The position numbers were made by a program, and so were the translations under genes. From NCBI RefSeq assembly GCF_012273515.2, contig NZ_CP050975.2:6014001-6078000 (forward strand): a stretch of 64,000 nt of DNA, read 5' to 3'. Below are positions 1-64,000 of the stretch, piece by piece. Position 1 is the stretch's first letter; every line of letters starts with the position of its first letter. Origin of the DNA: Streptomyces sp. RPA4-2 (lineage in GTDB: Bacteria; Actinomycetota; Actinomycetes; Streptomycetales; Streptomycetaceae). The notes under the pieces were generated by a model. That model was given only the letters and a program-made list of their open reading frames with translations. It ran no database searches and was not told the origin of the DNA.

Positions 1-1251
1 GGCATGATGGTCTCCATCGCGGCGTGCGGGGGCAGTGACAACAAGTCCGGGGGATCGGACAAGGGCGCGGACGCCAAGGAACTGACCGTCTGGCTCACGG
101 TGGACGCCCAGAACAACTGGCCCGAGCTGGTCAAGGCCGCGGACGCCGCGGTGAAGGCGAAGCACCCGGGCGTCAAGATCAACCACGAGTACTACGGCTG
201 GCCGGACAAGAACACCAAGCTCGACGCCGTCCTCGCCACCGACAAGGCCCCCGACGTGGTCGAGATGGGCAACACCGAGATGCTCGGCTACATGGTCAAG
301 GGAGCCTTCGCCCCCGTCGACGCCACGAAGTTCGACAACTCGGCCGGGTGGCTCGACGGCCTGAAGGCATCGGTCACCTACGAGGACAAGACCTACGGCG
401 TGCCGTACTACGCCGGCGGCCGCGTCGGCAACTGGCGCAAGGACGTGGCGGCTTCGGCCGGCATCAAGGCGACCCCGAAGACGTACCAGGAGCTCACCTC
501 CGACCTGGACAAGATCCAGAAGAAGGAGGGGAGCAAGTTCAACGCCTGGTACCAGCCCACCCGCGACTGGTACGCCGCGATGTCCTTCGTCTACGACGCC
601 GGCGGCTCCATCGCCACGGACGAGGGCGGCCAGTGGAAGGCCAACCTCTCCTCGCCCGAGTCGGTCAAGGGCCTCAACGAGTTCAAGAACGTCGTCGACA
701 AGTACATGCACGGCGACAAGACCAAGGACGAGTCCGACCGTTACATCGTCTACGGCCAGGGCAAGTCCGCCATGATCTTCGGCGCCGCCTGGGAAGGCGC
801 GACCTCCGAGGACCCGAAGAACGACAAGACCGGCAAGCTCAAGGGCAACCTCGAGAACTTCGTGATGCCCGGCCCGTCCGGCAAGAACCTGCCCGTCTTC
901 CTCGGCGGCTCCGACCTCGCCATCCCGGTGAAGTCCAAGGCGCAGGCCCTCGCCGGCGAGTGGATCAACGCCCTCACGGGCTCCACGGGCCAGAAGGGCC
1001 TGATGGGCAAGGGCAACCTGCCCAACAACAAGACCGACCTCGCGACCCTCAAGAACGACCCGGCGACGGTCGTCCCGGCCACCGCGGCCGAGAGCAGCTG
1101 GTTCGTGCCGATGGCGCCGGGCTGGGGCCAGGTCGAGAAGGCCCAGGTCCTTCAGACGATGCTGCAGAACATCGGCACCGGCAAGAAGTCGGTCGAGGCC
1201 GCCGCGAAGGAAGCGGACGCCGCGATCGACAAGGTCATCAACACCAAGTGA
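1..1251 (+). CDS. dasA: Chitobiose/aminosugar ABC transporter substrate-binding lipoprotein DasA (5' partial)
   Basis: Extracytoplasmic solute-binding protein (SBP family 1) that captures N,N'-diacetylchitobiose-type sugars for the DasBC permease. The reading frame is already open at base 1, and the first in-frame ATG lies only a few residues before the lipobox (VSIAAC, lipidated Cys near residue 8 of the visible part). The basic start of the signal peptide must therefore lie outside the window. About 415 residues are visible, the normal mature length. Sugar-contact-like segments are present, such as YGVPYYAGGRVG and WFVPMAPGWGQVE. It is followed after 93 bp by two MalFG-type permeases, a GH3 glycosidase and nagB, which is the das locus layout. 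Assignment to dasA rather than another sugar SBP rests on this context and recalled similarity. DasR control is expected, but the promoter is outside the window. Confidence 0.9.
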   Translation, partial: GMMVSIAACGGSDNKSGGSDKGADAKELTVWLTVDAQNNWPELVKAADAAVKAKHPGVKINHEYYGWPDKNTKLDAVLATDKAPDVVEMGNTEMLGYMVKGAFAPVDATKFDNSAGWLDGLKASVTYEDKTYGVPYYAGGRVGNWRKDVAASAGIKATPKTYQELTSDLDKIQKKEGSKFNAWYQPTRDWYAAMSFVYDAGGSIATDEGGQWKANLSSPESVKGLNEFKNVVDKYMHGDKTKDESDRYIVYGQGKSAMIFGAAWEGATSEDPKNDKTGKLKGNLENFVMPGPSGKNLPVFLGGSDLAIPVKSKAQALAGEWINALTGSTGQKGLMGKGNLPNNKTDLATLKNDPATVVPATAAESSWFVPMAPGWGQVEKAQVLQTMLQNIGTGKKSVEAAAKEADAAIDKVINTK

Positions 1252-1344
1252 CCTGAGCGCAGGGCCCCGTCGGACCCCGGGGAGTGCTTCCGGGGACGGG
1301 GCCCTGCTTCTCGTACGACCTGAGGGACCGCTGAGGAGCGCGCG

Positions 1345-2331
1345 ATGAGTGCCGCAGACACGACCACCCCGACCAAGGCGCCACCGGCACGGCAGGCATC
1401 GCCACCGACGGCCCCCAGGGCGCCACGCAGAAGGCGGGCCCCCGGCGGAACCGCCGTCCCCTGGGCGCTGCTCGCCCCCTGTCTGCTCATCCTCGCGCTG
1501 GTCATGGGCTACCCCCTGGTCCGGCTCGTCACCCTGTCCTTCCAGAAGTTCGGCCAGTCCCAGCTCTGGGGCTTCCAGCCGGCCGAGTCGGTCGGCTTCG
1601 ACAACTTCACCAAGGTGCTCGGCGACGGCGAGTTCTGGGCCGTCGTCCTGCGCACGATCGTCTTCGCCGGCGGGTCCGTCGTCTTCACGATGGTCGCAGG
1701 CATGCTGATCGCGCTGCTGCTCCAGCGCGTCTCCGGCTGGGTCAAGACGCTCGTCAACATCGTGCTGGTGGCCAGCTGGGGCATGCCGATCATCGTGGCC
1801 ACCACCGTCTTCAAGTGGCTCTTCGACTCGGACTACGGCGTGTTCAACGCGCTGCTGAGCAAGCTGCCGGGCGTCGACCTGGTCGGTCACAACTGGTTCG
1901 CCAGCGGACCGCAGGGCCTGGCCGTGATCATGCTGCTGGTGGTGTGGGGCGCGGTGCCCTTCGTCGTCATCACGCTCGGCGCGGGCCTGACCCAGGTGCC
2001 CAAGGAACTGGAGGAGGCCGCCCGCCTGGACGGCGCCGGCGCCTGGGGCGTCTTCCGCTACGTCACGCTCCCCATCCTCAAGCCGATCGTCGTGATGCTG
2101 ACGACGCTCTCCGTCATCTGGGACATGGGCGTCTTCCCACAGGTCTTCGTGATGCGCGGCGGCCACCCCGAGGCCGAGTTCCAGCTGCTCACCACCTACT
2201 CCTACGACCGCGCCTTCGTGGTCAACGACTATGCCCAGGGATCGGCGATCGCCCTGCTGACCGTGCTGCTCCTGCTCGGCGTGGTCGCCGTCTACATGCG
2301 CCAGATGCTCAAGATCGGAGAGGTCGAATGA
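1345..2331 (+). CDS. dasB: Aminosugar ABC transporter permease DasB (MalF type)
   Basis: Inner-membrane permease of the chitobiose importer, 328 aa. The N-terminus is a cytoplasmic Ala/Pro/Arg-rich tail (residues 1-36), followed by about six membrane segments starting at PWALLAPCLLILALVMGYP. The EAA loop that docks the shared ATPase reads EEAARLDGAGAWGVFRYVTLP (roughly residues 222-242). No ATPase gene lies in the operon, as is usual for Streptomyces sugar importers that share MsiK (family knowledge). The start ATG has a GAGGAG-type ribosome site about 7 bases upstream. The stop overlaps the next start as ATGA, so DasB and DasC are translationally coupled. Confidence 0.92.
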   Translation: MSAADTTTPTKAPPARQASPPTAPRAPRRRRAPGGTAVPWALLAPCLLILALVMGYPLVRLVTLSFQKFGQSQLWGFQPAESVGFDNFTKVLGDGEFWAVVLRTIVFAGGSVVFTMVAGMLIALLLQRVSGWVKTLVNIVLVASWGMPIIVATTVFKWLFDSDYGVFNALLSKLPGVDLVGHNWFASGPQGLAVIMLLVVWGAVPFVVITLGAGLTQVPKELEEAARLDGAGAWGVFRYVTLPILKPIVVMLTTLSVIWDMGVFPQVFVMRGGHPEAEFQLLTTYSYDRAFVVNDYAQGSAIALLTVLLLLGVVAVYMRQMLKIGEVE

Positions 2332-3185
2332 GCGCCGTCGTCACCCCGAGGCGTACGCCCTCCGGACCCCGGAAGTCCAAGCTCGGCTGGAACGTCCTCG
2401 GTCTGCTCGTCTTCGTCGTCGCGGGCTTCCCGGTCTACTGGATGCTGAACACGGCGTTCAAGCCCGCGAAGGACGCCATCGACCCGGATCCGAGCCTGTT
2501 CCCCACCGGGGTGACGCTCGACAACTTCCGCCGCGCGCTGGACATCGCGGACTTCTGGGGCCCGGTCGGCCGCAGCCTGATCGTGTCCCTGGCGGTCGTC
2601 CTGATCGGCGTCGTGGTGGGCATGCTCGCGGCACTGGCCATCTCCCGCTTCGCCTTCCGCGGCCGCAAGATCGTGATCGTCGGCATCCTGGCCGTCCAGA
2701 TGATCCCGCTGGTCGCCATGATCATCCCGGTCTTCCTGCTTCTCAACGACCTCGATCAGTACGACAAGCTCTCCGGCCTGATCATCACCTATCTGACCTT
2801 CATCCTGCCCTTCACGGTGTGGACGCTGCGCGGCTTCATCGTCAACATCCCGAAGGAGCTGGAGGAGGCGGCCATGGTCGACGGCTGCTCCCGCACCGGC
2901 GCCTTCGTGCGGGTGGTCTTCCCGCTCCTCGCCCCCGGCATGGTCGCCACCTCGGTGTACGCCTTCATCCAGGCGTGGAACGAGTACCTCTACGCGCTGA
3001 TGCTGATGAGCCAGAAGAACCAGACCGCCACCGTCTGGCTCGGCAACTTCACCACCCAGCACGGCACCGAGTACGCCCCGATGATGGCCGGTGCCACCAT
3101 GATGGCCGTGCCGATCGTCGTGCTCTTCCTCATCGTCCAGCGCAAGATGGCCGCGGGGCTGACCGCGGGCGCCGTGAAGGGATAA
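2328..3185 (+). CDS. dasC: Aminosugar ABC transporter permease DasC (MalG type)
   Basis: Second permease subunit, 285 aa, partner of DasB. The open frame extends far upstream inside dasB, but the start chosen is the ATG that overlaps the dasB stop (ATGA). It gives the typical beginning MSAVVTPRR and normal MalG length. The first membrane helix is NVLGLLVFVVAGFPVYWMLN. The EAA loop reads EEAAMVDGCSRTGAFVRVVFP, and the tail is QRKMAAGLTAGAVKG, as in MalG-type permeases. Only 8 bp separate it from the GH3 gene downstream, so the four genes form one operon. Confidence 0.93.
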   Translation: MSAVVTPRRTPSGPRKSKLGWNVLGLLVFVVAGFPVYWMLNTAFKPAKDAIDPDPSLFPTGVTLDNFRRALDIADFWGPVGRSLIVSLAVVLIGVVVGMLAALAISRFAFRGRKIVIVGILAVQMIPLVAMIIPVFLLLNDLDQYDKLSGLIITYLTFILPFTVWTLRGFIVNIPKELEEAAMVDGCSRTGAFVRVVFPLLAPGMVATSVYAFIQAWNEYLYALMLMSQKNQTATVWLGNFTTQHGTEYAPMMAGATMMAVPIVVLFLIVQRKMAAGLTAGAVKG

Positions 3186-3193
3186 CACCCCCG

Positions 3194-4741
3194 ATGACGA
3201 CACTCGCCAGCGGAACAGCCGCGTCCAACGCGGACAAGGATGACCTGACACGCGACGCGCTGACCGTCCTGCAGCCCGGCTTCACGGGGACCACGGCCCC
3301 CGACTGGCTGCTGCGCCGGCTCGGTGAAGGCCTGGCCTCGGTCGGCCTCTTCGGCCGGAACATCGCGTCGCCCGAACAGCTCTCCGCCCTGACGGCCCAG
3401 TTGCGCGCGGAGCGCGACGACGTCCTCGTGGCCATCGACGAGGAGGGCGGCGACGTCACCCGTCTGGAGGTCCGGTCCGGCTCCTCCTATCCCGGCAACC
3501 ACGCGCTGGGCGCGGTGGACGACGTGGAGCTGACCAGGGAGGTGGCCTCCGCGCTCGGCCGGCGCCTGGCGGCCTGCGGGGTGAACCTCAACTGGGCCCC
3601 GTCCGCGGACGTGAACTCCAACCCAGGCAACCCGGTCATCGGCGTACGGTCCTTCGGCGCCGACACCGACCTGGTGGCCCGGCACACCGCCGCCTACGTC
3701 ACCGGCCTGCAGTCCGCAGGCGTCGCGGCCTGCACCAAGCACTTCCCCGGACACGGCGACACGGCGGTCGACTCGCACCACGCCCTGCCGCGCATCGACG
3801 CCGGCCTGCCGGTCCTCCAGGCGCGCGAACTCGCCCCGTTCCGGGCCGCGATCGCCGCGGGCACGCGTGCGGTGATGAGCGCGCACATCCTGGTCCCGGC
3901 CCTGGACCCGGACCGCCCGGCAACGCTCTCGCGCCGCGTCCTGACCGGTCTGCTCCGCGAGGAACTCGGCTACGAGGGACTCATCGTCACCGACGGCATG
4001 GAGATGCAGGCCATCGCCGCGACGTACGGCATCGAGCGGGGCAGCGTCCTCGCCATCGGGGCCGGCGCCGACGCGATCTGTGTGGGCGGCGGCCTCGCGG
4101 ACGACGAGACGGTACGACGGCTGCGCGACGCCCTCGTCTCGGCTGTCCGCACCGGCGAACTGGCCGAGGAGCGGCTCGCGGACGCGGCGGCGCGGGTCAG
4201 GGCGCTGGCCCGGTGGACGACCGCCGCGTCGGCGCGGGAGGCGGCGGGCGCGGGTTCCGGCAGCGGTGCGAGCGGGGGGAGCGGCGAGGGCGGCGCCGCC
4301 GAGATCGGGCTGGTCGCCGCCCGTCGCGCGCTGCGGGTCACCTCTTCCGCGCCGTACACCCCGCTCACCGGCGCTCCCTACGTGGCCGCGCTCACGCCGG
4401 TCGCGAACATCGCGGTCGGTGACGAGACCCCCTGGGGTGTCGCCGCCGAACTGGCCCGGCTGGTGCCCGGCACGGAGACCGGCGGTTTCGCGGGGGACGA
4501 CGCGGCCGCCGAGGTCCTGGCCGCCGCGGGCCCCCGGCGGATCGTCGCCGTCGTCCGTGACGAACACCGGCACGCCTGGATGGCGACGGCCCTCGACATC
4601 CTGCTGGCCGCCCGCCCCGACACGATCGTCGTGGAGATGGGCGTCCCGCAGGCGCCGCCCCGGGGCGCCCCGCACATCGCGACCCACGGCGCGGCCCGGG
4701 TCTGCGGCCGGGCGGCGGCGGAGGTCATCGCGGGGGAGTAG
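3194..4741 (+). CDS. GH3-family beta-N-acetylglucosaminidase-like hydrolase (DasD-type)
   Basis: 515-aa glycoside hydrolase family 3 enzyme. No signal peptide is visible, so it is probably cytoplasmic and splits imported chitobiose into GlcNAc for the NagA/NagB route. The NagZ-type signature KHFPGHGDT..DSH spans residues 182-195. In this subfamily an Asp-His pair (here D193/H195) acts as acid/base instead of a Glu. The nucleophile is expected to be D267 in VTDGME. A Gly/Ser/Ala-rich linker (about residues 350-372) leads to a C-terminal domain with a Rossmann-like pattern. The longer open frame upstream lies inside dasC; the ATG chosen follows the dasC stop by 8 bp. In S. coelicolor the gene at this place has been called dasD (recalled). 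Confidence 0.88.
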   Translation: MTTLASGTAASNADKDDLTRDALTVLQPGFTGTTAPDWLLRRLGEGLASVGLFGRNIASPEQLSALTAQLRAERDDVLVAIDEEGGDVTRLEVRSGSSYPGNHALGAVDDVELTREVASALGRRLAACGVNLNWAPSADVNSNPGNPVIGVRSFGADTDLVARHTAAYVTGLQSAGVAACTKHFPGHGDTAVDSHHALPRIDAGLPVLQARELAPFRAAIAAGTRAVMSAHILVPALDPDRPATLSRRVLTGLLREELGYEGLIVTDGMEMQAIAATYGIERGSVLAIGAGADAICVGGGLADDETVRRLRDALVSAVRTGELAEERLADAAARVRALARWTTAASAREAAGAGSGSGASGGSGEGGAAEIGLVAARRALRVTSSAPYTPLTGAPYVAALTPVANIAVGDETPWGVAAELARLVPGTETGGFAGDDAAAEVLAAAGPRRIVAVVRDEHRHAWMATALDILLAARPDTIVVEMGVPQAPPRGAPHIATHGAARVCGRAAAEVIAGE

Positions 4742-4759
4742 CAGCCGCCCCGACCCGCG

Positions 4760-4812
4760 CACACGAAGGCGCCGGGCACCCTGTCCGACAGGGTGCCCGG
4801 CGCCTTCGTGTG
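4760..4812. terminator. Bidirectional terminator between GH3 gene and nagB
   Basis: A perfect 26-bp inverted repeat (4760-4785 and 4787-4812) lies between two convergent genes, 19 bp after the GH3 stop and 22 bp before the nagB stop. It lacks a long T run, as is common in Streptomyces, and can serve both strands. Confidence 0.85.
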
Positions 4813-4833
4813 CCAGGGGTTACGGGACAGTCC

Positions 4834-5619
4834 TCAGATTCCCTGCCAGTCGGGCTTGTTCGCGAAGGTGTGCCGGAAGTAGTCCGCGAGCTTCAGCTCG
4901 GACGCCGCCGCCTCGTCCACGACGACCGTGGCGTGCGGGTGGAGCTGGAGTGCCGAGGCCGGGCACACCGCGGCGACCGGACCCTCCACGGTCGCGGCGA
5001 CCGCGTCGGCCTTGCCCTCACCGGTGGCGAGCAGCACCAGGTGCCTGGCCTCCAGGATCGTGCCGATGCCCTGCGTGATGACGTGGTGCGGCACCTGCTC
5101 GATGTCACCCCCGAAGAACCGTGCGTTGTCGACCCGGGTCTGTTCGGTCAGCGTCTTGATGCGGGTCCGCGAGACGAGCGAGGAGCACGGCTCGTTGAAG
5201 CCGATGTGCCCGTCCGTCCCGATGCCGAGGATCTGCAGGTCGACCCCGCCGGCCGAGGCCAGCGCCCTGTCGTACGCCGCGCAGGCGGCCTGGACGTCCC
5301 GCGCCGCGCCGTCCGGTCCCATGAACGCGGCCATGTCCAGCCCGAGCGGCTCGAGCACCTCGCGCCGCAGCACCGACCGATAGGACTCGGGGTGCTCGGC
5401 GGGGAGCCCCACGTACTCGTCGAGCTGTGCGATCCGTGCCCGGGAGGCGTCCACGCCGCCGGAGCCGACCCGCGCCGCCAGTGCCTCGTAGATGGGCAGC
5501 GGGGTCGAGCCGGTGGCCACGCCGAGCAGGGCGTCGGGCTTGCGCCGCAGCAGTTGCGCCATGGCCTCGGCGATCAGCTCGCCGCCCGCCTTGGCGTCCG
5601 GAACGATGACAACTTCCAC
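4834..5619 (-). CDS. nagB: Glucosamine-6-phosphate deaminase
   Basis: Converts glucosamine-6-phosphate to fructose-6-phosphate and ammonia in the cytoplasm, the last step of aminosugar catabolism. The protein is 261 aa and shows family motifs LLGVATGSTPLPIYEAL (phosphate loop), LDEYVGLPAEHPESYR and GIGTDGHIGFNEP (active-site loop). The open frame continues upstream to an earlier Met, but the GTG at 5617-5619 gives the usual MEVVIVPDAKAG start and normal length; the extra 22 residues are not family-like. A near-consensus DasR box lies 52 bp upstream, so repression by DasR with relief by glucosamine-6-phosphate is likely. Confidence 0.95.
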   Translation of the reverse strand: MEVVIVPDAKAGGELIAEAMAQLLRRKPDALLGVATGSTPLPIYEALAARVGSGGVDASRARIAQLDEYVGLPAEHPESYRSVLRREVLEPLGLDMAAFMGPDGAARDVQAACAAYDRALASAGGVDLQILGIGTDGHIGFNEPCSSLVSRTRIKTLTEQTRVDNARFFGGDIEQVPHHVITQGIGTILEARHLVLLATGEGKADAVAATVEGPVAAVCPASALQLHPHATVVVDEAAASELKLADYFRHTFANKPDWQGI

Positions 5620-5670
5620 GCTGGGCCTGCCGATCTGGGGAGGGGCTCGCCGGGAACCGAAGGGAACACG

Positions 5671-5686
5671 TGTGGTGTAGACCAAT
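5671..5686. promoter_or_regulatory. DasR-responsive element (dre) of nagB
   Basis: The 16-mer TGTGGTGTAGACCAAT matches the dre consensus AGTGGTCTAGACCACT at 13 of 16 positions and keeps the TGGT..AGACCA core. It lies 52 bp upstream of the nagB start, where a GntR-type repressor would block the promoter. Confidence 0.8.
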
Positions 5687-5791
5687 CTAGCAAAGATGGT
5701 CCGCCCGTGGTCGTGGGAGAACCCGCGCGCTGGAAGGGATCCGGACGGGTTTCTGAAGGGGGCGGGAAAGGAAGGGGGCCGGGCAAGGGGA

Positions 5792-5839
5792 GGGGCAGGG
5801 AAGGAGAGGGGCAGGGAAGGAGAGGGGCAGGGAAGGAGA
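5792..5839. repeat. Three perfect 16-bp G/A-rich tandem repeats
   Basis: The unit GGGGCAGGGAAGGAGA occurs three times in a row. It is part of a longer purine-only strand (about 5756-5860) with many GGG runs, which could form a quadruplex or triplex. Confidence 0.85.
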
Positions 5840-6137
5840 GGGGGCGGGAAAAGGGGTGGGCCCCAGGGCGTGTCCCCTCGCGAAGCGACGTCCGTCGCGG
5901 GGCTCGCCTCGATGGCGACGGCCCCGGCGTGCGGCCCGGCCCCCCCGCGACCCGGTGATCACCGTCAGTCACGTCGACGGCTCCCCGGACCCGGTCGGCC
6001 GGACAACCCGTCCGGCCCGCGCATGAGCGGAACCGGCCCCCGCCGGGGGCCGAAGCGGGCTAGTCTTCATGGTGGATGTTGTGGGAAGTTCGATGAAGTG
6101 ACAACAACAAACATCCGTCGGCTCATGGACGCGAGAA

Positions 6138-6153
6138 CGTGGTCTAGTCCACA
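6138..6153. promoter_or_regulatory. Second DasR-like box upstream of the PdtaS-like kinase
   Basis: CGTGGTCTAGTCCACA matches AGTGGTCTAGACCACT at 13 of 16 positions and is nearly palindromic (GTGG..CCAC arms). It lies 267 bp before the kinase start and 519 bp from nagB. Function is inferred from sequence only. Confidence 0.55.
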
Positions 6154-6419
6154 ATGTTCGGGTAGGGCGTCCGCGGCCCACAGCGTCACCCCATCAACTG
6201 AACAAGCCTCCGTCCTCCCCGCACAGGAGGACGGACCGAGGAACCGGCGCTCTCTGCCCTGACTGCTCCGGGTCCTCTCCATCGGCCGACCGGGACCGCA
6301 CAGCCCACGGCCGTTGCTGCTCCGGGCTGCGGTGCCGGGAGGGTTGAGGGTCCCTCCCAGGCGCCGCGGCCCGCGGGTGTTTTCGGACCGGGGCCGACCC
6401 CCCGGGTACGCTCGCACAT

Positions 6420-7895
6420 GTGCCCTCCATGAACGACCTCGTACGCCAGCACACCGCTCTCGGTGCCTCCGATCTCGAGTGGCTGCATCTGCTGGTCTCG
6501 GAGTGGCAGTTGCTCTCCGACCTCTCCTTCGCCGACCTCGTCCTGTGGGTCCCCACCCGGGACGGCACCCGCTATGTCTCGGTGGCGCAGATGCGCCCCA
6601 ACACCGGTCCGACCTCGTACCAGGACGACATGGTGGGCCATCTGGTCCCGCGGGGCCGCCGACCGCTGCTGGACGCCGCGCTCGACGAGGGCCGCATCGT
6701 GCGCGAGGGCGACCCCGAATGGCGGGAGGAGGTGCCGGTGCGGGTCGAGTCCATTCCGGTACGGCGGGAGGGGCGCGTCCTCGGTGTCATCGCGCGCAAC
6801 ACCAACCTCCTCACCGTGCGCACCCCGAGCCGGCTGGAGCTGACGTACCTCCAGAGCGCCTCCGACCTCGCCCAGATGATCGCGGCCGGCTCCTTCCCGT
6901 TCCCCGACCAGCAGGTCGACATGGACGCCTCGCCGCGCGTGGGCGACGGACTGATCCGCCTGGACGCGGAAGGCATCGTGCAGTACGCGTCACCGAACGC
7001 GCTGTCCGCGTACCACCGGCTGGGCCTCGCCTCCGACCTGGTGGGCCACAACCTCGGCGTGACCACCGCCGAACTCGCCCCGTCCCGCGGGCCGGTGGAC
7101 GAGGCGCTGGCCAAGGTCGCGAGCGGATGGGCGCCCCGCGAGTTCGAGATCGAGAGCGCCGAAGGGGTGATCCAGCTGCGGGCGATCCCGCTGAAGCCCA
7201 AGGGCACCCGGGTCGGTTCCCTCGTCCTTCTGCGTGACGTCACCGAACTGCGGCGCCGGGAGCGGGAGTTGATCACCAAGGACGCGACCATCCGGGAGAT
7301 CCACCACCGGGTCAAGAACAACCTCCAGACGGTGGCGGCACTGCTGCGGCTGCAAGCCAGGCGCATCGAGTCGGAGCGCGGCCGGGAGGCCCTGGAGGAG
7401 GCCGTGCGGCGGGTCGGGTCGATCGCGATCGTGCATGAGACGCTGTCTCAGAACCTGGACGAACGGGTGGAGTTCGACGAGATCGCTGACCGGGTGCTCG
7501 CGATGGTCGCCGAGATCTCGCCCGGCAAGGTCACCGGCCGGCGCACCGGCCGCTTCGGGGTGCTGGACGCGGAGGTGGCGACACCGCTCTCCATGGTCCT
7601 CACCGAGATTCTGCAGAACGCGCTGGAGCACGGCTTCCGCGAGGGCGACCGGGGCACGGTCGAGGTCTCGGCGGTCCGGGGCGGCACCACCAAGGAGACC
7701 CGGCTGCTGGTCACCGTCCAGGACGACGGTGTCGGTCTGCCGGAGGGCTTCGACCCGCACCGCTCGGGCAACCTCGGCCTCCAGATCGTACGGACCCTGG
7801 TGGAGGGAGAGTTGGGCGGGACGTTCGACATGGTGGCGGCCCCCGAACGCGGCACGCAGGTCATCCTGGACATTCCGGTGCGGACGAGCAAGTAG
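6420..7895 (+). CDS. PdtaS-like sensor histidine kinase (GAF-PAS-HisKA_2-HATPase)
   Basis: Soluble 491-aa sensor kinase without membrane helices. An N-terminal GAF-like sensor spans about residues 1-150 and a PAS domain about 170-280 (IRLDAEGIVQYASPNALSAYHRLG). The HisKA_2 box EIHHRVKNNLQTVAALLRLQ has the likely phospho-His at 295/296, and a HATPase domain follows with EILQNALEHGF and DDGVGLPEGF. This order matches mycobacterial PdtaS, whose partner is the RNA-binding regulator PdtaR. No response regulator is adjacent, so any partner is encoded elsewhere. The GTG at 6420 gives MPSMNDLV; an ATG three codons later is an alternative. Neighbouring wblE strengthens the match, since Rv3220c and whiB1 are neighbours in M. 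tuberculosis. Confidence 0.85.
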   Translation: MPSMNDLVRQHTALGASDLEWLHLLVSEWQLLSDLSFADLVLWVPTRDGTRYVSVAQMRPNTGPTSYQDDMVGHLVPRGRRPLLDAALDEGRIVREGDPEWREEVPVRVESIPVRREGRVLGVIARNTNLLTVRTPSRLELTYLQSASDLAQMIAAGSFPFPDQQVDMDASPRVGDGLIRLDAEGIVQYASPNALSAYHRLGLASDLVGHNLGVTTAELAPSRGPVDEALAKVASGWAPREFEIESAEGVIQLRAIPLKPKGTRVGSLVLLRDVTELRRRERELITKDATIREIHHRVKNNLQTVAALLRLQARRIESERGREALEEAVRRVGSIAIVHETLSQNLDERVEFDEIADRVLAMVAEISPGKVTGRRTGRFGVLDAEVATPLSMVLTEILQNALEHGFREGDRGTVEVSAVRGGTTKETRLLVTVQDDGVGLPEGFDPHRSGNLGLQIVRTLVEGELGGTFDMVAAPERGTQVILDIPVRTSK

Positions 7896-7943
7896 GGCGC
7901 GGCCGCACCCCGAGGGCGCGGGGCCCGGGGCGATGGCGCAGGA

Positions 7944-7977
7944 CAGAGGCCCCGGACCTTTCGGTCCGGGGCCTCTG
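7944..7977 (+). terminator. Terminator after the PdtaS-like kinase
   Basis: A 15-bp perfect stem (7944-7958 with 7963-7977) with a 4-base loop lies 48 bp after the stop codon and is followed by CTT. Confidence 0.8.
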
Positions 7978-7989
7978 CTTACGTTGCGA

Positions 7990-8034
7990 TGGGGGTACCC
8001 CCTGCTCGAACATCGTCGAGAGTTCCGGGGGAGC
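7990..8034. repeat. Interspersed intergenic repeat with GGGGGTACCCCC core
   Basis: A perfect palindrome (GGGGGTACCCCC) is followed by CTGCTCGA..TCGAGAG..CCGGGGGAG, which can fold back on the palindrome. The same core plus CTGCTC recurs at 55076-55120, so this is a repeated intergenic unit and not part of a gene. Confidence 0.6.
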
Positions 8035-8124
8035 ATCGGGGGTACTGCGCGCTGCGGCTCGGGGGCGGGAGATGCGTACGCGCTGTACGCGCCGCCAAGC
8101 TCAGGCTCGTTGCGGGGTGGGGTG

Positions 8125-8382
8125 TCAGGCGGTGGCCTGACGAGCCCGGTTGCGGGCGGCGCGGCGCTTCATCGCGCGACGCTCGTCCTCGCTGAGGCCA
8201 CCCCAGACGCCGGAGTCCTGGCCGGACTCGAGCGCCCACTGCAGGCACTGCTCCATGACGGGGCAGCGGCGGCAGACGGCCTTGGCTTCCTCGATCTGCA
8301 GCAGCGCAGGACCGGTGTTGCCGATGGGGAAGAAGAGCTCGGGGTCTTCCTCGCGGCAAACGGCGTTGTGACGCCAGTCCAT
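8125..8382 (-). CDS. wblE: WhiB-family iron-sulfur regulator WblE (WhiB1 type)
   Basis: 85-aa Wbl protein that should carry a [4Fe-4S] cluster on C9, C37, C40 and C46 (CRRCPVMEQC). The G(V/I)WGG turn (GVWGGLSEDERR) is followed by a basic DNA-binding tail KRRAARNRAR. Opening residues MDWRHNAVCREEDPELFFPIG are diagnostic of the WhiB1/WblE branch, which binds the primary sigma factor and senses nitric oxide in mycobacteria. The ribosome site AAGGAGAGG lies 8 bases upstream. It stands as a single gene with a 317-bp upstream region, which suggests complex promoter control. Confidence 0.95.
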   Translation of the reverse strand: MDWRHNAVCREEDPELFFPIGNTGPALLQIEEAKAVCRRCPVMEQCLQWALESGQDSGVWGGLSEDERRAMKRRAARNRARQATA

Positions 8383-8699
8383 GGCTGCTACCTCTCCTTG
8401 GTATTACATGCACGTTGCTTGTGAATGTGAACGCTTTCACGAATCCCTCAACAAGTGAAGGGCCGACTACCAGACGGACTGGTGTGGTCCTTGATTTGGG
8501 GAGGGGTTCTGGCGCTCTGTGGGGCCGATGTTGCGGGCCGTCCCGAGCGCCACGTAGAGACTCGCAAACCTCAGCGGCGGATACAACCCCTTCTGGAAAG
8601 TTTTTTTTGATTCCTCGGTGTCGACTAGGTCACAGCCGTACTTCCATGGGGTGGACCCTGGTCTAAACGTTCGAGTGAAAGGACTTTGAGGCCTTCCAC
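8383..8699. other. 317-bp wblE upstream region
   Basis: No gene is seen. It contains the wblE ribosome site, an 8-T run (around 8601-8608) that is unusual at this GC content, and a weak hairpin just after the diacylglycerol kinase stop. It probably holds the wblE promoter and long leader. Confidence 0.5.
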
Positions 8700-8700
8700 T
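8674..8700 (-). terminator. Possible terminator after the diacylglycerol kinase
   Basis: A 9-bp stem with one mismatch (AGTGAAAGG / CCTTCCACT) begins at the stop codon of the minus-strand gene. It is short, so the call is tentative. Confidence 0.4.
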
Positions 8701-9668
8701 CACACAATCACACGCAGTGCACGGCGTACGCCTGTGAACGTCACGCTTGTACGCAGCCCCAGGTGGTCGCCGTCCATCTGAAGGGGGAGCGGCGCCTTCG
8801 AATGCAAGGTGAAGTCGGTCAGGTCGTGCAGGGACAGGGCGTGCTTTCCGTGCGGACCGCGCGCGGGGGACGAAGTGAGCAACTGGGTGGCATACCGGGC
8901 GGCCGAGGCCGTCGACATGCGGCTGAGGCCGAGTACGTCGAGCCCGGTATCGAACGAAGCCTTAGGTGAGGCGTACACCGGACGATTGCCGAGAAACGTC
9001 CAGGGCGAGGTGTTGCAGATGATGGACAGGACGAGATCGGTGACCGGGTCCTCGCCGGGGCGGTCCAGGGTGATCGTTCCGTGCCTGCGGTGAGGTTCGT
9101 CCAGAAACTGACGTACCACTTGGCGCAAATACAGGGCGTGCGTGGAGCGCTTGCCGCGCTCCCGCTGCTGCTCGACCCGGCCGATCACTCCGGCGTCGAA
9201 GCCGAGCCCCGCGCAGAACGTGAACCAGCGGGAGGGGACGGATTCGTCCTCGGTGCCGGGGGTGCCCGCGGCGAGACCGAGGCCGACCGTGCGCTCGCGG
9301 TTCTCTCTCAGCGCGTCCAGCAGGGCGCCGGTGGCCTCCACCGCGTCGTTGGGCAGGCCGAGGGCGCGGGCGAAGACATTGGTGGAGCCGCCGGGGACCA
9401 CGGCGAGGCGGGGCAGGTGGTCCAGCTCGGGGCCGTTGTGCAGCAGGCCGTTCACCACTTCGTTGACGGTGCCGTCGCCGCCGAGGGCGACGACCAGTTC
9501 TATGTCCTCACCCTCCGCGGCCTGCCGGCCCAGGTCCCGGGCGTGCCCGCGGTACTCGGTGGTGACCACTTCGAGCTTCATCTCGCTCGCCAACGCGTGG
9601 ATCAAGACGTCACGCGTGCGCGCACTTGTGGTGGTTGCTGCCGGATTGACCACGAGAAGTGCACGCAT
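8700..9668 (-). CDS. Diacylglycerol/lipid kinase family protein
   Basis: 322-aa lipid kinase of the DagK/YegS fold, which phosphorylates diacylglycerol or a related lipid at the inner membrane. The ATP-site signature VVALGGDGTVNEVVNGLL has GGDGT at residues 63-67, and the second motif is VVPGGSTNVFARALGLP. The open frame extends 67 codons upstream, but that part is Pro/Arg-rich and the ATG at 9666-9668 gives the standard opening MRALLVVNPAATTT. The exact substrate cannot be read from sequence. Confidence 0.88.
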   Translation of the reverse strand: MRALLVVNPAATTTSARTRDVLIHALASEMKLEVVTTEYRGHARDLGRQAAEGEDIELVVALGGDGTVNEVVNGLLHNGPELDHLPRLAVVPGGSTNVFARALGLPNDAVEATGALLDALRENRERTVGLGLAAGTPGTEDESVPSRWFTFCAGLGFDAGVIGRVEQQRERGKRSTHALYLRQVVRQFLDEPHRRHGTITLDRPGEDPVTDLVLSIICNTSPWTFLGNRPVYASPKASFDTGLDVLGLSRMSTASAARYATQLLTSSPARGPHGKHALSLHDLTDFTLHSKAPLPLQMDGDHLGLRTSVTFTGVRRALRVIV

Positions 9669-9843
9669 GCGAAGCAGCGTACCTACCGTGCGGTACTCGT
9701 CCCAGACCGAGGTAGGGATCGGGTAAGAGATGAGGGCGTGAGCCTCGACACGGGGAGAGACGGCGGGAACGGGGTACGGCGCGCGGCGGAGGCGCGGGAC
9801 GGGGCGGCGGCGCGGCCGGGCAGGGTGCGCGGGCCGTGGCCTG

Positions 9844-10299
9844 TCAGCGCTGGTGGGACTCCTCCGCACCGCCGGGTCCGCGGATGCCCAGGGCCGCCGT
9901 CGTCGCCGGGTTCACCAGCAGAACCAGTGCGGCGACCGCGACGACGGCCAGGACGATGCCGGCCGGGATGGCGACGCTGTCGGCCTGGAGCAGGTTGTAG
10001 GCGACGGGCAGGGCCAGGATCTGGGTGATGACCGCGGGGCCCCGGCTCCATCTGCGGCGCAGCAGCAGCCCGCGCGCGGCCAGCAGGGGCAGCAGCGCGA
10101 GCACGATCAGGGTCACGCCCCCGGTGACGGCCTGCCGCCGGTCGTCCGGAGATCCGGTGAGCCCCTGCACGAACAGGTAGGCGCCCCCCGCGGCCAGGGC
10201 GAGCCCCTCCAGCGCGGCCAGCGCCGCCGCGGCGGTCAGCCGTCCGGGACGGGGCCGCGCGGTCGACGCGTCGGGGGCGGGGGTCTGCTCAGCGCTCAC
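9844..10299 (-). CDS. Small integral membrane protein
   Basis: 151 aa with a Pro-rich cytoplasmic start and four predicted membrane segments: AAAALAALEGLALAAGGAYL, AVTGGVTLIVLALLPLLAA, VITQILALPVAYNLLQA and IPAGIVLAVVAVAALVLLV. No enzyme motif is present and no function is recognised. It lies between the diacylglycerol kinase and sigH on the same strand, separated from sigH by an 18-bp tandem-repeat block. Codon use fits the neighbours, so it is a real gene. Confidence 0.8.
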   Translation of the reverse strand: MSAEQTPAPDASTARPRPGRLTAAAALAALEGLALAAGGAYLFVQGLTGSPDDRRQAVTGGVTLIVLALLPLLAARGLLLRRRWSRGPAVITQILALPVAYNLLQADSVAIPAGIVLAVVAVAALVLLVNPATTAALGIRGPGGAEESHQR

Positions 10300-10342
10300 C
10301 CCTGAAGGGTAGCCCTCGGCTCCTGGTGCACGACCTGGCCCT

Positions 10343-10450
10343 GCGTACGAGCGACGGCCGGCGTACGAGCGACCGCCGGCGTACGAGCGACCGCCGGCGT
10401 ACGAGCGGCCCCCGGCGTACGAGCGGCCCCCGGCGTACGAGCGGCCCCCG
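10343..10450. repeat. Six 18-bp tandem repeats downstream of sigH
   Basis: The unit GCGTACGAGCGACCGCCG is repeated six times. Copy 1 has one change, copies 2-3 match the unit, and copies 4-6 share the variant GCGTACGAGCGGCCCCCG. Each unit contains the palindrome CGTACG. The block lies in the 191 bp between the sigH stop and the next gene start. Confidence 0.92.
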
Positions 10451-10490
10451 GACCGTGCCCCGGCGCGGCGGCCCCGCCGTCCGGGGTGGG

Positions 10491-11681
10491 CTACTCCTCC
10501 ACCAGCAGCTTTTCGCGGAGCTGGGCGAGGGTGCGGGCCAGCAGCCGGGAGACGTGCATCTGGGAGATGCCGACCTCCTGGGCGATCTGCGACTGCGTCA
10601 TGTTGCCGAAGAAGCGAAGGAGAAGGATCCGCTTCTCTCGCGGCGGAAGGTCCTCCAGCAGCGGCTTCAGCGACTCCCGGTACTCGACCCCCTCCAGAGC
10701 CTCGTCCTCGGCGCCGAGTGTGTCGGCGACGGCCGGCGACTCGTCGTCCGTGTCGGGAACGTCCAGGGACAGTGTGGAGTACGCGTTCGCGGACTCCAGA
10801 CCCTCCAGGACCTCCTCCTCCGAGATGGCCAGCTTCTCGGCGAGTTCGTGGACCGTGGGGGAACGGCCGTGCTGCTGGGAGAGCTCCGCGGTCGCCGTGG
10901 TGAGCGCGAGGCGCAGTTCCTGGAGGCGGCGCGGCACGCGGACCGCCCAGCCCTTGTCGCGGAAGTGCCGCTTGATCTCGCCGACCACCGTCGGGGTCGC
11001 GTACGTCGAGAACTCGACGCCGCGCTCCGGGTCGAACCGGTCGACCGACTTGATCAGGCCGATGGTGGCGACCTGGGTCAGGTCGTCCAGCGGCTCGCCG
11101 CGGTTGCGGAAGCGGCGCGCGAGGTGCTCGACGAGCGGGAGGTGCATGCGGACCAGCTGGTTGCGCAGTTCCGCGTACTCGGCGCTGCCGTCCGGCAGCT
11201 TGCGCAGCTCGATGAACATCGCCCGCGCCCCGCTGCGGTCCTGCGGGTCCTTCGGGTCGTGCTGGATGTGCTGGACGCTCGGCCCGTGCTGCGTGGCCTG
11301 CACGCTCTGCACGCTCTGCGCAGCTGTCTTGTCGTGTTGTTCTTGCTCGCTCATAGTCCCGCCCGTCACCAGCCGCCGCCCTTCCGAGGACGTGCTCCGC
11401 GCGGCACCCTCCGGATCCCGTTGCCCGTCGTCCCGGCCGGGGAGCTTCTCCTGTCCGTCCTCGTCGACCGGCGCGTCCCCCGCGTTGTCGGCTTCGTTCG
11501 GGCTGGGGGGATCCCCGGCCCGGGAGGCTGTGCCGTCGTCCGGGTGCGGCCGGGCCTGGTCGGGGATGGCGTCGACGCCCTCCGCCACGCGCCGTGGCGC
11601 GTCGAGGCCGTCGACGCGCCCGGCGGGAAGCCCCCGTGTGCCGCGCTCTTCGTCCCGCACCGGCCCGTCCCCGTCCCTCAC
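10491..11681 (-). CDS. sigH: SigB/SigF-family stress sigma factor SigH
   Basis: Alternative sigma factor with region 2 (QVATIGLIKSVDRFDPERGVEFSTYA), region 3 and a region 4 helix-turn-helix (MTQSQIAQEVGISQMHVSRLL). The conserved sigma body starts near the ATG at 11352-11354 (MSEQEQ, 287 aa). The frame continues upstream with strongly GC-biased third positions to a GTG at 11679-11681 that overlaps the anti-sigma stop (GTGA), giving 396 aa with an acidic, disordered N-terminal extension. I chose the coupled start and regard the inner ATG as a likely second start. S. coelicolor SigH is reported to exist in several sizes, which fits. Control is by the upstream anti-sigma protein. Confidence 0.82.
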   Translation of the reverse strand: MRDGDGPVRDEERGTRGLPAGRVDGLDAPRRVAEGVDAIPDQARPHPDDGTASRAGDPPSPNEADNAGDAPVDEDGQEKLPGRDDGQRDPEGAARSTSSEGRRLVTGGTMSEQEQHDKTAAQSVQSVQATQHGPSVQHIQHDPKDPQDRSGARAMFIELRKLPDGSAEYAELRNQLVRMHLPLVEHLARRFRNRGEPLDDLTQVATIGLIKSVDRFDPERGVEFSTYATPTVVGEIKRHFRDKGWAVRVPRRLQELRLALTTATAELSQQHGRSPTVHELAEKLAISEEEVLEGLESANAYSTLSLDVPDTDDESPAVADTLGAEDEALEGVEYRESLKPLLEDLPPREKRILLLRFFGNMTQSQIAQEVGISQMHVSRLLARTLAQLREKLLVEE

Positions 11682-12091
11682 GCCGGCCCGGGTCCCGCGC
11701 CGCGCTGTTTGTAGAGGCTGATCGAAACGGTCTTGTCCTCGGCGACGGTGGAGTCGACCTTGCCCGCGAGCGCCGAGAGCACGGTCCACGCGAACGTGTC
11801 CCGTGACGGAGCGTGACCGTCCGTGGTCGGAGCGGAGACCGTCACCTCGAGCGAGTCGTCGATGAGCCGGAAGACACAACTGAGCACCGAGCCGGGGACG
11901 GCCTGCTGCAGCAGGATCGCGCAGGCCTCGTCCACCGCGATGCGCAGGTCCTCGATCTCGTCGAGGGTGAAGTCCAAACGGGCCGCGAGGCCGGCCGTGG
12001 CCGTGCGCAGCACCGACAGGTAGGCACCCGCGGCGGGCAGCCGGACTTCCACGAAGTCCTTCGTCGCGGGCTCGCCTGCGATCTGGGACAC
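11678..12091 (-). CDS. RsbW-like anti-sigma factor (UshX/PrsH type)
   Basis: 137-aa protein with the GHKL ATP-binding fold of anti-sigma factors. The N-box-like helix is DLRIAVDEACAILLQQA, and the terminal strand is DKTVSISLYKQRG. It should bind and hold SigH until an anti-anti-sigma protein releases it. The frame can be read from a TTG at 12103, but GTG at 12089-12091 is five bases after a strong GGAGG and gives MSQIAGEP. The stop overlaps the GTG start of the long SigH form, so the two are made in a coupled way. Confidence 0.88.
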   Translation of the reverse strand: MSQIAGEPATKDFVEVRLPAAGAYLSVLRTATAGLAARLDFTLDEIEDLRIAVDEACAILLQQAVPGSVLSCVFRLIDDSLEVTVSAPTTDGHAPSRDTFAWTVLSALAGKVDSTVAEDKTVSISLYKQRGAGPGPA

Positions 12092-12351
12092 CCTCACCTC
12101 CAAGGTGGTACAAGCTCATTCGAGCTCTTTCGGGGCCGAGGGTCGCCCCCCGGGGTAACGCGCTAGGTGGTTCAGCGGTGACGCTACCGCGCTCCCGACT
12201 TTCCTGTCCTGGGGACCCCACTCCCCTGCTGTCACTCATAGTAAGCCCATGAGTACGGACAGTGGCTAGGGGTCTGCGGGCCCAAATAGGAAGAGCGCGC
12301 GCCGGGTTGACGTACCCAGGCGTCAGACGGTCGAACCGTCCGGACGGCGGG

Positions 12352-12612
12352 TCACGCCAGTACGTGGTCGACGAAGCACCAGCGCCAGCTCTCACCGGCC
12401 TCGAACGTGCGCATCACGGGGTGTCCCGTCTCCTTGAAATGCTCTGTCGCGTGCCGCAGCGGCGAGGAGTCGCAGCAACTGAGGTGCCCGCAGTCCAGGC
12501 ACAGCCGCAGCTGTACCGGATGTGTGCCCGCGGCGACACACTCCAGGCACGTCTCGCTCGTGGGCTCTGGTTCGGGGTGAGGCAGCGCGTCGGCATGCGT
12601 GCACTGTTTCAT
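12352..12612 (-). CDS. UBP-type zinc finger protein
   Basis: 86-aa single-domain ZnF-UBP protein. The ligand pattern is C4, H6 (CTHAD), C22/C25 (CLEC), C38/C41 (CLDC), H43, H54 and H58 or nearby (HATEHFKETGHPVM). It ends with ESWRWCFVDH, the typical closing strand. In bacteria such small proteins have no known ubiquitin partner, and the role is unknown. The start at 12610-12612 gives MKQCTHAD; the longer frame upstream runs antisense through the antiporter gene and is rejected. Confidence 0.85.
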   Translation of the reverse strand: MKQCTHADALPHPEPEPTSETCLECVAAGTHPVQLRLCLDCGHLSCCDSSPLRHATEHFKETGHPVMRTFEAGESWRWCFVDHVLA

Positions 12613-12673
12613 GATTGCCAGGTTACGTCGGGCGTGCGGGATGCCGCGCGAAAACGAGGGCGGGCGGACGAGG

Positions 12674-14269
12674 ATGCACGTATTGCCACTGCTGTTGCTG
12701 GTCGCGGGAAGCGCGGCGGTCGCCGGAGCGGCCCGCCGCACTCCGGTGCCGGCACCGCTTCTGCTCGTCGCCGCGGGCCTGGTGGTCGCGTACGTCCCGG
12801 GAGTTCCCGGGTACGAACTCGACCCCGAGGTCGTCCTCCCGCTGCTGCTGCCCCCGCTGCTGTACACGGCCGCCACCGACAGCTCGTACCTCGACCTGCG
12901 GGCGCATCTGCGGCCCATCGCGCTGCTGTCGGTCGGGTACGTGCTCTTCGCGACGCTGGCCGTCGGCTGGGTCACCTATCTGATCGTGCCGGGTCTGCCG
13001 CTGCCCGCGGCGCTGGTGTTCGGGGCGGTGGTGGCGCCGCCCGACGCGGTCGCGGCCACCGCGGTGGCGCGCCGGGTGGGGCTGCCGTCGAAGATCACCA
13101 CGATCCTTCAGGGCGAGTCCCTGGTGAACGACGCGACCGCGATCACCGCCTACAAGGTGGCCCTCGCCGCCGCGGTCGGCGAGGGCGCGACCTGGGCGGG
13201 CGGCATCCGTGAGTTCCTGCTCGCGGCCGTCGGCGGCGTGGTCGTCGGCCTGGTCCTGATGATGCCGATCCACTGGCTGCGCACCCACCTGAACGAGGCG
13301 CTCCTGCAGAACACCCTCTCCTTGCTGATCCCCTTCGTGGCGTACGGGATCGCCGAGCAGGTGCACGCCTCCGGGGTCCTCGCGGTGGTCGTCGTCGCGC
13401 TCTACCTCGGACACCGCGCCTGGGAGGTGGACTTCGCGACGCGGCTCCAGGAGGAGGCCGTCTGGAAGATGGTCGCGTTCGTCCTGGAGTCGGCCGTGTT
13501 CGCGCTGATCGGCCTGCAACTGCCGGTCGTCCTCAAGGGGCTCGGCCCGTACGAGGGTGTCAGCGCCGCCTGGTACGCGGTGGTCGTCTTCCTGGTGGTG
13601 GTCGCCGCCCGGTTCGTGTGGGTGTATCCCGCCACCTTCCTGCCGCGGATGCTGTCCTCGCGCATCCGGGGGCGCGAGGAGAACCCCACCTGGAAGGCCC
13701 CGTTCGTCATCGGCTGGGCCGGGATGCGGGGCGTGGTGTCGCTCGCCATCGCCTTCTCGATCCCGCTCACCGTGGACGGAGGCGCACGCTTCCCCGAGCG
13801 CAACCTCCTGCTCTTCCTCACCTTCACCACCGTCATCGCCACCCTGGTCGTACAGGGGCTGACCCTGCCTCCGCTGATCCGCCTCCTGAAGCTGCCCGGC
13901 CGCGACACCCAGGCCGAGACGCTCGCCGAGGCCAACGCCCAGGCCCAGGCCTCCCGGGCCGCCGAACAGCGCCTCGACGACCTGCTGGCCGACGAGCGCA
14001 ACGCCCTGCCCCCGCCGCTCGCCGACCGGCTGCGCTCGGTCCTGGAGCGCCGCCGCAACGCGGTCTGGGAGCGGCTCGGCGCCGTCAACCCGGTGACCGG
14101 GGAGACCGCCGACGACACCTACCGCAGGCTGTCCCGCAAGATGATCAGCGCCGAGCGCGAGGTCTTCGTGCGGCTCCGCGACCACCGCTACATCGACGAC
14201 GAGATGCTGCGCACCCTGCTGAGACGGCTCGACCTGGAGGAGGCGGCGGCGTACCGGGAGGCGGCGTGA
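12674..14269 (+). CDS. CPA1-family Na+/H+ antiporter
   Basis: 531-aa membrane antiporter (NhaP/NHE fold), likely exchanging Na+ or K+ for H+. About 12 membrane segments fill residues 1-410. The ion-site region is FGAVVAPPDAVAATAVA followed by LQGESLVNDATAI, with the conserved Asn-Asp pair. A later arginine-bearing motif is WAGMRGVVSLAIAFSIPL. The C-terminal 120 residues are cytoplasmic, charged and helical. The ATG at 12674 follows a GACGAGG site. The upstream 25 in-frame codons overlap the divergent zinc-finger gene start and were left out. Confidence 0.9.
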   Translation: MHVLPLLLLVAGSAAVAGAARRTPVPAPLLLVAAGLVVAYVPGVPGYELDPEVVLPLLLPPLLYTAATDSSYLDLRAHLRPIALLSVGYVLFATLAVGWVTYLIVPGLPLPAALVFGAVVAPPDAVAATAVARRVGLPSKITTILQGESLVNDATAITAYKVALAAAVGEGATWAGGIREFLLAAVGGVVVGLVLMMPIHWLRTHLNEALLQNTLSLLIPFVAYGIAEQVHASGVLAVVVVALYLGHRAWEVDFATRLQEEAVWKMVAFVLESAVFALIGLQLPVVLKGLGPYEGVSAAWYAVVVFLVVVAARFVWVYPATFLPRMLSSRIRGREENPTWKAPFVIGWAGMRGVVSLAIAFSIPLTVDGGARFPERNLLLFLTFTTVIATLVVQGLTLPPLIRLLKLPGRDTQAETLAEANAQAQASRAAEQRLDDLLADERNALPPPLADRLRSVLERRRNAVWERLGAVNPVTGETADDTYRRLSRKMISAEREVFVRLRDHRYIDDEMLRTLLRRLDLEEAAAYREAA

Positions 14270-14293
14270 GGTTCCGCCGCGCCGGCACCCGGT

Positions 14294-15256
14294 TCAGGCG
14301 AGCGGCGCCCCGGTGATCACCGCTGCCACGGTCGTCCCCGGTGCGAACGCCCCCTCCTCGGCCAGGGCGACAAGTCCGTACAGCATCTTGGCGACATAGA
14401 GACGTTCGACGGGCAGGCCATGACGCTGCTCGAAGTCCTCCGCGAAGAGGTCGAGTTCGGGCGTGGCGCGCGCGTAGCCGCCGAAGTGGAAGCGGTCGTC
14501 GAGGGACCAGGTGCCGCGACGCCCGCCGAAGGCGGAGTCCTGGAGGGCCCGTACCTCGGCGTCCAGGAAGCCGCCCTTGAGGACGGGGACGCCCAGCGCC
14601 CGCTGGCCGGGGGCGAGGCCGGCGGCCAGGCCCGCGAGGGTTCCGCCGGTCCCGCAGGCGAGGGCGACGACGTCGGCGTGGCCGCGCAGCTCCGCGCCGA
14701 GCTCCTGGCAGCCACGTACGGCGAGGGCGTTGCTGCCGCCCTCGGGGACGACGTACGCGTCCCGGGCGTCGGCCGCGCACAGGATCGCGTCCAGCGTCCG
14801 CGGTTCCGTCTTGCGGCGATACATCGACCTGTCGATGAAGTGCAGCCGCATGCCGTCGGCCGCGCACCGGGCCAGGGAGGGATTGAGGGGGCGGTGGGCC
14901 AGCTCGTCGCCCCGGACCACGCCGATGGTCGGCAGTCCGAGGAGGCGGCCCGCGGCGGCGGTGGCCCGCAGATGGTTCGAGTACGCGCCGCCGAAGGTGA
15001 GGAGCGTGCGACCGGCCGCGGCGCGCAGGTTCGGGGCCAGCTTGCGCCACTTGTTGCCGATCAGCTCCGGGTGGATCAGATCGTCGCGCTTGAGCAGCAG
15101 CCGGACTCCGTGGCGCGCGAAGCGCCCGTCCGCGACCGGGCAGAGCGGCGAGGGCAGTCCGGGCCGCAGACCGGTCGGGTCGAGTGCTTCGGGGCCGTCC
15201 GGGGCGTCGGGCTCGGCGGGAGTGCCCGGGATGCCGGGGTCGTCGGGGCTGGTCAC
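14294..15256 (-). CDS. PLP-dependent enzyme, ACC deaminase/D-cysteine desulfhydrase family
   Basis: 320-aa fold-type II pyridoxal-phosphate enzyme. The cofactor lysine is K69 in ELIGNKWRKL. A substrate loop TFGGAYSNHLRATAAAG and a phosphate-binding turn ACGTGGTLAG are present. Members either open 1-aminocyclopropane-1-carboxylate or remove sulfide from D-cysteine, and the sequence alone does not decide which. The first 35 residues are Pro/Asp-rich and may be disordered. The GTG at 15254-15256 is chosen because the reading frame further upstream becomes low-quality Arg/Pro sequence. It is convergent with the antiporter gene. Confidence 0.83.
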   Translation of the reverse strand: MTSPDDPGIPGTPAEPDAPDGPEALDPTGLRPGLPSPLCPVADGRFARHGVRLLLKRDDLIHPELIGNKWRKLAPNLRAAAGRTLLTFGGAYSNHLRATAAAGRLLGLPTIGVVRGDELAHRPLNPSLARCAADGMRLHFIDRSMYRRKTEPRTLDAILCAADARDAYVVPEGGSNALAVRGCQELGAELRGHADVVALACGTGGTLAGLAAGLAPGQRALGVPVLKGGFLDAEVRALQDSAFGGRRGTWSLDDRFHFGGYARATPELDLFAEDFEQRHGLPVERLYVAKMLYGLVALAEEGAFAPGTTVAAVITGAPLA

Positions 15257-15312
15257 CCCGCCATTGTCGGACAGCCGTGCGGGAATCCGGGTGACCGGCG
15301 AACGCCTGTGCG

Positions 15313-15903
15313 TCACTTGAGGCGGTCGCGGACGCGCTCTCTCATCGAGGCCATCGTGAAGCCGCGCGGGTCGACCTTGCCGGGCTGCCACTCCAGATGG
15401 CCGATGACCGAGCGCTCCGTCCAGCCGTGATGGCGGCAGATCGCGGCCGCGACCCTCTCGATCGCCTCCAGCTGGACCTCGGGCCAGGGGTCCTTGCCGT
15501 TGCCGAGGTTCTCGCACTCGAAGCCGTAGAAGTGGCGGTTGCCGTCGGTGTTCGCCTCGTTGTCCACGGGGAGCGACTTCTCCGCGATCACGGCACGCAG
15601 CACGTCGTCGTCGCCCAGGCCCGCGTGGTTGACCCGGCCGTAGCCCACGAGATGCACGACGCCGTCCTTGGTGATGACGCCGTGACACAGCGGGCCCGGC
15701 AGGTCGGCGCGGCCCGTGCGGCAGAGGCCGATGGTGTGCTCGTCGCCCGAGGACGCCGTGTGGTGGATCATCACCCCGTGCACCGGGCCCCACGGCCCCT
15801 TGTGGTTGCGGTTGTGATGCTCCCAGGCGCCGACCTCGACGACGGTGGCGCCTTCCCTCCTGAGCCGGTCCAGGAAACCGGCCGCGGACATGGGTGAAGC
15901 CAT
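15313..15903 (-). CDS. N-acetylmuramoyl-L-alanine amidase (Amidase_2/PGRP type)
   Basis: 196-aa zinc amidase that cleaves the bond between MurNAc and the peptide stem. Zinc-site elements are VMIHHTAS (H47/H48), the FYGFECEN strand and a later GHLEWQPGKVDPRGF with the second His and Asp/Lys pair. There is no signal peptide. A GGAGG site lies five bases before ATG 15901-15903. Lack of a secretion signal and cell-wall binding domain is usual for the small Streptomyces and phage-derived members. It is 56 bp upstream of the PLP enzyme and could be co-transcribed. Confidence 0.85.
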   Translation of the reverse strand: MASPMSAAGFLDRLRREGATVVEVGAWEHHNRNHKGPWGPVHGVMIHHTASSGDEHTIGLCRTGRADLPGPLCHGVITKDGVVHLVGYGRVNHAGLGDDDVLRAVIAEKSLPVDNEANTDGNRHFYGFECENLGNGKDPWPEVQLEAIERVAAAICRHHGWTERSVIGHLEWQPGKVDPRGFTMASMRERVRDRLK

Positions 15904-16050
15904 GACCGCCTCCTTCGCGCTGCACGCCGGCCACCGGGCGCGGCCGTCTCGTACCGCCGCTTCTACCCGGAACAGGACACTCCGGGTCGGCCGTTCGTAC
16001 AGCGTGCGAGCCGATCCGGTCAGGGCCGGCGCGCGTCGGGGCGGCACCGC

Positions 16051-16284
16051 TCAGGAGCGCAGGAACGCGTCCCCGTTCGCCGCGATATGGCTGTCCAGGG
16101 CCTGGAGAGCCTGCTGGGTCGCCTCGGGGGACCCGCTGCCGCGCCGCTCCGCGAAGTACGCCGCGCCGAGTCTCTTGAGGAGGTCGGCGCCCGCTCGCTG
16201 CGCCTGCACCTCGTCCAGCTTCTGCTTGCCCTGCGTGAGCCCTCGCTGCGCCTGTTCCTTGGCGCGGTCCAGGAAGCCTGCCAT
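16051..16284 (-). CDS. Conserved small alpha-helical protein
   Basis: 77 aa, mostly helical and charged: MAGFLDRAKEQAQRGLTQGKQKLDEVQAQ then RAGADLLKRLGAAYFAERRGSG. No membrane helix, Cys motif or known domain is recognised. It starts 288 bp from the divergent encapsulin operon and ends 147 bp before the amidase. The amphipathic N-terminal helix resembles short coiled-coil proteins, but no function is proposed. Confidence 0.75.
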   Translation of the reverse strand: MAGFLDRAKEQAQRGLTQGKQKLDEVQAQRAGADLLKRLGAAYFAERRGSGSPEATQQALQALDSHIAANGDAFLRS

Positions 16285-16572
16285 CGCCGTCTCCCGTCAT
16301 CGTCCGTCGCAGTGTCAAACGGATGGCCGGATCTTGGAGTTCCCGAGCGCGTCGACGCGAGGCTGTTCGACGGCGTGGGCCCCGACCGTTCGATATCACG
16401 GCACGATGTTTCCGGACGTCAGGGTTCCGCGCGATTCGCCCACTCGACAAAGTGCGCGTGTCTGCCCAATCCGACGTGATCCATTCCCCCTCATTCGTGT
16501 AATAGCACCGGCACGCTCCGTGATGGAAGGCTGAGCGACGCAGATCAGTGCATGACCGGGAGGGCAATTTTC

Positions 16573-17979
16573 ATGTCGGTAGGCGAAGAGGTCCGTTCAG
16601 GTCAGGGCAGGCCGCAGCAGAGTCTCGGCACATCGGCCGCGCGGAACCTGGCCACCACCACCAAGTCCGCACCCCAGATGCAGGAGATCAGTTCACGGTG
16701 GCTGCTGCGCATGCTCCCGTGGGTGAACGTGCAGGGTGGCACGTACCGCGTGAACCGGCGGCTCAGCTACTCCGTGGGCGACGGCAGGGTGACGTTCGTG
16801 AAGACCGGTGACCGCGTCCAGGTCATCCCCGCCGAGCTCGGCGAGCTGACCGTCCTGCGGTCCTACGAGGATCAGGAGGTGCTCGGCGAGCTCGCCCAGC
16901 GCTGCCAGCAGCGGGAGTTCGCGCCGGGCGAGGTGCTCGCCTCGTTCGGCAGTCCGTCCGACGAGGTGTTCCTGCTCGCGCACGGCAAGGTCGAGAAGAT
17001 CGGTACGGGTCCCTACGGCGACGACGCGGTCCTCGGCGTCCTCGCCGACGGCGCGTACTTCGGCGAGCAGGCGCTCATCGACCCGGACGCCATCTGGGAG
17101 TACACGGCCCGCGCCGTCACCGCGGTCACCGTGCTCACGCTGCCCCGCCAGGACCTGGAACAGGTCGCGGAGCGCGCCGAGTCCCTGCGCACCCACCTCC
17201 AGCAGCTGCGGGCGATTCCTGAGCAGCGCACCAACAAGTACGGCGAGAAGGAGATCGACCTCGCGGCCGGCCACACCGGGGAGGAGGACATCCCCGGCAC
17301 CTTCGTGGACTACGAGGCCGCACCGCGCGAGTACGAACTGAGCATCGCCCAGACGGTACTTCGCCTGCACACCCGCGTGGCCGATCTCTACAACCAGCCG
17401 ATGAACCAGACCGAGCAGCAGCTCCGCCTGACCGTCGAGGCGCTGAAGGAGCGCCAGGAGCACGAGCTCATCAACAACCGGGAGTTCGGACTGCTCAACA
17501 ACTGCGAGTACGACCAGCGGCTGCAACCGCACGACGGCGTTCCGAGCCCCGACGACCTCGACGAACTGCTCAGTCGCAGGCGCGGGACCAAGCTGCTGCT
17601 CGCCCACCCGCGCGCGATCTCCGCGATCGGCCGCGAGTGCAACAAGCGCGGGCTCGTCCCGGAGAGCGTCGAGATCGCGGGCAACCGCATCCCGACCTGG
17701 CGCGGGGTCCCGATCTTCCCGTGCAACAAGATCCCGGTCAGCGACGCCCGCACGACCTCGATCATCGCCCTGCGTACCGGCGAGGCCGAGCAGGGCGTCA
17801 TCGGGCTCCAGCAGGCGGGCATCCCGGACGAGATCGAGCCGAGTACGTCGGTGCGTTTCATGGGCATCAACGAACAGGCGATCATCTCCTACCTGGTGAC
17901 GGCGTACTACTCGGCCGCGGTCCTCGTCCCGGACGCCCTCGGCATCCTGGAGAACGTCGAGATCGGCCGCTGGCGGTGA
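16573..17979 (+). CDS. eshA: Family 2B encapsulin shell protein with cyclic-nucleotide-binding-like domain (EshA)
   Basis: 468-aa shell protein with an HK97-type fold. A flexible N-arm (1-40) and first shell segment are followed by an inserted cNMP-binding-like domain (about residues 100-215, with [14 protein letters not shown] and YFGEQAL). The main shell fold fills 245-468 ([24 protein letters not shown]). EshA forms large multimers and affects sporulation and antibiotic production in streptomycetes, and was later placed among family 2B encapsulins (established knowledge). In the phosphate cassette, the Arg-Ser of CRP aligns by hand with Trp-Glu (W175, E176), so cAMP binding is doubtful. 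The ATG at 16573 has GGGAGG nine bases upstream. The stop overlaps the prenyl synthase GTG (GTGA). Confidence 0.92.
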
Positions 17980-19157
17980 CCTTCCCGACACCGGCCACCG
18001 TGTTCCCGCCGGACCGGACGGGCAGAGCGGGTGGACCGAAGCCCCAGCAGAGCGGGGCCGAGACCCTCGACGGGCGGAGCCCTCTCGGGGGGCCCATGAA
18101 CGGGGGGCCCATGCGACAACAGGTTCCGCCCGTCCCGCCCGACGGACAGGAGGCGGCGGGCATCCTGGAGCGTGCGCGGGCGTCCGTCGACCCCGAGCTG
18201 CGCAGGGCCGTCGACTCGCTGCCGGGTTCGATGCGCCGGATCGCGCTCTACCACTTCGGCTGGGAGCACGCGGACGGCACCCCGGCGGCGGGCAACGCGG
18301 GCAAGGCGATCCGCCCCGCCCTCGTGCTCACCGCCGCGGGAGCGCTCGGCGGGCAGCACGCGTCGGCCGTACGGGCGGCCGCCGCGGTGGAGCTGATCCA
18401 CAACTTCAGCCTGCTGCACGACGACGTCATGGACCGGGACACCACCCGCAGACACCGGCCCACCGCGTGGACCGTGTTCGGCGACGCCGCCGCGATCCTC
18501 GTGGGGGACGCCCTGCAGGCGCTCGCCCAGCGGCTGCTGGCCGAGGACCCGCATCCGGCGGCCCCGGCCGCCGCCGCCCGGCTCGCGTCCTGCGTCGTCG
18601 AGCTGTGCGAGGGACAGCACTCCGACACGGCCATGGAGAAACGCGGCCCCGGCGAGGTCACCCTCGACGAGTGCCTCGCCATGGCCGAGGCGAAGACGGG
18701 CGCGTTGCTCGGCTGTGCCTGCGCGATCGGAGGGCTCTACGCGGGAGCGGACGAGGAGGACGTCGAGGCACTGGACGCGTTCGGCCGGGAGGCCGGCCTC
18801 GCCTTCCAGCTGATCGACGACGTGATCGGGATCTGGGGGGACCCGAGCCGTACCGGCAAGCCGGCCGGGGCGGACCTCATCGCCCGCAAGAAGTCCCTGC
18901 CCGTGGTGGCCGCGCTCGGCTCCGGCACCCCGGCGGCGACGGAACTCGCCGAGCTGTACGGAGTTCCCTACGAGGAAGGGGAGTTGGAGCGCACGGTGCT
19001 GGCCGTGGAGCGGGCGGGGGGCCGCGACTGGGCCCAGGTCCAGGCGGCCGACCGGATGTCCCGGGCGATGCACGAACTGTCCCGGGCGATCCCCGACCCG
19101 GAGGCCGCGGGTGGTCTCCTGGCACTCGCGGAGTTCGTCACGCGACGCAGTAACTGA
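17976..19157 (+). CDS. Polyprenyl diphosphate synthase, probable encapsulin cargo
   Basis: 393-aa trans-isoprenyl synthase. The first Asp-rich motif is LLHDDVMD (D149, D150, D153), and the second is [12 protein letters not shown] (D281-D289). It should join isopentenyl units to make an allylic diphosphate such as geranyl or longer; product length is not readable. The start chosen is the GTG overlapping the encapsulin stop (GTGA). It adds a 60-residue Pro/Gly-rich, Tyr-free extension ([15 protein letters not shown].. and [18 protein letters not shown]) before the first helix. In family 2B systems, disordered N-termini of this kind load the cargo into the shell. Internal Met codons at 41 and 46 are alternative starts that would remove most of it. 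Confidence 0.88.
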
Positions 19158-19182
19158 AGCCGCCGGACGGCGGTTGAAGACC

Positions 19183-19236
19183 CCGGAGCCACCGGGACCG
19201 TACGGCACCTGACCTCCGTACGGTCCCGGTCTCCGG
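19183..19236 (+). terminator. Terminator closing the encapsulin operon
   Basis: A long stem (19183-19205 with 19216-19236, one 2-base bulge) around ACCGGGACCGTACGG starts 26 bp after the synthase stop. Confidence 0.82.
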
Positions 19237-19354
19237 CCCGGGGCGGCTCCCGCGCATCCCCACGGTGCGCGGGGCCCGCCCCTTCGCCGCGGGTGATCCC
19301 CGCTAGGCTGCGACGGCCGTACGGCCAGGGGCGGTTGAGGCGAAGGGGCAGGAC

Positions 19355-19963
19355 ATGGGTGTGGCGATACGGGTGGCGGGCGAGGACGATCGCGGACGGG
19401 TCGTCCAGTTGCTCGACGAGGCGTTTCGGGACGACCCGGTGAGCGGCTGGGTGTTCCCGGACGCGGCGCACCGCCGTGCCCGGCACCCCCGGCTGATGGC
19501 GGTGTTCGCCGACATCGTGTTCGCCGAGGGCCGTGTCGACATCACGGAGGACGGCACGGCGTGCGCCCTGTGGCTGTCGGTGCCCGCCGACGACCACGCC
19601 GACGAGGAGGGGCCGGTCCAGCTGCGCGAGGCGGTGGACCCCGACAACGTACGGGTCGAGCTGGTGGGCCGGCTCACCGCCGGGATCCACCCCGCGGGCC
19701 GCGCCCACGAGTACCTGTGGATGATCGCCGTGGCGCCGGAGCGCCAGGGCGAGGGCCTCGGCAGCGCGCTCGTCCGTTCGGTCCTCGACCGCTGTGACCA
19801 GGAGGGGGTCCCCGCCTATCTGGAGGCCAGCAACGAGCGCAGCCGCGCGCTCTACGAGCGGCTCGGGTTCGGTCACACCGGCCGGCCCCTCGACCTGCCG
19901 GAGGGCCCGCGCATGTGGCCGATGTGGCGCGAGCCGCGGGCGGGGTCGGCAACCGGGGCGTAG
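19355..19963 (+). CDS. GNAT-family N-acetyltransferase
   Basis: 202-aa acetyl-CoA-dependent acetyltransferase. The acetyl-CoA loop is IAVAPERQGEGLGSALVRSVLDRC (motif A, R/QxxGxG/A). The C-terminal YLEASNERSRALYERLGFGHTG is the typical motif B end. The substrate is unknown. The ATG at 19355 follows an AAGGGG site. It is separated from the encapsulin operon by a strong terminator and is therefore an independent unit. Confidence 0.88.
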   Translation: MGVAIRVAGEDDRGRVVQLLDEAFRDDPVSGWVFPDAAHRRARHPRLMAVFADIVFAEGRVDITEDGTACALWLSVPADDHADEEGPVQLREAVDPDNVRVELVGRLTAGIHPAGRAHEYLWMIAVAPERQGEGLGSALVRSVLDRCDQEGVPAYLEASNERSRALYERLGFGHTGRPLDLPEGPRMWPMWREPRAGSATGA

Positions 19964-20046
19964 TCGGCCGGGGCCGCCGTCCCCGGCCGCTCTCGCGCCC
20001 GGCCGTGCGGGGAGCGCCGTAGCGGGTGCCGCCCTACTCTGAAGGC

Positions 20047-20334
20047 ATGGGCATCGATGAGCATGTCTGCCCCGCCTGCGAGCAGCCGGTCGCCACGGTC
20101 GTGCGGCGCCGCAAGACACTGGGCGCGTTCGTTCCCGTCTGGGGTCCCGGTCCCTGCCACAACCCACGGTGCGAGGCGTGCGCGGAGTCCGCGTCCTCCC
20201 CGCCGACGCGTGATCTTCAGGAGGCGGGCGCGGCCCGGTGGCCCCGCGATCCCCGCGATCCCGGGAAGGCCGCGGGAGTCCGGCGGACGGCGGCGGAACG
20301 GGCCGAGGCCACGGAGGCCACGGAGAGTTCCTGA
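20047..20334 (+). CDS. Small Cys-rich (zinc-ribbon-like) protein
   Basis: 95 aa with CPAC (residues 8-11) and C..NPRCEAC (around 37-45), a spacing that can hold one zinc ion. Between them lies the basic stretch VVRRRKTLGAFVPVWG. The tail (50-95) is charged and probably disordered. No family is named with certainty. The ATG at 20047 is chosen over an upstream in-frame codon because it begins the conserved-looking part (MGIDEHVCPACEQ). Confidence 0.6.
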   Translation: MGIDEHVCPACEQPVATVVRRRKTLGAFVPVWGPGPCHNPRCEACAESASSPPTRDLQEAGAARWPRDPRDPGKAAGVRRTAAERAEATEATESS

Positions 20335-20492
20335 TCCGTGCGCGGACCGTGTGGGCGCGACGGGGGGCGACGAGGTGTGCCCGTACCGGAGGCCGAGGGC
20401 GGAGGCCGAGCGCAGAGGCCGTACCTCTTGTTCTCCGGGTTTCCCCGGTTCTCCGGGGTTCTCCGGCCGGGCTCACGGCGGTGCCGTGCCCG

Positions 20493-21254
20493 TCAGGAGG
20501 CCGGGGCCGGGGGAGGCCGGTGGCGGGGCGGGTCGGCGTGGACTCCCGACAACGCCAGCGCCATGACGACCGCCGCGACGACGAGGAGCGCGCGGCCCGC
20601 CCCCCACGGCGCCATGAGTGCGCCCAGGGTCCCGCCCGCGAACATGCCGCAGACGGTCGCGGTGAGACGGGTGCGCGCGAGCCGTCGAGGCACCCCCTGC
20701 TCGCCGTCCGGAACCCGGGGCGCGGTGGACACGTCCGCCACGAGCTGGACGAGGGACATCTGGATGAGGAGCGTCGGCATGCCCGGCACCGCCACGCGCA
20801 GTACGACGGCGGATCTCACTCCCATGGCGAGCGTCACGGCCGCGAGGGCGATCAGATCGGGATCGTGAGCGGGCGAACCCGTCCCGTGGCGCAGCAGGTC
20901 CAGTGTCCCCCCGATCGCGAGAAGGACCCCCTCGGTGGCCAGCGCCGCCGGGAACCAGCGGCGTCCCCGCGCGGTGAGCGCGCGGATCGCGAAGGAGGCC
21001 GTGGCCACCCCGGCCGCGAACGTCACGAGCGCGACGGAGGGCCGGATCACGGAGACCTGGCCGGATCCGGCCAACGCGAAGGTCAGGAACAGCACGTTGC
21101 CCGTCTCGAGTGCGGCGAACACCCGGCCCATGGCCAGGAAGGTGATCGCGTCGACCGCCCCCGCGACCACGGTGAGCACTGTCATGATCACGGTCCTGCG
21201 GAGCTCGGTCCGGTCGACGGGAGCGGGTACGGAGGCGGTGGAGCTTTCGGGCAT
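20493..21254 (-). CDS. YoaK/DUF1275 family membrane protein
   Basis: 253-aa membrane protein with about six helices. The opening VIMTVLTVVAGAVDAITFLAMGRVFAALETGNVLFL is diagnostic of DUF1275 (YoaK), including the conserved 'aGavDai.fl..G..F.a..TGN' pattern. No activity is established for the family. The first in-frame start is a TTG; the ATG at 21252-21254 two codons later is preferred. Confidence 0.87.
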   Translation of the reverse strand: MPESSTASVPAPVDRTELRRTVIMTVLTVVAGAVDAITFLAMGRVFAALETGNVLFLTFALAGSGQVSVIRPSVALVTFAAGVATASFAIRALTARGRRWFPAALATEGVLLAIGGTLDLLRHGTGSPAHDPDLIALAAVTLAMGVRSAVVLRVAVPGMPTLLIQMSLVQLVADVSTAPRVPDGEQGVPRRLARTRLTATVCGMFAGGTLGALMAPWGAGRALLVVAAVVMALALSGVHADPPRHRPPPAPAS

Positions 21255-21453
21255 GGGCAAGTCTCAGCAGATCGCGGGCCCCAGCGGCCGGCCCCGAGGC
21301 GACACGCAGGGGGAGTACCGCCGTCTGCCGCAGCCGGCGCCCAGGGCAGGCCCGCGCAGGCCCGAGGACAGTGCACGGCGTCCGCGCCGCCGGCTTCCGG
21401 GAGAACCGCCGCCCGCCACGACGGCATCCGGCCCGGAGACCGGCAGAGCGGGC

Positions 21454-22020
21454 CTACCGGCCCGCGGTCACGGCCTTCAGCTCGGCCAGCGATTCCCGCA
21501 TCAGCCGTGCCATCTCGCGTTCCTCGGTCGCCACGATCCAGCGCTCGAAGCCGACCCTGAAGACGGCGACCCCGGCCTCGGCGGTCAGGCTCGCGGCCGG
21601 CTCCGTGACGCCGCGTCCGCGCAGGGCGTCGGCGAGCGCCGCCGCCATCGTGGCGAGCTTGATCAGCTCTCTTTCCTGGAGCTCCGTGTTCGCCATGATC
21701 ACAGCCTGCCGTGCGCGCGCGAAGTCGCGGCGGTCGGCGAACGCCTCGGACACCGCGTCGAGCCCCGCCGCCATCGCGTCGATCGGCGCGGCGGACTCCG
21801 CAGCGTCGGCGACCGCCCGCACGAACAGCTCCTGCAACTCGCCGGAGCCGGCGAACAGCACCTCGCGCTTGTCGGCGTAGTGCCGGAAGAAGGTGCGCTC
21901 GGTGAGTCCGGCCCGTCGGGCGATCTCCGCCACCGTGGTCTGTTCGAAGCCGCGCTCGCTGTAGAGCTCCAACGCCGCCTTCGCCAGGCGCCCGCGCGCG
22001 TTCGGCTCCCATCTACCCAT
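21454..22020 (-). CDS. TetR-family transcriptional regulator
   Basis: 188-aa one-component repressor. The DNA-binding helices lie at residues 8-52 (AALELYSERGFEQTTVAEIARRAGLTERTFFRHYADKRE), and the ligand domain follows (60-188). It is divergent from the SDR gene, with two identical operator-like sequences in the 86-bp gap, so it probably represses itself and the SDR. The ligand is unknown. Confidence 0.92.
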   Translation of the reverse strand: MGRWEPNARGRLAKAALELYSERGFEQTTVAEIARRAGLTERTFFRHYADKREVLFAGSGELQELFVRAVADAAESAAPIDAMAAGLDAVSEAFADRRDFARARQAVIMANTELQERELIKLATMAAALADALRGRGVTEPAASLTAEAGVAVFRVGFERWIVATEEREMARLMRESLAELKAVTAGR

Positions 22021-22035
22021 GCGCAGATCCTACGT

Positions 22036-22087
22036 GATGACAGCAACTGACATCAGGTGTTAGCGTCGATGACAGCAACTGACATCA
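22036..22087. promoter_or_regulatory. Duplicated TetR operator between tetR and SDR genes
   Basis: The 20-mer GATGACAGCAACTGACATCA occurs twice (22036-22055 and 22068-22087), 32 bp apart. Each contains TGACAGCAACTGACA, an imperfect palindrome (TG.CAG...CTG.CA). Both copies lie between the two divergent starts. Confidence 0.85.
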
Positions 22088-22106
22088 ACTGGTTTGGGGA
22101 CTCTCC

Positions 22107-23027
22107 ATGCGCATCTTCGTGACCGGCGCGTCCGGCTGGCTCGGTTCCGCTGTCGTTCCCGAGCTGACCGGGGCGGGGCACCAGGTCGTCGGACTCGCCC
22201 GCTCCGAGGCCTCCGCCGACGCGCTCACCGCGGCCGGGGTGGAGGTGGTCCGCGGCACCATCGACGATCTCGACGTGCTCCGGGACGCGGCCGCCGGGTC
22301 GGACGGGGTGATCCACCTGGCCTTCAAGCACGACGTCGCCTTCGCCGGCGGTTTCCAGGGCGCAGCCGAGGCCGACCGCCGCGCCGTCGACGCCCTCGGT
22401 GACGCGCTCGCGGGCACCGACCGTCCCTTCGTCCTCGCCTCCGGCGTGGTCGGCCTCGCCCCCGGGCGGCCGGCCACCGAACGGGACATGCCGGCCGTCG
22501 ACGGCTCGCCGCTCTCGATCCGGATGGCCACCGCGCAGGCGGTGCTCGCACTGGCCTCGCGCGGGGTGCGTTCGTCCGTGGTGCGGCTCTCCCCGACCTG
22601 CCACGGCGACGGGGACAACGGTTTCATGGCGACCCTGGTCACCATCGCCCGCGCCAAGGGCGTCTCCGGCTACCTCGGCGACGGCGCCAACCGCTGGCCG
22701 GCCGTCCACCGTCTGGACGCGGCACGGCTGTTCCGTCTGGCGGTCGAGAAGGCCCCCGCCGGGTCGGTGCTGCACGGTGTCGCGGAGGAGGGCGTCGCGA
22801 TCCGTGACGTCGCCGAGGTGATCGGCCGTCACCTCGACGTGCCGGTGACCGCCGTGGCGCCCGAGGACGCGGCCGGGCACTTCGCCTGGCTGGGGGCCTT
22901 CCTCGGCCACGACTCCCCGGCGTCGAACACCCTCACCCGCGAGCTGGTGGGCTGGGAGCCGATCCACCCCGGTCTCCTGGAAGACCTCGACAAGGGCCAC
23001 TACTTCGCCGCCGTCACCTCTGCCTGA
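22107..23027 (+). CDS. NAD(P)-dependent epimerase/dehydratase-like SDR protein
   Basis: 306-aa atypical or extended SDR. The dinucleotide loop is FVTGASGWLGSAVVPEL (GxxGxxG, residues 6-12). A DDLD segment after the third strand and SGVVG take the places of the usual catalytic region, but no clear YxxxK is visible. It may therefore be a reductase of the NmrA/thioester type or a non-enzymatic member. Control by the divergent TetR protein is likely. Confidence 0.85.
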   Translation: MRIFVTGASGWLGSAVVPELTGAGHQVVGLARSEASADALTAAGVEVVRGTIDDLDVLRDAAAGSDGVIHLAFKHDVAFAGGFQGAAEADRRAVDALGDALAGTDRPFVLASGVVGLAPGRPATERDMPAVDGSPLSIRMATAQAVLALASRGVRSSVVRLSPTCHGDGDNGFMATLVTIARAKGVSGYLGDGANRWPAVHRLDAARLFRLAVEKAPAGSVLHGVAEEGVAIRDVAEVIGRHLDVPVTAVAPEDAAGHFAWLGAFLGHDSPASNTLTRELVGWEPIHPGLLEDLDKGHYFAAVTSA

Positions 23028-23032
23028 CCGGT

Positions 23033-23085
23033 CGCGGAGGCGCCCCGCGCGGCACGCGTCCCGCGCCGTGCGGGGCGCCTCCGCG
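23033..23085 (+). terminator. Terminator after the SDR gene
   Basis: A stem of about 20 bp with small bulges (23033-23052 with 23065-23085) begins 6 bp after the stop codon. Confidence 0.8.
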
Positions 23086-23115
23086 GGGCCGGTGCGGCAC
23101 CCGGCGAGCCGGAAC

Positions 23116-23142
23116 GGGAGGGAAGGGAGGGAAGGGAGGGAA
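23116..23142. repeat. Three 9-bp G-rich tandem repeats
   Basis: GGGAGGGAA occurs three times in a row just before the DUF952 gene. It has enough GGG runs for a G-quadruplex. Confidence 0.8.
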
Positions 23143-23179
23143 AGCCGGGGCCGTACGTCCGACGCCGTAGCGTTGAGGC

Positions 23180-23512
23180 ATGTCCGAACCCCTGTTGCAC
23201 CTCACCGAGCGTTCGCTGTGGGACGCGGCCCGCGCGTCCGGCGCGTACGAGATGTCCACCCGTGGCCGCACCCTCGGAGAGGAGGGCTTCATCCACTGCT
23301 CGACGCGGGCCCAACTCCCGCGGATCGCTTCCTTCCTCTATGGGGCCTACGAGGGTCCCGACGACCTGGTGGTCCTGGTCGTCGACGCCGAACGGCTGGA
23401 GGTGCCGGTGCGGTACGAGGCCGTGAAGCCCGGCGGCGAGGAGTTCCCGCACGTCTACGGGCCGATCCCGGTCTCGGCGGTGGTGGACGTGGAGGTGTGG
23501 GACAGCCCTTAG
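23180..23512 (+). CDS. DUF952 family protein
   Basis: 110 aa. The family pattern is clear: LLHLTERSLWDAARASGAYEMSTRGRTLGEEGFIHCSTRAQLPRIA, then LVVLVVDAERLEVPVRYE and EEFPHVYGPIP. The fold resembles ADP-ribosyl-binding or glutathione-S-transferase-like domains in distant comparison, but no activity is established. An inverted-repeat element inserted 27 bp after the stop. Confidence 0.9.
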   Translation: MSEPLLHLTERSLWDAARASGAYEMSTRGRTLGEEGFIHCSTRAQLPRIASFLYGAYEGPDDLVVLVVDAERLEVPVRYEAVKPGGEEFPHVYGPIPVSAVVDVEVWDSP

Positions 23513-23539
23513 GCGTATCGCCCCCGCCGGGAGGCCCGC

Positions 23540-23720
23540 CTAGGGCGTGTTGCGAAAGTCCCGCCTGCCTCGCGACGCCTGGCACGCACTCTCGCCGCAC
23601 CGGGCGAAAACCCGAGTACGTCCAGTACGCGGGCTTCCGCCCGGCCCACCGAGAGCACGCACCGGACGCCGCGAGGCCCGCCCTCCGGGCGGACGACGGG
23701 ACTTTCGCAACACGCCCTAG
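23540..23720. mobile_element. 181-bp MITE-like element with 24-bp perfect terminal inverted repeats
   Basis: Perfect 24-bp inverted termini (left 23540-23563, beginning CTAGGGCGTGTTGCGAAAGT; right 23697-23720) bound a sequence whose inner arms are also partly complementary, so the whole element can fold into one hairpin. CTAG at both ends may be a target duplication. It has no coding capacity and lies between DUF952 and a VOC gene, supplying or bordering the VOC stop codon. The structure fits a non-autonomous element mobilised by an IS5-like transposase, none of which is in the window. Confidence 0.75.
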
Positions 23721-24511
23721 ACCGACTGGACCGGGAGGCCACCGGTGCCGGGGTCGCGGCCCGTCAGGCAGTACGTGCCGCCGGCCGGGTCCCGCATCAC
23801 GGCCCAGTGCGTGCCGCGGCCGACGAGGGTGGCGCCGAGGCCTTCGTGGCGGGCGCGGACGGCCTCGATGTCCGAGCAGGCGAGGTCGAGGTGGGCCGAG
23901 GTGGGGCGATCGGTGCCGAGACGTTGCAGGACCACGCGGACGGGCAGCGTGGCGGGCGGCCTGATCACATGGAACTCCGGGAGCGAGCCGGGGTGGGACT
24001 CCCATCCGGTGAGGCCGCTCCAGAAGGCGACCTCCGCGTCGTGGCGGGAGGGCGCCACGTCGACGCACACCTGGTCGAGGCGGCTGCTGACGCCGGGGGG
24101 TTGCTCGACCACCGGCGGCCGAACCGATTCCCCCTGCCACGGGACCGCGCAGAACAGCATGCCGCCGGGGGAGCGCAGCACGGCCCAGCCCCCGTCGTCG
24201 GTGATGCCGTGGTCGGACACGGTGCGGGCTCCGAGCCGCAGGGCCGACTCCACCAGCGCCGCCACGTCCTCGACGGCCAGGTCGAGGTGCGCGCCGCCCT
24301 CGCCCTCCTCGACGCCCTGCGCCTTCAGACACGCGTCGGACCCGTCCGGCAGCAGGGTCACGAACTCGTCCTGTCCGCCGCGCGGCGCGGACGGCGCGGT
24401 CCCCGTGACGGAGGTCCAGAAGGCGTGGGCCGCCCCGAAGTCCTTCCTGGGCCGGTCGACGAAGGCGTAGGTCCACCGGATCGGTACGGTCCCGCGGATC
24501 GGTTCGGGCAT
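23717..24511 (-). CDS. Two-domain VOC (glyoxalase/bleomycin-resistance fold) protein
   Basis: 264 aa with two tandem beta-alpha-beta-beta-beta modules: residues 1-125 (YAFVDRPRKDFGAAHAFWTSVTG to GGMLFCAVPW) and 140-262 (QVCVDVAPSRHDAEVAFWSGLTG to PAGGTYCLTG). It likely binds a small hydrophobic ligand or metal; no substrate is evident. The start at MPEPIRG is preferred over the ORF Met 16 codons upstream. Its TAG stop is read from the CTAG at the edge of the inverted-repeat element, so insertion did not extend the protein. Confidence 0.85.
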   Translation of the reverse strand: MPEPIRGTVPIRWTYAFVDRPRKDFGAAHAFWTSVTGTAPSAPRGGQDEFVTLLPDGSDACLKAQGVEEGEGGAHLDLAVEDVAALVESALRLGARTVSDHGITDDGGWAVLRSPGGMLFCAVPWQGESVRPPVVEQPPGVSSRLDQVCVDVAPSRHDAEVAFWSGLTGWESHPGSLPEFHVIRPPATLPVRVVLQRLGTDRPTSAHLDLACSDIEAVRARHEGLGATLVGRGTHWAVMRDPAGGTYCLTGRDPGTGGLPVQSV

Positions 24512-24562
24512 GGTGCGGTTCCCCTGTCGGACGGTGTCGGCGGTTCGGGCGCCCGGCACGCT

Positions 24563-25420
24563 TCAGACGGCTTCTGCGGCGCCTCGTACCGTCTCCTGCC
24601 CGATCAGACCGCGCAACGACGTTTTCACCCGCGCGACGAAGGCGTCCCGCGCGGCGGGGGCCAGGACGTCCAGCGACAGATACGGGTTGAGGTCCTCCAG
24701 CTCGACGAGGAGCAGCTCGCCGTCCGGTGCCCGGCAGGCGTCGACGCGCTGGATGCCGTACGCGATGTCGTTCCAGTCGACGAACCGCTGCGCGAACTCC
24801 CGGTCCCGCCCGGTCGCTTCGTACGGCTCCAGGTCCCACCGCCGGTCCGGGCGGGGTGCGTACAGGGCGTACTGGAAGGTGCGGTCGACGAAGTAGAAGG
24901 ACACCTCGTAGCGGAAGTCGATACGCGGCTGCACGAGACGGTCGTCGTACGACAGTTCGGCGAGCCCGTCGCGCGAGACGAACTCCAGGCCTATCGAGTC
25001 CGCCCCCAGCTTCGGCTTCACGACGTACGTGTCGACGTCCGGCAGCCGGTGCAGGTCCCCGGCGCGGTCGACGGTGGGGATGACCGGGAACCCGGCCGCG
25101 GTGAGGTCGAGCAGGTACTGCTTGCCGGCCATGTCCCCCTTGCCGGAGAGCTGGTTGTACACACGGACGCCGTCGGCGAGCGCGCGCCGCCGGAAGGCGT
25201 CGTACTGCGCCTGGTAGTGCAGCACCGGCCCGCTGTTGCGGACGACCGCGGCGTCGAAGCCGGTCATCAGCGCGGCCGCGTCCAGTGGATGGCACACGGC
25301 GACGTCGAAGTCCTCGCGCAGCCGGGAGGTGAGGAACACGTCCTCGTCGCCGTACCGCCGCCCTTTGGCCGGATAGGCCAGGTCGCTGACGTAGAGGACG
25401 CGGGAGCGCGCGGACGGCAT
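24563..25420 (-). CDS. ATP-grasp domain protein
   Basis: 285-aa putative ligase. An N-terminal domain (1-95) carries YVSDLAYPAKGRRYGDEDVFLTSRL. An ATP-grasp-like part follows with NQLSGKGDMAGKQYLLDLTAAGFPVIPT, TYVVKPKLGADSIGLEF (phosphate lysine) and LLLVELEDLNPYLSLD (Mg-binding Glu/Asn). It should join a carboxylate to an amine using ATP, but the substrate is not evident. GGAGACACCC precedes the ATG at 25418-25420. The upstream 25 codons in frame are low-complexity and were excluded. Confidence 0.78.
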   Translation of the reverse strand: MPSARSRVLYVSDLAYPAKGRRYGDEDVFLTSRLREDFDVAVCHPLDAAALMTGFDAAVVRNSGPVLHYQAQYDAFRRRALADGVRVYNQLSGKGDMAGKQYLLDLTAAGFPVIPTVDRAGDLHRLPDVDTYVVKPKLGADSIGLEFVSRDGLAELSYDDRLVQPRIDFRYEVSFYFVDRTFQYALYAPRPDRRWDLEPYEATGRDREFAQRFVDWNDIAYGIQRVDACRAPDGELLLVELEDLNPYLSLDVLAPAARDAFVARVKTSLRGLIGQETVRGAAEAV

Positions 25421-25567
25421 GGGTGTCTCCGGTGGTGAGCGGTGCGGCGGGGCCGACGCAACGGTAGCCGGAGCCCGATTCCCGGGGACGGGCACCCGGG
25501 GGACGGACGGCGGGGCCCGTTTCCCACCGGGGACCCGGGCCCGTTTCCCGGCGGAGGGGAGCCGTGG

Positions 25568-25984
25568 TCAGGCCGCGGGGCGCTCCTTGAAGCGGAGGAG
25601 GTTGCCCGCCGGGTCACGGAACGCGCAGTCGCGGGCGCCCCACGGCTGGTCCGTCGGCTCCTGGAGGACTTCGGCGCCAGACGTGCGGACCCGTTCGTAG
25701 AGGGCGTCGCAGTCGGTCGTCGAGAAGATGACCCCGCGCAGGATGCCCTTGGCGAGCAGCTCGACCATGGCCTGCTTGTCGGCGGGGGAGGCGTCCGGGC
25801 TGGCGTCCGGGGGCTCCAGGACGATCTCCACGTCCGGCTGGAGCGGCGAGCTGAGGGTCACCCAGCGCATCCCCTCGAACCCGACGTCGTTGCGCACTTC
25901 CAGGCCCAGGACGTCCCGGTAGAAGGCGAGCGCCTTGTCGTGGTCGTCCACCGCGATGAAGCACTGGGAAAGTTTCAGGTCCAT
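25568..25984 (-). CDS. VOC family protein (glyoxalase-like)
   Basis: 138-aa single VOC unit: KLSQCFIAVDDHDKALAFYRDVLGLEVRNDV at the start and WGARDCAFRDPAGNLLRFKE at the end, with metal-ligand-like Glu at the last strand. It lies 40 bp after an AraC-type gene on the same strand, so the two are probably one transcript. This AraC-VOC pairing is frequent in actinobacteria; the role is unknown. Confidence 0.88.
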   Translation of the reverse strand: MDLKLSQCFIAVDDHDKALAFYRDVLGLEVRNDVGFEGMRWVTLSSPLQPDVEIVLEPPDASPDASPADKQAMVELLAKGILRGVIFSTTDCDALYERVRTSGAEVLQEPTDQPWGARDCAFRDPAGNLLRFKERPAA

Positions 25985-26024
25985 GGGTCCCAGGCTAGGC
26001 CGTGCCGGGGGCTTTCCGCCGGGC

Positions 26025-26453
26025 CTACAGGCGCGTCCCCGGTTCCCCTTCGTCCGGTCTGCGGTGGCGGGAGGGGCGGGTCAGACGGCGGGTCACACAG
26101 GGCGGGATGGGGGCGCCGTGGTCGTGCGGGCGGGCCCGGTACGCGCTCGGGGTCTCGCCGACCAGCTCCGTGAAGCGGGAGCTGAAGGAGCCGAGCGAGG
26201 TGCAGCCCACGGCGAGGCAGACCTCCGTGACCGTCAGGTCGCCGCGCCGCAGCAGGGCCTTGGCCCGCTCGATCCGGCGGGTCATCAGATAGCCGTACGG
26301 CGTCTCCCCGTACGCCGCGCGGAAGCTGCGCTGGAAGTGGCCGGGGGACATCAGCGCCGTGCGCGCGAGCGCGGCGATGTCCAGCGGCTCCGCGTACTCG
26401 CGGTCCATCCGGTCGCGTGTCCGGCGCAGCCGGACCAGATCCTCCACGGTCAT
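26025..26453 (-). CDS. AraC-family DNA-binding regulator (DNA-binding domain only)
   Basis: 142 aa containing the two helix-turn-helix units of AraC proteins: LDIAALARTALMSPGHFQRSFRAAYGETPYGYL and TVTEVCLAVGCTSLGSFSSRFTELVGETPSAYRAR. No sensing domain is present, as in MarA/SoxS-size proteins, so its activity may depend on its own amount. A Pro/Arg-rich tail follows. Likely first gene of an operon with the VOC gene downstream. Confidence 0.88.
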   Translation of the reverse strand: MTVEDLVRLRRTRDRMDREYAEPLDIAALARTALMSPGHFQRSFRAAYGETPYGYLMTRRIERAKALLRRGDLTVTEVCLAVGCTSLGSFSSRFTELVGETPSAYRARPHDHGAPIPPCVTRRLTRPSRHRRPDEGEPGTRL

Positions 26454-26582
26454 CTCTCCAGGATGGCACGGGCCACCGACAGCGGGGAGGGCCGTCACTC
26501 CCGCGGGTGCCCCCGGTGGCGTACGGGCACGCGTGCCTGCTTGCTGGACCAAGAGGGGAACCGGGAAGGACGGCGGGCGACG

Positions 26583-27215
26583 ATGGAGCCGAACGACGAG
26601 CGGCTGCGCACACCGCGGGCGGCCGGCATGGCCGGGGCGGTGTTCGCGGTGCTGCTCGCGGTGGCGATCGTGCTGGTGCGGATCGCCGTTCCCGCCGGGA
26701 ACCCGCCCGGCGCGACGATCGATCCGGACAAACGGTGGGCGGTGCAGACGGCGCTGGAGATCCTTCCCTTCGCGGGCATCTTCTTCCTGTGGTTCATGGG
26801 CGCCGTGCGCGCGCAGGTCGGCGACGCCGAGGACAGGTTCGTCGCCACCGTCTTCATGGGCAGCGGATTGGTGTTCGTCGCCACGATGTTCGGGGCCGGT
26901 GCCGCGGCGGGCACCGTCCTGGACGAGGTCCGCTCCTCCGACTTCGGGCGCTACTTCGCCTACACGATGATGACGACGTACGCGCTGCGGATGGCGGCCG
27001 TGTTCGTCTTCACGACCTCCACCATCGGACACCGCCTCGGCGTCCTGCCGAGGCCCCTCGGCATCTTCGGATATCTCGTGGGCCTGGTGCTGCTCGCCGC
27101 GGGGTCCTCCCTGCCCTGGTCCGAACTGGTCTTCCCGGCCTGGGCGCTGATCGTCAGTCTCCACATCCTGCGCGTCGGGCTGCGCGAACCGCGCCGGTCC
27201 CGGAGCCCGCGGTGA
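26583..27215 (+). CDS. Membrane protein of unknown function
   Basis: 210 aa with five or six membrane segments (for example GMAGAVFAVLLAVAIVLVRIAV, TALEILPFAGIFFLWFMGAVRA and LVGLVLLAAGSSL) and a basic C-terminal end. No domain is named with certainty. It is divergent from the AraC gene and precedes the ferredoxin gene by 100 bp. The ATG at 26583 overlaps an ACGATGG context and gives a hydrophilic N-terminus of 15 residues. Confidence 0.78.
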   Translation: MEPNDERLRTPRAAGMAGAVFAVLLAVAIVLVRIAVPAGNPPGATIDPDKRWAVQTALEILPFAGIFFLWFMGAVRAQVGDAEDRFVATVFMGSGLVFVATMFGAGAAAGTVLDEVRSSDFGRYFAYTMMTTYALRMAAVFVFTTSTIGHRLGVLPRPLGIFGYLVGLVLLAAGSSLPWSELVFPAWALIVSLHILRVGLREPRRSRSPR

Positions 27216-27315
27216 CCCCGTCGTCCCATCGGACGCTCCGGCGAGCGGGTCCGCGCCCGCTCACGCATGCTGAGGGGCGAGGGGGCGGACGGGGCCACGG
27301 AAAGGCTGTTCCTCG

Positions 27316-27564
27316 GTGAGACTTGTCGTCGATCTCAACCGCTGCCAGGGGTACGCGCAGTGCGCGTTCCTCGCTCCCGACGTGTTCGCCATGCACGGCG
27401 ACGAGGCCCTGCTCTACAACCCGGAGGCCGACGAGAAGCGGCGCGACGACGTGGCGCGTGCCGTCGCGGCCTGCCCCGTCCAGGCCATCCTCGTGGACGC
27501 GGACCCCGCAGACCACGCGGTCGCGAACCCCGGAACCGACCGGGAGGTCACCGGTGAGCGGTGA
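27316..27564 (+). CDS. [3Fe-4S]-type ferredoxin
   Basis: 82-aa small ferredoxin. The ligand pattern C10-x5-C16 and C53-Pro lacks the fourth Cys of a [4Fe-4S] set, so a [3Fe-4S] cluster is likely. This is the type that delivers electrons to bacterial P450s. The GTG start at 27316 gives MRLVVDLNRCQGYAQC. It overlaps the reductase start by 11 bp and is followed by a P450 gene, forming a complete electron chain. Confidence 0.9.
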   Translation: MRLVVDLNRCQGYAQCAFLAPDVFAMHGDEALLYNPEADEKRRDDVARAVAACPVQAILVDADPADHAVANPGTDREVTGER

Positions 27565-28948
27565 CGGAATCCTCGACCGGCTCAAGCGCGAAGGGCGTGT
27601 CGTCGTCGTGGGCGCCTCGCTCGCGGGACTGCGGGCCGCGGAGACCCTGCGCGAGAAGGGGTTCGCCGGCTCCCTGACGATGGTCGGCGACGAACCCTAC
27701 GAGCCCTACGACCGGCCCCCGCTGTCCAAGCAGGTCCTGCTGGGCCGGGCGACTTCGGACCACACCTCCCTGCCCCGGCGCCGCGCGATCGACGCGCAGT
27801 GGCGTCTCGGGGTCCCGGCCACCGGCCTCGACATGGCGGCCCGGCGGGTACGGCTGGCCGACGGCGACGAGGTGGGGTACGACCGGCTGCTGATCGCCAC
27901 CGGCGTCCGGGCCAGGCCCTGGCCGAGGGAGAGCGAGGCGGAACTCGACGGTGTCTTCGTCCTGCGCACTCGCGACGACGCGACCGGGCTGGAGCGCGCG
28001 CTCGCGCAGAACCCCCGCCGTGTGCTCGTCATCGGCGCCGGGTTCACCGGCTCGGAGATCGCCTCCGCCTGCCGGGAACGCGGGATCGCGGTCACCGTGG
28101 CCGAACGGGCCGCCGCGCCCCTGGTCGGCGCGCTCGGTGGGGTCGTCGGCCAGGTCGCGGCCGAGATCCAGCGTGAGCACGGGGTCGACCTGCGCTGCGG
28201 CATCATGGTGACCGGCCTGGAGGGCGACGCCGCGAACCGGGTCCGCGCCGCCCATCTCTCCGACGGGAACACCGTCGACGCCGATGTGGTGGTCGTGTGC
28301 CTCGGCGCCCTGCGCAACACCGAATGGCTCGCGGGGTCCGGACTGGGCGCGGGCCCCCGGGGCATCGCCTGTGACGCCGGCTGCCGGGCCTTCGACATCC
28401 GCGGCATCGTCACCGACGACGTCTATGTGGCAGGCGACGTGGCGCGTTCCCCGCATCCGCTGTTCGGCTACCAGTTCCTGTCCCTGGAGCACTGGGGCAA
28501 CGCCGTCGCGCAGGCCGAGACCGCGGCGCACAACATGATGAGCGACAGCGTGGACCGCCGCCCCCACATCTGGGTGCCCGCCTTCTGGTCCTCGCAGTTC
28601 GGCGTGAACATCAAGTCCGTGGGGGTGCCGTCGATGGGGACGGAGATCCTCATCGCGCAGGGCGCACTCAACGAGCGCAGATTCACCGGCGTGTACGGGT
28701 ACCAGGGGCGCGTCATCGGCGCCGTCACCTTCGACCAGACGAAGTGGCTGCAGTTCTACCAGCAGCTGATCGAGACCACAGCGCCCTTCCCGCCGTCCTT
28801 CGCGACCGTGGACCGCCGCCCCGAGGGGCAGCGCCCGGTGGACGCGGACTTCCCCGACCCGTCAGTGCCCACGAGCGGACCGACCGTCACCCTCACCGGA
28901 TATTCGCCGGCCGACCGGCGGATGACGTTCACCCCCGCCGGGCACTGA
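27554..28948 (+). CDS. FAD-dependent ferredoxin reductase
   Basis: 464-aa NAD(P)H:ferredoxin reductase of the rubredoxin/putidaredoxin reductase type. The FAD loop is VVVVGASLAGLRAAE near residue 15, with EPYEPYDRPPLSK next. The NAD(P)H loop is VLVIGAGFTGSEIAS, and DVYVAGDVAR is the second FAD contact. The last 60 residues are an acidic, Pro-rich tail. The GTG start at 27554 overlaps the ferredoxin end and has GGGAGG seven bases upstream. It passes electrons to the neighbouring ferredoxin for the P450. Confidence 0.9.
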   Translation: MSGDGILDRLKREGRVVVVGASLAGLRAAETLREKGFAGSLTMVGDEPYEPYDRPPLSKQVLLGRATSDHTSLPRRRAIDAQWRLGVPATGLDMAARRVRLADGDEVGYDRLLIATGVRARPWPRESEAELDGVFVLRTRDDATGLERALAQNPRRVLVIGAGFTGSEIASACRERGIAVTVAERAAAPLVGALGGVVGQVAAEIQREHGVDLRCGIMVTGLEGDAANRVRAAHLSDGNTVDADVVVVCLGALRNTEWLAGSGLGAGPRGIACDAGCRAFDIRGIVTDDVYVAGDVARSPHPLFGYQFLSLEHWGNAVAQAETAAHNMMSDSVDRRPHIWVPAFWSSQFGVNIKSVGVPSMGTEILIAQGALNERRFTGVYGYQGRVIGAVTFDQTKWLQFYQQLIETTAPFPPSFATVDRRPEGQRPVDADFPDPSVPTSGPTVTLTGYSPADRRMTFTPAGH

Positions 28949-28971
28949 TCCGACGCTCACGAGGACGCATC

Positions 28972-30204
28972 ATGACGCAAGCCATCCTGCGGCAGATCAT
29001 CGACTACTCGCACCGCGCGAACCCGTATCCGCTGTACGAGGAACTCCGCGAGACCCCGGTGTACCACGACGCGGACGGGCCGTACGTCGTCAGCAAGTAC
29101 TACGACATCCAGAGCCTGTTGCACGATCCGCGGGTCAGCTCCGACGCGCGCAACCTGAAGGCGACGGCGGGCGATCCGCTGGGCGACACGGAGGAGGAGT
29201 CGGCGCTGCCGCCGGCGTTCCTGCGGCTCGACCCTCCGGAGCACGACCGGCTGCGGCGCATGACGAACCGTCCCTTCGGACCCCCGCACTCGCCGCGGCG
29301 CGTCCACGAGATGCACGGCGAGCTGGCCGACATCGTCTCCGGGCTCATCGACGGCATCGGCGACCCGGAACGGATCGACCTGGTCGACCAGTTCTCGTAC
29401 CCCTTCCCGGTGACCGTGATCTGCCGGCTCCTCGGCGTGCCCCACGAGGACGAGCCCCGCTTCCACGCCTGGGCGGACGTCCTCGCCGCCAGCCTGGACC
29501 CCGTCCCGGGCGCCGACGCCGGCGAGCGCGCCAAGGTCTCGAACAACGCCCGCACCGAGCTGGGCATGTATCTGGCCGGCCTGATCGAGGAACGCCGCAA
29601 GAAGCCGGGCGAGGACATGCTGTCGCAACTGGCCACCGCGCACGGGCCGGACGGCGCCATGACGACGATGGAGGTCATGAGCACCGCGGCGCTGCTGCTG
29701 ATCGCCGGTCACGAGACCACGGTGAACCTCATCACCAACGGCATGCTGACCCTGCTGCGCAACCCCGGCATCCTGCAACGGCTGCGCGAGGACCCGAAGC
29801 TGGCCGTTCCCGTCGTCGAGGAGCTGCTCCGCTTCGAACCGCCGGTGCAGCTGTTGCCGCAGCGCAGCACCCTCGCCGACATCGAGGTGCGCGGCGTGAC
29901 CATCCCCAAGGGGTCGTCGCTGTGGCTGGTACTGGCGGCGGGCAACCGTGACCCCGACCGCTTCGAGAACCCGGACCGGTTCGACCCGGACCGCGGGGAC
30001 ATCCAGCACCTGGGCTTCGGCAGCGGCATCCACAGCTGCTTCGGCGCTCCGCTGGCCCGGCTGGAGGCGCAGCTCGCGCTCGGTGAGCTGGCCCGCAGGC
30101 TGGAGAACCCCCGTCTGGTGGAGGACCCGCCCCCCTACCGGCAGAACGCGGTCCTGCGCGGCCCCCGTCACCTGTCGATCGCCTGCGACGGCATCCGCCC
30201 GTAG
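28972..30204 (+). CDS. Cytochrome P450
   Basis: 410-aa soluble P450 monooxygenase. The I-helix oxygen site is AGHETT (residues 245-250). ExxR is in EELLRF, and the heme-binding motif FGSGIHSCFGAPLARLE has the ligand Cys at 356. The opening DYSHRANPYPLYEELRETPV is typical of bacterial class I enzymes. The subfamily was not assigned; CYP147-type clusters also carry their own ferredoxin and reductase, but this is only a suggestion. It lies 23 bp after the reductase, so the three genes form one operon. The substrate is unknown. Confidence 0.92.
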   Translation: MTQAILRQIIDYSHRANPYPLYEELRETPVYHDADGPYVVSKYYDIQSLLHDPRVSSDARNLKATAGDPLGDTEEESALPPAFLRLDPPEHDRLRRMTNRPFGPPHSPRRVHEMHGELADIVSGLIDGIGDPERIDLVDQFSYPFPVTVICRLLGVPHEDEPRFHAWADVLAASLDPVPGADAGERAKVSNNARTELGMYLAGLIEERRKKPGEDMLSQLATAHGPDGAMTTMEVMSTAALLLIAGHETTVNLITNGMLTLLRNPGILQRLREDPKLAVPVVEELLRFEPPVQLLPQRSTLADIEVRGVTIPKGSSLWLVLAAGNRDPDRFENPDRFDPDRGDIQHLGFGSGIHSCFGAPLARLEAQLALGELARRLENPRLVEDPPPYRQNAVLRGPRHLSIACDGIRP

Positions 30205-30294
30205 GGCGACGTCACCGGGCCTTCCGGGCCGTGACCGACGATGTCCGCCGGGCGGCGCCGGTCGTCCGGACACGGCACGACCGGACGCGCACAC

Positions 30295-30335
30295 CCGAAG
30301 GGGCCCGGTCGGAAAATCCGGCCGGGCCCCTTCGG
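30295..30335. terminator. Terminator between P450 and sodN
   Basis: A 14-bp perfect stem (30295-30308 with 30322-30335) with an AAAA-containing loop lies between the convergent P450 and sodN genes. Confidence 0.82.
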
Positions 30336-30393
30336 AACGCCCGTCGACCTGCGAGGGTGCACCGCTCGCCGGTCATGGCGAACGCGGCCCGGA

Positions 30394-30789
30394 TCAGGCC
30401 TTCTTGGTCTCCCAGAAGATCTTGTCGATCTGGGCGATGTAGTCCAGCGCCTTCTGTCCCGTCGCCGGGTCGGTGGACGCCTTGGCGGCCGAGAGGGCCT
30501 TCAGGGTGTCGTTGACCAGCTGGTGCAGCTCGGGGTACTTCTCGAAGTGCGGGGGCTTGAAGTAGTCGCTCCAGAGCACCGACACGTGGTGCTTGGCGAG
30601 TTCGGCGCGCTGCTCCTTGATGACGGTGGCGCGGGCCTGGAAGTGCGGGTCGTCGTTACCGGCCATCTTTTCCTGGACGGCCTTCACCGACTCCGCCTCG
30701 ATGCGGGCCTGGGCAGGGTCGTACACGCCGCAGGGCAGGTCACAGTGCGCGCTGACCTTCACCTTGGGGGCAAACAGGCGGGAGAGCAT
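30394..30789 (-). CDS. sodN: Nickel superoxide dismutase precursor
   Basis: 131-aa Ni-SOD, which converts superoxide to oxygen and peroxide. The 14-residue leader MLSRLFAPKVKVSA is removed to expose the nickel hook HCDLPCG, whose His1, Cys2 and Cys6 bind Ni after cleavage (established for the family). The mature protein would be 117 aa, the usual length. An AAGGA site lies 6-7 bases upstream. The divergent gene sodX encodes the maturation peptidase. Nickel-dependent control is expected from other streptomycetes; no operator was recognised. Confidence 0.97.
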   Translation of the reverse strand: MLSRLFAPKVKVSAHCDLPCGVYDPAQARIEAESVKAVQEKMAGNDDPHFQARATVIKEQRAELAKHHVSVLWSDYFKPPHFEKYPELHQLVNDTLKALSAAKASTDPATGQKALDYIAQIDKIFWETKKA

Positions 30790-30933
30790 GGAGCTGTCCT
30801 TCCTCGTGATCGTCTTCTCAGGTGGGACATTACTCCGTGGGGGACGTCTTTTCGCGAGTGCCCCCATGGGCTTAGGACAAAAGTCCGGGGTGAGACTGGG
30901 ACTGGTGGAGGATGGACCGGGGAGGTGCCGGTG

Positions 30934-31368
30934 ATGCCGGAGCTGTCGCAGGAGAGCGAACGTGGAAGGGCCGTGCTGCCGTTCGGGGGGGCCGAGGTGC
31001 GGGGGCCCTCGATGGTGCCCACGCTCCAGCACGGGGATCGGCTCGTCGTGCAGTACGGGGCCCGGGTCGGGCCCGGTGACGTGGTCGTTCTGCGTCATCC
31101 GTTCCAGCAGGACCTGCTGGTGGTGAAGCGGGTGGCACAGCGGCGCGAGGGCGGCTGGTGGGTACTGGGTGACAACGCCTTCGCCGGCGGGGACAGCACC
31201 GATTACGGCGCCGTGCCCGAGGAGCTCGTCCTCGGGAAGGTGCGGTTGCGGTACCGGCCCCTCAAGGGCGGTCAGCGTTCGCCGCTCGCGGTGGTGCGCT
31301 GGGCGCTGTCGGCGGCCAGGCCCGTGCTCTCCGACCGGTCCGCCTCCAGGCGCTTTCGGGCCCGGTAG
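30934..31368 (+). CDS. sodX: Nickel-SOD maturation peptidase (S26-like) SodX
   Basis: 144-aa signal-peptidase-like protease with the Ser-Lys dyad S26 (RGPSMVPTLQHGDRL) and K65 (DLLVVKRVAQ) and the box GDNAFAGGDSTDYGAV. It lacks an obvious membrane anchor, which separates it from the secretory signal peptidases. It should remove the SodN leader. It is divergent from sodN across 144 bp. Its 3' end overlaps the end of the convergent CGNR gene by 97 bp. A GTG directly before the ATG is an alternative start. Confidence 0.92.
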   Translation: MPELSQESERGRAVLPFGGAEVRGPSMVPTLQHGDRLVVQYGARVGPGDVVVLRHPFQQDLLVVKRVAQRREGGWWVLGDNAFAGGDSTDYGAVPEELVLGKVRLRYRPLKGGQRSPLAVVRWALSAARPVLSDRSASRRFRAR

Positions 31369-31901
31369 GCGGCCACGTTGGCGCGGGTCGCGCAGCGGTC
31401 CGAGCAGTAGCGCCGGGAGCGGTTCGTCGACGTGTCCAGGTAGGCGTTGCGGCACGGCGCGGCCTCGCACAGGCCCAGCCGGTCCACGCCGTACGAGGTG
31501 AGGTGGAAGGCGAGCCCCATGGCGGCGATCGCCGCGTAACCCGCCGTCACGTTCGACGGGTGGTCCGCGAGGTGCATGTGCCACAGCGGGCGTCCGTCGT
31601 CGTCCCGGAAGTCGTGCCCGGAGATCTGCGGGCTGACGGGGAATTCCAGGAGCAGCGAGTTCAGCAGGTCGACCGCGAGGGTCTCGTCGTCGCCGTCCGC
31701 CGCCTCGAACACGGCGCGCAGCCGTGCGCGGACCGAACGGAAGCGCGTCACGTCGGCGTCCGTGGCGCGGCGCGCCGCCGAGGCGTTGCCCACGAAGAGA
31801 TCGCGGACGGCCTCGACCGAGGTGAGCGCGTCCTTGCCCCGGGCCGGCTCCTCGCTGTTGACGAGACGAACCGCGTAGTCCGAGTAATAGGCCAGTTCCA
31901 C
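31272..31901 (-). CDS. CGNR zinc finger regulator
   Basis: 209 aa. The N-terminal helical ABATE-type domain (1-130) includes YSDYAVRLVNSEEPARGKDALTSVEAVRDLF. The C-terminal CGNR zinc finger has LGLCEAAPCRNAYLDTSTNRSRRYCSDRCATRANVAAYRARK. Such proteins are putative transcription regulators of the stress-response type. The start is the GTG at 31899-31901, preceded by AAGGA. Its last 30 codons overlap the sodX end on the other strand, so antisense effects are possible. Confidence 0.88.
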   Translation of the reverse strand: MELAYYSDYAVRLVNSEEPARGKDALTSVEAVRDLFVGNASAARRATDADVTRFRSVRARLRAVFEAADGDDETLAVDLLNSLLLEFPVSPQISGHDFRDDDGRPLWHMHLADHPSNVTAGYAAIAAMGLAFHLTSYGVDRLGLCEAAPCRNAYLDTSTNRSRRYCSDRCATRANVAAYRARKRLEADRSESTGLAADSAQRTTASGER

Positions 31902-32011
31902 TTGTAGTCCTTACGGAGGCGCTCTATCGTCATGCGGGCGGTCAGGTAACGGCTGATTGCGCTTCCAGGGTATTACGCGGGTGAGTGAAGACGAGCGAAG
32001 AAGGGGCTTAC

Positions 32012-32800
32012 ATGACCGTCAGCACCGGCACCGGCCACACCGGGACGCACAGCACCGGAACCGACTGGCAGGCCTGGCAGGAGAGCTGGGACCGGCAGCA
32101 GGAGTGGTACATGCCGGACCGCGAGGAGCGCTTCCGGGTGATGATCGACATGGTCGAGGCCCTGGTCGGCCCCGCGCCGCGCGTCCTCGACCTCGCCTGC
32201 GGCACCGGAACCGTCACCGCCCGGCTCCTCGCCCGGCTCCCGCGCGCCACCAGCACCGGCGTCGACCTCGACCCCGCGCTGCTCACCATCGCCGAGGGCA
32301 CCTTCGCGGGCGACGACCGGGTCTCCTTCGTCACGGCCGACCTCAAGGACCCGCACTGGACGGCCCGGCTGCCGTACGAGTCCTACGACGCCGTGCTGAC
32401 GGCCACGGCCCTGCACTGGCTGCACAGCGAACCCCTCGCGGCCCTCTACGGCGGGATCGCGGGGATCGTCCGCGCCGGCGGGGTCTTCATGAACGCCGAC
32501 CACATGATCGACGAGTCCACGCCCCTGATCAACGCGGCCGATCGCGCGCAGCGGCACGCCCGGATGGACCGGGCCAAGGAGGGCGGTGTCCTCGACTGGT
32601 CCGCGTGGTGGGAACTGGCCGCGCAGGACCCGGTCCTCGCCGCGCCGACCGCCCGCCGCTTCGAGATCTACGGCGAGCACGCCGACGGCGACACCCCGTC
32701 CGCCGACTGGCACGCGCGCGTGCTGCGCGAGAAGGGCTTCGCGGAGGCGCGGGCGGTGTGGCGCTCGCCTTCGGACGCGCTGGTGCTCGCGGTCAAGTGA
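32012..32800 (+). CDS. Class I SAM-dependent methyltransferase
   Basis: 262 aa with the SAM site VLDLACGTGTVTARLLARLP (motif I, about residues 60-80), TGVDLDPALLTIAEG (motif II) and the post-motif YDAVLTATALHWLHS. The ALHWL pattern is seen in the UbiE/trans-aconitate type. The methyl acceptor is unknown. The ATG at 32012 is chosen with GAAGGGG before it; the ORF start nine codons earlier lies in the divergent promoter gap. Confidence 0.88.
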   Translation: MTVSTGTGHTGTHSTGTDWQAWQESWDRQQEWYMPDREERFRVMIDMVEALVGPAPRVLDLACGTGTVTARLLARLPRATSTGVDLDPALLTIAEGTFAGDDRVSFVTADLKDPHWTARLPYESYDAVLTATALHWLHSEPLAALYGGIAGIVRAGGVFMNADHMIDESTPLINAADRAQRHARMDRAKEGGVLDWSAWWELAAQDPVLAAPTARRFEIYGEHADGDTPSADWHARVLREKGFAEARAVWRSPSDALVLAVK

Positions 32801-32982
32801 TCCGCCGGGTCCGCAGGGTCCGCCGGTTGCTTCGGTCGAGGCGGTACGGGGACTCGTACCCCCTGTTCCGCGTCCCGCGCGGTCGTGACGTCCCCCGGAC
32901 CGGCCGCGGCGCCCGCGGAGGGGGCTCGGCACCGAGCGGCCTCTCGCCGCGCAGCCCCTGGCCGAACGTGTGGTGACCCGGA

Positions 32983-33029
32983 ACGACGGATGCCGCCCAG
33001 CCCTTCCCGGGCGGGCGGCATCCGTTCGT
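32983..33029 (-). terminator. Terminator after the amino-acid ABC operon
   Basis: A stem of about 16 bp (32983-32998 with 33014-33029) lies 9 bp after the ATP-binding gene stop on the minus strand. Confidence 0.8.
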
Positions 33030-33037
33030 CGAAACCC

Positions 33038-33799
33038 TCAGAGCACCTTCGACAGGAACGACTTGGTGCGCTCGTGCTGCGGGTCCGTCAGGACGTCGCG
33101 CGGGTTGCCGGACTCGACCACGACACCGCCGTCCATGAAGACCAGGCTGTCGCCGACCTCGCGGGCGAAGCCCATCTCGTGCGTGACGACGACCATCGTC
33201 ATACCGGACTCGGCGAGGTCGCGCATGACGTCGAGGACGTCACCGACCAGCTCCGGGTCCAGGGCCGAGGTCGGCTCGTCGAAGAGCATCAGTTTCGGGT
33301 CCATCGCCAGCGCGCGGGCGATCGCCACGCGCTGCTGCTGGCCGCCGGAGAGCTGCGAGGGGTAGTTGCGCGCCTTGTCGGACAGGCCGACACGTTCGAG
33401 CAGCTCCATCGCGCGGTTCTGGGCGTCCGACTTCTTCGTGCCCTTCACCTGGATCGGCGCTTCCATGACGTTCTCGACGGCCGTCATGTGCGGGAACAGG
33501 TTGAAGCGCTGGAAGACCATGCCGATGTCCCGGCGCTTCAGGGCGACTTCGCTGTCCTTGAGCTCGTAGAGCTTGTCGCCCTTCTGGCGGTAGCCGACCA
33601 GGTCGCCGTCGACGTACAGCCGGCCGGCGTTGATCTTCTCCAGGTGGTTGATGCACCTCAGGAAGGTCGACTTGCCGGAGCCGGACGGGCCGATCAGGCA
33701 GAACACCTCACCGGTGTTCACCTCGAGGTCGATGCCCTTGAGGACCTCCACCGGACCGAAGGACTTGTGGACGCCCTCCGACTTCACCATCGCGGTCAT
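33038..33799 (-). CDS. gluA: Glutamate/glutamine-type ABC transporter ATP-binding protein
   Basis: 253-aa ATPase of a polar amino-acid importer (GlnQ/GluA type). Walker A is GPSGSGKST (residues 37-45), with the signature LSGGQQQR and Walker [14 protein letters not shown]-loop [10 protein letters not shown] is present. Its start overlaps the permease stop (ATGA), so it is the last gene of a binding protein-permease-ATPase operon. The gene symbol follows the usual glu locus of actinobacteria; the true substrate may be glutamate, glutamine or aspartate. Confidence 0.92.
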
Positions 33800-34761
33800 G
33801 CGGTGCCCCTCTCACGGCCGAGTCCGAGCATGTTCGCCTTGATCTTCTGGAAGACGGTCGGCGGCAGGCTGCGGCTGGAACCGCGTGCGTAGTAGCGCTC
33901 CAGGTAGTACTGGAAGACGCTGAACACGCTGGTCATGGCCAGGTACCAGATGGAGGCGACGAACAGCATCTCCATCACGGCGTACGACGTGGAGCCGATC
34001 GCCGAGGTGGAGCGCAGCAGCTCGTTGTACGTGACCGCGTACACCAGCGACGAGGTCTTCAGCATGTTGATGAACTCGTTGCCGGTCGGCGGCACGATCA
34101 CGCGCATCGCCTGCGGGATCACGATCCGGAACAGTGTCTTGGTGTGGCTCATGCCCAGGGCCTGCGCGGCCTCCGTCTGACCCTCGTCGACCGCCAGCAG
34201 GCCGGCGCGGCAGATCTCGGCCATGTACGCGGCCTCGTTCAGACCGAGGCCCAGCAGGGCGCACATGAACGGAGTCATGACGTCCGTCATCTCGTTCTTG
34301 TAGATCGGACCGAGATTCAGAACGGGGAAGATCAGCGCCAGGTTGAACCAGAGCAGCAGCTGGACGTAGACCGGGGTGCCGCGGAAGAACCAGATGTACA
34401 GCCAGGCGACCGTGCTGGTCACCGGGTTCTTCGAGAGCCGCATCACCGCGAGGACGATGCCCAGCACCACACCCACGATCATGGCGAGCACGCTGATCAG
34501 CAGCGTGCGGCCGGCGCCCTGGACGACGCTGGACACGAACAGCTGGTCGCCGACCGTGTGCCACTGGATGTTGCCCTGCGAGAACGCGACGCCGAGCGCC
34601 AGCAGCAGCGCGACGACGATGACGCCGCTGATCCACCGGCCGTAGTGCCGGACGGGGATCGCCTTGATGGTCTCCGGGTCCGGCCCGGCGGCCGCGCTCC
34701 TGGCCACCGTGTCGCCGGGGGGTGCGGCGTCCGCGGGGGACTTGTCGAATTTGTCAGTCAC
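33796..34761 (-). CDS. Polar amino-acid ABC transporter permease
   Basis: 321-aa His/Glu/Gln/Arg-type permease. The N-terminal cytoplasmic tail (1-42) is followed by helices [39 protein letters not shown] and later segments. EAA-like loop: [24 protein letters not shown]. The start is GTG at 34759-34761 with AAGGG upstream. Only one permease gene is present in the operon, so it may act as a homodimer (GlnP-like) rather than as the GluC/GluD pair. Confidence 0.9.
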
Positions 34762-34789
34762 GTGACTGCCCTTCAGTGGTGCGCTCGGC

Positions 34790-35752
34790 TTACTTGCCGC
34801 CGTTGATCGCGGACTGCTCGATCGCGCCGGACTGGGCGCCCCACTTCTCCAGGACCTTCTGGTACGACCCGTCCTTGATGATCGCGTCGACCGCATCCTT
34901 CAGCGCGTCACGGAGCTGGGTGTTCTTCTTGTTCAGGATGATGCCGAACGGGCCGGCGTCGTACTGCTTGTTGATGACCTCGAAGGCCTTGCCGCCGTCG
35001 GCCTTGTTGGCCAGGTCGACCGCCACCGGGTAGTCGTTGATGCCGGCCACCGCGCCGCCGGACTTCACCCGGGTCTGGGCCTCGGTGTCGTTCTGGAAGG
35101 CCTCGATGTTGATGGCTTTCTTGCCGGCGTCCGTGCACTTCTTGGACTGGTCCTTCAGGGCCGTCTCGTACGTCGTGCCCTGCTGCACGGCGGCCGTCTT
35201 GCCGCAGAGGTCCTCGATGCCCTTGATGCCCTCGGGGTTGCCCTTCTTCACGTAGATGGCCGTACCGGCCGTGAAGTAGTCGACGAAGTCGACGCCCTCG
35301 CCGAGCTTCTTGCCCTTGTCGTCCAGGCCCTGCTGGCGCTGCTTGTTGTCCGTGATGGACGACATGCCGACGTCGTAGCGGCCGGAGTTGACGGCGGTGA
35401 TCAGGCCGTCGAAGGAGCCCGAGGTGAACTCGAACTTCACACCGAGCTGCTTGGCCAGCGCGTCGGCCAGGTCAGGGTCGACGCCGACGATCTTGCCGCC
35501 CTCGGTCGACTCCATGGGGGCGTACTCGGCGTTCGTGCCGACCTTGATGACGCCCGCGTCCTGGATCTTCTTGGGCAGCTTGGAGAAGAGGGGAGCGCTG
35601 TTGGACTTGGCCGATTCGGTGGAGCTGCCGCCGCCACCGTTCGTCTGGTCACCGCAACCGGTGAGAACCAGGGCCCCGGCGACCGCGATCGCACCGACCG
35701 CTGCTATCCGGGACTGCGCGGCCGTCGTACGACGGGTGGTGCTTGCGGTCAT
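34790..35752 (-). CDS. Amino-acid ABC transporter substrate-binding lipoprotein
   Basis: 320-aa family 3 solute-binding protein. A basic signal peptide (STTRRTTAAQSR) leads to lipobox LVLTGC with the lipid-bearing C33. A Gly/Ser/Asn linker follows, then the binding fold with GVIKVGTNAEYAPMES and GVDPDLADALAKQLGVKFEF. GGAGG lies upstream of the ATG at 35750-35752. It is the first gene of the three-gene importer operon. Confidence 0.92.
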   Translation of the reverse strand: MTASTTRRTTAAQSRIAAVGAIAVAGALVLTGCGDQTNGGGGSSTESAKSNSAPLFSKLPKKIQDAGVIKVGTNAEYAPMESTEGGKIVGVDPDLADALAKQLGVKFEFTSGSFDGLITAVNSGRYDVGMSSITDNKQRQQGLDDKGKKLGEGVDFVDYFTAGTAIYVKKGNPEGIKGIEDLCGKTAAVQQGTTYETALKDQSKKCTDAGKKAINIEAFQNDTEAQTRVKSGGAVAGINDYPVAVDLANKADGGKAFEVINKQYDAGPFGIILNKKNTQLRDALKDAVDAIIKDGSYQKVLEKWGAQSGAIEQSAINGGK

Positions 35753-36293
35753 GGTGGGTGCCTCCGGCGGATGAGGGAGTTGCCGATGGGTCGACGAGAA
35801 CACACACCTTCGGGTGTCGCGACCTCGTGTGATGACGGCATCTTGCCATTCGGATTGCGCCCTTCAGAGGACTCGCTATGTCAAAATCGGATAACGGGTG
35901 ACCCCCGGACCAACACTGGGCGCCCCGGCCGTGCCGGATCCTGTGCGGGAAACCGCCCTTTCGGCCGGAAGATCTGCGGCGCACCTCCGGATGCGGACCG
36001 CCACGACTCCGCGCTTGCGACGACATGACGTCAAATCCTGGACTTGTCCACATATTCGGGTATGAGTCATGTCACCGGCGTGTGAGCTTCGCGTTATGGG
36101 CTCGTCGTCGGCACAGTCCGTCCGGTAAGAAGGTTCTTTACACCCCTCATCCGGGGCTCAGGGCGCGTGTGCGGCGCGCCCGTCGCGTATCCGCCCGTAC
36201 GCAACCACGGCGGCAGGGCATACGCGGTGCCCGCCCACCCCTCAATCAGGAGTGGTCACCCTCAATCAATGAAGACTTAAGGGGTAAAACAAA
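35753..36293. other. 541-bp divergent intergenic region
   Basis: No gene is seen. It contains promoters for the amino-acid importer (minus) and malic enzyme (plus). A small stem-loop (35804-35817, ACACC-TTCG-GGTGT) lies in the importer leader. A four-codon open frame (ATG AAG ACT TAA, 36269-36280) lies just before the malic enzyme start. Confidence 0.5.
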
Positions 36294-37541
<1,248 letters not shown>

Positions 37542-37646
37542 GGTGAGCGGTTTCGGCACCGTTTCGCCCGAGACCGGTTCGCAAGCCGCGTGAGCGTGGT
37601 TCGAGGGCGGCTTCAGACGTTCCGGGGCGGTTCGGGAGCGGATTCT

Positions 37647-37690
37647 GCGGCCTCGCCGGGGTTGTCCCCCGGCGGGGCCGCTTTCCTTTG
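37647..37690 (+). terminator. Terminator after malic enzyme
   Basis: A 15-bp stem with one G-U pair (37647-37661 with 37667-37681) is followed by TTTCCTTTG. Confidence 0.8.
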
Positions 37691-37835
37691 CCCGGGCGTT
37701 GGGCCGTACGGATGGTTCACGCGGGGTTCTTCGGGCGAGCCGGTACGGGTGTGAGGTGGGCCGCGTGACGGGCGGGACGCGTGTCACAGCGGGACGTGGT
37801 TCCGCGGCGCGGGGGCGGAGCCTATCGTCAAGGTC

Positions 37836-38801
37836 ATGTTCGCTGCCTACGCCGCTCGCATTGACCGTGATCAGCCGCTCAACGGCCTGGAGTTGGGGGA
37901 GCGCCCGGCCCCCGAGCAGAGGCCCGGCTGGACGACCGTGAACGTCAGGGCCGCGTCCCTGAACCACCACGACCTCTGGTCCCTCCGGGGAGTGGGCCTG
38001 GCCGAGGACAAACTGCCGATGATCCTCGGATGCGACGCGGCCGGCGTCGACGAGGACGGCAACGAGGTCGTCCTTCACTCCGTCATCGGGCAGACGGGGC
38101 ACGGGGTCGGCCCGGAGGAGCCCCGGTCGATCCTCACCGAGCGCTACCAGGGAACCTTCGCCGAGCAGGTCACGGTCCCGGCGTGGAACGTCCTCCCGAA
38201 GCCCAAGGAGCTCTCGTTCGAGGAGGCCGCCTGTCTGCCGACCGCGTGGCTGACGGCGTATCGCATGCTTTTCACCAACGCCGGGGTGCGGCCGGGCGAT
38301 TCGGTCCTCGTGCAGGGGGCCGGCGGCGGTGTCGCGACCGCCGCGATCGTGCTCGGCAAGGCCGCCGGACTGCGGGTCTTCGCGACGAGCCGTGACGAGG
38401 CCAAGCGCAAGCGGGCCGTCGAACTCGGGGCCGTGGAGGCGCTGGAGTCCGGCGCGCGGCTGCCGCAGCGTGTGGACGCGGTCATCGAGACGGTGGGCGC
38501 GGCCACGTGGTCGCACAGCATCAAGTCGCTGCGGCCCGGCGGCACACTGGTGATCTCCGGAGCGACGAGCGGGGACCGTCCCGCGCACGCCGAGCTGACC
38601 CGGATCTTCTTCCTGGAGCTCAAGGTCGTCGGCTCCACGATGGGCACCAAGGACGAGCTGGAGGACCTGCTGGCCTTCTGCGCCGCCACCGGGGTGCGGC
38701 CCGTCATCGACGAGGTGCTGCCGCTCGACCGGGCCCGGGAGGGGTTCGAGCGGATCGCGGCGGGCGATCAGTTCGGGAAGATCGTGCTCACGGTGGGCTG
38801 A
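37836..38801 (+). CDS. Zinc-binding/quinone-oxidoreductase-like MDR dehydrogenase
   Basis: 321-aa medium-chain dehydrogenase/reductase. The N-terminal GroES-like part includes RAASLNHHDLWSLRGVG and ILGCDAAGVDEDGNEV. The cofactor loop is VLVQGAGGGVATAAIVLGKAAGLRVFATS, with the AGGGV form typical of quinone reductases. Structural-zinc cysteines are missing, so it is probably zinc-free despite the common name. The substrate is unknown. Confidence 0.88.
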   Translation: MFAAYAARIDRDQPLNGLELGERPAPEQRPGWTTVNVRAASLNHHDLWSLRGVGLAEDKLPMILGCDAAGVDEDGNEVVLHSVIGQTGHGVGPEEPRSILTERYQGTFAEQVTVPAWNVLPKPKELSFEEAACLPTAWLTAYRMLFTNAGVRPGDSVLVQGAGGGVATAAIVLGKAAGLRVFATSRDEAKRKRAVELGAVEALESGARLPQRVDAVIETVGAATWSHSIKSLRPGGTLVISGATSGDRPAHAELTRIFFLELKVVGSTMGTKDELEDLLAFCAATGVRPVIDEVLPLDRAREGFERIAAGDQFGKIVLTVG

Positions 38802-38846
38802 GGTCCATCCGGCCGAGTGGGCCGGGGCGCAGTGACGTGGTGGCCG

Positions 38847-38876
38847 CGGCGGGCCCGGGAGTCTCCGGGCCCGCCG
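38847..38876 (+). terminator. Terminator after the MDR dehydrogenase
   Basis: A 12-bp perfect stem (38847-38858 with 38865-38876) with a 6-base loop, followed by TTCC. Confidence 0.8.
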
Positions 38877-38890
38877 TTCCGCATACGGGT

Positions 38891-38934
38891 GTCAACTTTG
38901 ATTGACGGGGGACGTCTGTCAATGTAGGTTGACA
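38891..38934. promoter_or_regulatory. Paired GTCAA-N6-TTGAC operator in front of the HTH/Clp-N genes
   Basis: Two copies of the inverted repeat GTCAA-N6-TTGAC (38891-38906 and 38918-38933) are spaced 27 bp apart. The second extends to TGTCAA..TTGACA and ends 3 bp before the start codon. The arrangement covers the likely promoter and suggests tight autoregulation by the small HTH protein. Confidence 0.7.
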
Positions 38935-38936
38935 TC

Positions 38937-39146
38937 ATGACCGAAGCAACGGATCTCGCCGAGCGTGCGGGTGACCGCGATCCGCGGATCGGGCTGCGGG
39001 CGGTCTCCGCGCTGCGGAGGCTGCTGGAGCAGCTGGAGGCGGTACAGGTGCGCAGTGCGCGCCATCAGGGCTGGTCGTGGCAGGAGATCGCCGCGGAACT
39101 CGGAGTGAGCAGGCAGGCCGTGCACAAGAAGTACGGGAGGCAGTGA
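38937..39146 (+). CDS. Small helix-turn-helix protein
   Basis: 69 aa. The C-terminal helix-turn-helix is QGWSWQEIAAELGVSRQAVHKKYG, a sigma-region-4/MerR-like recognition unit. The N-terminal helix RAVSALRRLLEQLEAVQVRSAR could dimerise. The start has no clear ribosome site and lies 3 bp after the second inverted repeat, so the transcript may be nearly leaderless. Its stop overlaps the next start by one base (TGATG), which makes the pair a coupled operon. Confidence 0.87.
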   Translation: MTEATDLAERAGDRDPRIGLRAVSALRRLLEQLEAVQVRSARHQGWSWQEIAAELGVSRQAVHKKYGRQ

Positions 39147-39712
39147 TGTTCGAGCGTTTCACGAAGGATGCCCGGGCCGTGGTCGAGGGCGCGGTCGGGT
39201 ACTCCGAGCGGGCGGGGGCCGAGGCGGTGGACGAGGAGCACATGTTCCTTGCCCTGCTGGACCGGGAGGGCAGTCGCGGCTCGTTCGCGCTCGCTTCGCT
39301 CGGCGCGGCCGAACGCCGTGACTCGGTGGAACGGGCGCTCGCCGAGACGCGCCGGCGGGGTGGGCTCTCCCGCGCCGAGACGGAGGCGCTGTCCGGGCTC
39401 GGCATCGACGTCTCGGAGATCGTCTCCCGGGTGGAGGAGGCCCATGGGGCCGGAGCGTTGGAGGCGGGCAGGAGGGGTGGAGCCGGCCGGCGGTCCGGGC
39501 GTCGGCCGTTCACCCAGGGGGCCAAGGAGACGCTGACGCAGTCCCTTCGGCTGGCGCTCGCCCGTCAGGACCGGCACATCGGCGACGAGCATCTGCTGAT
39601 GGCCCTGACCGTCCGGCCCGGTGTGCTCGCGGAGGTGCTCGCCGATCACGGGGTCACGTACGAGACGGTGACGCGCGTGCTCTACGGCGATGGGGAGGCC
39701 AAGGCGGGGTGA
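39146..39712 (+). CDS. Clp N-terminal-domain protein without AAA+ module
   Basis: 188 aa made of two Clp_N repeats: residues 1-70 (MFERFTKDARAVVEGAVGYSERAGAEAVDEEHMFLALLDREGSRG) and about 120-185 (FTQGAKETLTQSLRLALARQDRHIGDEHLLMAL). No ATPase Walker motifs are present. Such proteins may act as substrate or adaptor-like partners, or as inhibitors of ClpC, but this is inference. Coupled to the HTH gene upstream. Confidence 0.87.
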   Translation: MFERFTKDARAVVEGAVGYSERAGAEAVDEEHMFLALLDREGSRGSFALASLGAAERRDSVERALAETRRRGGLSRAETEALSGLGIDVSEIVSRVEEAHGAGALEAGRRGGAGRRSGRRPFTQGAKETLTQSLRLALARQDRHIGDEHLLMALTVRPGVLAEVLADHGVTYETVTRVLYGDGEAKAG

Positions 39713-39732
39713 GCCCCGCCGCGGGGAGCCCT

Positions 39733-39764
39733 CGGGGTCCCCCGGCCGGAACTCGGGGACCCCG
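39733..39764. terminator. Terminator between Clp-N and PadR genes
   Basis: A 10-bp stem (CGGGGTCCCC / GGGGACCCCG, 39733-39742 with 39755-39764) lies between convergent genes and can serve both. Confidence 0.7.
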
Positions 39765-39798
39765 TCCCGTCAGGGAGATCCCCGGGTGCCACCGGCGG

Positions 39799-40905
39799 TC
39801 AGCTCTTCGGTGTGCGCAGCGCGGCCCCGATGTGTGCCGCCGCCGTGGACAGGTGACGGCGGGTCGCCCGCAGTTGGTCCTCCGTCACCCCGTGGTCCCG
39901 GGCCGCGTCGCGGATGTCGTCGCGGAACCGGTCGAGGAGGCGGTCGAGGTCGCGGGCGGGTTCGCCGGTGGAGCTCTCGTGGGCCCAGGAGGGTTCGTAG
40001 CCTGCCGGGAAGTCGTCCGGGGTGTCCGAGTAGTCGGGTTCCGGGGTGCGCGCCGAGTCGGATTCGGCCGACCCGGATTCCGGCGTGCCCGGCCGGCCGG
40101 GGCCGGTGTCCTTTCCGAAGGTCTTGCCGAAGTCGCCCCCGAAGGTCTTGCCGAAGTCACCGAACTCCTTGGCGAGTTCGGTGAGGCCCTCGCGGACCCC
40201 CGTCGGCCAGTCCCCGCGCGCGAAGTGGTCCTGGACCTGCTCCTGGACCCGCTTGGCCATACGCTGCATCTCTTCCTGGGCCTGGGCGCGGACCCTCTCC
40301 TGTGCCTCCTTGGCCTGGCGGCGGGCCCGCTGGGCCTCGTCGCGGGCCCGCCGGCTCTCGTCCTTCGCGCGCCGGGCCTGCTCCTTCCACTCCTGCTTGA
40401 CGCGCCGCATCTCCTCCTTCGCGGCACGCCACGACTCCTTGTCGCGGTGGTCGCCGAAGTCACCGAAGCCGCCCGCGGGCTCGTGCTCCGTGGCGTCGCC
40501 GGCGCTTCCGTGGCCGCGCCGGGCCTCCGTGGCCGCCGCCCGCATCTCGCGGCGCAGATCGCCCGCGGCGCCCCGCACGTCGGCGCGGATCTCCGCGGCG
40601 AGCTCCGCGACCGACTCGCGGATCTCCAGCTCCAGATCGGCCAGTTCGCCGCTGCGGTCGGCCAGTTCGGCGCGGCCCGCGTCCGTGATCGCGTACACCT
40701 TGCGGCCGCCCTCGGTGGTGTGGGTGACCAGTCCCTCGGCCTCCAGCTTGGAGAGCCGCGGATAGACGGTGCCCGCCGAGGGCGCGTACAGCCCCTGGAA
40801 GCGCTCCTCCAGGAGGCGGATCACCTCGTATCCGTGCCGTGGGGCCTCGTCCAGCAGCTTCAGCAGGTAGAGGCGCAGACGGCCGTGGGCGAAGACGGGA
40901 GGCAT
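39799..40905 (-). CDS. PadR-family regulator with long coiled-coil extension
   Basis: 368 aa. Residues 1-80 are a PadR winged helix (LRLYLLKLLDEAPRHGYEVIRLLEERFQGLYAPSAGTVYPRLSKLEAEGLV). Ordinary PadR proteins are about 110-180 aa. Here 75-230 form a charged helical region rich in Arg, Glu, Ala and Gln (EEMRRVKQEWKEQARRAKDE..), followed by a Gly/Phe-rich part (GDFGKTFGGDFGKTFGK) and an acidic disordered stretch. The C-terminus (about 310-368) is helical. The next gene upstream is a DUF4097 protein ending one base before this start, so the two form one operon. Confidence 0.88.
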   Translation of the reverse strand: MPPVFAHGRLRLYLLKLLDEAPRHGYEVIRLLEERFQGLYAPSAGTVYPRLSKLEAEGLVTHTTEGGRKVYAITDAGRAELADRSGELADLELEIRESVAELAAEIRADVRGAAGDLRREMRAAATEARRGHGSAGDATEHEPAGGFGDFGDHRDKESWRAAKEEMRRVKQEWKEQARRAKDESRRARDEAQRARRQAKEAQERVRAQAQEEMQRMAKRVQEQVQDHFARGDWPTGVREGLTELAKEFGDFGKTFGGDFGKTFGKDTGPGRPGTPESGSAESDSARTPEPDYSDTPDDFPAGYEPSWAHESSTGEPARDLDRLLDRFRDDIRDAARDHGVTEDQLRATRRHLSTAAAHIGAALRTPKS

Positions 40906-40906
40906 C

Positions 40907-41809
40907 TCAGAGCACCTTCTTGTCGGTCGGGCCGTCCGTGGAGTCGTCGGGCGAGCTGTCCCCCGCGGGCGCGGACGGGGCCGGCTCGCGCGGCTCGTCC
41001 TCCACCGGTGGCCTGCGGAGCAGGGCGATGGAGCCGGAGGCGGTCACCGCCCTCAGCTTGCCGTTGCCCGCGCCCAGCCGGCCAGTGATCTTCTTGGCGC
41101 CCCACTGGCCGCTGACCCGGAGGTCCTCGAAGGCGCTGGAGACGGTGCCGCTCGCGGTGTTGGCCTCCACCTCGGCGTCGGCGGGGTGCGGGAGGCGGAT
41201 GGCGATCTCGCCCGAGACGTTCGTCAGGCGCACGTCGGTGGGGGTGCCCGTGGGGTCGAGGTCCACGATCATCGAACCGCTCACCGAGTCGGCGCGCACG
41301 GAGGAGCCCGAGGCCTCGACGACGGTCAGATCGCCGGAGACGGAGTTGAAGCGGAGGTCGCCGGTGACGGCCTGGGCCTCCAGGCTGCCGGAGACGGTGT
41401 CCACCCGGACGGGGCCGGAGAGGCGTACGAGCGTCGTGTCGCCGGTGACGCCCTTGACCTCCACCCGGCCCTCCACGCCGGAGACCACGGCGGCGGCGCC
41501 GACCACGCCCACCTCGACACGCGTGCCGGTCGGGACGGCCAGCGAGACCACCACGCTGCGGCGCCAGCCCTTGCTGTCGAGCCACTTGAGGAAGCCCTTC
41601 CAGGGCAGGTCCTCGTAGGCCACGGTGAGCGTGCCGTCCCGCTGGGTCACCTGAAGCGGGGGGCCTTCCAGTTGGGAGACCTGAAGCCTCGCGGAACCCT
41701 CGTCGGTGCCCACGACGTTCACTGTTCCGTTGACGACGCGCACGTGCAGCGCCGTCACGGGGTCGTCGAAGGTGAGCTTCCTCGGCTCTGCGACGGACCA
41801 CTCGGACAT
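40907..41809 (-). CDS. DUF4097 family beta-repeat protein
   Basis: 300 aa with repeated short beta strands of the DUF4097/adhesin-like type: VVGAAAVVSGVEGRVEVKGVTGDTTLVRLSGPVRVDTVSGSLEAQAVTGDLRFNSVSGDLTVVEASG is the core. No signal peptide is found, so it is probably cytoplasmic. It is the first gene of an operon with PadR and has an AT-rich palindrome about 80 bp upstream. The function is unknown; DUF4097 genes often neighbour PadR regulators. Confidence 0.88.
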   Translation of the reverse strand: MSEWSVAEPRKLTFDDPVTALHVRVVNGTVNVVGTDEGSARLQVSQLEGPPLQVTQRDGTLTVAYEDLPWKGFLKWLDSKGWRRSVVVSLAVPTGTRVEVGVVGAAAVVSGVEGRVEVKGVTGDTTLVRLSGPVRVDTVSGSLEAQAVTGDLRFNSVSGDLTVVEASGSSVRADSVSGSMIVDLDPTGTPTDVRLTNVSGEIAIRLPHPADAEVEANTASGTVSSAFEDLRVSGQWGAKKITGRLGAGNGKLRAVTASGSIALLRRPPVEDEPREPAPSAPAGDSSPDDSTDGPTDKKVL

Positions 41810-41866
41810 GGTGCAGACCTCCAGACGACCGGTCCCGGACGGGCGCGGGCATGGAATCGACGCGCC

Positions 41867-41900
41867 ATATCGCGTCTTCCGTCATTCACGATATATCGCG
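41867..41900. promoter_or_regulatory. AT-rich palindrome/repeat upstream of the DUF4097-PadR operon
   Basis: ATATCGCG occurs twice (41867-41874 and 41893-41900), and CGATATATCG (41889-41898) is a perfect palindrome. It is one of the few AT-rich patches in the area and a fitting PadR operator or promoter. Confidence 0.55.
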
Positions 41901-41989
41901 GATACGGAAAGTCAAGACACCCGTCTCGGTGAGATGCGGCGGGAGAGGGGACCCGGGGCGTGGCGAGGGGCCGCGGGGCGCGACGGGAT

Positions 41990-42181
41990 CTACTCGTCGT
42001 CGTCCTCGTCGTCCTCGTCGTCAAGCCGTGCCAGCCACGTCGCCAGCCGCTCCACCGGTACCTCGAAGTCCGGGTTGAGGTCGACGAACGTGCGCAGCTG
42101 CTCGGCGAGCCACTCGAAGGTGACCTCCTCCTCGCCGCGCCGCTTCTCCAGCTCCTCGATGCCACGGTCGGTGAAGTACAT
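41990..42181 (-). CDS. DUF6104-like small acidic protein
   Basis: 63 aa: MYFTDRGIEELEKRRGEEEVTFEWLAEQLRTFVDLNPDFE, then VERLATWLARLDDEDDEDDDE. It is helical with a poly-acidic end. This short protein is conserved next to kgd in streptomycetes as I remember, with no known role. A 9-bp tandem repeat lies in its leader. Confidence 0.8.
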   Translation of the reverse strand: MYFTDRGIEELEKRRGEEEVTFEWLAEQLRTFVDLNPDFEVPVERLATWLARLDDEDDEDDDE

Positions 42182-42209
42182 GGGCGGTGCTCCGGTCGGT
42201 GAAGGGGGT

Positions 42210-42236
42210 GAACGGGATGAACGGGATGAAAGGGAT
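42210..42236. repeat. Three 9-bp tandem repeats upstream of the DUF6104-like gene
   Basis: GAACGGGAT, GAACGGGAT and GAAAGGGAT stand in a row in the leader of the minus-strand gene. Confidence 0.75.
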
Positions 42237-42258
42237 GGGAAAAAGGGGTGGGAGATGC

Positions 42259-42295
42259 CGCGGGCCCGGCCCCCCGAGAGGGAACCGGGCCCGCG
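42259..42295 (-). terminator. Terminator after kgd
   Basis: An 11-bp perfect stem (CGCGGGCCCGG with its complement, 42259-42269 and 42285-42295) lies 28 bp beyond the kgd stop. Confidence 0.78.
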
Positions 42296-42323
42296 ACGAC
42301 GTACGGGAGGCCGCGTTCGAGAC

Positions 42324-45300
42324 CTAGGCCTCGAACACCTCGCGCACCAGCTGCTCCTGCTCGGCCTGGTGCCGCTTCGCCGAACCCACGGCCGGGGACG
42401 AGCCGGCCGGGCGGGAGATGCGGCGCAGCCGCTCGGCGCCCGGGATGTCGGCGCCGACGGCCAGGTCCAGGTGGTCGATCAGGTTGAGGGCGATGAAGGG
42501 CCACGCGCCCTGGTTCGCCGGCTCCTCCTGGGCCCACAGGTACTTCTCGGCGTTCGGGTACTTGGCGATCTCCGCCTGGAGCTCCGCACCCGCGAGGGGG
42601 TACAGGCGCTCGATGCGGATGATCGCCGTGTCCGTGACGCCGCGCTTCTGCCGCTCGGCCTCGAGGTCGTAGTACAGCTTGCCGGCGCAGAACACGACCC
42701 TGCGGACCGCCGCGGCCTCGACCGAGTCGTCGCCGATGACCGGGCGGAAGGCGCCGGTGGTGAACTCCTCCGCCTTCGAGGCGGCGGCCTTGAGGCGCAG
42801 CATCGACTTCGGGGTGAAGACGACCAGCGGCTTGTGGTGCGGGTTGTGCACCTGCCACCGCAGGAGGTGGAAGTAGTTCGACGGGAGCGTCGGCTGGGCG
42901 ACCGTCATGTTGTTCTGGGCGCACAGCGCGAGGAAGCGCTCGATGCGGGCCGAGGAGTGGTCCGGGCCCTGGCCCTCGTAGCCGTGCGGCAGGAGCAGGG
43001 TGACGCCGGACGTCTGGCCCCACTTCTGCTCGGCGGCCGAGATGTACTCGTCGACGACCGTCTGCGCGCCGTTGACGAAGTCGCCGAACTGCGCCTCCCA
43101 CATCACGAGGGCGTCCGGGCGGGCCAGCGAGTAGCCGTACTCGAAGCCCATGACCGCGTACTCGGAGAGCAGCGAGTCGTAGACGTTGTAGCGGGCCTGG
43201 TCGTCCGAGAGGTACTGGAGCGGGGTGAAGTCCTCGCCCGTGACCCGGTCGATCAGGACCGCGTGGCGCTGGCCGAAGGTGCCGCGGCGGGAGTCCTGGC
43301 CCGACAGCCGGACCGGGGTGCCCTCCAGGAGGAGGGAGCCGATGGCGAGGGTCTCGCCCATGCCCCAGTCGATCGTGCCGTCCTCGATCATCGCCGCCCG
43401 GCGCTGCAGCTGCGGCAGCAGACGCGGGTGGACGGTGACGTTGTCGGGGATGTTGACCTGGGACTCGGCGATCCGCTTGACGACCTCCTGGGAGACTGCG
43501 GTCTGCACGGCGACGGGGAACTGCGCCTGCGGGTCCGAGATCTGCACCTCCGCCCCCTGCGAGACGGCCTCGCGGACCTCGGTGAAGACCTTCTCCAGCT
43601 GGCCCTGGAAGTCCTGCAGCGCCTGCTCGGCCTCTTCGAGGGTGATGTCGCCGCGGCCGATGAGGGACTCGGTGTAGAGCTTGCGCACCGAGCGCTTCTT
43701 GTCGATCAGGTCGTACATCAGCGGCTGCGTGAACGCCGGGTTGTCGGACTCGTTGTGTCCGCGGCGGCGGTAGCAGATGAGGTCGATGACGACGTCCTTG
43801 TTGAACGCCTGGCGGAACTCGAAGGCCAGGCGGGCGACGCGGACGACGGCCTCGGGGTCGTCGCCGTTCACGTGGAAGATCGGCGCCTCGATCATGCGGG
43901 CCACGTCGGTGGCGTACATGGACGAGCGCGACGACTCCGGGGCGGCGGTGAAGCCGACCTGGTTGTTGATGACGATGTGCACCGTGCCGCCGGTGCGGTA
44001 GCCGCGCAGCTGCGACATGTTGAGGGTCTCGGCGACGACACCCTGGCCCGCGAAGGCCGCGTCACCGTGCAGGGCGACGGGCAGGACCGTGAAGTCCGTG
44101 CCGCCCTTGTTGATGATGTCCTGCTTGGCGCGGGCGATGCCCTCGATGACCGGGTCGACCGTCTCCAGGTGGGAGGGGTTCGCGGCCAGCGAGACCTTGA
44201 TCTGCTCGCCGTCCAGGCCGGTGAAGGTGCCCTGGGCGCCCAGGTGGTACTTCACGTCGCCGGAGCCGTGCATCGACTTCGGGTCGAGGTTGCCCTCGAA
44301 CTCGCGGAAGATCTGCGCGTACGACTTGCCGACGATGTTGGCGAGGACGTTCAGGCGGCCGCGGTGGGCCATGCCGATGACGACCTCGTCCAGGCGGGAC
44401 TCCGCGGCGCTGTCGATGACGGCGTCGAGGAGCGGGATGACGGACTCGCCGCCCTCCAGGGAGAACCGCTTCTGGCCGACGTACTTGGTCTGCAGGAAGG
44501 TCTCGAAGGCCTCCGCCGCGTTCAGCCGGCGCAGGATGCGCAGCTGCTCCTCGCGCTCCGGCTTGGAGTGCGGGCGCTCGACGCGGTCCTGGATCCACTT
44601 GCGCTGCTTCGGGTCCTGGATGTGCATGAACTCGATGCCGGTGGTGCGGCAGTACGAGTCGCGCAGCACGCCGAGGATGTCGCGCAGCTTCATCATCGAC
44701 TTGCCGGAGAAGCCGCCGACCGCGAACTCGCGCTCCAGGTCCCACAGGGTGAGACCGTGCTCGGTGATGTCGAGGTCGGGGTGCTTGCGCTGGCGGTACT
44801 CCAGCGGGTCGGTGTCGGCCATGACGTGGCCGCGGACCCGGTAGGAGTGGATCAGCTCGAAGACGCGGGCGGCCTTGGTGACGTCGTCGTCGTGGCTGGC
44901 GTCGATGTCCTTGAGCCAGCGGACCGGCTCGTAGGGGATGCGCAGCGCCTCGAAGATCTCGTCGAAGAAGCCGTTCTCGCCGAGGAGGAGGTTGGCGACG
45001 ATGCGGAGGAACTCGCCGGAGGCGGCGCCCTGGATCACCCGGTGGTCGTAGGTCGACGTGAGCGTCATGACCTTCGAGATGCCGAGCTTGTTCAGGGTGT
45101 CCTGGGAGGTGCCCTGGAACTCCGCCGGGTAGTCCATGGAGCCGACGCCCATGATGACCGACTGGCCGGGCATCAGGCGGGGGACCGAGTGGACGGTGCC
45201 GAGGCCGCCGGGGTTGGTCAGGGAGACCGTGACGCCGGTGAAGTCGTCCATCGTCAGCTTGCCGTCGCGGGCGCGGCGGACGATGTCCTCGTAGGCCTGC

Positions 45301-46154
45301 CAGAACTCGAAGAAGTTCAGCGTCTCGGCCTTCTTGATGCCGGCGACGACGAGCTGGCGGTCACCGTTCGGCTTCACCAGGTCGATGGCGAGACCGAAGT
45401 TGACGTGCTCCGGCTTGACCAGGGTCGGCTTGCCGTCCTTCTCCGCGAAGGAGTGGTTCATGGTCGGCATGGCCTTGATGGCCTGCACCATCGCGTAGCC
45501 GATGAGGTGGGTGAAGGAGATCTTCCCGCCCCGGGCACGCTTCAGGTGGTTGTTGATGACGATGCGGTTGTCGAAGAGCAGCTTCACCGGGACCGCGCGC
45601 ACGGATGTGGCCGTGGGCACCTCGATCGAGGCGTTCATGTTCTTCGCGACCGCGGCGGCGGGGCCGCGCAGCGTCACGAACTCGGGACCGGCAGGGGCCT
45701 CGGTCGCGGGCGCGGCCTTCGGCTTCGCGGCGGCCGGAGCGGCCTTCGCGGGAACCGGGGCCGGGGCAGCGGCAGGAGGCTTCGGCGCCGCGGGTGCGGC
45801 GGCCGGAGCGGGCGCCGGGGCCGCAGGAGCCGCCGGAGCGGCCTGGGCCGGAGCCTGGGGCGCCGCGGGCGCGGCAGGGGCTGCCGGCGCGGCAGGCGCG
45901 GACGCAGCTGCCGTGGTGGTGGTCCCTGCGGCCCCCGCGGCCGCAGTACCCGCCGGAGCCGAGGCGGCCGGAGCCCCTGGCTTGTAGTCGGCGAAGAAGT
46001 CCCACCAGGCTCGGTCTACCGAATTCGGGTCCTGGAGGTACTGCTGATAGATCTCGTCGACGAGCCACTCATTGGGACCGAACGCAGCGGCGGGGTTCTT
46101 CCCGGCTTGGTCTTCGGTCGAAGTGCTCGAGTTACTGGGGGACTGTGGCGACAC
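42324..46154 (-). CDS. kgd: Multifunctional 2-oxoglutarate dehydrogenase E1/E2-like enzyme (Kgd/OdhA/SucA)
   Basis: 1276-aa fused enzyme of the actinobacterial type. Residues about 25-55 are the E1 N-terminal element ([25 protein letters not shown]). Then comes an Ala/Pro-rich linker (about 60-160). An E2-like succinyltransferase core holds [19 protein letters not shown] with its catalytic His. The rest is the thiamine-diphosphate E1 part ([41 protein letters not shown]). No lipoyl domain is present, as in OdhA/Kgd, which use the pyruvate dehydrogenase E2. The start is GTG at 46152-46154 (MSPQSPSNS). The large antisense open frame over this gene is an artefact of codon bias. Confidence 0.95.
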
Positions 46155-46436
46155 GGCGGCAACCGCCCTCTTCCGCTTCACAAGGTGATGGACAGCGGGA
46201 ATAAAGGCTACGCCTCCCTGGCCGGGAAGGTCAGGCCGGGCCCGTCCAACGTCGCGCAAGTCACATCGGAAAGCGTGTTTCGGTGAGGGAAATGGCGGGA
46301 AACAAGCGAGGTTCCGGACCGGAATGGGTACGTCGATTCCGGGTCGCGGCACGAGTCGCGCGGCCCTCTGCCTGATCACACGTGTCCACGAGCGACGGAC
46401 GCGGATGGATCTTGTGGCTCCGGTTCGAACTTTACG

Positions 46437-47537
46437 TCAACTTGGCAGAGAGGGAAGGCCCGGAAGGGTGACCTGGATCCGGCAGCCCCGCTGGGATTCG
46501 GCCACGCCGATCCGGCCGCCGTGCAGATCGACCGCCCAGCGGGCGATGGCGAGCCCCAGGCCCGTACCGCCGTCGCTGCCGGGCCCGTGGGGCGCGGGCA
46601 CCCCGCCCCGGTTGAACCGCTCGAAGACGCGGTGCCACTCCGACTGCGGAATGCCGGGGCCCTCGTCCAGGACCTCCAGCGCCAGCGACTCGGGGAGATC
46701 GCCCCGGCGGGCCTTGACGGTGACCCGGCCGTGCGGCGGGCTGTGCTTGACCGCGTTGTCGATGAGATTGGCGACGACCTGGTGGATGCGCTCCGGGTCG
46801 GCGTGCGCGGTCAGCTCCGGCGGCGAGACGTCGAGGTGCAGGTGGACGTCGGTGCGGGTGTGGTTGCCGGAGCCCGACGCGAGTCCCGCGCGCGCGGAGG
46901 CGACCATGTTGGCCTCCTTCAGTACGCCCGACAGGTACGGCCACACCTCGAAACGGCGCTTGCGCAGCGGTACGACGCCGTTGTCGAGCCGGGAGAGGTC
47001 CAGCAGCGTCTCGACCAGCCGGCCCAGCCGCTCCGTCTGCTTCAGGGCCGTACGCATCGTCTCGGGGTCGGCGGCGGAGACGCCGTCCACGACGTTCTCC
47101 AGGACCGCGCGCAGAGCCGCGATGGGGGTGCGCAGCTCGTGCGAGACGTTCGCCACGAGTTCCTTGCGCTGGCGGTCCTGGGCCTCCAGCTCGTCGGCCA
47201 TGAGATTGATCGTCTGGGCCAGGTCGCCCAGCTCGTCGCGGCGGCTGTCGCTGACCCGGCGCGTGTAGTCGCCGTGCGAGATGGACCGGGCGACCGTGTT
47301 CATCTCGTCCAGCGGCGCGGTGAGCGAGTGCGCCACGAACTGTGTGATCAGGAGGGTGGCGATCATCGAGAAGACCGTGATGAAGCGCAGCTCCGTCTCG
47401 GTGCGCACCGCGATCATCAGCAGACCGGTGGTGATGAAGACCGAGACCACGACCAGCGTGCCCAGCTTCGTCTTGATCGAGAAGGGGCGCACGGAGCCCC
47501 AGGGCCCGGCGTTTCCGCGCTCTCCCGGTCCGCTCAT
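46437..47537 (-). CDS. Two-component sensor histidine kinase
   Basis: 366-aa membrane sensor. Two helices (about 26-44 and 50-69) enclose almost no extracellular loop, so it probably senses within the membrane or inside the cell. A HAMP domain is followed by the HisKA box ELVANVSHELRTPIAALRAVLENV (H133), then HATPase motifs NLIDNAVKHSP, DEGPGIP and GGTGLGLAIARW. The start MSGPGERG follows GAGGGGG. It is downstream of the response regulator gene by 40 bp on the same strand. Confidence 0.93.
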   Translation of the reverse strand: MSGPGERGNAGPWGSVRPFSIKTKLGTLVVVSVFITTGLLMIAVRTETELRFITVFSMIATLLITQFVAHSLTAPLDEMNTVARSISHGDYTRRVSDSRRDELGDLAQTINLMADELEAQDRQRKELVANVSHELRTPIAALRAVLENVVDGVSAADPETMRTALKQTERLGRLVETLLDLSRLDNGVVPLRKRRFEVWPYLSGVLKEANMVASARAGLASGSGNHTRTDVHLHLDVSPPELTAHADPERIHQVVANLIDNAVKHSPPHGRVTVKARRGDLPESLALEVLDEGPGIPQSEWHRVFERFNRGGVPAPHGPGSDGGTGLGLAIARWAVDLHGGRIGVAESQRGCRIQVTLPGLPSLPS

Positions 47538-47577
47538 GAGATCAGCCCCCTCAGACAGGTCCTCGCGCGGGCCCCGC

Positions 47578-48315
47578 TCAGGGAGTCGGGGTCTCCAGCG
47601 CATAGCCCACACCGTGCACGGTGCGGATCCGCTCGGCGCCGATCTTCCGGCGCAGCGCCTTGATGTGGCTGTCCACGGTCCGGGTTCCCGAAGCGTCCGC
47701 CCAGTCCCAGACCTCGGCCAGCAACTGCTCGCGGGAGAGTACCGCGCGCGGCGTGTTGGCGAGGCAGACCAGCAGGTCGAACTCGGTGGGGGTGAGGTGC
47801 ACGTCCTCCGAGCGCACCCGCACCCGGCGCTGCGCGTGGTCGATCTCCAGCTCGCCGAGGCGCAGGATGCCGCTGCGCGGCGTCGAGGCCGCCACCACCG
47901 CCCGCTCGACCCGGCGCAGCAGGACGTGCACGCGCGCGGCCAGCTCCCGCATCGAGAACGGCTTGGTCATGTAGTCGTCGGCGCCCACGCCGAGACCGAC
48001 CAGCATGTCGGTCTCGTCGTCGCGCGCGGTGAGCATCAGCACCGGTACCGGGCGCTGGGCCTGGACCCGCCGGCACACCTCCAGGCCGTCGAAGCCGGGC
48101 AGCATGATGTCGAGGATCAGCAGGTCCGGCTGCCAGGCCTCCGCCGTGTCGACGGCGGCCGGTCCGTCGCCCGCGGTTTGCACGAGGAACCCCTCGGCTC
48201 GCAGACGGGCCGCGATGGCGTCGACGATCGTCGGGTCGTCCTCGACCACCAGCACCCGGCGCTGAGCGCCCGGCGTCGCCGCCGTGCCGTTGTGGGATGT
48301 GTGGGTCTGCTCCAT
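47578..48315 (-). CDS. OmpR-family response regulator
   Basis: 245 aa. Receiver domain with acidic pocket E25/D26/D27, phospho-acceptor D69 (LILDIMLPGFDG) and K118 (DDYMTKPF). The C-terminal winged helix is LTPTEFDLLVCLANTPRAVLSREQLLAEVWDWADASGTRTVDSHIKALRRKI. The partner is the kinase directly downstream. The target genes are unknown. Confidence 0.93.
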   Translation of the reverse strand: MEQTHTSHNGTAATPGAQRRVLVVEDDPTIVDAIAARLRAEGFLVQTAGDGPAAVDTAEAWQPDLLILDIMLPGFDGLEVCRRVQAQRPVPVLMLTARDDETDMLVGLGVGADDYMTKPFSMRELAARVHVLLRRVERAVVAASTPRSGILRLGELEIDHAQRRVRVRSEDVHLTPTEFDLLVCLANTPRAVLSREQLLAEVWDWADASGTRTVDSHIKALRRKIGAERIRTVHGVGYALETPTP

Positions 48316-48428
48316 CGCCCGCCCCTGATGTGTGCTTTCCGGAATCCGTGGGGTGATCCCATGACTGCGCTTGACGCTTGAATGATCCGCGCCAGGGGAG
48401 CAGCGTAAGGGCAGTCGGCTGCGCTCGG

Positions 48429-49106
48429 CTATCCAGGCCCTGTCGCGAGGTGGACGACGTCCGGAACGCCCCGGGCAACCGGGATCTCTTCGGTACGCAC
48501 CCGTCGGAATCCGGCATTCCGCAAGCTTCCTTCAAATTCCGGAGAGGGCCGGGCGGACCATACGGCGAGCACTCCGCCGGGCCTCAACACCCGCGCGCAG
48601 TCCGCGAGTCCGGCCGGTCCGTACAGGCTGTCGTTGTCCTCCGTGACGGTCCAGTCGGGGCCGTTGTCGATGTCCAGGCAGAGCGCGTCGTACGTGGCGG
48701 ATGTCTCACGTAGGTGAGTGGACAGATCGGCCTCCACGATCTCGGTGCGCGGATCGGCGAACGCCCGCGCGGAGAGCCCGGCCAGCGGACCGTCACGGTG
48801 CCAGTCGACGATGGCCCGCTCGCGTTCGACGACGCTGATGCGCCCCCAGCGCCGGTCCGCCGCCGCGTGGGCGAGCGAGAACCCGACGCCGAGTCCGCCG
48901 ATCAGGAGGTCCGGCTCCGGGCGTCCGTCGAGGGCGTCGTACGCGGCGTCGACGAGCAGCCGCTCCGAGCGGCCGTCCGAGGTGTCCATCAGGAAGCATC
49001 CGTTGGCGATGATCTGCAGCAGTGCGCCGTGGCGCCGCAACACGACCTCGCCGTACGGGCCTTCCCTGCGGTCGATGACTACGGGGGTGTCGTACGGAGC
49101 CGTCAT
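48429..49106 (-). CDS. Spermidine-synthase-like methyltransferase-fold protein
   Basis: 225 aa with SpeE-type fold: GPYGEVVLRRHG, IANGCFLMDTSDGRSERLLVDAA, LLIGGLGVGFSLAHAAAD (nucleotide-binding turn) and YDALCLDIDNGPDWTV (acidic motif). It lacks the N-terminal beta domain of full spermidine synthases, so aminopropyl transfer is not certain. ATG 49104-49106 was chosen; an ATG nine bases upstream (MGAMTAP) is close behind. Confidence 0.82.
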   Translation of the reverse strand: MTAPYDTPVVIDRREGPYGEVVLRRHGALLQIIANGCFLMDTSDGRSERLLVDAAYDALDGRPEPDLLIGGLGVGFSLAHAAADRRWGRISVVERERAIVDWHRDGPLAGLSARAFADPRTEIVEADLSTHLRETSATYDALCLDIDNGPDWTVTEDNDSLYGPAGLADCARVLRPGGVLAVWSARPSPEFEGSLRNAGFRRVRTEEIPVARGVPDVVHLATGPG

Positions 49107-49292
49107 GGCTCCCATCCTGGCAGTCCGCCCGGACGCGCGGCGGGAACGATCCCCGGGCGCGGGGTCCTCCCTACATATGGACCGCATACGCGGATGCGGG
49201 CTTGCTGTGAATCCCCCCGCGGGTGGCGTCGGTCATAGACAGTGGCGCGTGGGACACCCAAGGGTGGGTGGGGACGGAAGGAGCCCTCCACC

Positions 49293-50237
49293 TTGGACCG
49301 GAGCACGACCGCGGCGGCCACCACCTCCCCGTCGGACGCCACGCCCGAGAACGCGGAAGCCGGCACGTCCGTGCTGGACGGCATGCCGCGACAGCGCGGC
49401 GACGCGGTCACGGAGACATCCGCACCCCGCCCGCCCGCCTCTCGCGCCCGCACCCGTGCCCTCGCCCGCGCCCGGACAAGCGCGCTGCGGCCCTGGCGGC
49501 TGCTCCCCACCCCCACCGGCACGCCCTTCACCTTCGGGTACGCGGCGGTCCTCGCCGTCGTGTCGGTGACCGCGGACCACGCGGCCCCCTCCCTCGTCCA
49601 CGCCCTCCAGCAGGGCTCCAGCACGGACGTGGCGCACCTCGCGCGCCATCCGGTGCTGGTGCTGCTGGCCAGCGCGCTGTGGATCGCGGGCGGGGTCGCG
49701 TCGATGTACGCGGCCGGGTTCGTGCTCGTACTGACCGCGCTGGAGCGGCGCATAGGCGGACTGCGGGCGGCGGGTGTCTTCCTGCTCGGCCATGTCGTGG
49801 CCACGCTGGCCACCGAGGTGCCCGTCGGCCTGTCGGTGCTGGCCGGACACCTTCCCGGCAGTTCCCTGCACCGTCTCGACTACGGCATCAGCTTCGGTGT
49901 CGCCGCGAGCGTCGGTGCCCTCGCCGGGCTGCTGACGCCGTGGCTGCGCTGGCCGCTGCTGATCGGCTTCGCGGGGGTGCTGGCCGGCGACCTGATCGCG
50001 TTCCGGGACCCGATGACCGACTGGGGACACCTGCTGTCCCTGGCGGTCGGGGTCTCGACCTGGCCGCTGATACGGCGCCGGCACCGGGCCGGCGCGGACG
50101 GGCGCGGGGGCCGCGACACGGCCGACCCCGCCGTCCGGGCCGCCCAGGCGCCCGGCACCCTCGCCGCCCAGGACCTGACCGTCGCCCCCAGGAGCCCCGC
50201 GGGAACAGGGCGCGGCGCGCGGGGGTTCTTGCGGTAA
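49293..50237 (+). CDS. Rhomboid-like membrane protein
   Basis: 314 aa with six or more membrane helices and a Pro/Arg-rich N-terminus (1-75). HRLDYGISFGVAASVGALAG carries a GxS turn, and DWGHLLSLAVG has the candidate His, matching the Ser-His dyad of rhomboid-type intramembrane proteases. The Ser-Phe-Gly in place of Ser-Gly makes activity uncertain. I chose the TTG at 49293 because GGAAGGAG lies nine bases upstream. A GTG at 49242 in frame has no ribosome site. Confidence 0.75.
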   Translation: MDRSTTAAATTSPSDATPENAEAGTSVLDGMPRQRGDAVTETSAPRPPASRARTRALARARTSALRPWRLLPTPTGTPFTFGYAAVLAVVSVTADHAAPSLVHALQQGSSTDVAHLARHPVLVLLASALWIAGGVASMYAAGFVLVLTALERRIGGLRAAGVFLLGHVVATLATEVPVGLSVLAGHLPGSSLHRLDYGISFGVAASVGALAGLLTPWLRWPLLIGFAGVLAGDLIAFRDPMTDWGHLLSLAVGVSTWPLIRRRHRAGADGRGGRDTADPAVRAAQAPGTLAAQDLTVAPRSPAGTGRGARGFLR

Positions 50238-50332
50238 GCCCCGGCCGGGAGCACTCCCGGCCGCCCCATCGGCGCGTCGAGGACCGCGCTGACCTGTGCG
50301 GATTCCCGTAGCCCCGGGGGTGGCCGAGTGAT

Positions 50333-50346
50333 CGCTCAGAGCGAAC
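50333..50346 (-). promoter_or_regulatory. ClgR-type operator upstream of lon
   Basis: Read on the minus strand, GTTCGC-TCTGA-GCG equals the ClgR box GTTCGC-N5-GCG exactly. It lies 75-88 bp before the lon start. ClgR activates clp and lon genes in Streptomyces (established). Confidence 0.75.
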
Positions 50347-50378
50347 AGGCCCGGGGGAACAATCGGGGGCTCACGTGC

Positions 50379-50399
50379 ATTGAGTCGATGTAGCTCAAC
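50379..50399 (+). promoter_or_regulatory. HAIR-like HspR operator upstream of lon
   Basis: ATTGAGT-CGATGTA-GCTCAAC fits the HspR HAIR consensus CTTGAGT-N7-ACTCAAG at 11 of 14 arm bases with the right 7-bp spacer. It ends 21 bp before the lon start, next to the ribosome site. Confidence 0.7.
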
Positions 50400-50420
50400 T
50401 TGACTGCCGGAGGGAAGATC

Positions 50421-52844
50421 ATGGCTTCGACGTCCACATCGCTCACCCTGCCCGTGCTGCCGCTCGACGACGAGGTCGTGCTGCCCGGGATGGTGGTTCC
50501 GCTGGACCTGAACGACGCCGATGTGCGTGCCGCGGTGGAGGCTGCCCAGGCCGCCGCGCGGTCGGAGCCCGGCAAGCCGCGGGTGCTGCTGGTGCCACGC
50601 ATCGACGGGGCGTACCCGAGCACCGGTGTGCTCGGCACCGTCGAGCAGGTCGGCCGGCTGGCCGACGGCGACCCGGGCGCGCTGATCCGCGGCCGTGGAC
50701 GCGTGAAGATCGGTGCCGGGACGACCGGTCCCGGTGCCGCACTGTGGGTCGAGGGCACCCAGGTCGACGAGACCGTGCCCGACCCGTTGCCCGGTCATGT
50801 CACCGAACTGGTCAAGGAGTACAAGGCCCTCGCCACCAGCTGGCTGCGCAAGCGCGCCGCCTGGCAGGTCGTGGACCGCGTACAGGCCATCGACGACGTG
50901 TCCGCGCTCGCCGACAACTCCGGTTACTCCCCGTTCCTGAGCACCGAGCAGAAGGTCACGCTGCTGGAGACCGCCGACCCGGTGGCCCGGCTGAAGCTCG
51001 CCACCGAGCAGCTGCGTGAGCACCTCGCCGAGCAGGACGTCGCCGAGTCCATCGCCAAGGACGTCCAGGAGGGCGTCGACAAGCAGCAGCGCGAGTTCCT
51101 GCTGCGGCGCCAGCTGGAAGCGGTCCGCAAGGAGCTGCGCGAGCTGAACGGCGACGCCAAGGAGGGCGAGGAGTCGGACGACTACCGGACCCGCGTCGAG
51201 GCCGCCGACCTTCCCGAGAAGGTCCGCGAGGCCGCCCTCAAGGAGGTCGACAAGCTGGAGCGGTCCAGTGACCAGTCGCCCGAGGGCTCCTGGATCCGCA
51301 CCTGGCTCGACACGGTGCTGGAACTGCCGTGGAACGAACGGACCGACGACACCGGCGCGTACGACATCCAGGGCGCCAAGGCCGTCCTGGACGCCGAGCA
51401 CGCCGGACTCGACGACGTGAAGGAACGCATCACCGAGTACCTCGCCGTGCGCAAGCGGCGTTCCGAGCGCGGGCTCGGCGTGGTCGGCGGGCGGCGCGGC
51501 GGTGCCGTGCTCGCGCTGGTCGGACCGCCCGGCGTCGGCAAGACCTCGCTCGGCGAGTCCGTCGCGCACGCGATGGGCCGGAAGTTCGTCCGGGTCGCCC
51601 TCGGCGGCGTCCGGGACGAGGCCGAGATCCGCGGCCACCGGCGTACCTACGTCGGCGCCCTGCCCGGCCGTATCGTCCGCGCCATCAAGGAGGCCGGGTC
51701 CATGAACCCGGTGGTCCTGCTGGACGAGATCGACAAGGTGGGCTCCGACTTCCGGGGCGACCCGGCCGCGGCCCTGCTGGAGGTCCTCGACCCCGCGCAG
51801 AACCACACCTTCCGGGACCACTACCTGGAGGTCGAGCTCGACCTGAGCGACGTGGTGTTCCTGGCGACGGCCAACGTGCTCGAAGCCATCCCGGAGGCCC
51901 TGCTCGACCGTATGGAGCTGGTCAGGCTCGACGGGTACACCGAGGACGAGAAGGTCGTCATCGCCCGTGACCACCTGCTGCAGCGGCAGCTGGAGCGGGC
52001 GGGTCTGGCGAAGGACGAGGTCACGCTCGACGAGAGCGCGCTGCGCAAGCTCGCCGGGGAGTACACCCGGGAAGCGGGCGTCCGCAACCTGGAGCGGGCC
52101 GTCGCCCGGCTGCTCCGCAAGATCGCGGCGCAGCATGAACTCGGCGAGCGGGAGCTGCCGTTCACGGTGACCGACGCCGATCTGCGCGGGTTGCTCGGAC
52201 GGCCGCACCACGTGCCCGAGTCGGCCCAGGACCCGGCCGAGCGCCGTACCGCGGTGCCCGGTGTCGCCACCGGTCTGGCCGTCACGGGCGCGGGCGGTGA
52301 CGTCCTCTACGTGGAGGCGTCGCTCGCCGACCCGGAGACGGGCGCGGCGGGTCTGACCCTGACCGGTCAGCTGGGTGACGTGATGAAGGAGTCGGCGCAG
52401 ATCGCGCTGAGCTTCCTGCGGTCGCACGGAGCCGAGCTGGAACTGCCGGTCGGCGATCTGAAGGACCGGGGCGTGCACATCCACTTCCCGGCGGGCGCCG
52501 TCCCCAAGGACGGTCCGAGCGCGGGCGTGACCATGACGACGGCCCTCGCGTCGCTGCTCAGCGGGCGGCCGGTCCGTACGGACGTGGCGATGACCGGTGA
52601 GGTCTCGCTGACCGGCCGGGTGCTGCCGATCGGCGGCGTCAAGCAGAAGCTGCTGGCCGCCCACCGGGCCGGGGTGACGACGGTCGTGATCCCGAAGCGC
52701 AACGAGCCCGACCTGGACGACGTCCCCGCGGAGGTCCTGGAGAAGCTCGACGTGCACGCCGTGACGGACGTCCGGCAGGTGCTGGAGCTGGCGCTGACCC
52801 CGGCGACCAGCGGTGCGACCCCGGAGGTGCCGGTGGCGGCGTGA
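50421..52844 (+). CDS. lon: ATP-dependent protease Lon
   Basis: 807-aa cytoplasmic protease. The N-terminal substrate domain (1-200) starts LTLPVLPLDDEVVLPGMVVPL. The AAA+ module has Walker A GPPGVGKT (K374) and Walker B PVVLLDEIDK. The protease part has catalytic S700 in PKDGPSAGV and K743 in GGVKQKLLAAHRAG, the usual 43-residue spacing. Length matches the family. ATG 50421 follows GGAGGGA. Upstream HspR- and ClgR-type sites suggest heat-shock repression and protease-regulon activation. Confidence 0.96.
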   Translation: MASTSTSLTLPVLPLDDEVVLPGMVVPLDLNDADVRAAVEAAQAAARSEPGKPRVLLVPRIDGAYPSTGVLGTVEQVGRLADGDPGALIRGRGRVKIGAGTTGPGAALWVEGTQVDETVPDPLPGHVTELVKEYKALATSWLRKRAAWQVVDRVQAIDDVSALADNSGYSPFLSTEQKVTLLETADPVARLKLATEQLREHLAEQDVAESIAKDVQEGVDKQQREFLLRRQLEAVRKELRELNGDAKEGEESDDYRTRVEAADLPEKVREAALKEVDKLERSSDQSPEGSWIRTWLDTVLELPWNERTDDTGAYDIQGAKAVLDAEHAGLDDVKERITEYLAVRKRRSERGLGVVGGRRGGAVLALVGPPGVGKTSLGESVAHAMGRKFVRVALGGVRDEAEIRGHRRTYVGALPGRIVRAIKEAGSMNPVVLLDEIDKVGSDFRGDPAAALLEVLDPAQNHTFRDHYLEVELDLSDVVFLATANVLEAIPEALLDRMELVRLDGYTEDEKVVIARDHLLQRQLERAGLAKDEVTLDESALRKLAGEYTREAGVRNLERAVARLLRKIAAQHELGERELPFTVTDADLRGLLGRPHHVPESAQDPAERRTAVPGVATGLAVTGAGGDVLYVEASLADPETGAAGLTLTGQLGDVMKESAQIALSFLRSHGAELELPVGDLKDRGVHIHFPAGAVPKDGPSAGVTMTTALASLLSGRPVRTDVAMTGEVSLTGRVLPIGGVKQKLLAAHRAGVTTVVIPKRNEPDLDDVPAEVLEKLDVHAVTDVRQVLELALTPATSGATPEVPVAA

Positions 52845-53216
52845 CGGACGCCGCCGGTCCGTCCGGACGGGGAAGGCCCGGGCCCGTGAGGGAGCCCGGG
52901 CGTTCCCCTGTCCGGGCGCTCATCCGTTGGCGAGCGCCTGCGGCCGGTCGTGCGCGCTGCTCTGGGTCCTGCCGTAGCAGGCGCCGCCGTACGGGTTCCA
53001 CTCGATGTCGAGCACGCCCGAGGCCTTCGTCGACCTATTGATGGCGTGCCCATGCCAGTATCTGTCCGTCGAAGAAGCTGGGCGCGGGGAAGGCCGCGGG
53101 GAAGAGGGCCCGGAGGCTGCCGTTGGCCTATGCCTGCGAAATACTGGCGGAGCTGCGACAACGGCGACTTTTGGCAGAGACTTTCAGGATCGGGAAACCG
53201 GGTCAGGGGTGCTGAC
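52845..53216. other. 372-bp gap between lon and marR
   Basis: Apart from the lon terminator I see no gene. In-frame extension of the MarR frame reaches 52950 but has no family similarity or ribosome site. Confidence 0.5.
52871..52906 (+). terminator. Terminator after lon
   Basis: A 15-bp stem with two mismatches around GCCCGGGC (52871-52885 with 52892-52906), 26 bp after the stop. Confidence 0.7.
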
Positions 53217-53708
53217 GTGCACGAGGGCGCAAACGGCGACGGACGTCGTGTCGAATCCGAGGCGTCGGAAAATGGTGTGGACCAGGAATTCCCGGCACTG
53301 GAGCGGGAGTTGACCGTTTTCCTGCGACGCGCCCGCGCCAATTCCGGTGAGATGGCCCGCGAGGTCCACCCGGATCTGGAGTCCTCGGCGTACGGGCTCC
53401 TCTTCCGTCTGGAGGAGTGCGGCCGCCAGCGCGCCACGGAGCTGGCCGCCTACATCGGGGTCGGCAAGGCCACGATGTCCCGTCAGCTCCGCGCTCTGGA
53501 GGAGCTCGGCCTCGTCGCCCGCGAGCCCGACCCGGCCGACGGCCGCGCCTGGCTCGTCCACCTCACCGACGGGGGCCGGGACCGCTTCCGCCGGGTCCGG
53601 GAGGCACGACGGGCACGGTACGTCCGCGAGCTCGTCGGCTGGGACCCGCACGAGGTCGCCGAACTCGCCCGGCTGCTGCACCAGCTGAACCAGGGCATGG
53701 AGAAGTAG
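53217..53708 (+). CDS. MarR-family transcriptional regulator
   Basis: 163-aa winged-helix protein. The recognition part is GRQRATELAAYIGVGKATMSRQLRALEELGLVAREPDPADGRAWLVHLTDGGRDRF. The N-terminal 30 residues are polar. The GTG at 53217 is preferred among several in-frame starts because the sequence before it is not MarR-like; the ribosome site is weak. The effector is unknown. Confidence 0.88.
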   Translation: MHEGANGDGRRVESEASENGVDQEFPALERELTVFLRRARANSGEMAREVHPDLESSAYGLLFRLEECGRQRATELAAYIGVGKATMSRQLRALEELGLVAREPDPADGRAWLVHLTDGGRDRFRRVREARRARYVRELVGWDPHEVAELARLLHQLNQGMEK

Positions 53709-53814
53709 GCCCCGGTCGCTCCGCGGCCGGACCAGCCCATCGCGGGTGCCGCGGTGCTCCACGGCTCCGCCCTCGTCTCGGGGGACGGGGGACGGGGGAC
53801 CCCGGCGCCCCGTG

Positions 53815-53930
53815 GCTGCGGGGCTCCCTGGCGTCTCACCGCTGTGGGGCTCCCCGGCGTCTCGTGCCTGTGGGCATGCTGGCGTCTCGTGGCTGTGGGA
53901 CCCCTGGCGTCTCGCGACCGTGGGCCCCGG
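53815..53930. repeat. Degenerate 25-27 bp tandem repeat
   Basis: About four imperfect copies of CTGTGGGxCCCCTGGCGTCTCG are arranged between the convergent marR and PP2C-like genes. This 284-bp gap has no gene. Confidence 0.65.
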
Positions 53931-53992
53931 CGCCGTCCGTTGCGCCGCGCGGAGGACGGACGGTCGCCCGCCCCCGTGCGCGGCGCCCCCGT

Positions 53993-54781
53993 TCAGTACT
54001 CCACGAACACCACCGTCGCGTCGTCGTGCGTCTTGCTCCGGCGCAGCCGCACCCGGTTCTCCGCGTCGTCGCGCTCCAGCGTCCGTACGCGGTCGACGAG
54101 CGCCTGCCCGCCCTCCTTGCGGAGCAGCGTGAACAGCTCGCTCCAGTCGCCCTCCCCGAACTTCTCGACCCAGCGGGTCGCGCCGTCCGTGAGAGCGGCC
54201 AGCGCGCGCACCTCCGCACGCGGCAGCACGCCCGTCACGGCCCGTGCCGCCACCGACGGATCCGCGGCGGCCGTGAAGAAGCCCCCCTCCTTGTTGCGGA
54301 CCGTCGCGTCGGCGATCGCGTCCGTGGCGAGCCAGGCGCGCGGGACGAGGTCGAGGCGGCCGTCCAGGACCGGTGTCACCTCCCCGGCGGGGGACTCCAG
54401 CAGCAGGGCCGAGTCCGACAGGACCAGGTACTCGACCAGTTCGGCGGACCACCGCGCGACCACCACGGTTGCCTGCGGCGTACGCGGGTGAGAAAGGTCA
54501 CAGGAGCCGGCGTGGGCCTCGGCGGTGCGCCGGATCGCCAGGGAAAGGACCTCCGGCAGGGGGAGATCCCGTCGGGAAACGGACAGTTCGGTCAGGGATC
54601 CGCCGAGCCGTGCCGAGAACCAGGCAACGGAATGAAGACATCCGTCGTCACCCGGTGGAGGCGTCACGCCGTCGAGGAGGACCAGTGAACCCCCCTGTCC
54701 CGAGGCCGGGAGCCCGACCGATGCGAAGTCCTCATTGGGGCGGCCCGGGTCGCCCGGTTCGGAAACGAGTTCGGTGCGCAT
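53993..54781 (-). CDS. PP2C-like (PPM-fold) phosphatase-related protein
   Basis: 262 aa. PPM-type pattern: GRPNEDFASV near the start, VLLDGVTPP in the place of the DGxG metal loop, LAALTDGATRW and HDDATVVFVEY at the end (DNxT-like motif). The first metal motif is altered (DGVTPP), so phosphatase activity is uncertain and it may be a pseudo-phosphatase. The start is MRTELVSEPG at 54779-54781. Confidence 0.8.
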   Translation of the reverse strand: MRTELVSEPGDPGRPNEDFASVGLPASGQGGSLVLLDGVTPPPGDDGCLHSVAWFSARLGGSLTELSVSRRDLPLPEVLSLAIRRTAEAHAGSCDLSHPRTPQATVVVARWSAELVEYLVLSDSALLLESPAGEVTPVLDGRLDLVPRAWLATDAIADATVRNKEGGFFTAAADPSVAARAVTGVLPRAEVRALAALTDGATRWVEKFGEGDWSELFTLLRKEGGQALVDRVRTLERDDAENRVRLRRSKTHDDATVVFVEY

Positions 54782-55176
54782 CCAGCCAGTCTGCACGAGC
54801 TCTTCACAAGGTCCACGAAAGGCTGGCAACGGTCGCCGAACGGGTACGGACCCGCAGCTCAGCCGCCTGGTTTGGCATGGAATGATCGACTCCGGGAACG
54901 CGTGGCGGCGAATACTGCCAAAGCCCGCCGCCGACGTCCAACCGGCCCGCCGCGCAAGGGGGGCGCACGCGCCAGAGGAACTTGCCCGCCAACTCCCGTC
55001 CGGGGTTCACTCCTTCGGGTGGCGGGTCAGATGATGCGGGACCACTGCCCACCGGCACTGGGAGGGTCGGGAGCCGATGGGGGGTACCCCCTGCTCATGC
55101 CGAGTCGAAGGCGTGCGGAGGGCGGACACCTTCATTGACGGAGCGTCACCCGGGCCCTTGGGTACACGAGTCAGGA
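54782..55176. other. 395-bp gap before the conservon
   Basis: It contains a GGGGGTACCCCC repeat (55076-55120) and the promoter side of the conservon. An 88-codon frame at 54872 starts plausibly (MAWNDRLRERVAANTAKARRR), but its third codon positions are not GC-biased, so I do not call it. Confidence 0.5.
55076..55120. repeat. Second copy of the GGGGGTACCCCC intergenic repeat
   Basis: GATGGGGGGTACCCCCTGCTC matches the core at 7989-8006. The following GCCGAGTCGAAGG can partly pair back. The copy lies ahead of the conservon kinase. Confidence 0.55.
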
Positions 55177-57294
55177 ATGCGAGCACCGGTGCAGAAGATG
55201 CGGTCTCGGCGCACAGGCAGGCAGTCGGCCCCCGAGGGGGGCGCGGAACGCACGCCGGGGGCCGCGGGGGACACCTCCGCGGGCAAAGGCCGCGCCGCTC
55301 ACGTGCGTAACCGGCTGATCGTCGCCGTGGCGGTCGTCGCGGCCGCCATCGCCGGCGCCGGAGCCCCCACGGTCATGGCGGCCTCGGAGCAGCTCAACGA
55401 CTCCCAGAACCTGGTGACGCTCGCGCAGCGGACCCAGGAGGCGCTGACGCTCGCCCACGCGCTGGCCGACGAGCGCGACGACGTCACCACGTACATCGCC
55501 GCGGGGCGCCCCAAGTCCAAGGCCCCTTCCGAGCAGCGCAGCGCCCGGGTCGACCGGCAGGTCACGGAGCTGCGGGCGGACGAGGACGCGTCGCCCGTGC
55601 TGCTGACCGACCTGGACGGCATCGGCGCGGTCCGCAGAGCGGCGCTCACCGGCAACAGCGGCGCTCTCGAGACCCACGAGGCCTACTCCGCCGTCATCAC
55701 CGGACTGCACGGGCTCGCCGAGGACCTGGCCGAGCGGCTGCCGCCCCGGGCCGGCCCCGGCGCGCACTCCCTCGCCGAACTCGACTCCGCCGTCCAGCAG
55801 TCCGCCGCCGCCCGCGGGCTGCTCCTGGCCGCTCTCGACATCCCGCGCACCACCCGGACGGTCATCGACCCGCTCACCGGTCTGCCGACCACCACGAGCA
55901 GCTCGTCGGCCGCCGGCGCCAAGCAGCGCGACGCGCTCAGCGCCGCCGCCCAGCAGGCCCGGCTGCGCTCGGACGCGGCCCTCGCCGACTTCCGCGAGAC
56001 CGCGCCCAAGGCCGCCAAGACCTCCTACGACTCGACGGTCACCGGACCGGACGTCACCACCGCCGACAAGTACCTCGCCCGCCTCACCGACCAGCCGACG
56101 TTCTCCGACGGCGAGCTCGACACCAGCGCGAAGAAGGCGGACGCCGCGCTCTCCGCGCGGGTCGAGCTGATGCGCGGCGCGGAGGCCTCCCTCTACGAGC
56201 ACCGCACCAAGGGCCTCGAACTGCTGCGGGACGACGACGTCACCGCGCTGGAGGTCCGGATCGCCCTGATCGGCGCCCTGCTGCTGGTCGCGGTCGGCGT
56301 CTCGATGGCGATGGCCCGCACGCTCACCCGCCCGCTGGCCGTGCTGCGGATCGGATCGGCCCGCCTCGCCGCCGACCCGGCGGCCGGGGAACCGGTCAGG
56401 TTCACCGGCCGCAACGACGAGTTCGCCCAGGTCGTCCGCTCCGTCAACGCGCTGCACGCGCACGCCGCGGGGCTGCACGAGCGGCTCACACCTCTCGAGG
56501 CGGACCGCAAGCACCTCGTCGGGCAGCGCCGGCTGATGGCCGACGAACGCGACCGGCTGCGGGCCGAACTCGCGCAGGCCGCTTCCCACTTGGAGCAGGT
56601 GCGCGGCACCATCCACGGAACCTTCGTCAACCTCGCGCTGCGCACCCTCGGCCTGGTCGAGCGGCAACTCGGTGTCATCGAGGGGCTGGAGGAGCGCGAG
56701 CAGGACCCGGAGCGGCTGGGCACGCTCTTCAAGCTGGACCACTTCGCCACCGTGATGCGGCGCCACAGCGAGAACCTGCTGGTCCTCGCCGGGCACGAGC
56801 ACGTCCAGCACCACACGGGCCCGGTCCCGCTCGTCGACGTCGTGCGCGCCGCGGTCAGCGAGATCGAGCGGTACGAGCGGGTCCGTATCGCCGCCCTGCC
56901 GCCGCACGCCCACCTCGCCGGCTACGCCGCGGACGACCTCTCGCACCTGCTGGCCGAACTCATGGAGAACGCCTCGTCGTTCTCGCCGCCCGACCTCCCC
57001 GTCGAGGTCTCCGGCTGGCTCCTGGAGAGCGGCGAGGTCATGCTCTCCGTGCAGGACGAGGGCATCGGCATGGCGGCCGAGCGGATGACCCAGCTCAACG
57101 CCCGCCTCTCCGCGTTCGACCCGGACGACGCGTACGACCAGGAGAGCGGCGAGGGACTCGGGCTCGGCCTGTACGTGGTGGCGCGGCTCGCCCACCGGCA
57201 CGGCGTACGCGTACAGCTGCGCGAGCAGAAGCAGGGCGGGACCGCCGCGGTGGTCGTCCTCCCGAAGACGCTGCTGTCCGCGTCCCCAGCCTAA
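55177..57294 (+). CDS. Conservon-type sensor histidine kinase (NIT-HAMP-HATPase)
   Basis: 705-aa membrane kinase of the CvnA group. TM1 is at about 46-68 and TM2 at about 357-381, with a helical extracellular NIT-like sensor (75-350) between them. A HAMP domain is followed by LGVIEGLEEREQDPERLGTLFKLDHFATVMRRHSENLLVLAG and the ATPase motifs AELMENASSFSPP (near residue 590) and DEGIGMAAERM. The stop at 57294 comes right after the ATPase domain. Related kinases continue with a long Pro/Ala tail, and matching sequence is found downstream in changing frames (next feature). The ATG at 55177 has a weak AGGA; an ATG at 55198 is possible. Confidence 0.88.
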   Translation: MRAPVQKMRSRRTGRQSAPEGGAERTPGAAGDTSAGKGRAAHVRNRLIVAVAVVAAAIAGAGAPTVMAASEQLNDSQNLVTLAQRTQEALTLAHALADERDDVTTYIAAGRPKSKAPSEQRSARVDRQVTELRADEDASPVLLTDLDGIGAVRRAALTGNSGALETHEAYSAVITGLHGLAEDLAERLPPRAGPGAHSLAELDSAVQQSAAARGLLLAALDIPRTTRTVIDPLTGLPTTTSSSSAAGAKQRDALSAAAQQARLRSDAALADFRETAPKAAKTSYDSTVTGPDVTTADKYLARLTDQPTFSDGELDTSAKKADAALSARVELMRGAEASLYEHRTKGLELLRDDDVTALEVRIALIGALLLVAVGVSMAMARTLTRPLAVLRIGSARLAADPAAGEPVRFTGRNDEFAQVVRSVNALHAHAAGLHERLTPLEADRKHLVGQRRLMADERDRLRAELAQAASHLEQVRGTIHGTFVNLALRTLGLVERQLGVIEGLEEREQDPERLGTLFKLDHFATVMRRHSENLLVLAGHEHVQHHTGPVPLVDVVRAAVSEIERYERVRIAALPPHAHLAGYAADDLSHLLAELMENASSFSPPDLPVEVSGWLLESGEVMLSVQDEGIGMAAERMTQLNARLSAFDPDDAYDQESGEGLGLGLYVVARLAHRHGVRVQLREQKQGGTAAVVVLPKTLLSASPA

Positions 57295-58062
57295 GCACGG
57301 TCCCCTCGACCGCCCCCGTTCCGGGCGCCGCCCCCACGGTGACCCTTCCGGGGGCCGCCGCCGAGGTCAACTCCAATGTCCTGCGCGGACGTTCGGCCCT
57401 CAGGTAAGCCGTTCCCGCCGCCGCGGCCGGGGACGAGGACCCCTTGATAGCCGCGGCGGAGGAGGCCGTACGGGACGCAGGGGCGCAGGACGCGCCCGTA
57501 CCCGGTCCGTCGGCTTCCGAGACCACGATGGTCCTGGCGCCGGTGCCACCGGTAGACGCGCCGGTACCGCCGTCACGCGGCCCGGTACCGCCGTCACGCG
57601 GCCCGGTCACGCGGACGGACGGACCGATGGCGAGCGGACGGACCGACGGCGGCGGACGGACCCCGCGCAGCCGCGGCGGCCCCCGCCCCGCCCACCGTGC
57701 CCTCCCCCCGGCCCGCCACCGACCCGTACACCATCGGACCCGACGTCCACGACCGCGCACCGGACGACGAGTCGGAGCGGGTCACCGACAAGGGCCTGCC
57801 CAAGCGCACACCGAAGATCTCCGCCCCCGCGCCTGCCCCCCGGGCGCGTGCCGGCGGGGTGGACGCCGAGGCGCTGCGGCGCAGACTGGGCGGCTTCCAC
57901 CGGGGTGCGACGGAGGGCCGCCGCGACGTCGAGGCGGAGATCTCCGAACAGACGGCACAGACACGCACCCCCGGCGCGCCGGACGGCCCGGCCACCGCAC
58001 CGCACCGGGCACCGGACGCAGTAGACGCATCGGGGGGCACAGTCGAGGAGGCAAGCAGTTGA
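57295..58062 (+). pseudogene. Frameshifted C-terminal tail of the conservon kinase
   Basis: The tail typical of these kinases is present but broken. After the 57294 stop the sense moves to another frame (TVTLPGAAAEVNSNVLRGRSAL, then a TAA at 57405-57407, then DEDPLIAAAEEAVRDAGAQDAPV). Near 57640 it returns to the original kinase frame (PATDPYTIGPDVHD and VTDKGLPKRTPKISAPA..GGVDAEALRRRLGGFH). The frame ends at 58062 exactly where the next gene starts (TTGA), as expected if the tail were the normal end of the kinase. Either the tail is really decayed or base errors lie in a repeat-rich GC stretch. A GTG at 57697 could start a 121-aa remnant. Confidence 0.65.
57561..57602. repeat. Two 21-bp tandem repeats inside the broken kinase tail
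   Basis: A 21-bp unit beginning CCGGTACCGCCGTCACGCGG occurs twice (57561-57581 and 57582-57602), followed by a partial third copy and GCGGACGGACCGA repeats. Such slippage-prone sequence fits the frame change. Confidence 0.85.
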
Positions 58063-58562
58063 CCGCGCCCAGTACCTTCGGCCTGAGCAGCGAAGCCCGC
58101 AATCTGCACTGGCTGCTGACCAACCTCGTCGAGGAGGTGCCGGGACTCCTGTCGGTCGCGGTCGTCTCCTCCGACGGTCTGCTGCTGCTCTCCTCCGACC
58201 CCGGCAGGAACGCGGAGGCCCGCACCGGGACGGAGCAGCGCCCCACCGGCCCCAAGGGGTCCGCCGCGGACCTCGCCACCATCGTCTCCGGCATCGGCAG
58301 CCTGACCATCGGCGCCGCGAAGCTGATGGAGGCGGGCGGCGTCAAACAGACCATGGTCGCGATGGACGACGGCAGTCTCTTCGTGATGTCGATCAGCGAC
58401 GGTTCGCTGCTCGGTGTGCACGGCGCCCCCGACTGCGACATGAGCGTGGTGGCCTACCACATGGCGCTCTTCGTCGGTCGCGCCGGCCACGTACTGACCC
58501 CCGAACTCCGCAGTGAACTGCGCCAGTCACTAGAAGCCAAGCCGACGGGGAGTGCCCAGTGA
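58059..58562 (+). CDS. Roadblock/LC7-domain protein of the conservon (CvnB type)
   Basis: 167 aa. Roadblock/LC7 fold: NLHWLLTNLVEEVPGLLSVAVVSSDGLLLLSSDPG and SLTIGAAKLMEAGGVKQTMVAMDDGSLFVMSISDGSLLGVHGAPDCDMSVVAYHMALFVGRAGHVLTPEL. It probably regulates or docks the small GTPase. The start is TTG at 58059 with GAGGAGG seven bases upstream; it overlaps the stop of the kinase tail (TTGA). Confidence 0.9.
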   Translation: MTAPSTFGLSSEARNLHWLLTNLVEEVPGLLSVAVVSSDGLLLLSSDPGRNAEARTGTEQRPTGPKGSAADLATIVSGIGSLTIGAAKLMEAGGVKQTMVAMDDGSLFVMSISDGSLLGVHGAPDCDMSVVAYHMALFVGRAGHVLTPELRSELRQSLEAKPTGSAQ

Positions 58563-58966
58563 GTTCTTCCTCCGCACCCAAGCTCCCCATACGCGGCAGC
58601 GACCGCAAACCCGCCCGGGTCCGCCCCTACTCGCTCACCGGCGGCCGGACCCGCTTCGGGCACGTGCTGCTCGTCGAGACCTTCGTGGCGGCGCTCGAAG
58701 CCCCCGAGGAGCGCCGGGAACTGACCAACGGGTCGCTCGAGACCCGGGTGATGCCCGAGATGCGGGCCATCGTCGAACTCTGCCGCCGGATGCGTACGGT
58801 GGCCGAGATCGCCGCCCTCCTCAGGATGCCGCTGGGCGTGGTCCGCGTGCTCCTGAGCGACCTGGCGGACCAGGGAAAGATCCGTGTGTACGGAACAGGT
58901 CACGGCCCGGGACAGCCGGACCGCGCTCTGCTGGAAAGGGTGCTGAATGGACTCCGTCGTCTCTGA
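58559..58966 (+). CDS. DUF742 protein of the conservon (CvnC type)
   Basis: 135 aa with RPYSLTGGRTR near the start and a winged-helix-like end (EMRAIVELCRRMRTVAEIAALLRMPLGVVRVLLSDLADQGKIRVY). This is the standard third gene of a conservon. The GTG start overlaps the roadblock stop (GTGA). The end overlaps the GTPase gene by 20 bp. Confidence 0.92.
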   Translation: MSSSSAPKLPIRGSDRKPARVRPYSLTGGRTRFGHVLLVETFVAALEAPEERRELTNGSLETRVMPEMRAIVELCRRMRTVAEIAALLRMPLGVVRVLLSDLADQGKIRVYGTGHGPGQPDRALLERVLNGLRRL

Positions 58967-59627
58967 GGGCGCGCCGCGAACCGCCTTCCCCGCCACGGCC
59001 CCGATGCCGCTCGCCCCGGTGCCGCTGCCCGGGCCGGAGTCCGACGAGAACCTCCAGGCCTGGCAGACGGACCGCAGCCGCGCCCCGATCGCCACCAAGA
59101 TCGTCGTGGCGGGCGGTTTCGGCGTGGGCAAGACCACGCTGGTCACGGCGGTCTCCGAGATCACGCCCCTCCAGACGGAGGCGCTGATGACCCAGGCCAG
59201 CGAGGACACCGACGACCTCAGCGCGACACCGGAGAAACTGACCACCACGGTGGCCATGGACTTCGGCCGCATCACGCTCGACGACGACCTGGTGCTCTAC
59301 CTCTTCGGCACACCGGGGCAGCAGCGCTTCTGGTTCATGTGGGACGACCTGGTGCGCGGCGCGATCGGCGCGGTGGTCCTGGCCGACACCCGCCGCCTCA
59401 AGGACTGTTTCCCGGCACTCGACTACTTCGAGAGCTGCGGACTTCCCTACGTCGTCGCGGTCAACCACTTCGACGGCAGCGAGCCGTTCGACGCCGCCGA
59501 CGTGCGTGAGGCCCTCACGGTGCCTCCACACATACCTGTCATGATCATGGATGCCAGGCGTCGGATCTCGGTCGTCGAGACGCTCCTCGCGCTGGTGGGG
59601 CACGCGCTCGACGCGAGCCCCGAATAA
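58947..59627 (+). CDS. Conservon small GTPase (CvnD type)
   Basis: 226 aa with a P-loop GGFGVGKTT (residues 56-64) and a G3-like motif LFGTPGQQRF. Switch region: TTTVAMDFGRITLDDD. The guanine-specific motif reads VAVNHFDG (N-H-x-D) rather than NKxD, as is usual in this group. It is the fourth gene of the coupled unit and likely interacts with the kinase-roadblock complex at the membrane. Confidence 0.92.
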   Translation: MDSVVSEGAPRTAFPATAPMPLAPVPLPGPESDENLQAWQTDRSRAPIATKIVVAGGFGVGKTTLVTAVSEITPLQTEALMTQASEDTDDLSATPEKLTTTVAMDFGRITLDDDLVLYLFGTPGQQRFWFMWDDLVRGAIGAVVLADTRRLKDCFPALDYFESCGLPYVVAVNHFDGSEPFDAADVREALTVPPHIPVMIMDARRRISVVETLLALVGHALDASPE

Positions 59628-59651
59628 GACGTACGCAGAGTAAGGACGCCC

Positions 59652-60905
59652 ATGCGGAAGATACTCGTCGTCGGAGCCGGCCAGTCCGGACTCCAGCTCG
59701 CCCTCGGCCTCCAGTCGAACGGGTACGAGGTCACCCTGATGTCGAACCGGACGGCGGACGAGATCCGTACGGGCCGGGTCATGTCGACGCAGTGCATGTT
59801 CCACACGGCACTCCAGCACGAGCGCGATCTCCAGCTGAACTTCTGGGAGTCCCAGGCCCCGAGGATCGAGGGTCTCGGCGTCTCGGTCGCCGCGCCCGGC
59901 TCCTTCGACCCGGGCCCCTCGCAGCGCGCGATCGACTGGGTCGGCAGGCTCGACGGCTACGCCCAGTCGGTCGACCAGCGGGTGAAGATGGCCGGCTGGA
60001 TGGAGACGTTCGCCCAGCGCGGCGGCCAGCTGGTGATACACGGCGCGGCGGTCTCCGACCTCGACTACTTCGCCCGTACGTACGACCTCGTACTGGTCTC
60101 CGCGGGCAAGGGCGAACTGGTGTCCATGTTCGGCCGGGACGCCTCCCGTTCCCCGTACGCGCAGCCGCAGCGGGCCCTCGCCGTCGCCTATGTGCACGGT
60201 CTCGGTCCGCGCCCGGAGCACCCGGACCACGACGCGGTCCGCTGCAACCTGGTCCCCGGTGTCGGCGAGCTCTTCGTCATGCCGACGCTCACCACCTCCG
60301 GCCGCGCGGACATCCTCTTCTGGGAGGGCGTGCCCGGCGGCCCGGCCGACGTCTTCAACGGCGTCAAGGACCCGGCCGAGCACCTCTCCCTGACGCTGGA
60401 GCTGATGGAGCGGTTCGTGCCGTGGGAGTACGCGCGCGCCACCAAGGTCGAACTGACCGACGCCAACGCGACGCTGTCCGGCCGTTACGCCCCCACCGTC
60501 CGCAACCCGGTCGGCCGACTCCCCGGCGGCGGCCTGGTCCTGGGCGTCGCCGACGTGGTCGTGGCGAACGACCCGATCACCGGCCAGGGCTCCAACTCCG
60601 CCTCGAAGTGCGCGGCGGCGTACCTCGGCTCGATCCTGGAGCACGGCGAGAAGGAGTTCGACGAGGCCTGGATGCGCTCCACCTTCGACCGTTACTGGGA
60701 CACCGCCCAGCACGTGACGAAGTGGACGAACGCCATGCTGGGCGTCCCGCCGGAGCACGTCCTCAAGCTGATCGGCGCCGGCACCCAACTCGAGCCGGTC
60801 GCTCACCGCTTCGCCAACGGGTTCGACAACCCGGCGGACTTCGAGAACTTCTTCTATGAGCCGGAGAAGACGGAGGCGTACCTCGCCTCGCTCGCGGGGG
60901 TCTGA
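59652..60905 (+). CDS. Styrene/indole monooxygenase-like FAD protein
   Basis: 417-aa flavoprotein of the StyA/SMOA group. The FAD loop VVGAGQSGLQLALGL is at residues 6-20. Then come MSTQCMFHTALQHERDLQLNFWE, LVLVSAGKGEL and a final ADVVVANDPITGQGSNSASKCAAAYL, the conserved DPxxGQG flavin segment. No NAD-binding site is present, so it needs a separate flavin reductase (StyB type), which is not in the window. It is 24 bp after the GTPase and thus the fifth gene of the conservon operon, where a P450 is often found in other conservons. Substrate unknown. Confidence 0.88.
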   Translation: MRKILVVGAGQSGLQLALGLQSNGYEVTLMSNRTADEIRTGRVMSTQCMFHTALQHERDLQLNFWESQAPRIEGLGVSVAAPGSFDPGPSQRAIDWVGRLDGYAQSVDQRVKMAGWMETFAQRGGQLVIHGAAVSDLDYFARTYDLVLVSAGKGELVSMFGRDASRSPYAQPQRALAVAYVHGLGPRPEHPDHDAVRCNLVPGVGELFVMPTLTTSGRADILFWEGVPGGPADVFNGVKDPAEHLSLTLELMERFVPWEYARATKVELTDANATLSGRYAPTVRNPVGRLPGGGLVLGVADVVVANDPITGQGSNSASKCAAAYLGSILEHGEKEFDEAWMRSTFDRYWDTAQHVTKWTNAMLGVPPEHVLKLIGAGTQLEPVAHRFANGFDNPADFENFFYEPEKTEAYLASLAGV

Positions 60906-61076
60906 GCCCCGTCCCGGTGTGGGCCGAGCGTGCTCGGCCGCGCGGTTCCCGGCGCTCCTCCGAGGAGCGCCGGCGCCTGCGAGGGCCCGGGAAGTAACGA
61001 TTCTTCACCACCCTGGTGACAGGACACGCCGCTCCAGTTCTCGCACACATGCGGACAAGACGTGTGTTATTCATCC

Positions 61077-62708
61077 ATGCACACATATAAGCGGCGCACC
61101 GTGCTGGGTGCCTCGATCGTGGCCGTCGGCTCGGGAGTCCTGGCGGGCTGCTCCGGCTCCGACTCGGGGTCCGGCCCGCAGTCGGGGGCCGGAGCCGCCG
61201 GCAACGCGGGCGGCGGTGGCTTCGTACCCAGGGGACCCGGCGGCTTCGTGAACCCCTCCGATCCCGAGGTCCTCGCCGCCGAGCGCAGACGCGGCACCGG
61301 CCCCGTCCGGGAGTTCCGGCTCACCGCCGCCGAGACCTCCCTCGACCTGGGCGGACGCACCGTCAGGTCATGGGCGTACGGCGACGCGCTGCCCGGCAAG
61401 GAGGTCCGGGTCACCAAGGGCGACATCCTCGCCCTCACGGTCGCCAACCACCTGCCGGTGGAGACGACGCTGCACTCGCACGGGGTCCGGATGCGGTGCG
61501 ACATGGACGGCGTGCCGGGACTGACCCAGAACTCCATCAAGCCCGGCGCGGACTTCACCTACCGCTTCGCCATGGCGCACGCGGGCACCTACTGGCTGCA
61601 CTCGCACTCCGGCATGCAACTCGACCGGGGCCTGTACGCGCCCCTGATCGTCGAGGACCCCAGGGAACCCCTGTCCTACGACCAGGAGTGGGTCGTCGTC
61701 CTGGACGACTGGGTGGACGGCGTGGGCGGCTCCACCCCGGAGGGAGTGCTCTCCCAGCTGCGCGGCGGCAGGGGCGCGCCGATGGACATGGGGGAGGGCG
61801 GCGCGCACAGCGGGTCCGGCCACGACGCGGCGGGCGGCGCGCAGTCGTCGGGCCATGACCACTCCACCGGCCCCTCGCGCATCCTGCGGGGCTCGCACAG
61901 TCGCATCCTGCGCAGCGAGGGCGGCAACGTCGACTACCCGTACTACCTGGTCAACGGCCGTATCCCGCAGGCTCCCTCGGTCTTCCGGGCCCGCCCGGGG
62001 GACCGCATCCGGCTGCGGATCATCAACGCCGGGGGCGACACGGCCTTCCGGGTGGCGCTGGGCGGCCACCGGATGACGGTGACCCACACGGACGGCTACC
62101 CGGTCGAGCACAAGACGACGGACGCGCTGCTGATCGGCATGGCCGAACGCTACGACGTGCTGATCACCGCCAAGGACGGGATGTTCCCGCTGGTCGCGCT
62201 GGCCGAGGGCAAGAACGCCCGGGCCCTGGCGGTCCTGCGCACCTCCAGCGGGACCCTGCCCCAGCCCGCCGTGCACCCGCGCGAGCTCGACGGCGAGGTG
62301 GTCCCGGCCCGACGGCTGCGGCCGCACGAGTCCGTGGCGCTCAACGACTCCGGTCCGGACCGCCGGCTGCGCGTCAAGCTGACCGGCAGCATGAGGAGGT
62401 TCGACTGGGCCTTCGACCACGAGCCGTACTCCCTGGAACGCCGTCATCCGATCCGCGAGGGCGAACGGATCCGCCTGTCCCTCATCAACGCCACCAACAT
62501 GTGGCACCCCCTGCATCTGCACGGCCACACGTTCGCCCTCACCGGCCTCGGCGCGGTCGGAGCACGCAAGGACACCGCCGTGGTCCTGCCGCACCGCAAG
62601 ATCGTCGTCGACTTCTACGCCGACAACCCGGGACTGTGGATGCTCCACTGCCACAACCAGTACCACTCCGAGTCCGGCATGATGACCCTCCTCGGCTATC
62701 GCAGGTGA
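61077..62708 (+). CDS. Tat-exported lipoprotein multicopper oxidase
   Basis: 543 aa. The leader MHTYKRRTVLGASIVAVGSGVLAGCSG has a twin-arginine KRRTVLG and a lipobox LAGC, so it is probably folded with copper inside the cell, exported and lipid-anchored. Copper motifs: LHSHGVRM (H133/H135), YWLHSHSGM, MWHPLHLHGHTF and LHCHNQYHSESGM (H524, C525, H526, H530, M535), a full type 1/2/3 set. A Gly/His/Ser-rich loop (about 235-270) may bind copper. It may oxidise Cu(I) or phenols. An earlier GTG at 61062 is possible. Confidence 0.9.
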   Translation: MHTYKRRTVLGASIVAVGSGVLAGCSGSDSGSGPQSGAGAAGNAGGGGFVPRGPGGFVNPSDPEVLAAERRRGTGPVREFRLTAAETSLDLGGRTVRSWAYGDALPGKEVRVTKGDILALTVANHLPVETTLHSHGVRMRCDMDGVPGLTQNSIKPGADFTYRFAMAHAGTYWLHSHSGMQLDRGLYAPLIVEDPREPLSYDQEWVVVLDDWVDGVGGSTPEGVLSQLRGGRGAPMDMGEGGAHSGSGHDAAGGAQSSGHDHSTGPSRILRGSHSRILRSEGGNVDYPYYLVNGRIPQAPSVFRARPGDRIRLRIINAGGDTAFRVALGGHRMTVTHTDGYPVEHKTTDALLIGMAERYDVLITAKDGMFPLVALAEGKNARALAVLRTSSGTLPQPAVHPRELDGEVVPARRLRPHESVALNDSGPDRRLRVKLTGSMRRFDWAFDHEPYSLERRHPIREGERIRLSLINATNMWHPLHLHGHTFALTGLGAVGARKDTAVVLPHRKIVVDFYADNPGLWMLHCHNQYHSESGMMTLLGYRR

Positions 62709-62811
62709 GAGCCGGATGCCGCGCCCTGCCGGGCGGACGACGCGCCCCCGCCGGGCGGGACGACGCGCTCCCGCCGGGCAGGCCGCGCTCCACAGGGCAG
62801 GACGACGGCCC

Positions 62812-63960
62812 CTACCGGGTGCTCCCGTCCAGCCCGTCGTCCGCCCTCGATGGCGGCGCCGGCGGTGCGTACTGCCCGTCGGGCTTCCCGGCGGGGTCCG
62901 GCCGTACGGCGCCCAGGACCGGGTTGGCGGCGATCGGTGAGATCTTGATCTTCGTCCCGGGCCGCGGCGCCTGCACCACCAAGCCGTCCCCCATGTACAT
63001 GGCGACATGTGTGGCCTCGGGGAAGTAGACGACCAGGTCACCGGGGCGCAGCTCGGTCAGCGGGATCCGGGGCAGCCGCGCCCACTGCTCCTGGCTGGTG
63101 CGCGGAATGGGCTGCCCGGCGTGGTCCCAGGCCTGTGAGGTGAGCCCCGAACAGTCGTACGCCCCGGGTCCCGTGGCACCCCATCGGTACGGCTTCCCGA
63201 GCTGCTTCACGGCGTACTCCACCGCCTCCCGGCCCTCCGGCGAGGGGGCCCGTACGCTGCTCAGCGCCCCGGACGTCACCAGTTTCCGCTGGGCCGCCTC
63301 CGTCCCCCGCTTCTCCAGCGCGTCGAGTTCGGCGAGCTGCCCCGCGGTGAGCGAGGCGAGCAGTTTCTCGACGTCCTTCAGCCGCTCGCGGACCGCGTCG
63401 CGCTCCTTCTTCTGCCGTGCGGCGAGGGTGAGCTGACCGTCCAGGGCCTTGCGCGCCCGCCGTGCCAGCCCCTCGGTGTGCCGCTCGCTCCCGGCCAGCC
63501 GGTCCATGGCCTTGACCCGCTCCCGGGACAGCCGCCTGATCACCTGTCCCTCGTCCAGCGCGCGCTGCGGATCGCGGGTGAGCAGCAGCCGTAGGTACGA
63601 GGAGATCCCGCTGCTGCTCTGGTACTGCTGCCGGGCCAGCCGCCCCGCCGCGCCGCGGCTGTCGTGCAGGGAGAGGCGGGCGCCGACGAGTCTCGCGTCG
63701 AGCCGGGCGACCTCGGTCCGCTGTCTCCCGAGCTTCTCCACGGTCGCGTTGTACGTCTCGGTGGCGCGCTCGGCCTCCCGGTAGCGCTGCTGGAGGTTCG
63801 TCAGCAACCGCGCCGTGGACCGCACTTCGGGACCGCCCGCGCCGGCCCCCGCGGACGCCGAGGGCCCGGGGTCCGGGGCGGCCACGGCGGGTACGGGCGC
63901 GAGCAGCGCCCCGGTCGCCACCGCGACCGTACAGACCAGGCGCAGGATGCGTCCTGACAC
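62812..63960 (-). CDS. NlpC/P60 family peptidoglycan endopeptidase with coiled coil
   Basis: 382-aa secreted hydrolase. Signal peptide ILRLVCTVAVATGALLAPVPAVAA, then a long helical coiled coil (about 45-240), then NlpC/P60. The catalytic Cys is in GAYDCSGLTSQAW, and His in EATHVAMYMGDGLVVQAPRPG. It should cut between D-Glu and the third residue in cell-wall peptides (RipA/CwlA-like). The start is the GTG at 63958-63960 with GAGGTGATGA before it. The last 40 bases of the window hold only its ribosome site and upstream sequence. Confidence 0.92.
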   Translation of the reverse strand: MSGRILRLVCTVAVATGALLAPVPAVAAPDPGPSASAGAGAGGPEVRSTARLLTNLQQRYREAERATETYNATVEKLGRQRTEVARLDARLVGARLSLHDSRGAAGRLARQQYQSSSGISSYLRLLLTRDPQRALDEGQVIRRLSRERVKAMDRLAGSERHTEGLARRARKALDGQLTLAARQKKERDAVRERLKDVEKLLASLTAGQLAELDALEKRGTEAAQRKLVTSGALSSVRAPSPEGREAVEYAVKQLGKPYRWGATGPGAYDCSGLTSQAWDHAGQPIPRTSQEQWARLPRIPLTELRPGDLVVYFPEATHVAMYMGDGLVVQAPRPGTKIKISPIAANPVLGAVRPDPAGKPDGQYAPPAPPSRADDGLDGSTR

Positions 63961-64000
63961 TTCATCACCTCCGGTGCGGCGGTGGTACGTCCACCTCGCA

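Follow-up and report, generated by a model that had tools for sequence, protein, structure and literature searches.

The stretch of DNA analysed here (the window) comprises 64,000 nucleotides of the Streptomyces sp. RPA4-2 genome and contains a family 2B encapsulin shell gene that is followed, on the same strand, by the gene for a polyprenyl diphosphate synthase, the putative cargo of the shell (Table 1). The shell protein matches NF041163, the NCBI model of family 2B encapsulins, with a score of 770 bits (cut-off 400). It consists of a capsid domain of the SrpI-like HK97 type (PF19307, 450 bits, residues 216-466) and, ahead of the capsid match, a cNMP-binding-like insertion (PF00027, 65 bits, residues 114-201). 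Among proteins of solved structure, the shell matches PDB 9bhu with an E-value of 5.7e-199, and 9bix and 9bje are further relatives, suggesting that it forms a closed icosahedral shell as well. As described in the accessible part of PMC12407261, which deals with a two-component shell studied without cargo, the cNMP-type domains of such shells have been shown not to bind cyclic nucleotides.

Table 1. Features of the shell-synthase locus, in coordinates of the window
Feature	Position	Strand	Size or remark	Family models
Family 2B encapsulin shell gene	16573..17979	+	468 aa	NF041163, PF19307, PF00027
Shell N-arm	16624-16665	+	14 aa; contains LGTSAAR	
Polyprenyl (perhaps geranylgeranyl) diphosphate synthase, putative encapsulin cargo	17976..19157	+	393 aa from GTG	NF041169, PF00348
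GTGA, possible synthase GTG over shell TGA	17976..17979	+	from the sequence; GTG at 17976-17978	
Pro/Gly-rich N-terminal tail, residues 1-55 if the start is GTG	17976..18140	+	pLDDT below 50; fast-evolving	
Tail block aligned with ETL/EIL-RRSPIG of relatives	18057..18095	+	13 aa; alignment with 29 chosen loci	
Alternative inner starts, Met 41 (18096) and Met 46 (18111)	18096..18113	+	each after a G-run without GGAG/GAGG/AGGA/AAGG	
Strongly folding stretch behind the pair	19158..19300	+	no T-run	

The synthase passes the cut-off of NF041169, a model named 'family 2 encapsulin nanocompartment cargo protein polyprenyl transferase' (500 bits, cut-off 450, residues 61-392), and scores 198 bits against PF00348 (cut-off 27), which supports its assignment to the trans-isoprenyl diphosphate synthase family. 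The first Asp-rich motif, DDVMD (D149, D150 and D153), is invariant in an alignment of 30 sequences, and so are D281 and D282 of the second motif, which reads DDVIG, not DDxxD. The best relative of solved structure is 3nf2, a putative polyprenyl synthetase, and the score against the geranylgeranyl diphosphate synthase model IdsB is 366 bits, below the cut-off of 475. A phenylalanine, F144, is located five positions ahead of the first DDxxD motif, which contains no insertion; we take this arrangement to suggest a C20 product. The enzyme would make a linear isoprenyl diphosphate, perhaps C20.

Homologs of the synthase with E-values of at most 1e-100 are present in 232 of 295 Streptomyces genomes sampled across the genus, RPA4-2 included. 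In a first set of loci (the best 80 of 547 related ones, two of which end at contig ends), the shell gene lies directly upstream of the synthase gene, on the same strand, in 78 of the 78 testable loci. The same adjacency holds for all 88 testable loci of a genus sample that omits the weakest synthase matches (89 loci from the 231 other genomes, namely the 29 best and 60 chosen ones, with one at a contig end). Because the two sets may share species, counts pooled over them are not independent. The pair is intact in every testable locus. Both proteins pass the NCBIfam cut-offs, which confirms the families proposed in an earlier note on this DNA. However, several neighboring genes are syntenic too, which somewhat weakens adjacency as evidence of function. 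Among the 62 loci with full flanks, 61 retain an upstream antiporter-like ORF, 55 an amidase-like ORF and 45 a downstream GNAT-like ORF (names assigned by inspecting the translations rather than by matching protein families); a 78-aa upstream ORF is matched in 24 and three further downstream ORFs in none. Synteny alone thus appears to account for part of the shell-synthase pairing. A plasmid search for the shell-synthase junction gave no match.

The type of system to which this pair belongs is widespread and has already been described. The accessible part of PMC8346489 counts polyprenyl transferases in 900 family 2B operons, of which 888 belong to Actinobacteria, and describes disordered N-terminal domains of 50-100 residues in these cargos; according to the part of PMC8049743 that is available, a polyprenyl diphosphate synthase is the most frequent gene neighbor of family 2b shells. 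The novelty implied in the earlier note therefore falls away, both for operons that combine a family 2B shell with a polyprenyl synthase (PMC8346489, PMC8049743) and for the disordered N-termini (PMC8346489). As in the polyprenyl-transferase operons of PMC8346489, as far as its accessible text goes, and of the models NF041163 and NF041169, the gene for a shell with a cNMP domain adjoins that for a polyprenyl synthase whose N-terminus is predicted to be disordered. Unlike in those operons, the clade to which the window belongs has neither the customary spacer nor the ATG, so that translation would begin at the overlapping GTG or at an inner Met; the loss of the usual synthase start is the only unusual trait of the locus.

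The overlap between the shell stop and the possible synthase start carries less weight than its appearance suggests. Of 179 pooled loci, nine of them additional to the two sets, three in which the shell or the synthase was not reached were dropped; in the remaining 176, window included, the shell stop is spanned by GTGA in 147 loci, by ATGA in 15, by CTGA in 13 and by TTGA in one. In the 78 loci of the first set, the shell TGA is preceded by CGG 32 times and by AGG 26 times, so that GTGA arises automatically, and the overlap is for the most part a side effect of the final codon of the shell gene. GTGA or ATGA is present in 162 pooled loci, and from its start codon the reading frame continues without a stop into the synthase in 68 of them: in all 25 loci without an in-frame ATG ahead of the enzyme core and in 43 of the 137 with such an ATG, the window being among these 43. 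It follows that some lineages are likely to use the overlap as a start, whereas in others it arises by accident from the shell C-terminus. Across loci, the association between the loss of a site-supported ATG and an open overlap has the direction that favors a link (odds ratio 0.51, p 0.064). The GTGA pointed out in the earlier note is indeed there, and it may couple the two genes in the window, but it does not serve as general evidence of coupling, given its origin in the last shell codon and the modest share of loci in which it is open.

A different start is recognizable in 118 of the 176 loci, namely, an ATG in the synthase frame that opens M-[GAS]-E or MT[EDQ] and is found at a median distance of 113 nt past the shell stop, with 90 of the 118 at 90-150 nt. 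When the window is aligned with 29 chosen loci, a GAGG-type sequence is seen to precede this ATG in many of them, and both the spacer stretch and the ATG are absent from the window and from L001-L004. Accordingly shortened is the distance from the shell stop to the ETL/EIL block, which in the window is 71 nt less than in L012 and 101 nt less than in L005. The clade of the window would thus have lost the spacer, the ribosome site and the ATG of the other orthologues, and initiation would have moved either to the GTG over the shell stop, with the former leader becoming a tail, or to an inner Met, at about equal odds.

The evidence bearing on these two starts seems balanced. For the overlap GTG, to which we give roughly an even chance, speaks the block of the tail that is homologous to the sequence behind the ATG in relatives, where it would be translated, and that in the window is located upstream of Met 41; in the clade, the GTG is the only ATG, GTG or TTG start noted upstream of this block. 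Furthermore, the frame from the GTG survives length differences of whole codons, with 27, 24, 24, 24 and 27 codons between the GTG and the block in five sequences of the clade, all in frame. Only slightly less credible is a synthase that is likewise cargo but starts at Met 41 or Met 46, so that 17976-18095 would be an untranslated remnant of the leader and the tail would shrink to 10-15 residues. Four clade members (L002, L003, L004 and L103) carry GGGAGG before an inner Met; the corresponding place in the window holds a G-run that a looser ribosome-site rule accepts and a stricter one rejects. Against this start, none of the window, L001 and L202 has a GGAG, GAGG, AGGA or AAGG site at this place, and L001 and L202 have neither GGGAGG nor a G-run. 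The codon-position signal gives the stretch before the AET block no better standing than probably untranslated DNA, which, if anything, favors the inner Met: substitutions at codon positions 1, 2 and 3 number 43, 59 and 66 in five sequences, and the matching stretch of 13 loci that keep the ATG shows a similar pattern (454, 468 and 591), with base composition by position alike. The corresponding counts are 276, 217 and 691 for the whole synthase and, by subtraction of separately aligned counts, about 73, 63 and 66 for the rest of the tail. These numbers indicate that the sequence of the tail is weakly constrained, whether it is translated or not.

Public records are divided in the same manner. 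Among 120 proteins listed, 14 annotated starts were read, of which 12 are named here: P0005 (353 aa, in both ncbi and uniref) begins at the position of Met 41; P0009, P0010, P0015, P0016, P0018, P0023 and P0043 (348 aa) begin at Met 46 or close to it; the upstream start is annotated in P0006 and P0008; and the very close relatives P0003 and P0004 are annotated with the upstream start and the Met 41 start, respectively. The prediction that automatic annotation would often drop the tail is borne out for the clade of the window, in which several records begin at an inner Met, and these records, P0005, P0009 and P0010 for instance, count in favor of the inner start as P0006 and P0008 count against it. 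Automatic calls of gene starts may thus either hide or invent N-terminal tails in this synthase family.

With the GTG start, the synthase would carry a predicted disordered N-terminus of 55 residues, as opposed to 10-15 with an inner Met. In an AlphaFold2 model built from 30 sequences, residues 1-55 have pLDDT values below 50 and no secondary structure, the block means over residues 1-50 are 30-35, and the first helix begins at residue 56. Proline and glycine together make up 22 of these 55 residues, so that the Pro/Gly-rich stretch described ahead of the first helix is real provided that translation starts at the GTG. Strong conservation of the synthase sets in at about E59-A60. The helix start was located by pattern in 170 of 176 loci, and in these our start rules give tails of 10 to 202 residues, with a median of 39; the length depends on the rule, the window having 58 residues under the strict rule and 18 under the loose one. 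Even the longest possible tail, counted from the first ATG, GTG or TTG at or after the overlap, does not exceed 20 residues in 14 of the 170 loci, 13 of which form a CTGA group, such as MTSTDAATEGHEAAALLER, and the other is L136. Such loci speak against the need for a long tail, though not against the synthase as cargo; judging from the orthologues, a long tail is no conserved requirement. The extension had been proposed as a loading feature to be followed across Streptomyces orthologues; its length is not conserved as such a feature, and orthologues that lack it exist in part of the set. The short tails beside shells elsewhere also fit a start at the inner Met. At the other extreme, the synthase tails of L148, L160, L017 and L044 have grown to well over 100 residues, and those of L148 and L160 contain repeated segments of the LHG/PE type.

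The search for motifs in the tails yielded one lead. Of 76 non-redundant tails, 12 contain the pattern RR-x-[PSH]-I-[GAT], compared to a mean of 0.0 and a maximum of 2 in 500 shuffles; it is a lead only, because the pattern was picked after viewing the tails and the tails are related. The pattern [LI]G[TS] was observed 10 times, which is not beyond the shuffles (maximum 11).

Taken together, these observations suggest that the locus belongs to the polyprenyl-transferase type of family 2B encapsulin operons, probably with the synthase enclosed, whichever of the two starts is used. The shell protein would assemble and most likely enclose the synthase encoded behind the shell gene, possibly with a role in channelling. 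A precedent for loading is found in family 2A: in the available part of PMC8049743, the cargo, cysteine desulfurase, enters the shell by way of a disordered N-terminal domain, the removal of which abolished measurable loading. This SrpI/CyD system resembles the pair in the window in its capsid family, PF19307, and in a cargo with a disordered N-terminal domain; it differs in that the shell lacks a cNMP domain and the cargo has conserved N-terminal motifs and tested loading. A literature search, with subscription papers and preprints mostly outside its reach, returned no paper recognizable as a loading test of a polyprenyl synthase.

That the synthase stays outside, with the shell holding another protein or none and the pair tied together by synteny or co-regulation, is improbable. 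The tails share no universal loading motif and several neighboring ORFs are syntenic, which speaks for such an arrangement, yet the pair is intact in all testable loci of both sets, beyond any neighbor tested, and the desulfurase of family 2A provides a case of loading through a disordered N-terminus (PMC8049743, accessible part). If the synthase is enclosed, loading could instead proceed through the folded core or the first helix, with the tail a spacer that is free to change. We consider this unlikely, even though the shell remains adjacent over the whole range of tail lengths, down to tails that cannot exceed 20 residues, and strong conservation begins only near the first helix. The desulfurase without its disordered domain lost measurable loading, as given in the portion of PMC8049743 at hand, and the helix residues L64, E65, R68, P73, L75 and A78 are kept in an aligned non-shell paralogue as well, so that they are not special to the shell-linked enzymes.

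A related possibility, which we regard as a shade more doubtful still, concerns the origin of the tail: in the clade of the window it would have been born by relocation of the start, when loss of the spacer fused the leader to the gene, and tails would be largely free, with loading through bulk composition or the core. Other lineages collapsed the spacer differently and some tails have almost vanished, from which it would follow that both the sequence and the length of the tail are largely free. With regard to the preferred reading, an enclosed synthase, polyprenyl synthases are among the commonest predicted cargos of family 2B (the 900 operons mentioned above), yet the accessible text of PMC8346489 finds no conserved targeting motif identifiable in them. 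Natural relatives, whose tails vary in length from about a dozen to some 200 residues while the shells stay closely related, offer a ready series for probing loading.

Downstream of the pair, the segment 19158-19300 folds with a free energy of -97 kcal/mol (z -6.3), and a scan for terminators with a T-run found none. The strong terminator claimed for this position is thus a very stable fold that lacks a T-run. A stem of at least 12 pairs is present within 110 nt past the synthase in 154 of 176 loci; the gene interior has one in 114 and shuffled sequence in 111 of the 176, so that the 3' stem is only moderately special.

No terpene synthase matching PF19086 is encoded within the 64-kb window, in agreement with the earlier statement that no terpene cyclase adjoins the pair. 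The genome as a whole contains four PF19086 matches, the nearest of which (C1:5999785-6000372, L233) is located outside the window and ends 31.6 kb upstream of the synthase.

The N-arm of the shell bears a sequence of its own interest. The form LGT[ASTG]AAR is near-invariant, being found in 153 of 166 arms of related shells; of the remaining 13, several are truncated by the limits of the extracted sequence, and 10 more shells were not reached. The letters LGTSAAR of the window arm also occur in the consensus of terpene-cyclase cargos, GPTGLGTSAAR, that is given in the available part of PMC8346489, the sole match in a literature search for these letters; terpene-cyclase cargos might mimic the N-arm of the shell itself. 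As a genome-wide finder of cargos, the LGTSAAR pattern was rejected: it has five matches in the RPA4-2 genome compared to three for the reversed pattern, one of the five is the window shell, and the other four look like chance by translation, for example in a gyrase-like protein. The pattern missed even a second family 2B shell of the same genome, the arm of which reads LGTAAAR. This second shell (C1:612060-614594; L082, L092, L234) is 64% identical to that of the window and likewise has a terpenoid enzyme adjoining. Unlike the synthase of the window, which has no such tail, that enzyme is a terpene cyclase, 2-methylisoborneol-synthase-like by reading, with an N-terminal GPSGLGTAG stretch.
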